Source: Norana najaformis
Taxonomy: Eukaryota; Annelida; Clitellata; Crassiclitellata; Hormogastridae
Length of the DNA stretch: 64,000 bases
NCBI GenBank assembly: GCA_964023275.1
Contig: OZ029916.1
Location: forward strand, 15,605,393-15,669,392
Direction: 5' to 3'
Numbering within the stretch: position 1 is the first letter of the stretch; each line of letters opens with the position of its first letter. This document shows, piece after piece, positions 1-64,000 of this stretch. Under the pieces are notes generated by a model. It had not been told where the DNA came from. It did not search any database and saw nothing but the letters and a program-made list of their open reading frames with translations. The translations under genes and the position numbers were made by a program.

Positions 1-59
1 ATTCATTGAGTAGTAGTAGTTCCTCAGTTTAACGACAGCTTACGGCATCAAACGCTGTT

Positions 60-140
60 GCCGTCGCCCTCCTCCTTTATCCAGGCTTGGGACTGGCACT
101 ACCCCAGACAAGGCAGTGGCGGAGTGTTTGAGTGTGATCA
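60..140 (+). repeat. Short fragment of a dispersed repeat, probably a LINE 3' region
   Basis: This stretch closely resembles about 27742-27840: both contain CTTTATCCAGGCTTGG followed by ACTGGCAC and a GGCAGT block. In the second copy the downstream sequence reads as a LINE C-terminal tail (FxxKLKTRLFN-like), so the shared piece is probably from the same non-LTR retrotransposon. The flanking 1-60 and 140-240 show nothing else recognisable. Confidence 0.4.
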
Positions 141-239
141 TTAAACAACACAACTTGCAAACATAAAATATCACTTGAAAACAGAAACATAATTTTCGAT
201 TAAGCATGTTGCCAGTGATTTTGTGATGTATTTATAATG

Positions 240-395
240 CAATATATTAAGCTTAAAATTGAGACATTACACAGAAGTTGCAAACCCAGAAGCAAAAAAT
301 TGGAAAATTGGAAGCAGAAATCAGAAGCAGGTACAGGTATGTTGGAAAATCAGAAACAGATTTTCATGTCAGAAAATCAGAAACCTGAAAAGCAG
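240..395 (+). repeat. Degenerate tandem repeat, left arm of an inverted pair
   Basis: Units built on GGAAAATCAGAAAC recur here and again at about 660-770. The same motif appears in the opposite orientation at 1330-1500, where units of about 29 bp read TTTCTGATTTTCCAACC plus a variable part. The open frame across 237-611 is a by-product of this repeat running into a SINE. Confidence 0.45.
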
Positions 396-407
396 TCCCT
401 TAAGCTA

Positions 408-650
408 TGCCCTAGAGGGTGCCATGGGGTTGCATTTGTAACTTCGTTTTGCTTTGCCTCGGCATATGTGCGCGACCGACCATTCCTCTCCCTCGCCACC
501 TTATCCTCCTATTCACAGTGCATGGTAATCAAGCTCCTAATACCTGAGAAGGCAAGGGGTGTTAAGTGGAGCCGTTATGTCGAAAGAAATTCTGTCCTGG
601 TGGGGATTTGAACCTGACTTTCGCCTGACAGTCCAGCATGCCAACCACTA
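408..650 (-). repeat. tRNA-derived SINE, family A, copy 1
   Basis: On the minus strand the head looks like a degenerate tRNA. An A-box-like TGGCATGCTGG is followed about 25 nt later by a perfect B-box, GGTTCAAATCC. The body then runs through CCACTTAACACCCCTTGCC and GAGGATAAGGTGGCGAGGG. The same body is found at 785-985 (minus) and about 42405-42660 (plus), which makes it a dispersed family. It is not a functional tRNA gene because the acceptor stem does not close. Confidence 0.65.
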
Positions 651-784
651 GATATGGTGTACATCTCAGCATTATGAAGATCGGAAAATTGGAAACAGAT
701 TCGTGGTCGGAAATCTATAAAAATTGTTAGGTCGGCAAATAAGAAACAATCGAAAACGTGTAAAATATCAGACCACTATGCAAG

Positions 785-985
785 CTCCGAGAGGAAACCA
801 TAGATCTGAAGTATTAGCGATTTCAGTTTTCTTAGCCTCAGCATGTTGGTGATTGGCCATTCCTCTCTCTCACTGCCTTATCCTCCCATTTACATTGTAT
901 GGTAATTGCATTCCCTGTAACCAAGTTGGATAGGGGGTGCAAGTGGAGGCAAAATCTCAGAAATATCTGCTATGACAGGGATTTA
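785..985 (-). repeat. tRNA-derived SINE, family A, copy 2
   Basis: This copy aligns with 408-650 over the body (GGCCATTCCTCTC, then CCTTATCCTCC, then GGGGTGxAAGTGGAG on the plus strand). It keeps a decayed B-box, GGTTTAAATCC, on the minus strand. The two tandemly placed, same-orientation copies differ at many positions, so they are separate old insertions rather than a recent duplication. Confidence 0.6.
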
Positions 986-1213
986 AACCAGAAGGATGCC
1001 CAAATGGGGCCATACTGTCCATGTATGCAAACAGTTGAGCAGCATACCCCAATGGGGCCTGCAGCCAAAATTTCATACGCCTCATATGGGCTGCCTATAT
1101 GATACTCATAAAGTTGCCCCATTAGAGGCATACTTGGCTTTGGCTTCCACTTTTAATATTGTTTGATTTTCACGTTTCTGATTTCTGACCCTCGTGCTCA
1201 TGGATTTACAAGT

Positions 1214-1312
1214 TTCTTAAGTAAGTAAGTATTCTTTTATCAGTGTGAGTCAAACGCCCAAACTTTACAACAACAACGCACCCATAGCAATATAATAAAT
1301 ATCATGAACAAC
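1214..1312 (-). mobile_element. LINE family F, 3' tail only
   Basis: Reading the minus strand, this is the 3' end of the LINE that lies at 2200-3098 on the plus strand. Both share GTGGGCGTTTG, a block like GCTAATAAAAGATT, and a terminal (CTTA)n tail, seen here as AAGTAAGTAAGT on the plus strand. It is a severely 5'-truncated insertion. Confidence 0.6.
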
Positions 1313-1329
1313 GTAAAATAGAGTCTGAA

Positions 1330-1500
1330 TGACAACTTAATAAAATAGTTTTATTTGCAGCTGTTTCATATTTTCCAACCTTCTTGTAACCGTTTCTGAT
1401 TTTCCAACCATCTTGCAACCGTTTCTGACTTTCTAACCTTCTGGTATGTAAGCTTATGTAATTCCAACCTAGTATGTATCTGTTTCTGTTGCTGGGTTTC
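1330..1500 (-). repeat. Degenerate ~29-bp tandem repeat, right arm of an inverted pair
   Basis: At least three units on the plus strand carry TTTCTGATTTTCCAACC or a near variant, spaced about 29 bp. Reverse-complemented, they match the GGAAAATCAGAAAC units at 240-395 and 660-770. The two arms face each other across the two SINEs, which suggests a foldback-like element later invaded by SINEs. Confidence 0.45.
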
Positions 1501-1795
1501 CCAACATTGCTTCGCATTTTCCTGACTACATGCAACTACGCATGACCTTGCCCAAATTTAGACTGTTATTTAGTCCAAAAATCAGTACACTTGATGCCGT
1601 TACTTCACTATTCGCCGCTGATGAAAATTTCGTGTAGGCAGTTTCGGCTGTGCTACTTTTCTTGAAATTATTACAATCAGGAGGAAACGGGGAAAGTCGA
1701 GACCAAACGCGTGTCATTGACGACCGCACAGGGCAAATGCAGACGATACCCAACACAGAACACCGCATACAGTCAAAGAAAAATCCTGCACTGAC

Positions 1796-1922
1796 CAACT
1801 TTTCCCTTTAGCGGATCGACAACTGGTCCTCCGTGCGACGAGGCGGATCCTCGGACGCTAACAAGCATTCGGCACGAAGCGACGAATCTTCTTCCAGCTA
1901 CGGACCTTAACACTTGCGCCAT
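1796..1922 (-). CDS. First coding exon of a probable mitochondrial protein (partial)
   Basis: On the minus strand an ATG in excellent context (GACAAAATGGCGC) opens a frame of 42 codons beginning MAQVLRSVAGRR, followed by CRMLVSVRGSASSHGG. The N-terminus is rich in Arg, Ser and Ala with no acidic residue for over 30 positions, which is typical of a mitochondrial targeting peptide. A donor-like TTG/GTCAGT ends the exon at 1796. A second in-frame ATG upstream at 1985 (MRGNK) has poorer context and overlaps the likely promoter, so 1922 is preferred. The rest of the gene would lie to the left, in an intron running to or past the window edge. No downstream exon was found in 1-1795. I cannot name the protein; the promoter (see 1963-1990) supports a nuclear-encoded mitochondrial role. 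What would decide it is an EST or protein match. Confidence 0.45.
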
Positions 1923-1962
1923 TTTGTCCCTTCGACTGAGACAGAAACTAGAAGGTGGATTA

Positions 1963-1990
1963 GCGGAAGTCTTATTTCCGCGCATGCGTA
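1963..1990 (-). promoter_or_regulatory. NRF1-like and ETS-like sites upstream of the mitochondrial-type exon
   Basis: CGCGCATGCGTA (1979-1990) matches the NRF1 consensus YGCGCAYGCGCR at 11 of 12 positions. GCGGAAGT (1963-1970) matches an ETS/GABP core. Both sit 40-70 bp upstream of the ATG at 1922, which itself lies in AAAATGGCGC, a YY1-like context. NRF1, ETS and YY1 sites together are typical of promoters of nuclear genes for mitochondrial proteins. The sites are seen; the function is inferred. Confidence 0.45.
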
Positions 1991-2199
1991 TTCAGCACAA
2001 CACGTAGCAACACTTTATAACGCTTCAAGGGCGGATAAAGCAAGTCCAATACACGACGTCGGCTCTAAAGAAATAATTATAGCACTATACTCCGGTGACC
2101 CTAGATGTTTGTGATTCTAGATCTACATGTTCTCTGCAACCAGTTTCAGGCCTGTGAAGGGAATACAATATCCCGCGGGTGAATCTTACTGCTGGGTTG

Positions 2200-3098
2200 G
2201 CTCAACAGATACCGAACCGATATTGCGATATTGTTAGCCTTGAAACTGAATTCGCTAATATTAAGGATTGGAATTCTAACAACAAACAAACACTTATAAT
2301 GTCTCTAAGACCAAAGAAATCATGCTTCACAGACCAAGCCCTAGATTCTTTTCCTTCCCTGGTCCTATTAACGACGTTGAACGGGTTAAACTTGTTAAAC
2401 TGTTGTGTGTTCTGTTTAGAAAAGATTTGAAATTTGATGACCATGTATCTTTTATTACGACAATTTGCAGCGAACGCCTTTACCCACTGAAAATCCTTCT
2501 ATCTCAAGGAATGCCCTTTTATTTTCCAAGCTCTTGTAGTCTCCAGGCTTGTTGATGTCCTTCCATCATGGAGTGGCTTTCTGTCGACTGAATTAGTTGG
2601 GATGATCGATTCCTTTTGACGCCGAGCTGGGCGTCGTGGCCTTTTGAATGGTGACAGTATGAAATTGGGGAAATATTGTGAGAAAATTGATTTGAAATTC
2701 TTTAAAAGCATTGAGGCACGAAATCACTGCCTTCACCAGCTACTTCCAGCAAAGCACTCTCACAGATTCAGCTTGTGGGAGAGGAGTCATACTTTTGAAT
2801 TGCCGAACTTTCACACACTGCTTCATAAAAAAATCCTTCGTCGTTCGCTCACTGTACAAATATAAAAAATCGTAAAATGATGTTTGCTTACCATTCTATC
2901 AATTCTGTTAGATCTTTCCATCACTTGATCTTTCTGCGGCTCTGTGTTATGAACATTTAAACTAGAACTATTTTTGTTGGAGTTTAAAACTGCATTTTTA
3001 CATTGTTGAATGACCTTGTATTATATTGTATGCACTGTAGTTGTAGAGTGTGGGCGTTTGTATAGCGCTAATAAAAGATTGCTTACTTACTTACTTAT
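2200..3098 (+). mobile_element. LINE family F: reverse-transcriptase ORF tail plus 3' UTR with TTAC tail
   Basis: Translations in two frames match the C-terminal part of non-LTR reverse transcriptases. One is RVKLVKLLCVLFRKDLKFDDH near 2360-2440. The other is EARNHCLHQLLP followed by ELPNFHTLLHKKILRRSLTVQI near 2710-2865. Frameshifts and stops separate the pieces, so this is a pseudogene. The UTR carries TATAGCGCTAATAAAAGATT and ends in (CTTA)n at 3081-3098. The 5' part, including the catalytic YADD region, is missing. Confidence 0.7.
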
Positions 3099-3301
3099 TG
3101 CGATATTGCGACATTCAGAATAAACGAAACCGACAACGAAATCGGTATTCAAAAAACTAAAAAATATCGACAAAAACGAAGAAAAAAAAATAAAGAGCAA
3201 CCGAAAAGCTGGTACATATAATTCACAAATCAAAATATCAGTTTACCTTAGGAAGTCATCTTTCGTTCACTGTACATCTTGTAACATTGTTTAAAGTTTT
3301 G

Positions 3302-3311
3302 ATGTTGTTGA

Positions 3312-3358
<47 letters not shown>

Positions 3359-3399
3359 AATTATAATTGTTGTTGTTGTTGTTGTTATTATTATAATTA

Positions 3400-3444
<45 letters not shown>
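3302..3444. repeat. Compound microsatellite (ATG)n-(TTG)n-(ATT)n
   Basis: About 15 ATG units (3312-3357) run into TTG and then ATT units. Poly-Met/Ile/Val open frames on both strands over this tract are translation artefacts. Confidence 0.95.
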
Positions 3445-3449
<5 letters not shown>

Positions 3450-3599
3450 GCCGGGGTCGATTTCATCCGCGAGGTTGGCCGTCGTCTTTCGATCATGAGA
3501 TTGATTTCCTTTATCAGCGCCTCTCTTTCTGTATTCGCTATAAAGTACGCCATCGCATTCCGTGGCACGTTTTCTGATGTTGCTGAGGATGAGGCCTGA

Positions 3600-4055
3600 T
3601 TTCCCAGACACCCTTAAACATCTCCTAGAGTAATTTTTCAGTTCCTGAGGGATTACCGCGGGCAAAAACAACAACAACAATAGCTGCAGCAGCAACAACA
3701 ACAACGACAATGATGATAATAATAACAAAAATAACAATAAAAATAAACAGAAAGACGAATGAGACCAAGAGTTGGTCCAGAAGAGCCAGTCAGACGAACT
3801 CTCGATCCCCAGGGTGAGGGCCGGCCTTAGCCTCAGTGACGCATCAGGCAAAGTATACATTTTGAGGCCCTTCCTTCCCCGACCCCATCTACTTCCAAGC
3901 AGCAGCCGAGGGAACGGGTCTGGTTGGCTGCAAGGTTGGTTGGTCAGCGGCGTCCTGGTCGAGGAACAGGACAAGAACAACTACAGCAGTTCTCCGTTTT
4001 CCACTAGTCTGGCGTCCGATGACCAACTCACCTGATGAGTTGACGAGCGAATATA
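3600..4055. other. Intergenic, with a hAT-like terminal motif and a CAA-rich tract
   Basis: A CAA/AAT-rich tract (3665-3750) precedes CAGGGTGAGGGCCGGCCTTA at about 3809-3828. GGGCCGGCCTTAG resembles hAT transposon ends, and a similar GGGCGGCCCTG occurs at about 24885. No partner terminus was found, so no element is called. Confidence 0.4.
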
Positions 4056-4057
4056 AG

Positions 4058-4450
4058 TACGATACTGATCAGTGATCGTAACCGTAAACTCAAAATTTCT
4101 AAAGCGCCACTTTAAAACTAAGCGCAGGGCACCAGCTTATTCACGATTGCTGCGTTATGTCAGAGGGGTTGTCCAGAGATGCCATGTGAAGAACCAAGTT
4201 CGGTTGCCAGAAGACTAGAGACAGAGGGTCAGAGGAGCTGTTAGGGTGGGTTGTGTTTCAGCAGAGAGAAATGATAAGGGGGCGGATTCGGTGGATTAGG
4301 GTATAGATTTCTCGAAAAGGCGAGGTTTCAGTTTTGAATGGAATACCTGAATAGATAGATGGGCTTGAGACATGATGCTGATGGGTGAACGACGGAAGGG
4401 ATAGTCTAGAGGAACAGAGAATTTGCTAAATTCAGAGGGAGATCGTTCAA
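4058..4450 (-). mobile_element. LINE family B 3' end (minus) abutting an inverted piece
   Basis: The plus strand carries ATCGTAACCGTAAACTC, then AAAGCGCCACTTTAAAA, CCAGCTTATTCACGA and CGGTTGCCAGAAGAC. These match 49690-49890 in the same orientation and 30760-30930 reversed. Read on the minus strand this is the 3' UTR following a CR1/L2-like reverse-transcriptase tail. Confidence 0.6.
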
Positions 4451-4527
4451 GAGTCAAGGTGCAGTGTGGTGTATGGATCGGTTAGAGAACTTCAGATGAG
4501 TAGTCATAGAGGGGCGGGCAAGAGATC

Positions 4528-4615
4528 TTCCTCCTGAATTTCGCAAATTCTCCGTTTCTTTACCTCTCCTGTCGTTCACCCACCATCATCTGTCTCAAGC
4601 TCCTTATTTACACAG
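4528..4615 (+). mobile_element. LINE family B C-terminal fragment, opposite orientation
   Basis: CTTCCTCCTGAATTTCGCAA then CTGTCTCAAGCTCCTT match 30570-30640 on the plus strand, where they encode a LWNDLPSEF-like tail. The minus-oriented counterpart lies just upstream at about 4370-4450, so the two fragments sit tail to tail. Confidence 0.5.
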
Positions 4616-4619
4616 CACT

Positions 4620-4970
4620 AGTGGGGTATTTTAATGTACTTCACGAGTGGTATTAAGTGGCATCAAGCTATCTATTAAACGCCTAGATACATACATACAT
4701 ATATAGGCTTACACATACATAGGCCTACGTACGTACACACTTGAATATATATGATAAACTCTGTTATTCGCCTGTGAAGCAATTAGATGTCATAAAATAC
4801 CGTTGACTAGTTGCACTGATTTGTGCAAGAAGGAAGTAAAATGTACAAATCTGAATATCAAGTCGAAGATCGGTCCCTCGAGCGGACCTTGCGAGATAGC
4901 GACGGCCTGTTTCTTAGCCACAACACATGAGACCAGATGACCAGGCTCCTCATTTGTCGCCTCATCTTGA
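4620..4970. other. AT-rich intergenic DNA with a short (ATAC)n tract
   Basis: An ATAC/ATAT-rich tract lies at 4687-4735 and includes one TAGGCCTA octamer near 4720. No coding or RNA signal is visible. Confidence 0.6.
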
Positions 4971-4977
4971 TACTAAG

Positions 4978-5019
4978 AGCAAAGATCTTAGAATCTTAGA
5001 AGACTCTAAGATCTTTGCT
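4978..5019. repeat. Perfect 15-bp inverted repeat (hairpin)
   Basis: AGCAAAGATCTTAGA (4978-4992) and its exact reverse complement TCTAAGATCTTTGCT (5005-5019) flank a 12-nt loop. No coding context surrounds it. A possible tRNA-like SINE follows at about 5085-5155. Confidence 0.85.
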
Positions 5020-5084
5020 AACAGTGTACATTCGGTGCACTTATTTTGTAGCTGTCTGCTAGGGAACCGTAGTATGGTATCATT

Positions 5085-5155
5085 CTGTCAAGGAGGGAAT
5101 TTGAAGATTCGACCTTTCATTACAGCATGCTAACCAGTACACCACTGTGCATTCC
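5085..5155 (-). repeat. Possible tRNA-derived SINE head
   Basis: Minus-strand CTGGTTAGCATGCTG followed by GGTCGAATCTT resembles A- and B-boxes with tRNA-like spacing. The body does not clearly match SINE families A or B. The assignment is weak. Confidence 0.3.
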
Positions 5156-5159
5156 TCTA

Positions 5160-5950
5160 TCATGTAAACAGAATGTTACGATTACGATTACAAAAAATCC
5201 TGTAAATGGACTATTTTTCTTATTTCCAGACTATCAGTTAGACATACACAGATGGTTAAAATGTAAATCAAAGCTAGCACATGAATAATTTCATTTTTAT
5301 TCCATAATTAAATAACTGCATGCAGCATGAAACCACCCGGAGTTATTCATTTTCTGTAACACGCATGCCTAGAATGTATCGATATGTGCATGTCACATGC
5401 TAACCACAAACAACAGCGGTAAGTTTCAAATCGGAAAAGCTCTGCTTATTGCGGCTTCCCTTATCAGTTCAGTCAAACCGCAGGGCCGGTGTACTGCGAA
5501 ATTTCTTCCAGCAACAAATTCATTCCGAAACTTGTGTCATTGGTTCACGTGACATATGAGGTCAGATAGCAACGTAGACGCCTGAGCCTCGTGTTCATTG
5601 CGAGATATATTCCGGGTATGTTACTAAATACGCGTGATAAGTAACAAATATTTCTAAAAAATAAATAATAATAATAATTATTATTATTATTTAATAATTA
5701 ATAAATAATTGCGAAAGTCCGCCGCCAATCATTCCGCCCCGTGACCCACTTTCCTTTATCTCGGGGCGTACTGTATGTCGAATTGGAAGTCATATTCATA
5801 TTCGCCCGATTCGGGGTCATGCTAATGTCCAGATCCCAGTGGTTACTGAAATGTTAGTCATAGACACACTGGGCTCTCATTAACAGTAAAGAGCGTCATA
5901 AGCCCTACACTGTACCCATGAGCCTATTCAGAACGCTCGACAGCTAGTGG
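5160..5950. other. Intergenic, no gene seen
   Basis: The sequence is AT-rich, with a self-complementary ATA/TAT tract at about 5655-5710. No supported exon, RNA or transposon terminus was found. Confidence 0.6.
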
Positions 5951-5954
5951 TCAC

Positions 5955-6460
5955 ATTAACAATCTCTGAAGCACCCCTTCAAACTGCCCATTGTATTGCA
6001 TGGTAGAAACTACTGCAAATTCGCGAGCATAAATGACATGCTCATCCCGAATGGAAACCAAAGCGCTTCACAGACCACACATCCTAAACTTATGACTATC
6101 CAAAACGACCAATAGCTATCCATTACACTAAGTAACATTTCCGCTGGAAGCCTTCAAACTTTCCATTTCAATGCATTGCTCTGCATGGCAAGAACTATTG
6201 TGGGTGGTCTGTGAAGCGCTTTAGTTTCCATTGGGGATGAGTGTGTCATTTCTGCTCGCAATAGTTCTGACCATACTGTCCAATGCATTGAAATTGGAAG
6301 TTTGAAGGACTATAGCTGAGATGCGGGTGATTGTAAGAGATATGTTCTGGGTGTTTTGGTAGTAATGTGGGCGAGGAGTATGGTGTTTGATGCGCTTTGA
6401 TTTGAGATGGGGATGAATATGTAACTTTTGCTGGCGAAGTTTCGTCGAGATTGAGTTGCC
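5955..6460. repeat. Inverted-repeat cluster around a CTGTGAAGCGCTTT core
   Basis: Four related copies are visible: 5955-6085 (minus), 6150-6200 (minus, partial), 6205-6330 (plus) and a degenerate plus copy at about 6375-6460. The opposed arms share GTGGTCTGTGAAGCGCTTT, GTTTCCATT, GGGATGAG and TGTCATTT. The arrangement resembles a foldback element or an inverted duplication of a small MITE. No transposase is present. Confidence 0.65.
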
Positions 6461-6499
6461 TATTATGGTGTCGAATGTGAACATGAATATGCGGACTAT

Positions 6500-7265
6500 C
6501 TTGACAGACAGCGGCTTCGACCTTTGAACTGCAAAACCCCCTCTGGGGTTATGACGCCAAAAATTTTATTTCTAATAATAGAACTGTGCTACAAAGACTT
6601 ACCAGTTTCAACTGGCTTGTTTATAGGCCTACATTAGTTATATAATATATAACTATACTCGTGTAGAATTTCACAGTTGTTCCTAACTGACCAAACTGAG
6701 CTACTGTTCCATTCACAATTATTTAGTCTAGACCCCACGTTATAAGCGTTTACTTTTCAGTTTTCAGGGTAGGCCTACTGGTAAGGATTTACCCACTGTT
6801 TTCAGACGCGGAAATGTCTTCCCGAAAATAGAACGACGACCAACTTAACACCGCTTCGCCCCTCAGAATCACATTTTGTCCTAAATTTAATTGCAAGGAT
6901 ACTAATGTAATTAGCCCGGAATCCCACTTACACGCACTAATTACAATATTTCTTTGCAAGGAGAGTAATCTGCTTCTTCAACAGACCAATTATTTATAAA
7001 TTCGCGTAACCCATCCGGAAGGTATTTGTCAACGGAAGAGATTTCGCACGTATACAGTGCAAAATTTCATCCTGGCAACGGCAGTGGGCGTGGTCGGAAG
7101 GAATTTGTTGCCGGAAGAAATTTCGCATGACACCGGCCATTTAGTCATCAGTGCCTTCATGTTACCAGAGACTGTCTCGGCAACTGGTGTCGACGGAAAG
7201 CTCGCCTGCATAACAAAAACAACCAAAACTAAGCTATATATGTATGTATGCATGTATGTATGACA
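6500..7265. other. Intergenic with short internal repeats
   Basis: The motif GGAAGA(G/A)ATTTCGCA occurs twice near 7033 and 7115, and a (GTAT)n tract lies at 7238-7280. Nothing else is recognisable. Confidence 0.5.
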
Positions 7266-7269
7266 TGTA

Positions 7270-7625
7270 TGTATGTATAGGATGGGTGAGATAATGTCTA
7301 GTTTTGCCTGGACTATGGATGTGGCAATGGTAGATGCGGTTTTGAAGTCAAACATATATGGCGGATTCTGCGAAGGTCAGGATATGCATGAAGCAAGAGC
7401 GGGAAGGATGGGGATATGATCGGATAAGGTGAAGTTTTGGCCGAAAATCACACCTAAGTTGCGGAGAGGAGAATTTAGTTGTAAAGGTGTGTGTGTGGAG
7501 ACAGAGTCTAGGTCGAGGACGATAGAGGGGTCAGAAATTTTCTTGAGCTGGTCACGCAGGCCTATAAGTATGAATTCGGTTTTAGATGGGTTAAGTGTTG
7601 TCCCAATCGCTAAAGGTCGCATTTG
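7270..7625 (-). mobile_element. LINE family A, internal reverse-transcriptase fragment
   Basis: Minus-strand translation gives LNPSKTEFILIGLRDQLKKI and then LRNLGVIFGQNFTLSDHI. This is the segment just after the catalytic YADD in CR1/L2-like reverse transcriptases. A frame change leads to DFKTASTIATSIVQAKLD, which is equivalent to the region translated at 55900-56060. Truncated at both ends. Confidence 0.75.
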
Positions 7626-7789
7626 AGAATTCCAGCCATACTGTGGCTATATCCAAGTGCGGCTAGTGTGCTTTGATAGACACAATTAGTGTTTCTATCG
7701 CAAAATTTAATTTATCGGATAACGAATAAATCCAGAATTTGTTGGGCAAAGACTGGACTTCGTAGGCCGACTGTACTCTAATAGTAAAG

Positions 7790-8150
7790 ACGACACATCA
7801 ATAACTTTGCTTCATTCCTTTTAGCGCGTAACAAAAGCGCCGCCTGTGCAAGCCTAAAGTTAAAGTCATTAAGAACAAATCTTTCGTCATTAAGCAAACT
7901 CAGATAACTAGAAGAGTGACCATTGACAAACCTCCGCGCATATGCAGAGCTCAAGCGATGGAGTCCCATCCATAGTTAAAAGTTGAAACAATATTCAGAG
8001 TTCCTGAGTCAAGTGGCGTCGAAGATGATGAACGGCGATGGGCGACGATGTCCGCCGTTCACGACAGCACCATCGTCCAGCAGTCCCTCGTAGATGGTAG
8101 AAGGCGGAACGTCAGGAAATCTCCAGAGAAAACAGACATTCTCCGTCAGT
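7790..8150. repeat. Dispersed repeat shared with 34580-34900
   Basis: Shared words in the same order and orientation include AAAGTCA(T/A)TAAG, AGATAACTAGAAGAG, a CCCA-containing block, TTCAGAGTTCCT and ATGGTAGAAG. The class is unknown: no coding potential and no termini are visible. Confidence 0.45.
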
Positions 8151-8690
8151 GGAAGAACGTACCTCTCGGTGTTTGACGGTCGACACCATTCCTATGACTC
8201 TTCCGCCCTTCCGTGACCGAATCCAACATTTCCCGGTCACAGTCGACGTAGGTAGGTGCTAGAGGCTCGACCGTCCGGCTGAGAAAATGTCGTATGCGGA
8301 ATGAAATAATAAATCAAAAACGCCAAATCGGTAGCAGTAGTCGTCCGAACATATAAGAATTATCGAGTAAAATCCACGTTGAGACGAACGATTTGCCGAA
8401 ACGACAGATTCAGCAAACATGCGGCAACATGGTCTAGATGACAGATGATGTGCAGATATAAGTTATATGTAAGTCTATATTTCATATATGTCTAAGAACA
8501 TATGTATGCCGAAAGGCAAAGGTTTAGAATTCTGCAACATTAATAACAGTCAAACACTTAGTGCCACGTGCTGCCATAAAGTCAGTCTGCCAAGATTAAG
8601 AAGGCGCGTTTGGTCATTACATATTCATGAAATCCGTCACAGCCCTTTAAGTATTATGTTGACATACGTGTCTCTGTACTAACAGGCTAA
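8150..8690. other. Intergenic, no gene seen
   Basis: No supported exon, RNA or repeat was recognised here. Confidence 0.5.
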
Positions 8691-8894
8691 TATTACTGTA
8701 CTGTACCACTATAGTTATTCTGTCCAGAGTGTGCGATGGCCATAGTCGGGGTTTCACTTTTAGCTGGCGATGAACGCCGTAAGAAAATCCCAGCTGATTT
8801 GCTCAGAACCGGACGTCGAAAGCGACTGTCGCATCTGTTCGTTGCAGGACTGGTAGACGGTCGGATGTGAATTCTCGGACTCGCTGAACGTGAG

Positions 8895-9695
8895 ACAAAA
8901 GGAGCATTATGACAATGGAGCATTATGACAATGGAGCATTATGACAATGGAGCATTATGACAATGGAGCATTATGACAATGGAGCATTATGACAATGGAG
9001 CATTATGACAATGGAGCATTATGACAATGGAGCATCATGACAATGGAGCATCATGACAAAGGAGCATCATGACAATGGAGCATTATGACAATGGAGCATT
9101 ATGACAATGGAGCATTATGACAATGGAGCATTATGACAATGGAGCATTATGACAATGGAGCATTATGACAATGGAGCATCATGACAATGGAGCATCATGA
9201 CAATGGAGCATCATGACAATGGAGCATCATGACAAAGGAGCATTATGACAAAGGAGCATCATGACAAAGGAGCATTATGACAATGGAGCATTATGACAAT
9301 GGAGCATTATGACAAAGGAGAATTATGACAATGGAGCATTCTGACAATGGAGCATTATGACAATGGAGCATCATGACAATGGAGCATCATGACAATGGAG
9401 CATTATGACAATGGAGCATCATGACAATGGAGCATCATGACAATGGAGCATCATGACAAAGGAGCATTATGACAAAGGAGCATCATGACAAAGGAGCATT
9501 ATGACAAAGGAGCATTATGACAATGGAGCATTATGACAATGGAGCATTATGACAATGGAGCATCATGACAATGGAGCATCATGACAATGGAGCATCATGA
9601 CAATGGAGCATCATGACAATGGAGCATTATGACAATGGAGCATTATGACAATGGAGCATTATGACAATGGAACATTATGACAATGGAGCAAGGGC
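8895..9695 (+). repeat. 16-bp satellite array, left arm of a MULE/foldback element
   Basis: About 49 head-to-tail copies of GACAATGGAGCATTAT are present. Variants are confined to two sites, ATTAT/ATCAT and AATGG/AAAGG. A block with three consecutive AAAGG units recurs exactly 224 bp apart (9231 and 9455), so there is a 14-unit higher-order repeat. The period is not a multiple of three and no long frame is maintained. There are no unique spacers, so it is not a CRISPR array. Degenerate inverse copies lie at 10640-10800. Confidence 0.9.
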
Positions 9696-10185
9696 AACTA
9701 GGTATGTGATATAAGACTACTGTGCTCATATTAAAGACCTACTAAAAGGTCCGATGCGGGCAAAAGAAAAGAAGCAGAAACAGTGAGTGCATATAAACAC
9801 TGAGCATATTTGTTTAACAAATTTCTTACTTTAAAGCTAATCTTAATTTAAAGAATAAGTAACTTTATTTACTAAGCTTATTTGTTCATAGTTTTTACAC
9901 GTGCTGGCACCACAGCGTAGACTGTATGTAACTATAGAGACTGTTTTGAAATTCTACCTTTTTAAATTTCTCACTAACTCGTTCTCACTCTTTTATAAAT
10001 TTAAACAATGCACTCCATGCTACTATATCTATTGTTTTTATATGTTGAATTTTGTTCTTTGACTGTATTTTTCGGATTGTATTTTTTCTTTCTCGCGCTC
10101 TCCAATTTCTGTAATAGACCGAAACATGATATTACTATTACAAATAAGGTATCTAACATGCACGTGTTGTTTCTGTTATTTGCAG

Positions 10186-10469
10186 CAGACAAAATTAGTC
10201 AGTACCTATGGAACTTCATAAGTCAAACAGAGGAAAGCTTTTCAACTGAGTTAAACTATGAAGACCCGAATACTGATTCTACACAACACAGCGCTCACAT
10301 TCATGCTACAGATCCTGCGGCAGAACAGGTGAAAGTTCAACTTCAGAAAATCCTTCACGAAGGATGCATAAGCAATACGCCCGCTAGACGCATAATTAGT
10401 GCAGCAGTGGCATCTCTGACTCAAGAAGCATTTGCGGGTGTTCCAAAGATATCTTATACGACTCGCTGA
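10186..10469 (+). pseudogene. Terminal exon remnant resembling a FLYWCH/MULE protein
   Basis: A strong acceptor (TTGTTTCTGTTATTTGCAG) precedes an open frame of about 94 codons ending in TGA. Its second half contains HSAHIHATDPAAEQ, KVQLQKILHEG and PARRIISAAVASLTQEAFAG. This fits the pattern 'H.H.p....v.v......I...A..t...p..Ii......ls..a...lP' that follows the FLYWCH zinc finger in metazoan MULE-type proteins. The FLYWCH cysteines and the catalytic DDE domain are not present. The hydrophobic translation upstream (10008-10185) is probably intron. It could alternatively be a host exon. Confidence 0.45.
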
Positions 10470-10639
10470 ATTCAACGAGCATGAAACTGGCAGGAAAACG
10501 TGAACTCTCTGCTTGTGAATCTCGTCAGAGTTTAGAACGTTATTGACCGAACTCTCAGAATATTACTGACCGAAAAAAGTTTCTAACGAATGTTTTCCAC
10601 ATAAATACTATGGCTGAAAAAATTTAATTGCAATCACAA

Positions 10640-10800
10640 ACCTATTTGATTTATTTGTAGTTGCTCTTTGTTAATTTTGGCATGAACTTTGTTGCATGTG
10701 CTGTTTTGTCCGCATTCCATTTTGTGTCACATGTGCTATTTTATCACACTTTTTTGTCATTTGCTCTTTTGTCGCTTGCTCTGTCGCCCAATCAAGAGTT
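10640..10800 (-). repeat. Degenerate inverse 16-bp units, right arm of the MULE/foldback element
   Basis: On the minus strand, GCGACAAAAGAGCAAATGAC and further GACAAAA/GAGCA-type words recur at about 16-bp steps and match the left array unit. This arm is far shorter and more diverged than the left one. Confidence 0.5.
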
Positions 10801-11088
10801 TGCTGAACTCGTGGATTATGAGAAGAAGCAATGCTATAAAGATATGTATACATGTGTAGGCTACATGTATATATTCATGATTAAACAATACTTAACGCCT
10901 CTAGCATTCACATTGCTTCATAGGCTATGCAGTATATATATGTATATATAGTTCACTGCTCGCCCTATATATTATAATATATATGTAAACGACCGTATGT
11001 GTGGGTGTATGTCGTTCCTGTGGAACTGCGATGGCGTGGTTGGCGTGTGCATGTAGGCGTGCGTTGATCAGCTGTTGTCTCTGCACAG

Positions 11089-11520
11089 AGTAGCATCCAC
11101 CGCCAGACACGAGTTCAATTATCACCTGAATCTGGTTCTGTCGCTGAATCTCGGCAGCTACTGAAGGACTTCGTGACGAGCGGACAGACGGACGGACGGA
11201 CGGACGGACGGACGGACGGACGGACGGACGGACGGACGGACGGATATCCGAGGCGGCGGCTTTGTCGGCGGAAGCACAAGTACCAATTGGCGGGAGGATC
11301 AAGGACGACGGCTGAGCCCCTCCTCCTGCTGCTGGTGGTGCCTCTGTCAATGGGAGGGCTTCTGTCGCGATGGGCGACTGAGGTCCTCGAAGGTCAGGTG
11401 TGGCGCCGAAACGTCGTTCCGTTCTTCGTCCAAGTTCTGCCGAAGCAGCAACCGAACGGAAACAGGAGATCTGAAGAGGAGGGGAAGGAGGAGGCGAAGG
11501 AGGAGCAGGAGGAGCAGGAG
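11089..11520 (+). CDS. Candidate internal coding exon with a TDGR repeat
   Basis: The exon is bounded by a good acceptor (CTGTTGTCTCTGCACAG) and a consensus donor (GAG/GTAAGT). It is open in one frame for exactly 144 codons (phase 0 to 0). It begins SSIHRQTRVQLSPESGSVAE, passes through TDGRTDGRTDG encoded by the GGAC microsatellite, and has a hydrophobic stretch LLLLLVVPLSMGGLLSRW. It ends in a Glu/Lys-rich run (EEEGKEEAKEEQEEQE). No family is recognised. MGGLLSRW recalls the start of lunapark, but what follows does not match. The exon may be a 5' UTR-containing or rapidly evolving exon. Splice signals and the open frame are seen; coding status is inferred. Confidence 0.4.
11180..11243. repeat. 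(GGAC)n microsatellite
   Basis: About 14 near-perfect GGAC/GACG units lie inside the exon candidate 11089-11520. A tetranucleotide repeat in a coding exon shifts frame unless the copy number changes by three. Confidence 0.95.
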
Positions 11521-12690
11521 GTAAGTCTCGTGTATGCTAGGATGCATTTAATTAAGGATTTTGCGGTTATAGGGGTTCTGAGTCGTCGTTTATCCGTCCG
11601 TTCTCGTTTATTTGGCCATAGATGGTCATAAGGCTGCCTCGGCTATAAGGTTGCTTCAGTAGTCATATTTCCATTTCTATGGTGCATGTATCCAGCATAG
11701 GCCTTGGCTGATGGCGCTTTATGCTTGGTCCGGGTCGAATGTCCGGAACAGAGAAAGAGGCAACCCGGTTGTGAAGTTCTGTCGGCAGAAGCTTCAGTCT
11801 TTGGTCGATTCTTCTTCTTGCGGTTCCAGAGATTGCGGCCTATTCCGAAAACGTTTTGAATTCTACGAATTATCTTTCCATTTCCACTCGCGCTATTTCA
11901 GTTACCACTAAGACTACTGCTGTTACCTGGAAATTTACTGCGACAATGGTAAGGATTCTTTAAACAAAAACATACGGATTTATTCTGATGGTCTCTTAGT
12001 CGTGACATGTTGATGCGTACATTGACGATTATGGTGGAGGCGATGATGACGACGACGACGACTATGATGGTAAAGAGTAGCCTGATTTGGAGTTTGTGTT
12101 ATAGTAGTATGAGGAAGAAGAGGGGAAGAGGAAACGAGGAGGAGGATGATGAAGCTCATGATTTGCTATGCTGATAGAATTGGCGATGAGTGCGATGATA
12201 AGTTGATGATATGATAATCTCTGCTTTGTTGGTAAAGAAAATTACTGCGTTGTAGGCAGCGACGCCGATGATGATAATGACGACGACGATGACCAGGTGG
12301 ACCGGTGATTAACAGAACTGGACTGGTTTACGATTGGTTGATGATGATGACTGAGGTGACGTCAGCTGTTGTCATGGTTAACTTGGGCTAAGATATCACT
12401 TTCCTAGGCCAGCATCGATTGAGGCCTTACTTTTTATCATGGACTCCTTTATAATATCTGTGCCATTATACAGGCGTCCATGCTTATTACGATAGTGGCG
12501 CTGTGGAAGTTTCTAGGTTAGATTAGATTAGATTAAATTATATTAATCCCAGTTAAGAATATTTTGACAACGACGATTATGGCAACTAGAATATTGACCC
12601 TGATGATGGCAGCTTGGTACTGTTAATATGATGAGCTGGCAAGCAGAATAAAGTTAAGCAATGCCGGATGCGATTATAACTTTGCTGGGT
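11521..12690. other. Probable intron or intergenic DNA
   Basis: Following the GTAAGT donor, the sequence is rich in GATGA/ACGACG words without a long repeat. No partner exon is convincing. Confidence 0.4.
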
Positions 12691-12930
12691 GACTGTCCGT
12701 GGAATACGAAGCCATTTGTGTCTCTGTGTATGTTCGTTCTGCTCTGTCACTTGTATCATTTCGTTTACAACGTAAAACTTACCTTTTTCATATTGTTTAT
12801 CCACCATAGGCTACCTCTTTGTCTTGTGGACTGACTTTCTGCATATTGGCCTGATTGCTGCTTGGCTTTGGTGAGCCATTGGTTGATACCTTGTGCATTA
12901 GACACGGGCTCGTTAGAAGTTACTAATTAC
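12690..12930 (+). mobile_element. LINE family G 3' end, copy 1
   Basis: The sequence encodes a WNTKPF-type C-terminal tail and then a UTR: CTTTGTCTTGTGGACTGAC, CTGATTGCTGCTTGGCTTTG, CCATTGGTTGAT, CTTGTGCATTAGACAC. The UTR matches 54030-54165 (plus) and, reversed, 52280-52370. Severely 5' truncated. Confidence 0.6.
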
Positions 12931-14700
12931 AATGTGTCAGCTCAGCCGCAGTTGAAGTCGGCGATTGAATATAAACATTTGTCGAGTGCTTCAAATGGTG
13001 TCCTGTTATCGAATTACTGTGATTGTGCTTGCTCTTCACCCGAAAGAACTTTCGATTTCGAAGAGTTTCTGCGTAAGCGTGTAAAGAAATTTACCTTACC
13101 TTTCCCTTAACGACGACTCTGTGTGTCTGATGAAATTAGACATGTCGTTCATTTCAATGCTTAATTAAGTCTTCAACGCTGAACAGGAAATTGAAGAAAC
13201 TGTGAGGGAAAGAGGAACGACGAGAAACAGAAGCAGTAGAACGATTAGGAGGACTAAAAGAAATAAAAAGAGGGGGAAAGATGGAGTGGAAAACGGCATT
13301 GAAGGATTTGGAAAACGGAGAGAGCGAAGAAAGAAAGAGGAAGAAGAGTGGAGGAGCAGGAACGGGGGAAAGAATTGAGCAGGAGAGGCGACACTGAGTT
13401 GTATTACTTCATCAATACAGACACCTTTCTTGCCTAGATTCGATACCTTTAACATCGTCGCAAACAGAGCCAAAACCTTTTCCGCTGTGGGCAAGCGAGA
13501 GAAAGAGTAGGTGAGAGAGGAAACGAGGGATGGAGGAGTTCTGTAATTATTCCGGTGACTTTGCACTGTCTAACCTGTATAAATGGAGCTTGAGGAATGA
13601 CGACGGCTGAGGGTATCGGTATTGGCCTCATTATGGTCGCAATTATTTAGTAGGAGATGACGATGGCGGTGGAGACGGATGATGGCGTGTAACAAATACA
13701 TATATATATGTATATATATATATATATGTATATATATACCGACGCGGCTTTTAAAGCCATGCGAGTCGTCGCCAGGTTTTGTACAAACACCGGAAGGCTG
13801 GCGAAGCAACGATTGCACACACAGACATTGTGCAGTAGCTGAGTTGCTACAGCTGAGTCAGCCTCAGTGGCTGCTGTGTCAGTCTACTGAAACTGCTTTA
13901 GGAGCTTAGCCGCTAGCCTTACACGAAGATAATGAATGCTCAACCAACCTGTCCTTGGATAGAGAAACGAAGAAATGCCAGCGAAATTAGACGGCTGCTA
14001 TTCGCTCCAGAAGGTCTTAAATTAGTCATCAACAACAGGCTTGACGCATTAGCCACGTCTAACGACCACAAAAATGAACACTGGCTGACCAAGTAATAAG
14101 TGCTAAGTGAGGTAGCATCAATTTATGTTTATTTAAAGTATAAATAATATGCCTTAACGGGAAAAAGCGACGTCCAATGAACCGCTAATTTCTATAATAC
14201 ATCTCATACGCAATGTAATTACTATGTGCATCGCTAAACGGGTAAAAACTCTACGGACTTCTTCTACCGTCATCTGTTTAATGGTGCTAAAATGTATTAT
14301 CGTCATATCTGTAGCATTAAATAAAGCCTCAGCGACAGCATGACTGAAATAGCTATGAGCTACCGGAAGTTTTGATGCAGCGTCAACGCACAAGGCCATA
14401 CAGACGTCAGGGTTTGAAGTAGGCGACTGCGCAACGCCAAAGAGGAAGAAGCATCATAATATATCCGAGCTGCGAACTCCTTTTTCAGTTAACCGTGTTT
14501 ATGGTATAAGTGCAGAAGTAAATTTTACAAAGCGCATCAAGTAAGAAGGTTTAGGGAAGGGGCGCATCTTCAAGGTACAGTAGCTGTATGGGAATCGATG
14601 ACCTCTAGCATACAGAAGCAGGAGCGTGAAAAACGGCATCACGGTTTATGGAAGGGGCACCCACTTTATGGTAGCTGATCGCCGTAGGCTCTGGCCGACA
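12930..14700. other. Intergenic with microsatellites
   Basis: A purine-rich stretch (13190-13380) and a TATATATG-type repeat (13697-13740) are present. No supported exon was found. The 133-aa frame antisense to the purine-rich stretch is compositional. Confidence 0.5.
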
Positions 14701-14719
14701 GCGACTTTGATGCACTTTA

Positions 14720-15960
14720 AGAATACAATACAGTACAACTAAAATTTGTTAATGCCATCCTTACAAAGTTCAGATGTGCACTTGAAGCCAGGTTATCTGA
14801 AGCTCTAAGAATCATAAGCAGACTGGAAGAGTAAGTTTTCAGGTTAAAGCGAAAGACAGGTTCGGTGGGAGAATTGCGAACATGAGGAAGTAGAGAGTTC
14901 CAGATGGTGGGACCAGCAACTGTGAATGAACCCAGGCCAAAGGCAAGACGTGTACCAGGATCAACTTACTTTCTAGCAGATGCTGAACGAAGTGAGGATC
15001 GGCCTTTAACAGAGTTACAAGGTGTAACCATGGAAGATAAGTACGATGGCAAAAGATTTATACGTGCTTTGTGCATGAAGAGTGTCAGCTTGAAGCGGAT
15101 ACGCTCATATATAGGAAGCCAGTGTACAGAACGAAGAGCAGGTGTGATGTGATCTTGGTATGAGAGTCCGAGACACAGCCTGGTGCAGTATTCTAGTTAG
15201 GGGAAGAAGTGTGCACTCAGGAAGACCATGGAGTATAGAGTTGCAGTATTGGAGTCTTGTAAGAACAAGGCCGTGTATCAGCATTTTCAGTGATGCTGAA
15301 TCTAGAATAGAGCGAAGTTGTCTAATCCTTCTTAGACGAAACAAGCACATTCGAGAAGTTGCAGCTATCTGAGGTTTGAGAGAGAGTTTTGAGTCAACCA
15401 TGATTCCAAGATCCCGGACAGTAGAGGATGGGGAGAGTAAGGAGGAGGAAGTAGGGAGCAGAAGTTCAGTACACTGTAGGAGTTTAGAGGAACGGTCAAA
15501 CCAGATAAGCTCGGATTTGTCAGGATTAAGTCCGAGGCGCATAGACAGACTCCATAGCATAATTTCATCTGTGCAGGCGCGGCCTCTCTTTGTGGCATCT
15601 ATGGCTTCATGTAGCCGGAGGTGTACATAAAGTTGGGTATCATCAGCGTAAAGGTGGATTTCTGCCATGACGAGAGGCAATGGTTGATAGTGCTGAGGTA
15701 TACAGGACGGACAGCAGTGGACCTACGTCGAAACCTTGTGGGACACCAAAGAGCACAGCAGAGATGAATGACGAGAGACAGCCGATGCGAACGTCCTGAG
15801 TACGGTTTGAGAGGTAGGAGACAAATCAATCGAGTATTTTACCCGAGATACCAAAAGACTGTTGCAGGACTTTGAGTAGGATGCAGTAATCTACGCAGTC
15901 AAAAGCAGCACAACATCAAGGACAAGATCACAATAGACTTTCACAATAGCTGAAAATGAC
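14720..15960 (-). mobile_element. LINE family C: degenerate reverse transcriptase with YADD box
   Basis: Minus-strand translations in order from 15960 downward are SYSKSCNSLLVSR; then LPLVMAEIHLYADDTQLYV with the catalytic YADD at about 15640; then LSMRLGLNPDKSELIWF; then STVRDLGIMVDSKLSLKPQI; then LRRIRQLRSILD...LVLTRLQYCNSILHGLP. After further stops come GRSSLRSASARKLVDPGTRL and TVAGPTIWNSL near 14900-15010. This is the thumb and C-terminus of a CR1/L2-type non-LTR retrotransposon, broken by frameshifts. A 191-codon uninterrupted piece (15105-15680) is the best-preserved reverse-transcriptase segment in the window. Confidence 0.85.
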
Positions 15961-16329
15961 TCGGTTAAATGTATAATAAATCAAAGCAATTTAAAGCTGG
16001 GCCTTTCATTTAAGAGAATATTCTGGCAGAGCTCTCATAGACAGTAATTTCCAGAGATGTTGTACTTGGTACTTGTACTCGTACTCGAGTACAACTCGAG
16101 TACAGCTTTGAAGTACTTGTACTCGTACTCGTACTTGAGACCAAAGCATTTGCATGCAACTAATGTGTTCTTGAACTGGGTTTAGGTTGATTTTTATTTT
16201 GAGTACAGATATGATTCTGTCATGTGAATGAGACACCCGCTTTGTTCAGTACCACATCAGGCTTCTTTGACAGTGGAGTCACAGGTGCACAAACTTCTAA
16301 ATCTGGCAAACTATTCACAGTCATGGTTA

Positions 16330-16660
16330 CAGCAACAGAAACTTCCCCGGTCGCCGGATGGGCAACGTCTTAAGGATGGCCTTTACCTGGAATAGGATTC
16401 CTTATTTAAACGCAATAGTCGTTCCCTTTCTGCGTGCCTTCTTTACCACGGGCGTTCCCGTAACCACCACTCTACATCTCGTAACTCTCCCGCTACCAGT
16501 CGTTTTCTTGGTTCCTTACGACGGGCCTCTGCGTCTTTCCACCTTAGGCACATGGATATCGGGCAACGCATCTCCCCACTATCACCTGTCTCTCGTTCCA
16601 TCTTCGTGTGTGGGACTCCCAGCCCCACACATATATGTACCATGAACACAACGTACGGGG
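16330..16660 (-). repeat. Dispersed repeat with conserved minus-strand frame, copy 1
   Basis: The minus-strand frame contains MERETGDSGEMRCPISMCLR. It corresponds to the frame at 58382-58822 (MERETGDFGTKRYPIHMYLG). Further on, QDVAHP-type words match in both. The DNA is also similar (CCACTCTACAT(C/T)TCGTAACTCT). The copy lies inside the hAT element. The family is not recognised; a gag-like protein of an LTR or other retroelement is possible but unproven. Confidence 0.5.
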
Positions 16661-17089
16661 TCAGTTTACGTGCCCACTGTTTCTGTGTTGGCAATTATCG
16701 ACCAACACAGGTAAGAAATTCTGCTTCGGGAGATAAGATACCCCTGTGGAACTCTATGACCGTGAAGATCCTCTCTCTACCCGTCACTATGTACACACAG
16801 AACTTCGTCCCGGCTTACGCACGAGGGGCCCTTCCCCGCACTTTAGTCAGTCCTGCGATCAGTGTATGTGCCGATAAGCATATGCAGGAGTCGGTATTTT
16901 CTGTCTCGACTTTGGTATTATCGGGATAACCGGCCCGGACTATGATGTACCGGGTATTCTCTTGGTCTGCGATAAGATCCAGTCTCTTACTTAGGGGTGC
17001 TTCACTTGGTCTGCGTTAAGATCCATGGTATCTTCCCCTTATCTCTTCCTGCCGTTTGAATTTCGACAAAGTGTAATGCGGCCGCGTCT

Positions 17090-17430
17090 TTCCCAAGTTT
17101 TGCACAACCTCTTCTCTTCCAACTATCGTGACTTAGACTATCTCGCGACTTCGCGACAGGGTGGGCCCGGGCCCTGTCGGATCAACGGAGTCAGCCAGAA
17201 ATATCAGACAGATTGTTGTGTTTCAGTTTCAACTTTCTCAGGAGCGCAAAGAACAGTTTTCTCCTACGGCAGCTGCTACCCCTTGGATTCACATAGACCC
17301 GTCTTCATGTTCCCCGAGCTTTACACAACCTATATCTTCCAGCCATAGTGACTTATAGACCGTCTCGTGGCTTCGCAACAGCGTGGGCTAACGGGAGTCA
17401 GTCAGATATCAGACCTACTTGTGGCCACAG
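17090..17430 (+). repeat. Diverged ~230-bp direct duplication inside the hAT element
   Basis: The block about 17095-17215 (GCACAACCT, CTTCCAACTATCGTGACTTA, TCGCGACTTCGCGACAG, AATATCAGAC) recurs at about 17320-17430 as ACACAACCT, CTTCCAGCCATAGTGACTTA, TCGTGGCTTCGCAACAG and ATATCAGAC. The second copy is degraded. Confidence 0.6.
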
Positions 17431-17538
17431 ATCCGCCACAGTCGCAGTTAACACCATATTTGATTATCAAAAGCCATGATGACTTTGATGAAGGCGATTA
17501 AGAAGACTTCTGGAAATGCAATTAAAACTATTCTAGAT

Positions 17539-17690
17539 AAACTATATGAACCAGCGCTTAGAGCACTGAGTATACCTGCATCTAGTGCACCTTTAGAACG
17601 GGAATTTAATATTAAAACCGCATCGATCAGACATGAGTGACAAGATGCTCATCTTTCTCAAGAGCAATTCTAAATGAGTGCATGTGTCTT
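17539..17690 (+). pseudogene. hAT transposase C-terminal dimerisation remnant
   Basis: The translation YEPALRALSIPASSAPLERE then FNIKTASIRHE then stop matches the hAT family C-terminal dimerisation motif (A...SAPSER.FS...). After the TGA at 17638 homology continues (QDAHLSQEQF). This places the transposase on the plus strand near the right end, as expected. The catalytic core is not visible upstream. Confidence 0.75.
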
Positions 17691-17880
17691 ATAATATCAT
17701 CAGTGAATATACATGGTCGATTATTATTAAATTATTGTTAAACATATATTTCCATGTTCTTGTAGCAGTCATTTGCACTTGTATTATAACTTTAGTACTT
17801 GTACTCGTACTTGAGACCTAAGTACTCGTACTCGTACTTGTACTTGAGACTTGAGTACTTGAAACATCTCTGGTAATTTC

Positions 17881-19990
17881 TACTGATTCAAGAACGAATG
17901 TTTATTTTTGTAGGAAATCTGAGACATTTAGAGCAAATTATTTAAATTCAAGCAAAAATTTGGACAATTTACAATGAGTTATTTTGATAGATTTTATAAT
18001 CAATTCTGGGCAATTTATGGCTACATAGGCCTACTGAATTTGATGGATTTAGAACAACAATTTTAACAATTTTAGATCATAGCAGAGCAGTTTAGAGTTA
18101 AGCATTTTGTTTCATTTTAGGAGCAAATCTAAGCAAGTTAAAGCAAGTTGCATTATGAAATTTAAAGGAAATAAAAGCATTAAAGAACATTACTGTTTTG
18201 TTGCAATGCAACAGCAAATCTTAGCAACATAGCGCAATTGTTTGGTTAAAGTTTTATTTTATGAGCACTTCTGTGCAGTTCAGGTCTGCATCATGCAAAT
18301 TTGAAGCACAACTCTAAAGTGCCGAGATATGCCTTGTCTTAACGCAAATTGCAAAAGCCGTTTACTGCTCCATCAGCGTCATAACCACTTGCCCATAGAA
18401 CACCCGAATGCATGGCTCCAGATCTGATCTGCAAAATATGAGCTGACAAATTAATAAAAGGCCCAGATTAGGTACATAGGTCTGCGAAGAAAACCACAAT
18501 GTGAAGTTACGCTACTGCACTTGCTTGTAATACTCAAGCAGCTTAACTCCCCTTTGTGTAGTCTACCTCGCCAATTGTGCGCTTGGAGCAAGATTTGATG
18601 CCCAATAAAACTCTTTGGCTAACTTGTATAGTAAAATAAGCAGATCTGTCGCGCAATGCATACTGTCTAAAATACAAGTTTGATGTTTCAATGCCAAGAG
18701 TTAGGTTAAAAAAAGAGTAATTACCTAGGTATTATCATGTCCGCGACAGGAATAATCGCACATTTATAAAAATCATTTTAATATAATAAAAGCCTTTACA
18801 GAGTAAATCTTATATAACAATATTGCTACAAGCTTTTAAACATTTAAGACGCGTGAATTAGTACCATGTAATTTATGATTAATAATTTTTGCAACACTCA
18901 TTCGATCGATAGTAAATGGTCAGGTTGTTTACTGTCGATGACAATTTCGTGAACTGGGAGCCAAAAGTTTAATTGGATAACCAGCACGCTAGCTTTTTAC
19001 CCCTTTAGCTGCACCTGCATGATGACTTATTCTGAAAGAAAATTAAAAGAGCATGTCCTTTGCTACAGGTTTTATTTTATGATCTCTGTGTAAATAATTG
19101 ACATGAATCAGATCGTTTGCGTTTCTGAGACAGAAGTAGTTAGTAGGCTAGTACACGTTAATTAGTCAAACTAATGACTTTGAAAATGATATTTACCATA
19201 ATTATTGTTTTCAGAACTCGTCATACATCATGGAAACGTGTGCAATTGTTTTTCAATGCATTGTAATACATAATTCATGTAGCGCATTTAGGTATCCAAT
19301 TTACTCCTGCAGAAGCGATTAGTTCTTGCGTTGCGAGAGAAGGTCAGTGGCATATTTGGAAACTAAGAGACAATGTTCACGAAGAAAGCCGTGCTAGACA
19401 GATATGGTGACAAGACTTAAAAGGCAAACGGTAGAAGTGTGATTGCACGAGACAGTCACTCAAACCGTAACCATGAAAGGCCTATCAAGGAACTGGCTAC
19501 GAATCTAAACTGTTAACTGCGTTAACATGGTTATCGGTCTGTAGATGGTAGGCATTTAGTCTCTAGTATACTGACGTAGGTTAACTTAATCTAAAACACT
19601 TAGGTAGAAATAAGTATTCCTGTTTGTTATATTTTAAAGGATTATAGGAAACAATTATTTGGAAATCTCGTTTTGCCTTGAACTCCAGGTTCCATGTTTC
19701 CTGCATTAGATATAGGCCTACGTTGGCTTTGTTCTGCCTAGAATAGAGGCCTACTGATTTTATTCATGTGAGCTCTGCAGTACAATGTCGTTACTGTGAC
19801 TAAGCAACTCTCTGAAATATCTTTATGTATTGTACATGACATTTGTGACAACTGTCTGGCCATCAGACAGCTTCCCTCAACGATCTTGCTTCTCCCTCCT
19901 CTTAGCGTTTTGGTCTCTGAAAACGGAAATGTCGCAGTTTTGTCTCCATCTTAAGATAATGATATTATAGGAATCTCGGGCAAGCATGGT
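17881..19990. other. Intergenic AT-rich DNA
   Basis: Between 17930 and 18240 there are many loose AGCAAATT/CAATTTA words (for example GAGCAAATCTAAGCAAGTTA), suggesting a very degenerate short tandem repeat. No gene or clear element is seen in the rest. Confidence 0.45.
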
Positions 19991-20003
19991 CCGTAAACAG
20001 GTA

Positions 20004-20132
20004 CCTTAAATGACGAGGCGCCCATTCAAACAGGCAGCGGTGTTGAAGGACCTCACCTGATTAATCCATTGAAAAATAAGGCAGGGTCGAGGTCACACGG
20101 TTGCTATAGAAAACGTGTAAATTTCCATTTAC
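20004..20132 (+). repeat. SINE family B, 3' part
   Basis: CCTTAAATGACG, GCGCCCATTCAAA, CAGCGGTGxTGAAGGA, CATTGAAAAATAAG, GCAGGGTCGAGGTCA and GCTATAGAAAA match the minus strand of 22128-22260 in the same order. The tRNA-like head is missing here. Confidence 0.65.
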
Positions 20133-20299
20133 TTTAACCTTCGATGCATATGAGTAGTCTGTTTATTGAGCCGTTGAGATGCAGTTATGTCTGCCCGGCC
20201 TTTCATGGAATGTTTGTATTTGTTGAATACGAAGCTGAATCTAATGATGAAGCAGTTTCTGTGATTGAATTCGGTTTTGATGCCTAGACTTCTTCAGCG

Positions 20300-20634
20300 A
20301 TGCAATCGATCATGGAACAACCTTTCTCGTCACGCAACATGGAACCACCAAGCACCGGCTCACCCACCGCAGCCGTTACCCCAGCCGTCGGACATCCTCC
20401 TGTAGAGCTCCGAATAGAAGAGCCCTGGTCCTCTGCTGCTGCTGCTGCAGATTCCGCTCCGAAGGAACCTTCGTCTGGTGTCGGGCAGAGCCGACCATCT
20501 TTGTCTCCGGACGGACGGGGTCATGTGTTCTGCCGGGGTGTAAGACCCTCTTGGCTCAACGTACAACCAGTTATTCACATCATTACGCCGTCGCCCATCG
20601 GCAGTTCCTCTCAAGAATCCGGATCCGTTGCAAG
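20300..20634 (+). CDS. Candidate first or early coding exon, unknown protein
   Basis: A GC-rich island in AT-rich surroundings holds an open frame of 111 codons starting MQSIMEQPFSSRNMEPPSTG. It continues with SAAAAADSAPKEPSSGVG, SRPSLSPDGRGHVFCRG and VRPSWLNVQPVIHIITPSPI. It ends at the donor CAAG/GTACGC (phase 2). An in-frame TAG lies just upstream, and an acceptor-like GACTTCTTCAG immediately precedes the ATG, so either a first or an internal exon is possible. Codons are varied rather than repetitive, unlike most open frames here. The Pro/Ser/Ala-rich sequence suggests an unstructured N-terminus. No family is recognised. Confidence 0.5.
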
Positions 20635-21175
20635 GTACGCTGCATAGTTCATCGCTATCATAACATATGCAAACCACGCTACTGTAACCTGCTGTAATTG
20701 TAACAGTAACAGCAACTCCTGGTACAGATAAATGAATGTGTGCGGCAAGGTTGTGGCGGCTTCATTCGTAAGCGAATTGTGTTGTATTGTGCGAATCTGA
20801 CATAAGTGGTAGAAGCGCGTTGGACATACACTCGTCACATGGTTTGAGAAGGCCACACCCAGATCACGCACTGTATGCTATAGCGGAGAAAGAGACATCA
20901 AGGAAGCAATGCTGCAAGAAAGGCAAATCGACTTTAGAAATCTGCCCACGGCTAACAAACCAGATGATTTGAGATTTCCATGGGTTCAACCGGAGGCAGC
21001 TGGACAACATCCAGGAGCGAAGCATCTCCGATGCCTGGTAAAACAACACAACTTTAATTTTAAGTCCTGAAAATGTAGGTCGCAGTTGAGAAGCGCCAGG
21101 CAATTCAAACCATAAACTTTGAACAGCGCGCTCAAAGGCTGGCGACCAAATCAGTATCGTCAGAGTATTATCCAC
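20611..21175 (-). mobile_element. LINE reverse-transcriptase fragment (CR1/L2-like), degenerate
   Basis: Minus-strand pieces are LRSWMLSSCLRLNPWKSQII, then RDLGVAFSNHVTSVCPTRFY, then HLCQIRTIQHNSLTNEAATT. They are the post-YADD segment, the 'RDLGV.FD..LTF..HI' segment and the thumb. They are in different frames with stops between. The 20-60 bp at the low end overlaps the end of the exon candidate at 20300-20634. Confidence 0.7.
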
Positions 21176-21269
21176 GTAAATAGGCCTGCCTTTTTCTCAT
21201 TCACAGTAGACATATACTTTGTGAATGTTAGGCCTAGGCTTATCGTCCGAATATAGGCCTACATTGGAT

Positions 21270-21900
21270 AATGAAGGCGAAGAGAAAATTTGAAGAGAAA
21301 TTGGCAACATAAAATTTGGCTCCAAGTCCTTTAAAGCATACGCGAGGCCCAAGTTGAGAGTAGGGCCACTAAATGAAGTAAACCGTGGAACACGCAGAGA
21401 TGATGACAGCCTGGCTGAAATTTTGAACAAATATTTCATGTCGATTGTTACAGAAGAGAACCAAGACAACTTGCCGAATGTTCAACAAAAATGCTCTGGA
21501 TGAGTGCTGAGGTTGAGCTCCATGATAATTGAGGAAATGGTTATCCAAAAAAAAACTGAAGAATCTTAATCCAAATAAAACTCAGTGGTTGACGTCATTG
21601 GAAGCTAGATGCTAATAGAATTAGCAGATGTTATTGGTGAGACTCTATAGCTGAGTTGTTTGAACAGTCGCTAGCAAAAAGTATACGGAGGATTGGAAAT
21701 CCCGCAAACTGACGACCAGTCAGCTTACCGGTTCAAATTTGAAAGGTAATGAAGTCGTTTCTGAGAGATTAAATGGTACAGCATCTTGTCAGGCATGGCC
21801 TAATAAAAGAACCTCAGCACGGTTTTACTTAAAGCAAGTCGTGTGTGATCAACCTCCTAATTTTTCGTGACGGACGGACGGACGGACGTCATTCGAGAAA
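21270..21900 (+). mobile_element. LINE reverse-transcriptase fragment (jockey-like fingers region)
   Basis: Plus-strand translations include GPLNEVNRGTRRDDDSLAEI and LNKYFMSIVTEENQDNLPNV, then an EEMVIQK block, LADVIGETL, and LVRHGLIKEPQHGFT followed by SKSCVINLLIF. The last corresponds to the 'QHGF..grSC.TNLL.F.D' motif of jockey/CR1-type reverse transcriptases. Stops and frameshifts are frequent. The orientation is opposite to the neighbouring fragment at 20611-21175, so these are two insertions. Confidence 0.75.
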
Positions 21901-22127
21901 AAGTTAACGTGCCTCACGAATTATTGGCCGCTCTTAAAGGTCTCAGTTTAAGTAGGCTCATACATGTAAGCCTAGGCGTTGTCTAACCGCGCCTTACCGC
22001 ATGCCTACTATAAACAATGTATACCCGTTTTTAGAATTCACAAACGAATGTTTGAGAAAATATCGTGACAAGGATGATGAATATGACAGAATTTATTTGT
22101 AAAGGTATAATACTTCTACGAATAGTA

Positions 22128-22385
22128 GATGTAAATGTGCATGTTTTTCTATAGCTACCCTATGGCCTCGACCCTGCTCATTTTTCAATGAATTTATCGG
22201 GTGAGATCCTTCACCACCGCTCTCCATTTGAATGGGTGCCACGTCATTTAAGGCTCCCGGGTACGGACTTGCTAGTCCGAGATTTAAATCTCTGAAATTA
22301 GCCACAATCGGTATGCGAACCGGCATCCTCACGCCCAGAGGCACCTTGCCGTAGGCTTTAACCAATGTAGCTAACCAGACCATAG
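22128..22385 (-). repeat. tRNA-derived SINE, family B, with head
   Basis: On the minus strand the head reads GGTCTGGTTAGCTACATTGG and carries a B-box-like GGTTCGCATACC. The body contains CTCGGACTAGCAAGTCCG, CCTTAAATGACGTGGCACCC and the 3' block shared with 20004-20132. It is the most complete SINE in the window. Two-copy alignment confirms the family. Confidence 0.7.
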
Positions 22386-22389
22386 CCTA

Positions 22390-23075
22390 TAATCTGTTAG
22401 TTTTTTTTCACTCAGCGCGGATTACTGTCTGCAGAACAGCAGGCATAGGTGTTGCGTGTTTGCAGTTGTGTGTGGAATTTCATGACAGTAGGTTCCTTTT
22501 AAACCTGACATTAATTAGATGGCCTCCGCGTAATTGTCTGCATCGACTTTTAATTCCGTCGCCCAGTGATTTTATTGGCGCCTGGTATGTTGGTATGTCG
22601 AAGGTGAAACCTGGATACGAGGAATAATTAGAGTTAGATCACAGACACGAATGAAATGAGATTGATCTGATATTGGCGGTGATTAAAATGCCATCCAGAT
22701 AATGCCAGTGAAGAGATCAGCTGCACCTCGACACAATTTTCCCGATTGCTCGATTAATTAGAACCATACATGCAGCAGAAAAACCTTGTAATCAAACACT
22801 GCGCACCTGTACTTCACATGTTGCATAGGCTCTATGTTGTCAACTGCTGGTTCATAGTTACTAAATAGCTACTTAAGTTACTAAATATCAACCACATATG
22901 TCTTCAGCTGACTAGATTTAACAGATTACAGCAGCTGCCTACCTTCCCCTTCCAACTTTGCAATTTCTTTTAGTCTTTCATCTGGCATCTTTCAGTTCCA
23001 GGCAGAGGCGTTAGCTGCCATACGGTTATACGATGATGATGTTGCTACACACTATCAGGAGCAGCAGACGAATAA
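22390..23075. other. Intergenic, no gene seen
   Basis: No exon, RNA or repeat was recognised in this interval. Confidence 0.5.
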
Positions 23076-23079
23076 AGAA

Positions 23080-23150
23080 CAATTGCTGTCACCCTACCCT
23101 TATTCATGGAGCACATTTGTCATTATGAATAACAAGAAATGGTAGTAAGA
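23080..23150 (-). mobile_element. LINE reverse-transcriptase scrap
   Basis: GCTGTCACCCTACCCTTATT and CATTATGAATAACAAG match 38940-39000, where the minus strand encodes ALLAVHNDILNSVDKGRVTA of a reverse transcriptase. Only about 70 bp are preserved. Confidence 0.5.
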
Positions 23151-23154
23151 TTTC

Positions 23155-24017
23155 CTACCTGGACTCTGTGTTGGCAGTTCTTGACCAACACAGTTAATAA
23201 ATTCTTCTTCGAAAGACACCGGTAAGAGCAGCGCACAGTGTGGCAATCCTTATTCAACCGCCTTTTCTAAGTCTGGATCTTACTGCTCGAACGATGCTCA
23301 TTGTCTTCCGTGCTATCTAATATGTATATAATTGCTATCGTGCGAAAACCCTACGGCCTTTCGCGTGTCTACAGGAAACAGTTAATACAAGCGTCGGGTT
23401 GCTCTAAGAGGCCCTAAACTTAGGCTGTTATTGGCCTAAACGACTGTGGGCGCTGCTTCGATCGAGCGTCGATAATTATTGGACAGCGAGGAAGGGGTGC
23501 TGAGCTGAAACAAGAATTTCATTCGCCGTTCTACGCCTACTAAGAGCAGCGCATAGTTCTAATAGGTATATAATATATAATAAATTGAATTAAAATATAG
23601 ATAGTTAAAATACTAGAAATAAACTAAAGCGAACAGAACAACTTAAATAGCAAACCCTTGTATAATTCTTGCAATACATAGGTAAAATTCATTATTAGTG
23701 GTTAAACCCACATTTATAGTCTTGTGGTCGGTCCGCCACTAGCCTACGAGTCGTTGAACCGATGGACTATAAGCAGATTGTAGCTGCCATCGATTACATT
23801 TGCTTTCACCAGACGGCGACAGAGTATTTGATTTCTGCGCGAGGAGTGTCTGTGTATCTGTTGCTGAGACTAGTCGATAGGTGTTGAATTTATCCACGTG
23901 GTTGTTCATCAGCTGGAAGCTTAATCATCCGTCGTCGTCGTCGTCATTATCATGATCATCATCATCACTACTTTTACTATTACTACCATCACATACTACT
24001 TGTATTATTAAAAACCT
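23155..24017. other. Intergenic, one short repeated palindrome
   Basis: GTGTTGGCAGTTCTTGACCAACAC (23170-23193; a 7-bp inverted repeat with a short spacer) also occurs as a variant at about 16686-16710 inside the first hAT. The neighbouring 40 bp are also similar. The rest holds nothing recognisable except a (CGT)n tract near 23935. Confidence 0.45.
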
Positions 24018-24095
24018 CTTCCCCTCCTCTTCCTGCTCCTCCCCCTCCTCCTCCTCCTCCTCCTCCTCCTCCTCCTCCTCCTCCTCCTCGTCGTC
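24018..24095. repeat. (TCC)n microsatellite
   Basis: About 20 TCC/CTC units; the poly-Arg frame on the minus strand is an artefact. It abuts the left end of a hAT-like element. Confidence 0.95.
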
Positions 24096-24108
24096 TTTGT
24101 CGTTAGCG

Positions 24109-25839
24109 CAGTGGTGTAGTTAGTTATTTTGGCGCCCGGGGTCAGTGATGGCAATAGCCCTCCCCAATAAAAATTTTGAATTCTAGCGTAAAACAGCAAT
24201 TTAGAGAATGTCGTGTGTTGAACATTAATTGATAATATAATATTGTGATACTTAACAAAAGCTCAAAACAAACCGTTTCTAGCTGATAGCTGCAAAGTCT
24301 TTAAGAACTTAACCGAAATTGATGGCAACGGCTGCTTCAGCTTCAACAGGAAGACCAGCAAGGTTTCTTAGTCTTTTTTGTGACACGCTGGCCATGCGTC
24401 TACATCTTGTGAGATCTCCTGATCTATCCTTCCATCACCAACCTGAGCAAGCACTTCACCCTCCTTCTGCGTAGGAGTTAAAGCTGAGCTAACGTCTTGA
24501 CTGGTCCTGTCATAACTTACAGTTGCATTTAAAGGAAATTATGGTACTTCTGGGCTCCCTCAGATCATAGCACTCTTTACCTTAGTCACGAAACTACTGC
24601 GCCACACTGGATTCATTGCCTTGCTTATCCGAAACTGCTTAAGTATTATTGCCTGTCAAAAAAGCTGTCATGAACTCCATGAAACTTACTGCATATGTTG
24701 CTCTTTTCCATCTCAAATTCCTGAACTTATCTCCGCTTAGTTTCAGTCGTTTCAGTTTTGATTAAGGTGAGACACACGCATAAAGCGATGAACAAAAACA
24801 ACTAAAATTGGATTTCACACCTTACAAAATATTCCACGACTTTATGATTTATGACGTCGCCTGGCTGAAATTCAGTCTCTAAGGGCGGCCCTGACCTTAG
24901 GGAAAGGTCAGCTAGGCGACTTTCTAGAGCCTAATGTCGTATTCTAAAATCTGGCGCTTTGGGCCTGAAAACTATAAAGGCGTAAATTTGGCGTTTGAAA
25001 GATAGATTATCTTCTTTATTAATAATCCAGTGAGGGACGAAGGTTTAATCTGACACGCGCAGTAGTTCATCCTGTAAGACGAAAATAGACGGGAAGAGGA
25101 ACGGGAAGAGAGAGGTCGGGTAGAGAGGACAGAGAGGACTACTTTGACGGGGGTGAGCGATAAGCTTAAATATATAATAATGGGTGCGGGATTTTCAGAG
25201 AGAGGGAGGAAGGGAGAGAGACGGAGAGGGAGAGACTGGATCAGTTCAACTCTAAAGTTTAAACTATGATAATCATAATCATAATCCCGAGATTTCTATA
25301 GCGCCCAACGAAAGCCACGTCACGGGGACCAGCTTATTCGCAGGCGCTCAGTCAAGACAAATCGACAGGCACAAGTGTTCGGTTCCAGGTCATGACCTGG
25401 GAGAGTCATGCAGAGACAGCGGGGCTGCTACTGTGGGTGATGTTTGGGATTGGAGCGGAAAGAGGGATAAGGGGAAGAAGGGGAGTCAGGATAGGATCTG
25501 TGAAAGAGGAAAGTTTTGAGTTTTGAGTGAAAGGCCAATGCAGAAATTACCAGCGATGGATCATAGGTGAGTTTGTATGATGGGTCATATAACTGTAGCA
25601 GGCTGACTGATAGGCCTACTGAAGACAATGCGAAGAGTAGGCCAATGGAGTCTGAACATTTTGCACAATATTTGGATTTTTTGGACAAAGACTTTCACCG
25701 TGTTCTATGTGCTCGCTATTTGAATTCGTTGGGTGCAGAAGACAAAAATATTAGTTTAAAATTTCATTTTGCTCCCCACTGCCGTCCCTTGGACAGTGAT
25801 GCTCGGCGCCCCACTCGCCCTTCCTTAGCTATGCCACTG
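24109..25839. mobile_element. Second hAT-like element (degenerate)
   Basis: The left end CAGTGGTGTAGTTAGT and the right end (reverse complement CAGTGGCATAGCTAAG) are terminal inverted repeats. Both are followed by a GGCGCC-containing block, as in many hAT elements. The flanking octamers CGTTAGCG and CATCATCG agree at 5 of 8 positions, a decayed but possible target duplication. The inside includes another hAT-like motif (GGGCGGCCCTG near 24885) and the LINE fragment at 25269-25640. No transposase is recognisable. Confidence 0.5.
25269..25640 (-). mobile_element. LINE family A 3' end, nested in the second hAT
   Basis: On the plus strand the fragment begins AATCATAATCATAATCCCGA and continues GATTTCTATAGCGCCCAACG, CCAGCTTATTCGCAGGCGCT and GGTTCCAGGTCATGACC. 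Read on the minus strand this is the 3' UTR ending in a (TGATTA)n-like tail. Upstream is the C-terminus of the reverse-transcriptase protein, as at 43370-44035. Confidence 0.8.
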
Positions 25840-25847
25840 CATCATCG

Positions 25848-26095
25848 TCAACATCATCATCACTACTACTATTACCATCACTTACAACGCTACAATTATT
25901 ACCACCTAATTATCATCAGCATCATCATCATTACCATCATCTAACTACTACTACCATTCATTCATATCACCACCAATATCATCACCTAGTCATCCCCACC
26001 ACCATCACCACCACCACCGGTGTCCACCACCACCGGTGTCCACCACCACCACCTAGTCGTCATCATCATCATCATCAGCAGCAGCAGCAAAGACA
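25848..26095. repeat. CAT/CAC-rich microsatellite region
   Basis: An imperfect mixture of CAT, CAC and TAC triplets. A 30-bp block, CCACCACCACCGGTGTCCAC, is tandemly doubled near 26005-26045. Confidence 0.85.
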
Positions 26096-27170
26096 TTGAT
26101 CGTAGATGTTGCTGTAGTCGTAATAGGCCCAATCATTAATATCGTCAATGATTCTGATGTAATCATTACAGAAATATCGTCATCAATCGTGTAGTCTCGT
26201 CGTCAGTTTTCGACGTTGCTTCGGTTGACTGCACTTGACCTGGGCCGCAATACACCTAACGTGTTTGCGAGTAATTTGAATGTGATTGCGTAATCTTCAG
26301 TCTGATAAATGCAAAACCGATAGCAGTTTGATTGATTCGCAGACGTTCGGCCTTCTGTCTGTCGGTTTTGTTGTTTACAATCTGGAAATCGCCTGCTGGG
26401 ATTGATGAGAAGCGTTTCGGACAGGTTTGGTGAGGCGTGTAGGTTCAGAATAAATTCGTCCCGTCTGCAATCCATTCTTCGGTCCATCTGCAGCCACGCG
26501 TGATAGTTTCTGAAGAGGAGAAAAGCGCGCCCAGGTGTGACGTTCTTTGTTCGTCATCGATAGGGAAGAGAGCGAGCGTGCCGCTGGAAGGAGGCAGCGC
26601 AACCGTCGTGTTCCTCTGCTGTGTCATTCCGCATCAGTTTTCTCAGTTCTGTTTTGGTTTCGGTGGCAGTCGACTCATTCGCGTCACATATGCTTTGGTG
26701 GCTGCAGTGTGTAGGCCCCTACACGTGCTTTTGTGTGCGTAAGACCTATGTCATTTCAGCCGCAGCCTAAGACTTGCCTTTTCCCGACTGCCGTTATTGG
26801 CTGAAGTTCGGCTCTTTCAATAACTGCGATATATACACAGGTCTACTCGTCTTACTACGGATCGGTCTGTATCGTTGTTGACTGTTACAGTCGTAGGCTT
26901 AGGGGATCATTGCTGGACAGAGCCTGATGATATCGCCCTCCGTTCGTAATCCATCGACCTAACAACTGTGTCGACGGCTCCGGCCATGCAGCCTTCGCAC
27001 ACGGCCGACGATTTGCGTTGTACGTTTCTGTTTCACGGGCCAAACCCGGGTGTGTAGAGATTCTTGAGTCAGACTTTGAGGCCTTCAATTCAAATACAGA
27101 AGCCCGTGGACAAAACATTGGCTGACGATAAAATTTTACGAGTAGTTCAGTTGGATCGCAGTGGCTGGTG
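26096..27170 (+). other. GC-richer region, possible promoter and 5' exon
   Basis: A TATA-like GATATATACAC lies at about 26828 in a locally GC-rich stretch. A donor-like GTTG/GTGAGTG occurs at about 27173. Together they could delimit a non-coding first exon (about 26860-27172). The only ATG in good position (26983) gives a short open frame (MQPSHTADDLRC...). There is no protein-level support. Confidence 0.2.
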
Positions 27171-27741
27171 TTGGTGAGTGTTGTGTGTGGGACAGCTAGG
27201 TATCTTGCTTCTCGATAGGTGAAACTTTTCCCGGTTAAAGATTAAGAAAGCACAATGGAAGCCGAAGTTGGGACAGTTGCAGAACTACGGGCTCATCGTA
27301 TTGGAAGGCGACACACCTTGGCAATGGTTCGGTGAGCAACGTTTTATCATTGCTGATAAATCACAAAACTGCATTGGTCCAGAATTCCTTGGCCAGAGCC
27401 ATAAAAAAGACCAATATAACAACATGCCACACCTGCACTGCATTCACTATACTGGCTGCCTATGGGACAGGAATTCAGTTTGAAATCGGTCTAACAGTCT
27501 ACACTTTACAGGGTATTAATTTAAATCAGTCAGACTATCTCTGCTCATGCTCATCTCTCATAACCAAATGCTCTGCACTCAGTCAGTGGATTGTTTGATT
27601 CTAACACTAAAATAGACTTGCATCTCGGTGGGTAACCAAAACTTTGGAATTAACTGCTTAGTTACCTGTGTTCTGTCTGCTCTATATATTGGTGGTAATT
27701 TCTGTTTAACCATGCTGTGTCATTAGGAAGATGATTAGCAT

Positions 27742-27900
27742 GCCCCTCCTTCTTTATCCAGGCTTGGAACTGGCACCATCAGAGGAAGGCAGTCCCAGAG
27801 TTAGTTCTTTAATGTCATTCACATGCAAACTAAAGACTCGTCTGTTCAACTTGCTTACACTCCACTGTATAACTTGGTTATCCTGACCTGCTGAATTTTG
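27742..27900 (+). mobile_element. LINE C-terminal fragment
   Basis: FIQAWNWHHQ... and SFTCKLKTRLFNLLT correspond to the end of CR1/L2-type reverse-transcriptase proteins ('WN.LP...FK..LKT.LF'). It shares its first 80 bp with 60-140. Confidence 0.55.
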
Positions 27901-28369
27901 ACTGGGCTTTTCCAAGAGATTACGTTTTTTTCACTACATTTCACTTGAAGCAATAACTTGTGCACTGTGATAATGGGACCACAGAAGTCGTTAGGTTGGC
28001 TTAAATTACCACCAATAAATTTTGTTGGGTCTTGAAGTTGATGATGACAGATTCAGTTTTTATGGGTAGGCCTCAAGGGGGGTAGCTTTGGTGGTGTGAC
28101 TGTGTATAGCCAACTTATGACTGATTGGAATATACCTTAAAAATTAGAAGTTCATTAGACCTTATTGCTAATTAATATAAAGAGGGAGCAGTTATGCATA
28201 TAAATTAAGATAGTAATGGCAAAGTAGATAAATTATTTTATATTATGCCTATCTGACCTAGCGTAGTTTGATTATGGCACTGCAGCAAGCTGTGCCTAAG
28301 AACATTTTGAACAATTTCTGACCTTGGTTTTGGCAATCTGTTATTAATAAATTAATTTGATGTGGTATT

Positions 28370-28470
28370 GTTACTACTACTACCGCTGCTGCTGCTACTA
28401 CTACCACTACTACTTGGAGAGGCGCTATATAAATGTGCACTTTCAAATTACATTACTACTACTACTATTA
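28370..28470 (+). mobile_element. LINE 3' tail with TAC microsatellite
   Basis: GAGAGGCGCTATATAAATGT followed by a TTACATTACTACTACTACT tail is the typical '..GGCGCTATATAAAT..' end of CR1/L2-like elements. Confidence 0.55.
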
Positions 28471-30409
28471 TTTCTGCATTTATTAAGCATTTATTATTCT
28501 TGAATGGAGAGTTATGAATCATATGTAAACTTGCCTATCTTCCAACCCACTAATGTCTCCATTTCAATCTGCAATTTGCAAGTTTCATTCTACAGAATCT
28601 GCACTTCTTGTTGTTCATAATGATATCATGCACTCATGGAAAATTTAGCATTATTATTATTATTATTATGAATCCGTTATCAGGTCCGGTTAATGCAGTA
28701 TGACTGTCGCTCAGTCTGAGGTTCAGTTCTATTATGTGGATTTATTTATTTATTATTATTTTTATTATTATTATTATTATTACCCTATATAGAAATGCAT
28801 GTTATCTAAGACTGCGTACTGGGGTTAATTAGGTTGGAATAAAGTAGGCCAATATTAATCTCTGAACTAAAACAATGATTGTTTAAACTCTTCTTTGTAG
28901 CTGAGTTTGAATGGAAAGCCCTTTTGCAAATGCTTAGATAGAAAGGTTTCTTGTAAATAACAGACAGTTCCAGAGCGGTTTGTTTATGCTGGTCATGAAG
29001 GGAATCATTAGATTTGTAGATTTTTGGTTGTTGGCTGCACAGCAGTGCCTACATTCGTAGTTTCTTGCACCTACTTAGCTGGCGTCATAGCATGCTTAGC
29101 GTTTGGATACTTGGATAGCATTCGAAACCGTAGCTGTGTGGTCTAACATCATTCACAGTCTGCTTTCCAGACACCTTTACCCTTTGTTATCATTAGACCA
29201 GAACCTAAAAATTCAGTTCATGCAGAGTGATATATATCAGCAGATCAGCCAGTATTTTCTAAGGTCTTCTTTATTTCAAAACAGATGCAGAGAATAAAAG
29301 GAAGGGATGGGTAGTTGAGCTAATTGGTCTCTAATTGATTAAAGGAAGAATTATGAAGAATTGGCTGTTCCACTTCTTCTGACCTATTGTTTTTGTTTGT
29401 ATACAGCTTAGATATTTAAGAATAAAACTATACAACTATATAAATTTGAAAACTTAAAATAGTTGTCAGCAAGATCTCATTAGATCTTATAAATGAATTT
29501 CCGTGGAGACACAAACATAAATGACATTTAATAGAACTGAGAGGAAAGCAAACTATTTGGACATTTTATGAAAACTATGAAACCTTAAAATATTAATTTT
29601 TGTGTCATAACGTGATGACTGCCCATTTGCTGACAAATCATACCTTTCTGAAATCGACTTACCTGACCTCTTCTCAAATGGTAACCTCATCATTATCCTT
29701 GACAAAAACTTTGTCTTTGCTTTACACAGCATCCAGCCAGTTGTTTCGAATGCTCTTTTGTGACCTCTGCCAAATGCAATTCATGCTTGATTAAATTGCT
29801 ACATGCACAATAACCACTCAATTGTTCATTCCAAACTCTACTACCATAGCTTCCTTTTCCGTGGTATTGATTGAAATCGCATGAAGTGTTTTCTAACAGT
29901 CAAGAATGCTAACGCAAACCCCACAAACTATATCACCTTATGCCAATGCTTAAATCCTGTCACTGGCTCAAGGTTCCTCCACGAATTCAATGTAAGATTT
30001 AAACTGAACTTCTATGGTCTTCAAGCTTCTCAGTCTTGGCCACTTACTCACCATCCAGCCACCCAGATCTACTCATTTTACCTCATGGACCTACCTTTCT
30101 ATGATTTGGCATCCAGTCTCTTTCATTTTTAAGTTTTGCAACCGCTGTTTAAGGGGCATTTTTGTGGGGTACTTTAACAAACTAAATAAATAACTAAATA
30201 ATTAACTAACTGCTGCACTAAATCCTTGGAATGAACTTCCAAAAGACCTCTGTCAGTCTAGTCATACTTCTTGTTCTATGAATGTTCTCTTCTCCTTTAC
30301 TTCAGACTCAAAAAACAATAAATAAAGAAGAAAACTGATCCAGACTGCCAAAAGTCTGTGTTTTTGCTCCTAGCATAATTTTTCATTTTTGAGGGATCAT
30401 TCCAATAGT

Positions 30410-30461
<52 letters not shown>

Positions 30462-30535
30462 TTTACTAGCTTCATGTTTACCATAGATTTAAGATGTGAG
30501 AGGTGCTAACCATCTGTTTATCCTCTTATCTATAT
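28471..30535. other. Intergenic with microsatellites
   Basis: (ATT)n tracts occur at 28648-28670 and 28740-28785, and (AAT)n at 30411-30461. A weak LINE-like tail (ALNPWNELPKDLCQ) is translated near 30210-30260. Open frames at 29103-30132 show no family signature. Confidence 0.45.
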
Positions 30536-30539
30536 ACCT

Positions 30540-30930
30540 CACTGTACCTTGACTCTGGAATGATCTCCCTTCTGAATTTTGCAAATTCTTCATTCCTCTA
30601 CCTCTCCCATCGTTCATTCACTATCGTCTGTCTCAAGCTCCTCTATCTATTACTCCTCAGGCTTTCCATTCGAAACTAAAGTCCCATCTTTTCAAAAAAT
30701 CTTACCCTAATCTAACCAATCCGCCATCTTCCTATCTCTCTCAACCTAAACACAACCCAGCGTAACAGCTCCTCTATCCTCCTCTCTCTCTGGTCTTCTG
30801 GCAATGAGACGTTATTCTTCGCATGGTGTCTTAGAACAACCCCACTGACTTGACACAGCACTTGTGAATAAGCTGATGTCCTGCACTTAACGTTTAAGTC
30901 GCACTTCAGAAATTCTTGAGATTGCGACTA
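30540..30930 (+). mobile_element. LINE family B 3' end, plus strand
   Basis: Translating in shifting frames gives LWNDLPSEFCKF, HYRLSQAPLS and AFHSKLKSHLFKKSYP. A UTR follows with CTGGTCTTCTGGCAA, GTGAATAAGCTGATGTCCTG and CTTGAGATTGCGACTACAG. It matches 4058-4450 and 49690-49890 in reverse orientation. Confidence 0.65.
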
Positions 30931-31096
30931 CAGTCTGCTTCAATGCCTCAGACTAACAATTCAGCATTTCAAAGCTGTTTTTTGCCTCAGTGCCTTCTTT
31001 GTGGTGGCACTGGATGAGACGTAGCTGTTCCAGATATCATTAACAGTCCCTGGACAATTTTTCTCTTCTGATTTATTAGTCTTACCTCATGTAGAA

Positions 31097-31335
31097 ATAC
31101 AATAATAATGATGATGATGATGATGATGATAATGATAATGATGATAATGATGAAGATAATAGTATATAGTAATAGTAATAATAATAATAATAATAGTAGT
31201 AGTAATAATAATAATAATAGGAATAGTAGTAGTAATAATAATAATAATAGTAGTAGTAGTAATAATAATAGTAGTAGTAGTAATAATAATACTAATAATG
31301 ATAACAATAATAATAATACTATTAATAATAATATG
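31097..31335. repeat. Compound (GAT)n/(AAT)n/(AGT)n microsatellite
   Basis: Nearly 240 bp of trinucleotide units. The poly-Asn/Ser (plus) and poly-Leu/Ile (minus) frames here are artefacts. Confidence 0.95.
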
Positions 31336-31399
31336 GCCATCCAGCGTTTCAATGCAATTACTTTTCACAGCACTTTTGACCCTGAGCACGATATCACCC

Positions 31400-32580
31400 A
31401 AGACTAGCCATCCCAGAAAAATGTAATCCCTAATTTACGAAATTCTGAGGGATAATAAGTACCTCGGGTAAAAAAAATAATAACTATCTCTAACAATTGT
31501 TTTATCTTAATCTGAGACATACTCGTTTAGGCTTTAAAATAATAGTTTTAATACATCATAAGAGGAGGAATAAAATCTCACCTTTATAATATTATTGCTT
31601 GTTGTTGAATGTCTTTGATGCATTTTATGGCAGTTTATTGATTTTCTTGTAATTTACGACAATTTAATGGTATGTTTTTTGATTAACTTTATTTGTGATG
31701 TGTAGGTGTTTTCAGACTGATAGCGGTTGATTCCTTATTTCTTGCCTTTTCATTGCCTGAATTGGGCATTTTTCAGAGGTTAGCCAATGTTAATGTGCAC
31801 AGCAATCTGTTTCAACGTGACATTGCTCTACTTTTTCAGGGTTAGTCCATAGTTACTTTGATACTTGTTGCCTTTTAATGGATATATATAGATATATATT
31901 ATATATATATGTATATATATATACATATATTGAAAGATATTGATTAACAGAAGCAGGGAGGCAGGTAAAACTGTTTACTCAGGCTGTGTCAGCTTGTTTG
32001 CCGGGTATGGGTGTCTTACCAAGTAGGTACAGCTGGATATGCAGACTTCTGCCGGGTACCGGCTATATGGGTGTATGGGCTATGAGCTAGCAGAGAAAGG
32101 GAAGAAGGGGAGGTGGCTGTTTGAAGCTATTGGATACTGTCTTCTGTTTGTATGAAGTCCTGTCAATATTATAGACACTGGATAAGTTTACATTTTATTG
32201 TGGTCTGGAGAGGGTTTTCTATGGAGAGGAGAAGGAGTTAGCCATTAATAATGGCTAACTTCTATTTCTCAAATAAGACTATGCAATAAGTTATGAAGTG
32301 CAGGATATTATTTGGTAGTAGTACCTGCATTAGCCTATTCAGAGTTTTGAAAATAATAGCATTTTTAAATTTTCCAATCAAATAAAATGTATCATATTTA
32401 AGTGAAAATCTATCAGTCCGTTTCTGTTAGATTCAACTGCTTCCCTTCAGTTTGGTCCTATGCTGATCTTTCTATTCTAATTCAGCATAGTGAATTAGGA
32501 GCAAAATAGAAAAAAGGTTTGTCTGTAGAACCATGGACCTAGTTGATAAGCACTCACTGGCAGTATCAAGACACTGAGTA
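31400..32580. other. Intergenic, no gene seen
   Basis: An (AT)n-rich tract at 31877-31930 is the only repeat noted. Confidence 0.5.
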
Positions 32581-32593
32581 TAGGCCTTACTGT

Positions 32594-32655
32594 TGTTCTT
32601 GTTGATGATATTATTGTTGTTATTGTTATTGTTGTTGTTGTTATTATTGTTATTA

Positions 32656-32701
<46 letters not shown>
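32594..32701. repeat. (GTT)n-(ATT)n microsatellite
   Basis: A compound trinucleotide run resembling the one at 3302-3444. Confidence 0.95.
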
Positions 32702-32702
<1 letters not shown>

Positions 32703-33137
32703 ACTGATCTGAAGAGAGAACTAAATAAATGTTGGCCTAAGACTTTGCAATCTCTCAGATAAAATAGAAGTGCAGATGAATAATTAGTAATTGTTAGTTT
32801 AGGGAGAGAGTGGCTTTGAAAGCACTGGCTTTACATTGCTGCATTTTGAGTGCATCACATGAAATTCACACTTTTTTCTTAAGTTAAACAGACTGTAGGG
32901 AAAGGTTCATCATATCCAGGTTTGCATGGTCCTATTTGCTCTGCTGTGAACAGGTCCCTTAGTGCCCTTGCACAAATAATTCCTCCAAGTACAGTGGAGG
33001 AAGACCCACACTGTCGACATACACAACCGATTTTGAGTTAACAACGTGTTTCTCATTATATGGATTTGTTGATTTGTTCTAATGTATCTCATGAACCTGT
33101 ACCAAGCAACTGGAATAGCATTTGGCTAAGCTGACCA

Positions 33138-33372
33138 TAACAAAAGCCAAGCTCATCTCAATTTCAGTTTAAGCTCAGTCTCAAGTCAACCCAAGCACAG
33201 TGTCAAGGATGCCATGTTAAGCAAAGCATAATATCAAGCCAGACCAAGCACAGTGTCATTTCAAGCCTGGTGACAAGTCAATCCAAGCACAATCTCAAGT
33301 CCAGTCTCTTGTTAAGTTAAGCAACATCTCATGTTAAAAATCATTTAAAGTCAAGCTCAATCCAGAGCAAAC
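33138..33372 (+). repeat. Degenerate CAAGC/TCAAGTC tandem repeat
   Basis: Words such as AAGCACAGTGTCA, CAAGTCAACCCAAGC and TCAAGTCCAGTCTC recur irregularly every 10-25 bp over about 235 bp. It reads as an old, strongly mutated minisatellite. Confidence 0.5.
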
Positions 33373-33879
33373 CGAAACCATCCGGCCTTGGAAGCAATTC
33401 CAGCAATTTCTTTGGCTCAAAGCACCAGCTACTGCTTCAAATAAAATTTCTTTGTGCTTAACTGGAACAATGGTAGACTTTTTTCCAGTGCAAAACATTG
33501 CTTCAGTGAATGTTGTATTGCAAGAATGGAAGAATTGTGAGTACCAGAGAGAGAATCAATCTATTTGTCTTTGCCAGGATTCTGTGAAAGCAAGAATATT
33601 CCTATGCCAGACCTTGTGTAAGTTTTGTTAAAAGAAATTACCTGTACACTGAGAAAGTAGGGAAGTATGGTGGACATGAGGAGTTAGAAGAATGGCAAGT
33701 GATAGTACCTGTTAGGTTCTCCCAAAGTGGTATATATACGGTACATAGCTGTCTCTCACATGAAATGTGCGGCCTACTTACTGAATGTAAAGAAGTGGAG
33801 TGTCTGGTCTCTCAAGTGAAAATGTACATGTGGTCAAGAAAGATGCATGAACTGATTGAGAAACAAATCACACACTGCA

Positions 33880-34100
33880 GTATGCAAACTGCAGACACTA
33901 ATGCCTATGTTGGTCCCACTTCCTGGAATCGTCTCTCTAGAGAATTGCGACTTGAGCTCCTTTCTCTCCCCCTCTCAGTATTCCGCAGGCGCCTGAAGAC
34001 TGTACTGTTCAACAGTGATTTTACTTTTTTGGGTTGGAAGCACCTCTGTTGAGTTTATCCTCTAAGAGGCGCTTTATAAATCTCAAATTACAATTACAAT
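33880..34100 (+). mobile_element. LINE C-terminus and 3' tail
   Basis: The frame NAYVGPTSWNRLSRELRLE then LSVFRRRLKTVLFNSDF is a CR1/L2-type C-terminus. The tail AAGAGGCGCTTTATAAATCT CAAATTACAATTACAAT follows. It is the final part of a 117-codon frame starting at 33699, whose first half is probably not retroelement. Confidence 0.75.
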
Positions 34101-34579
34101 AACGTGGTTAGAATGTTTATGCGTAAACTGTCTTGTGTGAAAGCACATTCACTGTAGCATGCTGCTAGATAAATGTCTTCCACACAGAAATGTATTTTAG
34201 TAGAGCAGATATTGAACTGACAGACAACTGCAGTTGATGTCTATGAGCATTCTTCTACATTAGTGTCTGCAATTTCCAGATATTACTTGTAGAGAGTGAG
34301 AGTGGAGAGTTGAAGTACCAACCATAGTGTTTGATATGATAAGAATTGAGTTTACATGGACATCTCCAGGTAAAGGATACTCTAATGTTAAACTCTGTAT
34401 GTATCTAGCACCAAAATAGCTTTGTCTAGAAAGCCGAACACAAGCACACAGAGGTGGTATCAAGACATTTTAAGTGTAGATCTAACGTAACGATATGTAC
34501 TTTGTATATATGTATGTATGTATGTTTCTAGACACTATGGCATCTTTTAAGTACCTCAGAACAGCTCTGCCTGCGTAAT

Positions 34580-34900
34580 CCTAAATGATGTTAAAGTCAA
34601 TAAGAAAAAAAAATTATGAATAAGTGAACAATGCTTAGATAACTAGAAGAGTTGGCATTAGTTGTGTCTCGCGGAAATCCAGAGCCCAGTGGACGGATTC
34701 CCACCCAGAGTCGATAGTAGACACCATGTTCAGAGTTCCTTGACCATGAAGAAGAAGAAGAAAAAGAGGAGTGACGACAAGCAATGAGGCTCGCAACACA
34801 TGAACCCCAATGCCAAGCAGCATCTTGCAAATGGTAGAAGATGTTGCATCTGGACATCCCTCAGCCACCAGGTCATGAAGAATGATATTCTTAAGCAGCC
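34580..34900. repeat. Dispersed repeat shared with 7790-8150
   Basis: See 7790-8150; a GAA-rich insertion (34745-34770) replaces the middle part here. Confidence 0.45.
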
Positions 34901-34959
34901 AGCCAGTTGGTCAAGGAGTTGTAGAACGCAGAAAAGTCAGCACCAATCATAGAGTAGAA

Positions 34960-35060
34960 TGGTAGACCAGTAGTGGAATGGTTAGCACATATGCAGGGAC
35001 TCTCTTGGCTTTTCCAACTGGAGCTCAACACTATCCAGCTAGTAACAGTCGAATTGTGGC
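34960..35060 (+). repeat. Possible tRNA-derived SINE head
   Basis: TAGTGGAATGGTTAGCACAT and GGAGCTCAACACT are spaced like tRNA A- and B-boxes. No second copy was found. Confidence 0.25.
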
Positions 35061-35099
35061 ACATGAGACTTTAATAACAAATGTCCAAAAATCATCCAC

Positions 35100-36070
35100 A
35101 AAACTCAAAAGTGACAGCAAAAGAAATTAATAACTCCAAGGACTCAGACTAGGTCAAGTTAGGAGTTAGAGCAAATGAAAATTACTGTGCTAGAAAATTA
35201 CAAAGCTTTAACATGACATAATGCAACACAATATGACAATCTTATTATTATTTTATCTTTACCTGAGGTAAGTGTAATCCCTGAGGGACAAAAATATGCT
35301 GCAACCTCTTAGCAGTTAATAATAATAATATTATAATAATATGATCCCTCAGGATTTCCAAAATGTTTGGAGAAAAAGACAAATCATCTGGAAGTGGTAC
35401 ATCTCATCCAGTTAAGGCATGGCAAAAGTGCCACAGAAGGCAACAGCATTGAAGCACTAATTATTATAATTGTGGTTGTTGTTGTTGTTGTTGCTATCAT
35501 TACAAGCTGTACAAAAGGGATCAATCAACAGAAAGGAGAAACATCCAGTCTACATTGGACCTTACTGACCCCAGACTCCAGCTTGTCTTGTGGCTCTATT
35601 ACCCAATGACTACTAATTGTTCATTATTATGGTGACACTGTATAGATGCTTATAGATTTGATTTGATAACTTGATAAGTCTTCCAAAAATAAGTTCCGGG
35701 AATTCAGCTCTAGATGCCTTGATAGAAGCCATTTAGTGTTTGTGTGTATGTATGTGGTATGCATGTGGTATGTACAGCTGGAGCTAAAGGCAGAACCCTA
35801 GAAAGACATACAATATTAGTTTTATTACTATTACTTATTATACAATAATAATAATAATAATGTTAATGTTATTGTTATTTTTTTATTATTATTATTACTA
35901 TTATGTTGAAAAAATCAAAATTATCCAACGACTCACATAAGGGCTGAGTTTACACTCCAAAGAGTGTGACATCATCGTCATCATCATCATTATTATTATT
36001 ATTAATATTATTATATAATTAATTTTTATCGGACAATGGTAAGTTGGTCATCGGACACCAGAATAGCGAA

Positions 36071-36104
<34 letters not shown>

Positions 36105-38480
36105 TTACCTGAGGTACATATGATCTCTTGGGATTTAAAATTTTGTATAATAATTATTGTTATTATTACTATTACTATTATCGTCATCATTATCATCTTC
36201 GTCAAAAACATTATTATTATGAAGACATAATCCACATAAAGTGCCACACATCAGTGTGAATCAAAGGCAAGTACAAGTCTTATAATAAGAAGAAAATAAG
36301 TCAGAGGATGTTAATGATGGAAGATGATGGAAGAAGGCAATTTGTGAGAATCATGCTTGCAGCAGTCAGCTCAGGAAATGGCGTTTGAGTCATCTGCTGG
36401 TTGTGTGTGACTGAACAGGGTATTAATCAAAACCTGCTTTGAAGCTTGGACCATAATGCCTCCGAGATATGCCTGCCTCAAATAGATATATTGCTTGTTA
36501 TTTCCACTATGATCAAAGTCAAGTTTTATCATTTCACTTGTTAATTGAAACACATATTTATTAGTACTTATTCAGTAATGGTTAATTACCGGTAGGTACA
36601 TTTTTAATGGTTAAGCTTGAAGTTATAATCAGGCTGCTTGTAGCATCATAAGCAAGTTAGAAGGTTGCAGCATAACTGTAAAACTAGTTAGAACATGCAG
36701 TTACTAGTTGCTGTAATGCTGGAAAGCCTGCGTCTGCAGGGGCCCGGGATCAGATCTGCCAAAACTGAGGGCTTATTCACAGGTTGATAAATTATTTATA
36801 TGTAGCAAAAAAGATTAACATATTAGCATGTATACAGTGTATGTTTTATTGTTTCTCTTTTCTTTTATACCATCTTTTCAGCCCAAAGTATTTTTTGAAA
36901 AAAGCACTGCCACTCATACTGTGTCACATAATTTTCTTTGAAAGCCAAAGATGCCAGATTTTTCTAAGGTTTACAGTACTGTCTGATGAGATCATCCTAG
37001 GTAATCCTAGAACTTTGCCTCTGGCTTATGTAATAGATCCTGGTTGATATGAGGTAAGTATGCTTTCATTTCATTGTCAGCCCATAGGGCTACATATTGA
37101 GTGCTTCGTGGCTCAGTTTCCATTTGAGCAAATTTGCTTCCAAAGCGAACCCAAGCGTAGTAAGGCTGTGACTAGCATGTCACTTTGATGGCTTCTGCAG
37201 TTCAGTGTACTTACTTGCTGATGTGGCTTAGAACTGCAGTCATTTGGATAAACCATCTGGTGGTTAGATTGATTGATGTGATCAATTGCTTTGTTGGAAG
37301 CACTTGTTCTGTAGATTGTGGCTTCTGGCTGATGCCAAAGAATCAGTTTACTGTTCAGAAATGTTCAGAGAAGCAGGACTTCAGTCTGAACAATGCATAT
37401 CAATTCTGTATGCTGTAATCAAATCAGCTGATGATAGGTTTAACTTCACAAGTGCTCTTACTTTGATCAGTAGTATGATTGCTCCAATGTATGGATCCTG
37501 TTTCTTAAGACATCTTAAAATGACATTGATCCCATAAAAGAGAATTGTTTTCACGCATGTATAAAAGACATATATCATAGCATGTCTGATAAGTAGCCAC
37601 AGATCCACAAGAAGCAAAAAGTTTGCAAAGGAATTAGACAGGCAAGATTCCCTGGACTATGCTGGTATGATGGTGGTGTTGGTGGTGATGATGATGATGT
37701 TGAAGAAGAAGAAGAAGAAGATGATGATGATCATCATCATCATCTTGTTCTTTTTAGACTGAAATTCAGTAATTTAAATTGAGCCTCTAAGTGTTATAGG
37801 TTGATGCTGTGTTCTTGCAGAATTGTTCCAAGTAATTTAACATAATTCCTCAATTTCTTTTAGTTGAGTTACTGCTGCATAGTTGAAGAATTATAACACC
37901 CATGGAACACAGTTGAGATGGATGATTACCTAAAATATAACTTCTGGGGTGTCTGTGTGTTTGCTGTGAGGGTTGGTTTGCCAAGTTTGTGCATATTTCT
38001 GATAAGCAGTTTTGTGCAGGCTTGCCGAGTAACAAAGATTAGGCCTTGTTCAATTCTAAACACTTAGCTGCACAGGAAAATTCCAGAGATAAAGCGGATC
38101 ACTGTAGATGCATCTAAGTTTGAGGTCAGACTTAGGTCTAATTTGTCAAAATCGTTTGTTACGTGTAATAATATAATGTTATGTAATGTGTATGGTGAGT
38201 AATAACATTTAACGAGGACTCGGTGGAAGTGACCAAAACGATCATATCATTTTGGTTTTGACATGTTTATATGCTGGCGACACCTAGCGTCAGTTTAGCA
38301 AATGCTCGCCGAGTCTCCCATTACATCACAACAGTAGCAGATGTAAGTTTTGATCATCATTGCCACTGTACCACATGAGGTGGCTGAGCCGGTTTTATAC
38401 TCGTTGGCCCTCTTCTGAGGCAACTGCAACAGCTGACACTAGGCGTCACTAGCACATAAAGTCGTGAAATCATTGATTTT
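35100..38480. other. Intergenic with trinucleotide tracts
   Basis: (ATT)/(ATC) tracts lie at 35841-35905, 35970-36017, 36070-36105 and 36145-36220, and a GAT/GAA tract at 37665-37745. No supported exon; open frames of 60-87 codons show no family features. Confidence 0.5.
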
Positions 38481-38489
38481 ATAACATTT

Positions 38490-39185
38490 CTGTCACTTGC
38501 ACAAGTCCCCACTGTTAAAAAAAAACTTCACACTGTCAAATTCTGGGCTTACGGTTTGGGTTGTATAATGACTTAATCTCAAAACTGGTGAAGATACTGC
38601 TAATAATATACATGTGACAACACCTGTATATTTGGGTATCATTTGCATAGAAATGATATCCAGATGAATAATTGCCAAGTATTGCAGTGTAGTAGTGTGA
38701 TGTACAGTGTGAACACAAGAGGGCCAAGCACTGAACCCAGTGGGACACCGTGCATTAGGAAAGCGTTGGACAAATAATTACCATTCAAGTATTCATTTTC
38801 CCTTTTTACGAATGGCTGTCTGAGCTATGTAGTGAACCAATTGAGTGCAAGACTAGAAACCTCAAATCATTGCTGTGGATGATGCAGAAGAAGTGAATAG
38901 TTCACCTTATCCAAAGCAGCAGACAAGTCAAGAAGAAGAAATGCTGTCACCCTACCCTTGTCCACGGAGTTCAAGATGTCATTATGAACAGCAAGAAGTG
39001 CAGATTCCCTTGAGTGAAACTAATATGCTGATTGAAAGGAGGATATTATCGAGATGGAAGATAGGTGAGATTGCATAGAAATCAAAACTACCTGTTCAAG
39101 AATTTTTTATACGAATTTTAAAAGTTGAAATAGGTCTGTTATATTAAGAGAGGTTGCCAGGGTTGAAAGAAAGCTTTTTTAGCAG
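38490..39185 (-). mobile_element. LINE reverse-transcriptase core fragment
   Basis: From high to low coordinate on the minus strand: ALLAVHNDILNSVDKGRVTA and then LLLDLSAALDKVNYS, equivalent to the 'LLDLSAAFDTVDH' motif. Next come the 'GVPLGSVLGPL' box and, after a frameshift, YHFYANDTQIYR in place of FADDTQ. The catalytic YADD is mutated to YAND. This is the palm domain of a CR1/L2-like element, and the copy is inactive. Confidence 0.85.
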
Positions 39186-39198
39186 AGGATGAACTATG

Positions 39199-39700
39199 GC
39201 ATCATAATCATAAACTCGAGATTTCTGCAGTGCCCAGCGAAAGCTAAGTCATGGGAACCAGCATATTCACAGGCGCTTAGTCAAAATAAAATCGATAGGC
39301 AAGAAGGGTTCGGTTCCAGGTCGAGATCCTAGAGTCAGGCAGGCAGGCAGGCGGGCAGGCAGGCAAGCAGGCAGGCAGGCGGCTACGGTGGGTGGTGTTT
39401 GGAATTGGATCTGCGGGATAGATAAGGGGAAGAAGAAAGAATCAGAATAGGATCTGCAGAAGAGGAGTGTTTTCTGTTTTGAGTGGAAGATCTGCACAGA
39501 GATTGTAAGGGGTGAAGTGATGGTGAGTTTGTATGATGGATCAGGTAGTTGAGCAAAGGCAGAGAAAAGGTTCCTTCAGCCAATGAGAAGTTATTAATTG
39601 ATGTAATGGTTGGATCTAGGACATCAGAGCACTCTTCTGAAGAGATGTAGGAATAGCACAGAGGAGAGAAGTTTTGTCCCATGCCGTAAAGTTGAGTGTA
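39199..39700 (-). mobile_element. LINE family A 3' end
   Basis: ATAATCATAAACTCGAGATT and CAGTGCCCAGCGAAAGC begin the minus-strand 3' UTR. Upstream on the minus strand are LLNYLIHHTNSPSLHPLQSL and YSDSFFFPLS, the family A C-terminus. A (GGCA)n run (39337-39382) interrupts the UTR. Confidence 0.8.
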
Positions 39701-39869
39701 TGGACCTCTGTGAGTGCTACTGGCTGAAGGGAGTTTAAGACAGAAGGTATAGAATTAGGATGAAGAAATTTATCAGATGCAGAAATAGACCATGAAAAGT
39801 ATATTTATATGACTATGGGTGAACTACTTGTCCCTTTTGCTCACACTGCTATCAACATTGCACCTTTTT

Positions 39870-40060
39870 AGTTCTGCCTCTCTTACTTAGTCTGTCTGGA
39901 ATGGCCTTCCTCTTGATCTCTGCCATCTCATTGCAACTGGGGCTACTGGCACCAAATTGAAGACTCTTCTGTTTTGCTTTGAGTGCTTCTCAGTAGAGTC
40001 TCGAACAGGATCTATATAACGTTTGTATTAAATTATAATACGTTGCATTTGATTACATGT
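39870..40060 (+). mobile_element. LINE C-terminal tail
   Basis: VWNGLPLDLCHL and TKLKTLLFCFECFS read as a CR1/L2-type end, followed by GATCTATATAACGTTTGTAT in place of the usual TATATAAAT tail. Confidence 0.55.
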
Positions 40061-41330
40061 ACATATAACTCATAACATTTGGCAAGTCTTTAAGAAGAGA
40101 GTAAACAAAGGCATGTGAATGTCATTTTCAAGGCCAGAAGCACAAAAACCAATTCCTCAGCATGATGGATTGGTTTTCTATTTCCAAAATTTGAGGGTTT
40201 ACATAGACAGCCTTTCAGAGAGTAAATAAAGTCAGAAAACATTTCCTTCATTATCAGGTGGCATTGCAGTATTGAGGAATAGAAGGCTATGCGCTAATTA
40301 CCACAGAATCTGACTCCATAAAAATTAAACTTGTCTAACTTTTTCGACTATAGTTGCATGTTGTGCTTGATAACTTCCACTTGGCTGTTAATTCATGACT
40401 GGATTGACTTACAGTCTGCTTTTATGGGGGGTATCAGAGATAGCCAGAGATTTCCAGTGCAGTTTTAACCTGGAATTCAGTGGGTTGGAATGTGATCCGG
40501 CCATGATTTGAAGTTTGATATGGTAAGAGTTGATCAGATGGAGGAGAGGGAGGGGCTGTGGCAAAACTGACTTATGACCTTATCTCCTGACCTGAGATCA
40601 ATTAAAGCTTTTGCTGTTATCAAAATGTCAGCTGTGTGGCAGGAAGCTAACAATCCAACAACGGATAGACTGTGATATAGGTCAGTTTTTTCCTCTGAAG
40701 TTAAAGTGTCTTGAAAATTATGCAATTTTTGCTTATTTCAAGGGTGGCAACTGCAGGAAGTCTGTAGCAGTGCAGAGGAAGGGAGACTGTTAGCCTTTCA
40801 CTGTTGTTTTCTGGGTTTAAATTTACTGCATCTTTGAAATTGGCAAAACATTATCTAGTCACACAAAAATGTACATGGTCGTATGTAGAATCTGGAACAG
40901 TTGGCCATGTAACCTGCCACATGAGCCTCTTCTTGTCTCTATTTTATTAGTGGTTGAAGATCTTTCTGTGTAACTGTGGTCTTGTGTTGTCTGGCAAAGA
41001 AGCACTGTGAGGAGCTCTCTTGTGGAGCGCCTCTGAGGAGTTTTTTGTTGAAGCCCTATATAAATGTCTGTTTATGGTTATGCTTACCTACACAGTATGT
41101 ATTAGAACCTGTACAGAGCACTTTAACCTTAGATTAAGATGTTGGTTGTGTTGTTTTGTCAGTTTCCACAGTGCTGCAATGTCAAGTTCATGCTTCAGTT
41201 TATAAGGTATAGCTTTTAAATCAGCCACTGCTGCTGTTTGTCTTTAATCACTGCTAACGTCCAGACCTACCGGTGCATCGGTACACAGTACAGGTACTCG
41301 AATGTAACTCAGTTATCTGACATCTTAGCG
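40060..41330. other. Intergenic, possible LINE tail near 41010-41060
   Basis: GAGCGCCTCTGAGGAG and GAAGCCCTATATAAATGT at 41018-41066 look like a CR1/L2-like 3' tail. Nothing else is recognisable. Confidence 0.4.
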
Positions 41331-41480
41331 TTTGATGTACCTCATGCCAGAACTTTGTAAATTCTTGATCTTCCTCTGTGGCTGCTCTGAAGCTTTGGAA
41401 TTTGCTGCCCAGTTCAGCGAGTTCTTTGATGTCATTCAAGTCAAATCTTAAAACTAATAAGCTTCAGCTTGGTTACCCAC
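41330..41480 (+). mobile_element. LINE C-terminal tail
   Basis: The plus-strand translation AALKLWNLLPSSASSLMSFK then SNLKT is the 'LWN.LP...S..SFK..LKT' signature of CR1/L2-like elements. Confidence 0.6.
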
Positions 41481-42240
41481 CACATCCTTCCTTCTAGCCT
41501 CTCTCACCTTTTGATATCTCCAACTGGGGACCATGGGTTGCACTGGATTCACTTTGAAGCAGTTGACTCTTCTGATTACATTACATTGCATCAAGGTCTG
41601 TAAGTGCAACTGTCAAAAGCATGTAGGCCTGCTTCTTCTGTTTACTGTCATCATAATTTTTACCAAAACGACCTGTTGGTCAGGGTTTGGCCATTCAGCA
41701 GCGGCACAAGTGTCTGCCTGTATACAGTATCAGTCAGCAACCTTTCTCATGAAGTGAATTTCTTAAGTATGTCTTCTGAAAGAAAGCGTTTGAAAAGTAA
41801 AATATATCTATTCGCATAAGCTTATTCTGTTATTGTGTTCGCAGTTTTTCAGCATCCAACTGTCATTCGATTCTAATGGCCAACGATATGTGCCTAAATT
41901 AGAAGCGCTGGCGATCAGTTAAAGAATAAACGAAGTGGAAAATGTCAGAGCTGTCGGATTTGTGTTTTGTTCAAGGTTGAATACCTTGCAGCTGACAAGT
42001 TTCACAATTTAGGCCTAATTAAGTTGGAACTCATTATCTGCAGTTTGTGAATGAACTGTTCTTTGTGCTGGCCATTGCAAGGAATGGCTGTAATGAAGGT
42101 GAATAGTGTCAGCCTAGCCATAGTCACAGATGAAAATATCTGTGCCATTGTTACAATTCAGAGTGAATCCAAGATTTAAAGTTATGGAACAAAAGTAATA
42201 ATGGGATCTGAAGTTATGAGAATGCCAAATTAAGGGTCCA
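41480..42240. other. Intergenic, no gene seen
   Basis: No supported feature; one TAGGCCTA octamer lies near 42010. Confidence 0.5.
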
Positions 42241-42241
42241 C

Positions 42242-42402
42242 TATCTGCTACTACTATTACTATAACTACTATTACTACTACTACTACTGCTACTTCTAAT
42301 GCTGCTGCTGATGCTATTACTGTTATTATTACTTTATTGTTATTATTATTATCGTCGTCATCATCGTCATCATTATCGTTGTTATCGTTATTATTGTTAT
42401 TG
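42242..42402. repeat. TAC/GCT/ATT/CGT compound microsatellite
   Basis: Imperfect triplet runs; poly-Asp/Val frames across it are artefacts. Confidence 0.9.
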
Positions 42403-42404
42403 GG

Positions 42405-42660
42405 GTGTGATATAGTCTTGTGCTTAGCATGTTGGACTGTTATTTGAGAGACGAGGGCTTCATTTGTGTCCTCTAACAAATTCTGCTAAAAAATGATTAA
42501 ACTGACCGTACACTGTCGGTGGGAAGATCAGGCGTCGAGGGAGAGATCTGTGGCCACCTACCCTTATGTGCCAAGGCCAGAAAGTGAAGTCGCTAACACT
42601 TTTACCCATGATTGCCTCTCAAGGTTAGCTTAAGGGGCTGCTTTTCTTCTTCCTCTTCTT
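42405..42660 (+). repeat. tRNA-derived SINE, family A, plus-strand copy
   Basis: GTGCTTAGCATGTTGGACTG resembles the A-box half of the family A head at 408-650. The body GGTGGGAAGATCAGGCG, TCGAGGGAGAG and TATGTGCCAAGGC matches that copy in the same order. Confidence 0.55.
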
Positions 42661-43092
42661 AGTCCTCGTCTTCTAATTTTTTATTCTTTCTATTAATATT
42701 ACCCAAGGTATCGATGATCCCTCAGGAATGATAAAATTACATTATGACAAGAAATGGTTGTTTTTTCTGGAAAATTAGTATTAATGTTGTTGCTTTTGTT
42801 GTTATCAAAAAAACATAGCAAACTTATGAAATAACAAAACAAACGCCAACAACAACCACAGCCATAAGTCTCCAATGGTTCGTCATGCCTGCCAGGCCAC
42901 ATTTAATGTCAAAACTGATCTTATTGAGCCAACTGCTGTTTTGCAGAGTTTCTAAGGAAGCGTGCAATCGCAGTTGCTACTTCCTTGTTCGGTTGTGCAT
43001 CCGTCACAGAAGCCAGCAATCATCAGCTCATGTTACTGCATCGAGCACTCTTAAGGCTCTAATTAAAATGATAAAAGACTGTCAGATGAAAG

Positions 43093-43320
43093 CAGAGGCG
43101 GATTGGGCTAATGAAAAGTGGCAGCCAAGAACGTTGCGCCCCTCGATTCGCCCCTGCGAACCGAAAATCGACTTCTTTTGCAGCAAACATAATTTCCATG
43201 CATACGACATTTAAGCTCTGGCTTGACGAAGAATAGTGACGGCGCAGAATGTGGGGTTTCCACCCTGTGCGCTCAGAAGTGGGGGGTCTTGGAAGTAACC
43301 TCGTACCTCCGCCGCCTGTG
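43093..43320. mobile_element. Short hAT-like MITE
   Basis: The left end CAGAGGCGGATTGGGC and the right end (reverse complement CACAGGCGGCGGAGGT) form short inverted termini. The flanks GATGAAAG and GATGCATA agree at 5 of 8 positions. The right half resembles 49369-49470 (AGAAGTGGGG..., CCGCCGCCT), so the family is dispersed. Confidence 0.4.
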
Positions 43321-43369
43321 GATGCATATACATTTATAGCCTATAGCAGTTCACTGTTCCTTAACATAG

Positions 43370-44035
43370 GCTCCGACCATATAATGCTGCCTTCAAGACA
43401 TCGAGAATGCTGTTGCTCGTGCTGCACCAAAAACCCCAAACACCATAACATCACTCCTGTTCTTAAATCACTTCACTGGCTTAATATACCTGAACGAATC
43501 GAGTACAAAGTCCTATCACTTACCTACAACACACTTCAATTCTCATATCTTCGTGAGTTATTTACAATCCAACCACTCCGCTCAACCTGTTCCTCTTCTG
43601 CCCTAACACTTCTCCGCCCGTCCGTCACCTCATCCTTAAAATTTGGCAATCGCTCTATAGCCATAGCTGCCCCATCCCTCTGGAATAAACTCCCCCAGCA
43701 CTGCGACATTTATCTGACCCATCATATAAACTCGTCTGTGCTCCACCGCTTGCAATTTCTGCATTGGCCTTTCACTCAAAATTCAAAACATTTCTCGTTC
43801 ACAGATCCTATCCTGACTCCTCTTCTTCCTCTTATCACTCTTTCCGCTCCAATCCCAAACATCACCCACAGTAGCTGCCACGCTGTCTCTGCCTGACTCT
43901 CCCAGGTCATGATCTGGAACCGAACACTTGTGCCTGTCGATTTTGTTTTGACTGAGCGCATGTGAATAAGCTGGTCCCCATAACATGGCTTTCGTTAGGC
44001 GCTGTAGAAATCTCGGGCTTACGATTAGGCCTACG
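43370..44035 (+). mobile_element. LINE family A: C-terminal ORF and full 3' UTR
   Basis: The plus-strand frame reads HHNITPVLKSLHWLNIPERI, EYKVLSLTYNTLQFSYLREL, RSIAIAAPSLWNKLPQHCDI, then HHINSSVLHRLQFLHWPF. This is the canonical 'HITPvL..LHWLP...RI.yK' to 'LWN.LP' end of CR1/L2-type reverse-transcriptase proteins. The UTR ends GGCGCTGTAGAAATCTCGGG CTTACGATTA. It is the best-preserved member of family A in the window and defines the orientation of the others. Confidence 0.85.
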
Positions 44036-44039
44036 TGGA

Positions 44040-44600
44040 GTGCAGTGGTCTGAGTTTTCCAAAACATCTATACAGACAAGCACTGCATCTCAAAGGTGGA
44101 TCCGGGTTGCAAACCGGCCAAGGCCCCCATTTAATTTGTGGGAGCACGTTACCGACATGGCCCCCTAACTGATTTGGAAGATCGTACAAAAATGGTCGAG
44201 TCCCGTGTGTTTCTGTTGCCATGAGTTGAAAATACTAATCGAGAGTTGCTTTGCACTGTGTGGCTGTACACGAGCATGCAATGCTATGCATACACACTTG
44301 GTTAATGCATTAGCAGAGAGATTTGTTCTTGTCCAGTGCGTGTTGCGTTCAGCTTGGCTTTTGCTTGATGGTTTGATTATTGCTCAAGTGAGGTAATGTC
44401 TGGTTTCATATTTTCCAACCGAAGGCTGCTATACGCAGTTTATTCGCCATAAATGTGCGAGCTTCTCGCCGCGTGCTTCGCCCAGGGCATGCTTCATTTC
44501 CATCTTCATAGGTTTTTCAGAGCAGGCTTTTACTGCCGAGTGCTTTTCCAGTTGATGGCCTTCGCCTCTAAGTCATGATGAACCACTGAGGGCCATTCAT
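44040..44600. other. Intergenic, weak tRNA-like motif
   Basis: GTGCAGTGGTCTGAG and GGGTTGCAAACC (44040-44115) could be a SINE head abutting the LINE tail, but no second copy was found. Nothing else is seen. Confidence 0.3.
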
Positions 44601-44601
44601 A

Positions 44602-46421
44602 GGGTCATAAGGGGGAAGATGGACCCCGGGGTAAGATGGACCCTCAATGCAAAACCCATCAAAACGTACATTTCTTAATGTCCATCTTACCCCGTAACGG
44701 GGGCAAGATGGACATTATTTATCGACGCGTTATTAAAACATGCAAAGTCGGGTACCAGTCTACCGGAAAGGGCGTGGCGTATCGATGATCAACAGCTGTG
44801 CGGAAGAAAGTGTTTTTCGGCGAAAGTAAAATAAAAAACTTAAATAAACGGCTAAGGAGACTGTGTGGACAGTAAGTATCCTTCGCCTATAAGTAGTATT
44901 TTATTTAATAGACATATATATTAGCTTGTTATGTAGCGTATTAAAACATAGGCTTTGTGGTCGCATATACTGTAACAGCTATCTGATACCGCAGGGTAGT
45001 GTTGTCTGTCCATCTTACCCCTACACGAAAGTTTATCACCCGGTTTATGTTTCACAACAGATAACCCAAAGAGTGTTATTTACATTAACTGTAAGTAGTT
45101 ATTTTTCTGGGAGTTCATATTGCATACTACTATGTAGCAGTTCACAGTTTATTATCACTGCAGAATAAGTGCCCATCTTACCCCATGAATGTGATACGGT
45201 ACTGTGGACTATGTTTGGTTAACTTAGGCCTGTGTTTTATGCAGATGCCGCGACAGACAGTTTCAGTCTCAGGTTCAGCCCACTGGCATGATCACTGGTG
45301 AGCAAGCTGAATCTGATGAACCAGGTCAGTCAGCTGAAGTGAACCAAATTAGACAGCTTCAGTCTGATGCACAGATTCTATCAATCGTGACCACTAGTGA
45401 AAAATCTGACTTTGATGGACCACCTGAATCAACTGCAACTGACAGCGGACAACGTCATTCTGATGGACAAGATCAGTCAGCTGGAGTGTCTGAAGGTGAT
45501 GGAAATGCATCAAAAAGGATCTTCATTCCATCAAAATAAACAGATTTGAAGTATTGAGGCCCCTGCCTAAGAAAGTCTTCAGTGACAATAAAGGAAAACG
45601 AAAAAGCCGTGCTACAAGTTCTCGTGTGTTGACGTCACAAAAGCACCTTACTGATTTAGAAAAGGAGTTGTGCTTTCATGAAGATAAGCCTAAGAAAAGA
45701 ACGTTGGACTTGCAGTTCAAAGTCACAGAACAAAAGAGAGTTTGTCTTGATTCTGGATCTAAAAAGAACCACAAGAAAAAGAAGCTGACATGCCGAGAGG
45801 ATAAACCAAGACGCCGCAGCATTGACTCTAAGAAGAAAATGAAGAAGAAAAAGGCAAACATCCATCTAGGAAAGAAAAGTAAGGCTAATAGGCCTACAGT
45901 GTGTTGTGCAGGATGTGGAGAGATCGAAGACGAATCAGTTGAAGATTGGATTGCCTGCATCAAATGTCAGACGTGGTACGAGTTGTCATGTGCCGGTGTA
46001 CTCGGAAAGCCCAAGCACATCCAGGATTCATTTATGTGCAGAGATTGTGAACAGTGACATTAAAGGCAATAGGCCTGTCATGATCACATGCAGTTTCTTA
46101 GCATTCTTAGTTTCTTAGCATAGGCCCTTAAAATTTTAAAGTAACTGTAGTACTATAGATGACCAGATCTTGACTGTCCGTCTTACCCCTACATTATGTC
46201 CGTCTTACCCCAGTTCGCAGGACAAGATGGACCCCTGAGGTCATACTTCAATATAGCCTATAGGACAGAAATATTATAAGCAGAGAAGACAGTTTACTGC
46301 TGATTAACAATACTGAAGTGCTTGAATATTAAAAATGTTAAAAAACATGTTCAGAATCTGATAATTATGGTCATTATTGATCAAACAGTGCTTAAAGGGT
46401 CCATCTTACCCCTTTGCACCC
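44602..46421 (+). mobile_element. Pogo-like DNA transposon, internally deleted
   Basis: The element starts GGGTCATAAGGGGGAAGATG and ends with the complement of GGGTGCAAAGGGGTAAGATG. These 25-bp inverted termini agree at 21 of 25 positions, and TA flanks both ends (44600-44601, 46422-46423), as expected for the pogo/Tc1 group. A probable intron runs from the donor ACA/GTAAGT (44872) to the acceptor TTTTATGCAG (45244). The exon encodes only the C-terminal tail of a pogo-type transposase. The DNA-binding HTH and the DDE core are absent. A 14-bp motif, GTCCATCTTACCCC, recurs ten times in both orientations. Confidence 0.85.
45245..46057 (+). pseudogene. Pogo-type transposase C-terminal exon with PHD-like zinc finger
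   Basis: After the acceptor the frame reads CRDRQFQSQVQPTGMITGEQ and continues as a Gln/Ser/Asp-rich linker to a stop at 45537. The next frame, overlapping from about 45510, reads INRFEVLRPLPKKVF, a Lys/Arg-rich stretch, then LTSQKHLTDLEKE. 'RPLPK..K....R...S..LT..' is characteristic of the tail of invertebrate pogo/DDE_1 transposases. A frameshift near the A-run at 45512-45516 separates the two. The end holds a PHD-like finger: CAGC, WIACIKC, WYELSC and CRDC; the usual His after WY is Glu here. The stop is at 46055-46057. A short basic region (KKNHKKKK and similar) may be a nuclear-localisation signal. Confidence 0.75.
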
Positions 46422-46516
46422 TATAAATAATAAGCACGTGGTCCATGTATCTGCAGATTGTCTTTGCGATCTTTAAGACACTTCTAGGATCTTCTCAGCT
46501 ATTTATCCATTCATGT

Positions 46517-46555
46517 GCCTATTCGTTCGTTCATTCATTCATTCATTCATTCGTC
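46517..46555. repeat. (ATTC)n microsatellite
   Basis: About eight ATTC/GTTC units. Confidence 0.9.
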
Positions 46556-46703
46556 TGCAGCAGTTAGACCTATACAGCGCTTCATTATGACATCTACTCG
46601 GAGGGGCTTCCAGTTCAGCCCCTAGCGAAAGAGAATAATTTCCAAGTGTTGACAGAAGTTGCCTCGTTATCCCGGGCCAGAAGAAGACGCAGATCCAACG
46701 GAA

Positions 46704-48708
46704 AGTAATGCCGGGTAGATGTCCCTACAGTGCGACAGGCAAAGTACTTCCAGGTAGATGGCCACAGAGCTGGACAGGCAAAGTACTTCCAGGTAGATGG
46801 CCACAGAGCTGGACAGGCAAACTACTTCCAGGTAGATGGCCATAGAGTTGAACAGGCAAACTACTTCCAGGTAGATGGCCATAGAGTTGAACAGGCAAAC
46901 TACTTCCAGGTAGATGGCCATAGAGTTGAACAGGCAAACTACTTCCAGGTAGATGGCCCTAGAGTTGAACAGGCAAAGTACTTCCAGGTAGATGGCCCTA
47001 GAGTTGAACAGGCAAAGTACTTCCAGGTAGATGGCCCTAGAGTTGAACAGGCAAACTAATTCCAGGTAGATGGCCATAGAGTTGAACAGGCAAACTACTT
47101 CCAGGTAGATGGCCATAGAGTTGAACAGGCAAACTACTTCCAGGTAGATGGCCATAGAGTTGAACAGGCAAAGTACTTCCAGGTAGATGGCCCTAGAGTT
47201 GAACAGGCAAACTACTTCCAGGTAGATGGCCCTAGAGTTGAACAGGCAAACTACTTCCAGGTAGATGGCCATAGAGTTGAACAGGCAAACTACTTCCAGG
47301 TAGATGGCCATAGAGTTGAACAGGCAAACTACTTCCAGGTAGATGGCCCTAGAGTTGAACAGGCAAACTACTTCCAGGTAGATGGCCCTAGAGTTGAACA
47401 GGCAAAGTACTTCCAGGTAGATGGCCCTAGAGTTGAACAGGCAAACTAATTCCAGGTAGATGGCCATAGAGTTGAACAGGCAAACTACTTCCAGGTAGAT
47501 GGCCATAGAGTTGAACAGGCAAACTACTTCCAGGTAGATGGCCATAATGCCGGGTAGATGTCCCTAGAGTTGAACAGGCAAAGTACTTCCAGGTAGATGG
47601 CCACAGAGTTGAACAGGCAAAGTACTTCCAGGTAGATGGCCACAGAGTTGAACAGGCAAACTACTTCCAGGTAGATGGCCATAGAGTTGAACAGGCAAAG
47701 TACTTCCAGGTAGATGGCCACAGAGCTGGACAGGCAAAGTACTTCCAGGTAGATGGCCATAGAGTTGAACAGGCAAACTACTTCCAGGTAGATGGCCATA
47801 GAGTTGAACAGGCAAAGTACTTCCAGGTAGATGGCCACAGAGTTGAACAGGCAAAGTACTTCCAGGTAGATGGCCACAGAGTTGAACAGGCAAAGTACTT
47901 CCAGGTAGATGGCCATAGAGTTGAACAGGCAAAGTACTTCCAGGTAGATGGCCATAGAGTTGAACAGGCAAAGTACTTCCAGGTAGATGGCCATAGAGTT
48001 GAACAGGCAAAGTACTTCCAGGTAGATGGCCACAGAGTTGAACAGGCAAAGTACTTCCAGGTAGATGGCCATAGAGTTGAACAGGCAAACTACTTCCAGG
48101 TAGATGGCCCTAGAGTTGAACAGGCAAACTACTTCCAGGTAGATGGCCCTAGAGTTGAACAGGCAAACTACTTCCAGGTAGATGGCCATAGAGTTGAACA
48201 GGCAAACTACTTCCAGGTAGATGGCCCTAGAGTTGAACAGGCAAAGTACTTCCAGGTAGATGGCCCTAGAGTTGAACAGGCAAAGTACTTCCAGGTAGAT
48301 GGCCACAGAGTTGAACAGGCAAAGTACTTCCAGGTAGATGGCCACAGAGCTGGACAGGCAAAGTACTTCCAGGTAGATGGCCATAGAGTTGAACAGGCAA
48401 AGTACTTCCAGGTAGATGGCCATAGAGTTGAACAGGCAAAGTACTTCCAGGTAGATGGCCATAGAGTTGAACAGGCAAAGTACTTCCAGGTAGATGGCCC
48501 TAGAGTTGAACAGGCAAAGTACTTCCAGGTAGATGGCCATAGAGTTGAACAGGCAAAGTACTTCCAGGTAGATGGCCCTAGAGTTGAACAGGCAAACTAC
48601 TTCCAGGTAGATGGCCCTAGAGTTGAACAGGCAAACTACTTCCAGGTAGATGGCCACAGAGCTGGACAGGCAAAGTACTTCCAGGTAGATGACTCTAGAG
48701 TTGGATAT
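46704..48708. repeat. 39-bp minisatellite, about 51 units
   Basis: The unit contains AGGCAAAGTACTTCCAGGTA followed by GATGGCCATAGAGTTGAAC. Variation is limited to AAAC/AAAG, CCAT/CCAC/CCCT and GTTGAAC/GCTGGAC. The block TAATTCC (replacing TACTTCC) recurs exactly 390 bp apart (47055 and 47445), giving a 10-unit higher-order repeat. A divergent unit AATGCCGGGTAGATGTCCCT starts the array (46706) and recurs at 47546, splitting it into two blocks of about 0.84 and 1.16 kb. Because 39 is divisible by three, several frames stay open on both strands. The 292- and 396-codon minus frames (repeat MAIYLEVVCLFNS) have no splice or start support and are probably not genes. Confidence 0.95.
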
Positions 48709-48714
48709 GCACAA

Positions 48715-49368
48715 ACGGACTGAAATTTGCTACATACACTGGAAACTCGTTATATAACGCTGTTTGTAAGAACATCAAGAACCGCCCTTCAACGAGGTTC
48801 TGCTACAGTGACGTCATTTTCTTGAGCTGAACTAAATTTGAGATCCATGTTCCTGACCGTCTTACATCAGAATTCGTGTTATAATGGAGGTTATAATAGG
48901 AGGGTCCAGTGCAAGACATAGTCAACTGTAGCAACTGAATATCAGTAATAGCACGCTACTTAATGTCAACCATAACAACTATATTACATGATGAATAATG
49001 CAATCACGAATTTATGTGTTTCCTGTTTCATTGCATATTTAAATAAGGTGCCTATGCACTCAGTATGCAGGCAGTTGTGGAGCATAATATGATATGTAAT
49101 TTTATATTGAAATTGACTCCTTTTGCTTTTGCACATATGAATGCACAATTCTGATATTTTAGAGCTGTGAGTAAAATCTCCTATTTTTCAGTAAATGATT
49201 TCTCAGTTTACTGAGTTTTTATTTGAAAATATTGACATTTGTTCGTACAGTGTCTGGTAGAGCTGCATGGCCAATTAATAGACCAAAAGACCTACGTGAG
49301 TGATTCAATAGGCATCCTTCTAAATAAAAACAAACACTTCGTTTAAGTTCTACCGTGATTTAGATGGT
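48715..49368. other. Intergenic, no gene seen
   Basis: AT-rich; nothing recognised. Confidence 0.5.
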
Positions 49369-49470
49369 GACGACGCGAACTGTTGAGGTTCCACGCTGTA
49401 TCAGAATCCCATGCGCATAGAAGTGGGGTCAAGTGATCCCTTGAACCCCGTGGCTCCGCCGCCTATAACG
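49369..49470 (+). repeat. hAT-like MITE right half
   Basis: GAGGTTCCACGCTGTATCAG, CATAGAAGTGGGG and GGCTCCGCCGCCTATAAC correspond to 43235-43320. No matching left end was found. Confidence 0.4.
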
Positions 49471-49689
49471 CAGGCTGCATATTTTAGTTTAGAACTTAAG
49501 CAGGATATTTATTTCAGTTAGGCCCTGATAAAGACTACATATTCGAGTCAAGCACTTGCAATATGCAAGGTGTAGGCAACACAGTATGTTTTAGCTAGGA
49601 ACTTAATTATAAGCAGGCTGCATGTATCTTAGTTCCGCACGTAAGCACGTCACATATTTCAGTTATAAGGTACTTTTGCATGCTACGTC

Positions 49690-49890
49690 ATCGTAATCGT
49701 AAACTCGAAATCTCCAAAGCGCTACTTAAAAGCTAAGCACAGGGCATCAGCTTATTCATGAGCGCTGCGACAAGTCAGTGGGGTTTTTCAGAGATGCCAT
49801 GTTAAGAACCAAGTCCGGTTGCCGGAAGACCAGAGAAAAAAGGGGGTAGAAGCTGTTAGGGTGGGTTGTGTTTAAGCTGAGAGAAATGGA
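49690..49890 (-). mobile_element. LINE family B 3' end
   Basis: ATCGTAATCGTAAACTCGAA, AAAGCGCTACTTAAAAGC, CCGGTTGCCGGAAGACC and AGCTGTTAGGGTGGGTTGTG match 4058-4290. Confidence 0.65.
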
Positions 49891-49899
49891 AAGGCAGCA

Positions 49900-50725
49900 T
49901 TTAACATTTCACTGTGTGTCAATATATACTTAGAGCCTATTATCGTATAGTGACGTAGACAAGCGCTAGCATCCAAAGACATCTGATGTTGATTGCACTT
50001 GATTCATTCCAAGACAAGCTGAGCTGATAGGCTCCATGCGAGCGTCTATGTCGTAAATTGTTGTCTCTTAAGTGACTGGAGATTGGCACGGAATGGTAGC
50101 AAAAACAACCATTCTTATCGGGAATTTGCACAGGGGTGGTATTTAAATAGATGCTCGGTTCTCGATGAGCGCGAATACTTTTGGGTCGTGAATCTTTATA
50201 ACTGGCAGAGGTTACAGTGCGCCGCACAAGAGGCAGATTGTGTCACAACGGGTAATTTTCTATTGTTGACCAGGTTTTCTTGTATTTACACGTAGTTCGG
50301 TGACCTTGATGCCTTTTAGGGAATTCTTCCCCGACAACCACGTTCACTGACCCATCGTGGGTCCGCTTTGTGCCCCTGGTGGCAAATGTTGGCCCGCTAT
50401 GAGCCAAATGTGGTTCCAACGAGTGTGACTGTCATGCTTGGTTTTGTGTGGCGCTGAATTTAAAATGCCCATCTTGACACGAACGAATGGGCTGTATGGG
50501 CTAGAAGACTCCATATCCAGGTGGAATAATCTTGACGCTATTCAGACTTCTCAATGCATTCGCCACGTGGCGCCACTGCTGCGCATTGCGACCAATGATA
50601 TACAAGTAGTATAACCTCTATGATTGCGACGCTGTCTGCAATAACACCATGGACGGTGGCCGTGGAGTTTTGTTTAAGCCTTCATTCGCCAGAGGAGCTA
50701 TGTGGAATGCCTTCCTTGATTTCAG
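49900..50725. other. Intergenic, no gene seen
   Basis: Open frames of 70-95 codons on both strands at 49940-50295 overlap each other and show no motif. Confidence 0.45.
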
Positions 50726-50727
50726 GA

Positions 50728-50945
50728 ACCTCGTAATCTTAATCTCGAGATTTCTACATCGCCCAACGAAAGCCACGTCAGGGGCACAAGCTTATTCACA
50801 GGCGCTCTGTCAAAACCAATTCGATAGGCAAAAGGGGTTCGGTTCCAGGTCAAGATCCAAAAGTCAGACAGAGGGAAAACGTGGCGGCTATTTGGGATTG
50901 GAGCAGAAAGAGATAAGAAGAGGAGACAGGATAGGGTTGTAGGTT
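50728..50945 (-). mobile_element. LINE family A 3' UTR
   Basis: CGTAATCTTAATCTCGAGAT, ACATCGCCCAACGAAAGCC and GGGTTCGGTTCCAGGTCAAG are family A markers. A second truncated copy lies 65 bp further. Confidence 0.75.
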
Positions 50946-51007
50946 ACGTTATTCTACCGTAGAGGAACAGTTGCTCTTGTACTATCAGCAGATGTCGTTA
51001 AAATAAC

Positions 51008-51092
51008 ATCGTAATCGTATCGTTATCGTAAACTCGAGATTTCTACAGCGCCCAACGAAAGCTAAGTCGCGGGAACCAGCTTATTCACAGTT
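51008..51092 (-). mobile_element. LINE family A 3' UTR, short copy
   Basis: ATCGTAATCGTATCGTTATC and GTAAACTCGAGATTTCTACA followed by GCGCCCAACGAAAGC end abruptly after ACCAGCTTATTCACAG, an extreme 5' truncation to about 85 bp. Confidence 0.75.
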
Positions 51093-52275
51093 CAAGATGT
51101 AGTGCTTAAAATGTAAATGTAAAAGTACTCGTTTTTCTGTAGCGATCATAGGGTCTAGAGCCTGATTATTTTACAGTACGGAGAAATGTGTTACCTGTAG
51201 CTGAAAATTGGCCCAAATTACTTTTACAGTGGCATTAGTCACATTAACTATAAAATTTCCGCGAACTATGCCGGCGTGAATACTGTAAACCTGGGGAGAT
51301 TGATTTAAGAGAACAAGGCTAAGCTGATAAGTTAGAAATTAAGCAAGTATTAGTTGTTTATCTCGGTTGAGCCAAATGGAAAGAACATGATTATGTTGTT
51401 AGTCCACCTCCAACAAGGCATTCAATCACATTCGGCATGCAGTTTCATATATGCACATGAATGAATCTCGTTAAATTAGGTTGAGCAAAATCGATCACCT
51501 ATCCACGCGTCGGTTATTCTACACTTAAGCCTTTGGTAATGTTTTTCAAACGTAAGCTGAAGCTCCTCGACCCAATGAAAACGCTACAATTAAGCCTACA
51601 ATAATTACTTGCTTTAAATTCATAAGCATCTTAAATACGGCCATTTACCTCGAGCTGCTTCTCATGATTTAACCTAATATCAATCCGATTTCTGGCTTTT
51701 GGTCTCTGATCCGGACTTTGTTATGCAGGTACTAACACGATGTCTGCCCAGCTTGACCACAGGATGACCTGGCAACAAAACTGACCCAACAACCTGTTGT
51801 GGACTTGATTTGATATCATCCGGTGTTTAAACTGCAGGTCTCTGACGCATCTTTTATGTGGCCCTGAGAGATTTCGAAGTTTTACATTACATTACATCAA
51901 CTCTCCCCTCAACTGCCGTCGGCCACGTGTGTTGGTCTCGAGCTCCCGCCTTTGACACGACGAGGCTTAGTTCCTCCCCAAATTTCACAGGGCAAGGGGA
52001 ATTTTTTAAAATTAAAATATTCGGGGCCACTTGTCATGATCATCTTTCAATCAGAGCATTGGGGAGATACGTCCCTCTGTCCGCTATGGATCGACATCCC
52101 TTTACTAAAAATACGTGCTGATAGCCTTTATAAGTTTTTGCACAGTTCGAGGATGCCTTGAACCTAGGTCAATTCTACACAACCAATGTTTTGTCAGTTG
52201 TCTTAACGTCCCTAACCCAGGCGCAGAGCTGAAAAGTCACTGTGTCGCTCGCTATGCTACCTGAATAATTAGTAG
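51093..52275. other. Intergenic, no gene seen
   Basis: Two overlapping 69-87-codon plus frames at 51858-52161 lack motifs and splice signals. Confidence 0.45.
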
Positions 52276-52279
52276 GGAG

Positions 52280-52370
52280 CCTAACTGTAATAAGTAACTT
52301 CTAAAGCGCCGGTGTCTAATGCACAAGGCATCAACCGATGGCGCACCAAAAGGACCAGAATAAAGAGTAG
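52280..52370 (-). mobile_element. LINE family G 3' tail
   Basis: The reverse complement of AAGTAACTTCTAAAGCGCCG, GTGTCTAATGCACAAGGCAT and CAACCGATGGCGC matches the UTR ends at 12840-12930 and 54090-54165. Confidence 0.6.
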
Positions 52371-52379
52371 TACTTTGAG

Positions 52380-52945
52380 AGACGCAGGTTCATGCGATGA
52401 GATTTTCCAAGCTATTCTGTACTTGCAATTAATTTCTGTCTGCCATTAGTGGATTGAAACTGAGCAATTGAAAAAATTAAGCGCCACAAAAATGTGGCTG
52501 AGAGTGCAGTGGTTCGTGCGTTCGTGCCGATGCCGTTGTCGAATGCGAGTAGGAAGTTATTGATCGTCGTCTGCGGCGGCTGCACGCAGCGCCGTGTTTT
52601 ATATATCGCATGCAGATTACATGAATGCACTTGGGCAGTCTCATATGCGGCCAGACAGACTGATACACTCTAAAACGCTGACCGATACTTAACAGACAGA
52701 CGAACAAACAGACAGACGAACAGACAGACGGACGGACGCGCAGCATTAGAAAAGCCGTGCACTGCTGAAGACAGGTGCAACCACACATACGCGTATTGAG
52801 ACATGCGCACATCCCGCTGCAGTAGCAAAGTGCTCATCTATGGTACAGTTCGTGCAAATCTAGAGTACGGTGGCCGAGATGCGCCAGTGGTCTCCACATG
52901 GTCTCGTCGTCGTCCAGGCCACGCCTATCCCGTTAATGTAACGCT
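52380..52945. other. Intergenic with GACA/GACG tract
   Basis: An imperfect (GACAGACG)n tract lies at 52690-52737. No supported exon. Confidence 0.5.
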
Positions 52946-52949
52946 GAAA

Positions 52950-53900
52950 GATAGTTTGTTTTGTCAGTTGTCTTAACGTTGATTAAACGCTTACATAAAA
53001 CTTAGAAGAACGTTAGAATAACAAAAACTGTAACCTTGTTAGTGGTATGAAACATTAGCGTATAATGGTTGATGTAACGCTGGTGTAACGTTGATTGACG
53101 TTGTTTTTGTGTTTTTATTGAGTTGATCAAACGTTTACACAAACGTTAAAACCAGCTACAGGAACAATAATTTATCGTCGTTTTGGCGTTATTATAACTT
53201 TGGCCTAAAGGTTGATATAATAAGTTATACGTTGTCTTGTCAGTTTCTTTTACGTTAATAATTAACACAAACGTTTTTGAGACGTTACAGTAACATTAGT
53301 AACATTAGCGTGACGTTGTTTTGCCATTATTATAAACTTAGCGCAATGGTTGATTTAACATTTGTGAGAAAATGTTTACTAAACGTTGTTTTATTAGTTT
53401 ATTTGGTGGCTAAGCCGTTTAAGCACAAACATTGTAGAAAGGTGAGAACAGCATTACTGCAGCATTTAGCTGAAATGTTGCTTTTGATATTAGTTTAAGG
53501 GACAATAATGTTTTTACCAAAATTCTAGCATGGTTGGTAACAAAACGGTGTAGCCTGGTACATCGTCATTATCCGTTTAACTAATGCAAACACAACGTTT
53601 CCACCTATTAGAAAATAGAGCATTGATAAACAATTCCTACTCACAAAAACGTAGAATGTTTTCAACGTTTCTGTAACATGCAATGTTATCGAAAGAAATA
53701 TTGACATTATTCTTTAATAACTCTTTCGCAAGTTCTGTCCATTCCTTGTAAACCGTTGTTTATCATTGTTTTTCGTGCCGCTCATCTGCAAAGTAACCGA
53801 TTACGTATAACATTTCCTCGACTTTACCGAAACGTTTGTGAGTTGAATGTTAAGTATTTATTTTATTTTTTTATCTTATTTGAAGCACCTATTACGTGCG
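52950..53900. repeat. AACGTT-rich degenerate repeat, left part
   Basis: The palindrome AACGTT or one-off variants (GACGTT, AACGCT) recur more than a dozen times in contexts such as GTAACGTTGATT, CAAACGTTTACAC and TTAACGTTGATTAAACG. A related tract resumes at 54680-54790 after two LINE insertions. It is not a simple tandem array; the class is unknown. Confidence 0.5.
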
Positions 53901-53929
53901 CAATGTCAGTAGGCCACATTTCGGTTTTC

Positions 53930-54165
53930 GGTTGCTGAACCTGAATTTTGGAACTCCCTCCCCGTGTCTGTTTTTTCTGCTCAGTCGCTTCTGTCATTTC
54001 TTTCTGAAAACTTACGTTTCAAATTGCTTATCCACTGAAGGCTGCCTCACTGTCTTGTGAACTGACTGACCTTTTGGATATTGACCTGATTGCAGCTTGG
54101 CTTTGATGCGCCATCGGTTGATGCCTTGTGCGTTAGACACCGGCGCATTAGAAGTTTCTAATTAT
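53930..54165 (+). mobile_element. LINE family G 3' end, copy 2
   Basis: EFWNSLPVSVFSAQSLLSFL then SENLRFKLLIH then stop is a CR1/L2-like C-terminus. The UTR (CTGATTGCAGCTTGGCTTTG, CATCGGTTGATGCCTTGTGC) matches 12840-12930. Confidence 0.7.
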
Positions 54166-54224
54166 TATTTTTAGTATTACGTCTGAATCTGAAGCGCGGA
54201 TGTAGCCTATGTTCGCTATGTGCC

Positions 54225-54625
54225 TAGGTGTAATCAAGAAAAAGCCAGGGTAAAGTAGCAGGTCTTAACAAGTGATTTTAAAGATGATAGCGAAGTTGCA
54301 AGTCGGGCCTTTTTGTGGTAGACGATTCCAATTGCGAGTAGCACAGTAGCTAAAGTCACGTGATCCTTCAGTTGTCCTGAACCTAGGTTCTTGCAAAAAA
54401 AAACAATATCAGAAGAACGCAAGAATCTAGGAGAGCAGTAGGGAGTCAGCAATGTATTAAAATATTATGGAAGACCGTTGTTCTGGGTATTAAAGGTCAA
54501 ACATGCAATTTTAAACTTAATACGCCACTCAACAGGAAGCCAGTTCACAAAGGCGATCTAAATAGCGTTTGTATTAAAGAGGCTTATAAATACGCGCTAC
54601 TATATGTTTAACAAATACAAAATGC
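54225..54625 (-). mobile_element. LINE C-terminal fragment
   Basis: The minus-strand frame LKDHVTLATVLLAIGIVYHK then KARLATSLSSLKSLVKTCYF is a decayed '..WN.LP...R.A.SL.SFK..LKT..F' end. It lies tail to tail with the preceding plus-strand fragment. Confidence 0.6.
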
Positions 54626-54679
54626 AATTGATCTACTTCCAAGCAAGTCGTGTATACATAGAATAAACCAAAATATTGT

Positions 54680-54795
54680 ACCAACGTTTTATTAACGTTC
54701 TACAAACTACCGCAACCAAACCGATTTATGACGTAGGCCTATAACGTTCAACGTTTTCGCAACGCTACCGAAAGGTCTGTAACTTGGATGTTAAA
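54680..54795. repeat. AACGTT-rich degenerate repeat, right part
   Basis: ACGTTTTATTAACGTTC, TAACGTTCAACGTTTTCGC and AACGCTACCGAAAGGTCTG resemble 53790-53850 (ACTTTACCGAAACGTTTGTG). It is probably the displaced right end of the block at 52950-53900. Confidence 0.45.
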
Positions 54796-54799
54796 TAAA

Positions 54800-55376
54800 T
54801 TGTGTTAAAGAAGCTGGCATATACACTCGCTACCGACCGCCTATACAGAGAGCATCAGGACCAACTTAGCTTAACTTTTGATACTGCGTGACTGCTTTTC
54901 GGGAGTCGTGCTTAAGTCTCCATGCTTGGATGACTTGTTTGATTCTTCTGAGTAATTTTGCCGTTTTGATTCTCCTTGAGCCGTTTTTCGTCACCGTCTG
55001 CTGGTGGACGTTATGTTTTTCTTCTTGAGAGGCTGTTCGCCGTTTTGTCGCCGCCTGAGGTCGACGTTTTGTTTCTATGGGAGTCATATTACGCTTGTAA
55101 ATAGCCTAGGAAATAAAACATTTTAACCTAAAGCTGATATAGTCTTCCATATCTCTAGAAAGCCTGTAACAATACATACATAACAATATATATATATATA
55201 TGTATATATGAAGACAGATATATGTGTAACAGTATTTATATGAAGACCACAGTATATATAAATGAAGACAATCGTAACAATTAAGGCTTTTCTGTCCGTA
55301 TTAGACCGTTTCCATATAAAATGCGTGGTCGTGGTTTGTGGGTGACTTTGTGGGGTGGGGTTGACTCCGGCACAAT
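54800..55376. other. Intergenic, (AT)n tract
   Basis: A TATATATGTATAT tract lies at 55186-55215, and TATATGAAGAC recurs three times downstream (55204-55270). No gene is seen. Confidence 0.5.
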
Positions 55377-55849
55377 TCTGCGCTCAGTGGCAGATCCAGG
55401 ATCTCAGCACGGGGGCTACAAAGCCAGCCTATTTGGGTATCTGGGAGCGGAGTCCCCGTGGGGTTCAGAGGCAAAGTCCCTAGTCAGGGGTTAGGAGCGA
55501 AGCCCCCTGAAGCTGAGAGGTTGTTTACAAAATACATGATTTATGGTTATTTCCTTGAATTATTTTTGTTTTTGCATTGTATTCTAGTCCTTATTTTGCA
55601 CCAAGATAGATTGATGTGCTGCGCAACTTAAGTAAAGCTAACAACATTTTCTGTTCGATTACAGTAGTGACAACTGTTTAGATTAGAAGACCAGCCAAGA
55701 GAAATCCGGGCAGGAGAATCGAAGCCCCAAAATTAAATCGAAGTTTCAAATCTAACATAACACAACTAATATCTGCAGAGACATGTAAACAAGTGTGTGT
55801 ACTAATTTTTAAGCGTGCAAGAGCTCAATTTAAATTTACGACCCCACTA

Positions 55850-56680
55850 CATCCCTCGACATGGACTCTGCCCCATATTTTTATTTTGCTACCTATTCTC
55901 CAGTCCGCAAACTTAGGTGTGATCTTCGACCCAAACCTCAGCTTCTCTAATCATATCGTCCATCATTTCCGTTCTTTCTTCATGCACATCCTTAACTTCG
56001 CAGATTCCGACCTACGCCTGACCTCAAAACCGCATCTGTCGTTGTCATTTCTATAGTCCATGCTAAACTAGACTGCTGCAATTCAGTTTTCCTGAGCATA
56101 GACACCACCCAAATAAACCGCCTTTAGGCAATCCAGAATACTCGTGCTCGTGCTATAGTTACCAAAACCCTCAAACATCATCACATCACTCCTGTTCTCG
56201 AATCACTTCGCTAGCTTAAAATATCCGAACGTATAGAGTACAAAGTCCTATGACTAACCTACAACACACTTCATCGCTCCATAGCCCTAGCTGCTCCACC
56301 CTCTGGAATAAACTCCCAACAGAATTACGACAATTATCTTACCCATCCTGCGAACTCACCAATACTTCACCTCTTGCAATCTTTGCAGGTGTTGCACTCA
56401 AAAGTGAAACCATGTAGTGGCCTATTTCTCTTCCTCAAATTCTATCCCGATTTCTCCTCTTCCCCGTGTTTATCTCGTCGCTTCCATTCTAAGCATCATT
56501 CACAGTAGCCATCTGACTGTCTGCCCGCACGACCCTTGGATCTGGACCTGGAACCGAATCTGACTCTACTTGCCTGTCGATTTTGTTTTGACTGAGCGCC
56601 TGTGAATAAGCTGATTTCCGCGACTTAGCTTTCTCTGGGCGCTGTAGAAATCTCGAGTTTATGATTTCGATTATGATTAC
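55850..56680 (+). mobile_element. LINE family A, the longest copy, nested in the third hAT
   Basis: The translation NLGVIFDPNLSFSNHIVHHF leads in successive frames to a thumb segment, then KHHHITPVLESLR, RIEYKVL and a LWNKLP-type end. The UTR ends GGGCGCTGTAGAAATCTCGA GTTTATGATTTCGATTATGA. Several frameshifts make it inactive. It inserted into the hAT element and is therefore younger than it. Confidence 0.8.
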
Positions 56681-57273
56681 TGCTAACATAGGTTTAAGTT
56701 CTGATATGCTAACTTCAGAAATAAATTTGAATGATAACTTCTAATTATATTTTGCACTTATTTCATGGATCGTCATTTCGAAAGCGTAGGCGTGTCTATT
56801 TCACCCCTCACACCAGGCTACAGTGGCATTATAATCTCATTATCATTTCAGCCCCAGCAACCGTATTCTATAGACTTTCAACTGAAAGCGCTGTTGATGG
56901 CCCTGTAAGTTGCCTTTCTTGTAACCTAATTCCGAAATGAAAATAAAGAAAGACCGCCCCTTTCTGCTTTCTGCCCTCCTCTCTCTCTTCGTCTCTCGGC
57001 TCTTTGTGCTTATACTCTATTGTTGCCAGACTAACAGTATAATACCTACACAAAATTTAGCAGACTGTACACTCTAGTCAAATTCTACTACTTATATACA
57101 GGGCTTTACACAGAAGTTGACATCGGATATTTCTGCATGAGGGAACAAGCCAACATCGAAGTGGATAATTAATCGTCACTTCATTTTTAGATACAGCCTG
57201 TTTGCATTTCCTCTTTTCCTATCTACTCGACCTCAAGAGTTCAGAGGTTAAGGGATATCACCCTATGGATCTA

Positions 57274-57340
57274 CTCCAAAGATGGAAGTGACAATGTAGT
57301 TATACATAGACATACTACATTCTTACTTCCATCTGTGGAG
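57274..57340 (+). ncRNA. MicroRNA-precursor-like hairpin, copy 1
   Basis: Arm 57274-57300 and arm 57314-57340 pair over 27 positions with three mismatches (CTCCAAAGATGGAAGT against ACTTCCATCTGTGGAG; AATGTAGT against ACTACATT) around a 13-nt loop. An outer GATCTAC/GTAGATC pair lies further out. The size and near-perfect stem fit an animal pre-miRNA or a small palindromic MITE. No known miRNA seed is claimed. Confidence 0.35.
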
Positions 57341-57970
57341 CAAATAATGTAGAATTGTAGATCTCATACATACATGTATATGTATATGCCTATAAACATG
57401 TATACACATAGCAGGGCTAAATATTACGAGAAACTGCTTGACTGCCTAGGCAATATATTTCATGGATCGTCATTTCGAAAGCGTAGGCGTGTCTATTTCA
57501 CCCCTCACACCAGGCTACAGTGGCATTATAATCTCATTATCATTTCAGCCCCAGCAACCGTATTCTATAGACTTTCAACTGAAAGCGCTGTTGATGGCCC
57601 TGTAAGTTGCCTTTCTTGTAACCTAATTCCGAAATGAAAATAAAGAAAGACCGCCCCTTTCTGCTTTCTGCCCTCCTCTCTCTCTTCGTCTCTCGGCTCT
57701 TTGTGCTTATACTCTATTGTTGCCAGACTAACAGTATAATACCTACACAAAATTTAGCAGACTGTACACTCTAGTCAAATTCTACTACTTATATACAGGG
57801 CTTTACACAGAAGTTGACATCGGATATTTCTGCATGAGGGAACAAGCCAACATCGAAGTGGATAATTAATCGTCACTTCATTTTTAGATACAGCCTGTTT
57901 GCATTTCCTCTTTTCCTATCTACTCGACCTCAAGAGTTCAGAGGTTAAGGGATATCACCCTATGGATCTA

Positions 57971-58037
57971 CTCCAAAGATGGAAGTGACAATGTAGTTAT
58001 ACATAGACATACTACATTCTTACTTCCATCTGTGGAG
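57971..58037 (+). ncRNA. MicroRNA-precursor-like hairpin, copy 2
   Basis: This is an exact copy of 57274-57340, shifted by 697 bp with the tandem duplication. Confidence 0.35.
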
Positions 58038-58381
58038 CAAATAATGTAGAATTGTAGATCTCATACATACATGTATATGTATATGCCTATAAACATGTAT
58101 ACACATAGCAGGGCTAAATATTACGAGAAACTGCTTGACTGCCTAGGCAATATAAAACATGCTAGTGGTAATATGATATTGAGACAGCTTCTATGTAAAC
58201 TGAATGGAACCGCAAATTTCGTCATTTGTGATATTTTTCTTGCATTATTTTAAAGTTTTCGCGTTGTATTCTAGCCCTAGTTCTGATCTTTCGTTCCAGC
58301 ACTGCAGACGACAAGGGCCCATTGCCCCAGATCCGCCATTGTCTATGCTGAGATTCACCCACATTAGGCCTACTGCCACTT

Positions 58382-58860
58382 CTACTTTCGACGTAAAATG
58401 ACCGTTCTGTGCCAGCTCTGCCCTGTGTCCGTTCTGTCCAAGGAGAGTTGATTGGCACGAGGATTGGCATGACAGAGGAGACACGCACTGTAAGCTAAAC
58501 CTGTCTCGGGATCCAACTCTGTCTCGGTTGCCGTAGGGTGTGCAACGTCCTGAGGATGGACTTCCAACAGAACTGGGTTCGTTTCCTTGTCGACGACAGT
58601 CGTTCCATTTTTGTTTACCTGCTTTGGTATTGGCTTTCTCTTCACCACCACTCTACATTTCGTAACTCTAGAACTACCGCCAACGCAATCTGAGAAAGCA
58701 GTCGGTATCCTAGTTATTGGGCCAGCTAGGGCGGTCTCATGACAAGCCTCAACGTCTCTCAGCCCTAGGTACATGTGTATCGGGTAACGCTTCGTCCCAA
58801 AATCACCCGTCTCTCGCTCCATTTCCGTTTGTAGGAACCATCCGAACGAATTCAGGGCGA
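58382..58860 (-). repeat. Dispersed repeat with conserved minus-strand frame, copy 2
   Basis: An open minus-strand frame of 146 codons begins MERETGDFGTKRYPIHMYLG and contains CVGGSSRVTKCRVVVKRKP, EVHPQDVAHPTATETELDPE and GLAYSACLLCHANP. Its beginning and its DVAHP segment match the copy at 16330-16660. The frame may extend upstream. It shows no recognised domain, and the cysteines do not form a standard zinc knuckle. Retroelement gag-like or a host multicopy gene are both possible. Confidence 0.45.
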
Positions 58861-59021
58861 TCTGCAGCTAGCTGTAGAAGACCAGCCACCTACTTATAAT
58901 GCAGACCAGCCAGCTACAAAGAAAGGCTTTAAAAGCTGGGCCTTTTTCCGTAGAAAGAAAAAGGAAAAAGGATGAGAGAGGGTCGTATTGGTCTACGAAA
59001 TTTTACATGGACTGGAGAATA

Positions 59022-59440
59022 TATCGTAATCCGGAGATTTCTACAGCGCCCAACGAAAGCCACGTCACGGGGACCAGGCGCTCAGTCAAAACAAAATCGA
59101 TAGGCAAAAGGGTTCGGTTCCAGGTCAAGATCCAGAAGTTAGGCAGAGAGAAAGGGTGCAGCTACGGTGGGTGGTGTTTGGGATTGGAGCGGAAAGAGAG
59201 ATAAAACGAAGAAAGGGAGTCAGTATAGGATCTGTGAAAGAGGACTGTTTTGAGCTTTGAGTGAAAGGCCAATGCAGAAATTCCAAGCGGTGGCGCACAG
59301 ACGAGTTTGTATGATGGGTCAGATAACTGTCGCAGTGCTGGGGAGTTTATTCCAGAATGGCGGGAAGCTATGGCTATGGAGCGATTGCCAAATTTTAAGG
59401 ATGAGGTGACGGACGGGCGGAGAAGTGTTAGGTGAGCAAA
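59022..59440 (-). mobile_element. LINE family A 3' end
   Basis: CGTAATCCGGAGATTTCTAC, AGCGCCCAACGAAAGCCACG and GGTTCGGTTCCAGGTCAAGA mark the UTR. The minus strand upstream encodes the family A tail (LIHHTNSS-like, LWNKLP-like near 59340-59390). Confidence 0.8.
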
Positions 59441-59879
59441 CCTTTTCTAAAGGGCAGCAAGTGGACATCTAAGAGGGCACTGTCCGAAACTTGACCATTA
59501 GAGGGTGCGATTAGACATTTGAATTTTTTCAGTCAGAGGATTGTAGATCATTGGATTTGGGTACCAGAAGAAGTAATATCTGTTCCGAGCTTGAACACTT
59601 TTTCAAAAACTGGGCAGTTAAGATGGAGATATTGGCGCTATGTGTTCACATAGCCTAACTTTACCTATCATATATTAGCCTTAGCCTACCTGTAACTGTA
59701 ACGGTAAACGTGCACTTGCTATGAAATTGTTTATTTGTGCCATATTCGCGTTCCATCTGCGAATAATAATGGTCTTTAAATACACGAAGATTCGTTGGAT
59801 TCTTGTGCCACACATGCAGCCATTTATGGCTCTCGTTTTAACCACAGCCATTCGAGGCTATCGTTTTCTGAGCACGCCG

Positions 59880-60530
59880 AATACGGTAGTCGATATGGCC
59901 CGCGGTGCCACCGTTATAGATAATCTTGAGAAAGCCAATTCCTCTGTTGTTTGCGGCTCCACCTACACACACACACGCCTGCTGCTGCAACCGATGCGGC
60001 AGCCGCCGCTTCTACTGCTGCTGCTGCATCTGCCATCTGGATGATTGACGTTGGCGGCCGTCGTCTAAGAGCGGTTTGTTTGAGGCTTGGAACGTGGGTT
60101 CGTTGTGCGGTTACAGCGTCAGCGGCGGCCATCTTGCCATTAAGCGCAGCCGCGCTTGTCTGACGAAAGCGTAGCGTAAACAGCCAGTTTGCAGTTGCTT
60201 ACTGACGCCAACTTTTAGCCGCGGGCGACCCATGGCCCAACGCAAACCCGTGCTTACTGGGAGTCCGTAGCTTGCTAGAGTGGGAAGGTTATCGCCGAGG
60301 TGGCAGGAATGTCTAGTTGCCGACATTTTAAATTTATACGAAAAAACTATAAATGAGGCTGAAAGATGAGCGTCCTAGAAATGCAAATCATCGTCTGGAT
60401 GATTTCTCAGAATGTCGGATAATTACGGGCTGGGATAGGCAGCTGTTCGGAATTTATGTGTAGCCGCAGTTTGCAGGGAACCGCCATCTAGCGTCGTGCA
60501 GTAACGACGTCGGTCGCTGCTGCAGATATA
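59880..60530. promoter_or_regulatory. CpG-rich region, candidate promoter
   Basis: CpG dinucleotides are far denser here than in the flanks. On the minus strand CAAGATGGCCGCC at 60122-60136 combines a YY1-like motif with an ATG (60132) in excellent context. That frame starts MAAADAVTAQRTHVPSLKQT and ends after 72 codons. On the plus strand the region lies 1.5-2 kb upstream of the coding exon candidate at 62073. It may be a bidirectional promoter. GCT/GCA triplets near 59990-60035 give poly-Ala frames. Confidence 0.35.
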
Positions 60531-60539
60531 CACTGAGGA

Positions 60540-61590
60540 ATTGATTTTTTAACCTGCACAAACATGTGCTCGACAATAATTTGAGCAATAGGGTTTACAT
60601 CGATACCTTGGCCAGCTATCGACTAACCTGAGACCAACGGAAGCTTGCCTCTGCGTTGTCCTGACGTGATATTTTGAAATGGAATGTTGATCCGGTCTGA
60701 CCGTTTTTAGTATCACCTACGATGTAAACCAGTACCTGTTTCCTGTATTGCGTCGGGGAATACTAAAGATATGTTGATGGAACTGTACAAATCAAAAGAA
60801 TCTGCAGTGAATGGTTTTGGGTTTGTATGAATGGTTGCAGAGTAGGCTTAGCTTTCACTGATTGTTGGCTGCCAAACTCTGAGTGTGCAGGTTTGTTCAC
60901 GAAGTGTGTTCTGCATCATCAGTCTTGATCATCTTCCGTCAGAGTGTCACTTCCCCGAGAGCTGAAACATTTGCAGCCTTTGAATAATTCTGTACCTGGA
61001 GGATTTGTATATGTTCTGTAACCTAGTTTTGAGCATTCTAGTGTGAAGTGGTTTTGGCAATTGGTAGCTACTGAAGATATGGAGCCTTTGTTTTATTTTC
61101 ATTAATCTAGTAAGCGTTTAAAGTCTCGTGGGAATATATAAACGTGGGCAGTATTATCTTAATTAAGTCATCCATGTTTGGCAAAGATAATAAAGGTAAC
61201 TTACATTGTAATGCTAATTCTGTAGCATGACTGAAGTGTTTTTCTAATTGTGTGCTGCAGGCTCACTCTGCCAAGTGAGTGAATTTCTTGCAGATGAAAC
61301 GCCATGGCCCACATAGAATTCAAGCTAATAATGCTATAAGCATGTATGGCTTGTTTGCCTAGCAGTGGAAAAAGGGCTATCTGTGTGTGGATTGGGCTGT
61401 TGCCTGAATGTTGGATTACCCTTTGGAATTGTTAGTAGCGTTCTGATTTGCTGATGCTCATAACATAAAAGGAACTTCAAGGTTTTTCAAAGAAGGGAGA
61501 AGAGGAACAAAACTGCAGACCTCATTCCAAGGGATCTTTCTAACTTCCTTCTTTAGTAATGTCTAGTACCAAGTCAGAGAAAACGTAACT
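60540..61590. other. Intergenic or intronic, no gene seen
   Basis: No repeat family and no exon was recognised; one of the few apparently transposon-poor kilobases. Confidence 0.45.
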
Positions 61591-61614
61591 AATGCTAGGA
61601 AAGCAAAAACTTAC

Positions 61615-61815
61615 CGTTCTTAGACAACGTGTAGTGATTTACAATACCCAGGTGACCAAAGGGAGGTCTTAAAATAACTTGTTGAAATTTCAAGTGATTC
61701 TGTCTTGCTTGAGCTGTTGTGGTGTAGAGATTGGCCAGCATTTGAGCAAACTTGTTATGGACAAGATTTCTGTTTACATTACCCATGCTAGACATCCATG
61801 TTGTGATGTTTGATG
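61615..61815 (-). CDS. Candidate internal coding exon, symmetric phase 1-1
   Basis: On the minus strand an acceptor (GTTGACTTTTGTCTAG) precedes and a consensus donor (AACG/GTAAGT) follows 201 nt that are open in one frame. The translation is SNITTWMSSMGNVNRNLVHN then KFAQMLANLYTTTAQARQNH then LKFQQVILRPPFGHLGIVNH, ending YTLSKN. Both introns would fall after the first codon base, so the exon is symmetric. Composition is varied and protein-like, without low complexity. No family is recognised. It lies opposite to the exon at 62073-62365, so it would belong to another gene. Confidence 0.4.
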
Positions 61816-62072
61816 CTAGACAAAAGTCAACACACAAGGAGCGAAGCATCGTGCCTCGGCTTTCGTTGGGGTGATGTGTATCTAAATAGATGAACGCTTG
61901 CTCTGATCAGTAATTTGAGTTGATTAATGCATGACGCAGTGCAAAATGTATCCTGTCGACTCGGAACTTACGGAATTTCCTGGCATTTGGCATATTGAAG
62001 TTACTCCCTTGGAGAACCATTATTTGGCAAATCTGAGAAACACAGTCGTCCATGAGAGGAGAGCAAATCGCT

Positions 62073-62365
62073 ATGGGACAAGTCAAAACCAAGATAAAGA
62101 ATACAATGTGCGGCCCCGGCGGTGACACCCACGGGTCACCCTCCAACGGTTCAGATGCCGACGACTCGGACATTGATCTTGCTAGTCATCGTCCACTTCA
62201 GGGTGACACAAGTCTAAAGCCCTCCACTGAGGAAGCTGACAACAGCACTGGGCTGTCCAGTGACACTGCGCCACCCACAGACAGCTCAATACGCCTCAGT
62301 AACAATCTGACGCATACGTCACGTCACAGTCAGAGTTTGCGTCACTCCTATGGACATCATGTGCG
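62073..62365 (+). CDS. Candidate first coding exon with N-myristoylation-type start
   Basis: An ATG with G at -3 and +4 (62073) opens MGQVKTKIKNTMCGPGGDTH and SPSNGSDADDSDIDLASHRP, then a Ser/Thr-rich stretch ending SQSLRHSYGHHVR. The consensus donor GCG/GTAAGC ends the exon in phase 2. An in-frame ATG 21 nt upstream (62052, MRGEQIA) has poorer context, and an in-frame TGA lies 18 nt before that. Gly-2 with Lys residues behind it would suit N-myristoylation and membrane attachment (inference). The acidic Ser-rich segment looks disordered. The protein family is unknown. Codon use is GC-rich relative to its surroundings. Confidence 0.5.
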
Positions 62366-62369
62366 GTAA

Positions 62370-62885
62370 GCATAAGAAAATGCACTTTGTTGGACATCTT
62401 TATAGAACTACAAGTACTGATATTTGACTGATAAGTAAAAGGAGCGAACTGATAAAAGAAAATGTATGTTGCTAGTGCTAGGCCTAACTATAAATAAGAG
62501 GCTGGCTCACTAAACTGCAGAGAGCAACTCAATTTTAATTACAGGCAGAGGTTATTTTCTGCCCTAAGACTTGATGCAGATGTGAGCAATGTTGGAAACT
62601 TGGAACAGATTTGAAAACTGATGAATACAGTTTATGTGCTGTTGGTAAGTTGGCAGACTGACAGTGCATTATGCATTCTCCATTGTGTCTGGAGTTCAAT
62701 TTTTGAGGTCTTATGAAATTTTACAATACAATTTCATTTGTAAAGGATAATGACTGTTGAGGACGAGGTTGTCCAATGGTTGAATTGCTGTTGCAACATG
62801 TGTGACTTTGGCTAAGAAGACGACGAGCAGCCCACTAAACCAACCCCAAGAAGCAGCCATTGGTTTGAAGTGTTAGGCACTTCAT
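62370..62885. other. Probable intron
   Basis: Sequence downstream of the donor, AT-rich, without recognisable exons. Confidence 0.4.
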
Positions 62886-62889
62886 TTTC

Positions 62890-63215
62890 TTAATCATAAT
62901 CGTAATCGCAATTCCGAGATTTCTACAGTGCCCAACGAAAGCCGCACCGCGGAGACCAGCTTATTCACAGGCGCTCAGTCAAAACAAAATCGTCAGGCAA
63001 AAAGGGTTCGGTTCCAGGTCAAGATCCAAAAGTCAAGCTGAGAGACAGCGGGGCAGCTATGGGGGGTGGTGTTTGGGGTTGGAGAGGAGAGAGACAAGAG
63101 GAAGAAGGGGTGTCAGGATAGGATCTGTGAAAGAGGAATGTTTTGAGTGAAAGGCCGAAGCAGAAATTGCAAGCGGTGGAGCATCGATGAGTTTGTATGA
63201 TGGGTCAGAAAACTT
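62890..63215 (-). mobile_element. LINE family A 3' end
   Basis: TAATCATAATCGTAATCGCA, CGAGATTTCTACAGTGCCCA and GGGTTCGGTTCCAGGTCAAG are family A markers. The minus strand upstream encodes LTHHTNSSMLHRLQFLLRPF, matching 43720-43770. Confidence 0.8.
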
Positions 63216-63349
63216 AGCCTTGTGCAGGTGATAAGTCCTTTGCCCTTGTGATCTAATCTTCCAACTGACAGTGTACAGCTGATGTTTTCATTGTATCGTA
63301 GAGTTTGCCAGAGGGGCACTAGCAATACAGAAATTTTGAGTTACGTATG

Positions 63350-63445
63350 TCTTTCTGTCTAGCGAGGAATTTGAACACCAGAACTCAGGGTTACCAGTCT
63401 GTCTACCAAACTATTGTGCACTCGTACTGGCTATGTGCTCCTAAA
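63350..63445 (-). repeat. Possible tRNA-derived SINE head
   Basis: Minus-strand AGTTTGGTAGACAGACTGG and GGTGTTCAAATTCC have A/B-box-like spacing. No second copy was identified. Confidence 0.3.
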
Positions 63446-63449
63446 ACCC

Positions 63450-64000
63450 AGTGACCTATCATCTCTGAACACAGTCTTTAATAGAGGTATTAATAGAGAT
63501 AGTTAGCCAGTATGGCTAATAACATAGTGATTAACAAACTTGTCCTTACTTTGCCACAAAATTAGCTTTTGCACAACAAAGCTGAATGCAATTTTTGTAA
63601 GTTTTTTGCATGAAGTTGCAGTTATTGTTGAGAATATGGTAGTCCTGAATAATGAGTGATCACCTAAACTTACTTGGGTGATGAAGAGGATGAATATAAT
63701 AATGAATGATGCAGAAGACAACATCAATGATGAGGACAATGATAATTTTGTTTCATGGAATGGCAAAAGTTTTTCTGTTAATCATTGAGACTTTTCTGTT
63801 AAATTAAGAGCACATATCGTGGATTGGAATATAGCTTTATACATATTTCAAGGGAACTGAGAGAAACTGCTCATCTTTCATAGCATCTTAAGATAGCTGT
63901 TCAGAAGGTTCAGCTAGCACTTGACAAGATGTAGCCTTTTCAAACATATTTTCATGAATTTTTAAATCTCAAGGAATCAGATAGAAGAATAATCCTTTAA
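63450..64000. other. Intergenic or intronic, no gene seen
   Basis: AT-rich; a loose GATGA-rich stretch lies at 63680-63745. Nothing else was recognised. Confidence 0.5.

Follow-up and report, generated by a model that had tools for sequence, protein, structure and literature searches.

An internally deleted, non-autonomous pogo-like transposon with ten copies of a 14-bp site in the genome of the annelid Norana najaformis

The window considered here is the whole analysed stretch of 64,000 nucleotides from Norana najaformis (assembly GCA_964023275.1, contig OZ029916.1, positions 15,605,393 to 15,669,392), a species whose assembled genome comprises 608 Mb in 17 contigs. Positions 44602-46421 of the window read as a single pogo-like element of 1820 bp that is flanked by TA on both sides and whose ends form imperfect inverted repeats, the 25-bp ends lying within the inverted repeat I1 (32 nt including flank, 84%). 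This confirms the initial annotation, in which the termini and the TA flanks had been taken to bound one element. Terminal inverted repeats of no more than 40 bp are given for most pogo families in section 8 of PMC7386202, and the ends found here are within that length. Between them lie the ten sites, a predicted intron that opens with GTAAGT at 44872 and closes with TGCAG ending at 45244, a transposase start codon and an 804-bp coding tail with a PHD-like finger (Table 1). With this length and this coding remnant the element is not a MITE in the sense of a short element without coding sequence; MITEs are usually under 0.6 kb, and the present element is longer than a typical one.

Table 1. Features of the element and its flanks (positions of the window)
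Feature	Position	Strand	Basis
TA target site, left	44600..44601	.	read directly; same in 8 of 9 copies
Left terminal inverted repeat, contains site 1	44602..44626	+	pairs with 46397-46421 (inverted repeat I1)
Site 1 (1 mismatch)	44611..44624	-	motif scan
Site 2 (exact)	44628..44641	-	motif scan
Site 3 (exact), left arm of head-on palindrome	44680..44693	+	motif and inverted-repeat scans
Site 4 (1 mismatch), right arm of palindrome	44700..44713	-	motif and inverted-repeat scans
Likely 5' untranslated exon	44714..44871	+	inference; region retained in L051 too
Putative 5' intron GTAAGT...TGCAG, contains sites 5 and 6	44872..45244	+	read directly; boundaries identical in L051
Site 5 (exact)	45008..45021	+	motif scan
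Site 6 (1 mismatch)	45171..45184	+	motif scan
Start codon of the transposase and the two codons after it (M-P-R)	45245..45253	+	same place opens MPRSYV... in L042/L044, MSRSYV... in L033
Internal deletion junction, 3-bp microhomology CGA	45251..45253	.	window compared with L042/L044 on the 5' side and with L039 on the 3' side
Transposase gene tail; frame broken between about 45500 and 45537	45254..46057	+	ORFs 45228-45539 and 45500-46057 in different frames
PHD-like finger, Glu replacing His ligand	45905..46048	+	PF00628, BPTF PHD match, alignment A2
Site 7 (1 mismatch)	46176..46189	+	motif scan
Site 8 (1 mismatch)	46198..46211	+	motif scan
Site 9 (3 mismatches)	46219..46232	-	motif scan; position retained in C8 relative
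Right terminal inverted repeat	46397..46421	-	inverted repeat I1
Site 10 (exact), within right terminal repeat	46399..46412	+	motif scan
TA target site, right	46422..46423	.	read directly

Elsewhere in the window, a 39-bp minisatellite of about 51 copies lies at 46714-48703, 0.3 kb beyond the element and with no relation to it that could be seen, and a 16-bp minisatellite (49 copies, 96% matches) lies at 8901-9690. Two frames, at 15108-15722 and 43240-43893, resemble LINE-type remnants by eye and have no Pfam match. The Pfam search of 10 of the 55 window frames of at least 100 aa yielded one weak sub-threshold match (DUF6044) and was otherwise uninformative, and scans of the window for tRNAs and Rfam families found none.

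Four of the ten sites in the element are exact, five have one mismatch and the one at 46219 has three. The positions given in the initial annotation were right to within 2 bases, and its ten exact or one-mismatch copies stand except for that at 46219. At up to one mismatch the element contains nine sites and the rest of the window, 62,180 bases, contains none; at up to three mismatches the window holds 13, where 2.89 are expected and 100 shuffles gave 7 at most. The outermost sites, at 44611 and 46399, form the inner part of the terminal repeats. Sites 3 and 4 face each other in what had been described as a near-perfect palindrome at 44680-44713, and the stretch 44676-44717 indeed forms an inverted repeat of 18 nt (94%) around a spacer of 6 nt.

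In the host genome the exact 14-mer occurs 47 times and its backward-read control 4 times. Copies or relatives of the element account for 45 of the 47 matches, the other two (L047, L049) lying at loci without similarity to it at E 1e-4, so that the motif is not common outside such elements. Likewise, 50 of the 51 exact genomic matches to a one-base G variant of the site are in family loci, the assignment to loci leaving out one match (C12:6419339), and the control for this variant gave 1. Across 12 diverged relatives the site columns match the window in 87.1% of 742 cells compared with 75.3% of 4566 other non-coding cells, a difference attained in 2 of the 1008 ways of rotating the site set, and eight of the ten sites are better conserved than their 14-base flanks, those at 46198 and 46399 being the exceptions. 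As the 12 relatives share ancestry and are not mutually independent, this conservation amounts to support, short of proof. Pogo transposases bind short sites in their own terminal repeats. Because the sites are conserved and are located in the terminal repeats, transposase binding is the best reading of them, and the earlier proposal that the dispersed motifs serve this purpose is supported in that they are family-specific and conserved as such sites would be; the binding itself is what we infer from these two properties.

Comparison with relatives shows how the element lost its enzyme. The 5' side is unbroken in L042 and L044, where the same acceptor is followed by ATGCCGCGA and the HTH exon (MPRSYV...), and the 3' side is unbroken in L039, where the end of the DDE region continues into the tail. 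The window fuses a 5' side of the L042/L044 type to a 3' side of the L039 type at the common CGA, 45251-45253. Since this junction places the L042/L044 5' side there, the ATG at 45245 is the transposase start codon; in L033, which is 73% alike over the aligned parts, the HTH begins at the same place. The window copy had initially been seen as an element reduced to its PHD exon, which holds in so far as the HTH and DDE parts are lost and the C-terminal tail is kept, but it retains in addition the 5' region with its putative intron and the transposase start codon.

The layout before the deletion is preserved in a relative on C8 of about 3.1 kb (L043 joined to the adjoining L019), which is 80% alike over the left 643 positions. 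Nine of the ten sites are found in it at up to three mismatches (at 290, 307, 358, 378, 697, 859, 3163, 3185 and 3206), in window order and at nearly window spacing, the rightmost site being lost. Between 873 and 3163 (2.3 kb) it has zero sites at up to three mismatches and three at four mismatches. As nine of the ten sites are present in this relative, the site layout is older than the deletion, and as the same layout is there separated by a 2.3-kb site-free gap, the sites that appear in the middle of the window element are subterminal groups joined by the deletion. In the parent the sites are thus subterminal, over about 0.6 kb at the left end and 0.25 kb at the right end.

A blastn comparison of the element with 41 loci gave nine copies, a lower bound, that are continuous over the same deletion junction: the window copy and those at C6:25.10 Mb, C7:25.06 Mb, C17:0.07 Mb, C6:35.57 Mb, C2:48.86 Mb, C8:25.37 Mb, C4:8.53 Mb and C12:22.29 Mb. 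Their mean pairwise difference is 1.05% (range 0.28-1.74%, 36 pairs), and six of the nine retain the right end. The left-end TA is present in eight of the nine, L014 having one terminal G fewer there, and, among the six that retain a right end (the window copy included), four have TA on both sides, the right-hand TA being absent in L014 and L020. The termini thus recur at TA sites elsewhere, as the initial annotation implied, and the window element and its copies show the TA target-site duplication of pogo elements. Over the 293-1399 bases compared per side, the flanks of different copies have nothing in common beyond matches of 28 bases and a single inverted match of 139 bases at 82% (right flanks of L013 and L017). 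Since these matches are short or of low identity, the nine copies, as judged from their flanks, are separate insertions at unrelated places. The same deletion is hence found in nine dispersed copies, six of them with both ends, as is characteristic of an internal-deletion derivative.

In three of the nine copies the first bases of the right flank duplicate left-flank sequence: 15 bases in L010, 9 in L012 and 53 in L020. The right end is missing from L010 and L012, whose joints show microhomologies of 3 and 8 bases, GAT and TAGTACTA respectively, and is complete in L020. Template switching to the empty homologue during gap repair would explain L010 and L012, and perhaps L020. In L011, similar but diverged stretches (89% over 120) are found on both sides. 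A fragment at C7:13.295 Mb (L045/L052) shows 100% identity with the copy at C8:25.37 Mb in two stretches of 222 and 348 bases and has an additional internal deletion, a recent event.

The window element itself is without HTH and DDE_1, the two domains that mark a pogo transposase; both are found in relatives with the same kind of tail, namely L041 and, in degenerate form, the C8 relative. In L041, HTH_psq, HTH_Tnp_Tc5 and DDE_1 all score above their curated cut-offs, and the C-terminal frames of L041 and L039 align across the PHD finger (27% over 367 columns, E 8e-13). The frames of L060-L062, about 51% identical to L041, are open over 712, 738 and 724 aa and comprise HTH, DDE and a tail with a PHD-type finger. 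In L060, 35 residues separate the D of LDGH from that of QPLD, which we take to be the last two catalytic residues. A tandem peptide repeat, whose copy number varies among loci, lies between DDE and PHD tail in L059-L062; the pogo-like transposase frame of L059 is broken and those of L060-L062 are open. The C8 relative has the element family's left end, HTH, DDE and tail, and is full of stops, and of the DDE region the closest longer copy, L039 on C1, retains just the end. An intact autonomous member with 14-bp sites was not found among the loci examined. The loci of L041 and L060-L062 contain no 14-bp site even at two mismatches; for this reason these genes show the gene type, and it is probably other enzymes that move the window element.

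The closest known system is the pogo superfamily of IS630-Tc1-mariner (Tigger, pogoR, Passer, Fot, Lemi). The window family differs from it in its C-terminal PHD-like finger, and the window element in its ten-site array, which extends 0.6 kb into the left end, and in its lack of HTH and DDE. Architectures that join a pogo transposase to a PHD finger occur in protein databases. In the literature, by titles and abstract openings, no description of such a transposase was found, which does not prove its absence, and the word PHD is absent from the main text of the pogo papers PMC7386202 and PMC7325037.

In our view 44602-46421 is very probably a non-autonomous pogo-like DNA transposon, derived by one internal deletion from a type of about 3 kb, with copies at nine unrelated places, and we propose that the transposase of an intact family member binds the 14-bp sites and moves the element in trans. 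The parent would have consisted of a left end with six sites, a 5' region with putative intron, HTH, DDE, a PHD-like tail and a right end with four sites. The comparison above shows that a single internal deletion with 3-bp microhomology removed the DNA-binding and catalytic domains, presumably through aborted gap repair. The transposase of an intact member would bind, or would recently have bound, the 14-bp sites through its bipartite HTH domain, cut at the ends and re-insert the element at TA, and the leftover tail would be passenger sequence. Ds, KP and similar elements are internally deleted non-autonomous DNA transposons, and the likeness to them is close: the ends are kept, the enzyme is lost by an internal deletion with short microhomology, and the deleted form later spread to several places. 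Nothing of principle sets the window family apart from them; its length exceeds that of a typical MITE, and in four of nine copies the tail frame is open but apparently unselected. The element is thus a recently spread member of a familiar class, a non-autonomous pogo-like deletion derivative that is ordinary in kind.

The role of the PHD-like tail in the full transposase is a separate matter. The target of piggyBac is TTAA and it belongs to another transposon superfamily than the window element, which targets TA; the likeness lies in a C-terminal PHD-like finger together with repeated end motifs. For piggyBac, PMC8086355 describes a C-terminal cysteine-rich domain of PHD-like fold that binds a repeated motif at the transposon ends. 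By analogy, and given that a PHD-like finger and a repeated end motif co-occur in the window family, the tail could be a second DNA-binding module for the 14-bp sites and no histone reader. We regard this as conceivable but doubtful, since the HTH region alone may suffice and the loci of the PHD-tailed L041 and L060-L062 are without the site; such a function would in any case supplement the explanation as a deletion derivative moved in trans, not displace it.

The finger itself is matched by PF00628 at E 0.0051, below the curated cut-off, and by the PHD of BPTF at E 2.9e-4. In alignment A2 the seven Cys ligands of the PHD finger (C4HC3) are invariant in ten of ten rows, and the position of the His ligand, which falls between Cys 4 and Cys 5, carries Glu in three rows (window, L039, L015) and His in the remaining seven. 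The structure predicted for the region from the ten-row alignment has a mean pLDDT of 62 and was set aside because that value is too low. Searching with the tail protein gave 45 matches in the host genome and, in viral contigs, 372 pattern matches, none of which was confirmed as a relative.

It has also been suggested that the remaining exon could be expressed as a separate chromatin-reader-like protein, which would make the element a vehicle for a PHD-finger protein, expressed through the 44872/45244 splice and acting as a chromatin reader or transposition repressor. Four of the nine copies, all other than the window copy, do have an open, stop-free tail frame of 276 aa, there is no stop among 45 base changes where about 2.3 would be expected, and the nearest solved relatives by sequence are PHD fingers of chromatin proteins (one profile row, L062, was wrongly cut). 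Open frames in four of nine copies are however unsurprising in young copies at 1% divergence. In the nine copies and L016 the frame has 34 non-synonymous, 11 synonymous and 0 stop changes; without selection about 71%, 24% and 5% are expected, that is about 32 non-synonymous to 11 synonymous, so that the leftover frame appears to evolve neutrally, with no sign of maintenance. In addition, a frameshift ahead of the PHD places it outside the tail frame of the window copy, which closes at 45537-45539, the ATG at 45245 reads a frame of 18 codons out of phase with the tail, and the His ligand is Glu in all three rows of the element's own family. A separate chromatin-reader protein made from the tail is accordingly unlikely on these data, and its being what the element carries and spreads very unlikely.

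A separate DDE-less family of nine pogo-derived copies, 96.5-98.5% alike (L040, L063-L068, L070, L071), has a frame of 285-305 aa that fuses the HTH region directly to the PHD tail, the finger's last Cys pair being in frame only in L040, L063 and L065. Its members other than L040 were identified by checking the ten places L063-L072, with L069 and L072 excluded as non-members. Over the nine copies there are 71 non-synonymous, 25 synonymous and 2 stop changes, which is again neutral. As the selection counts look neutral in both cases, readings as a kept protein were dropped for the tail and for the HTH-PHD family alike.

In a relative at C12:26.316-26.320 Mb (L042, C12:26315800-26320900, 461-4646) a 247-bp unit that corresponds to the right subterminal region (element positions about 1407-1666) is repeated 17 times in tandem, with 90% matches. 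The array sits between two inverted right ends, adjoining the HTH exon, and at up to two mismatches 15 of its 17 units have two sites and the other two have one. Although tandem growth of this kind occurs in the family, the origin of the window's internal sites by internal duplication, which the initial annotation had considered, is contradicted for this copy and hardly tenable, because six left and three right sites keep their order and nearly the same spacing in the C8 relative and the window junction is a deletion, which removed the site-free 2.3 kb, and not a duplication.

The array holds 30 of the 51 exact G-variant sites in the genome. A genome-wide satellite was considered and rejected, as no second array was shown and the G-variant sites outside this one are single or paired. 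Our 14-bp motif is presumably unlike the CENP-B box. The array is nevertheless like CENP-B box satellites in being a pogo-type end motif in tandem; it differs from them as one array at one place. A resemblance of the CENP-B box to pogo terminal repeats is described in PMC6947457. A rather improbable reading is that in the PHD-tailed pogo lineage the end motif serves as a true multi-site binding array able to escape as a satellite. The C12 array would then be a newborn counterpart of the CENP-B box satellites, caught between transposon end and tandem repeat, and in the full transposase the PHD-like finger would help to keep it bound to the motif or to chromatin.

The element represents a resolved case of a non-autonomous pogo-like derivative: one can see how the parent was laid out, where exactly the deletion joined its two sides, and how the deleted form spread. 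The 14-bp site, with its ten natural positions and measurable constraint, lends itself readily to binding tests with transposases of the PHD-tailed pogo type. The part that specialists might follow is the case of the C12 array and satellites. Here nature supplies an instance of a pogo-type end expanding into tandem repeats, of relevance to how CENP-B-type satellites might originate.
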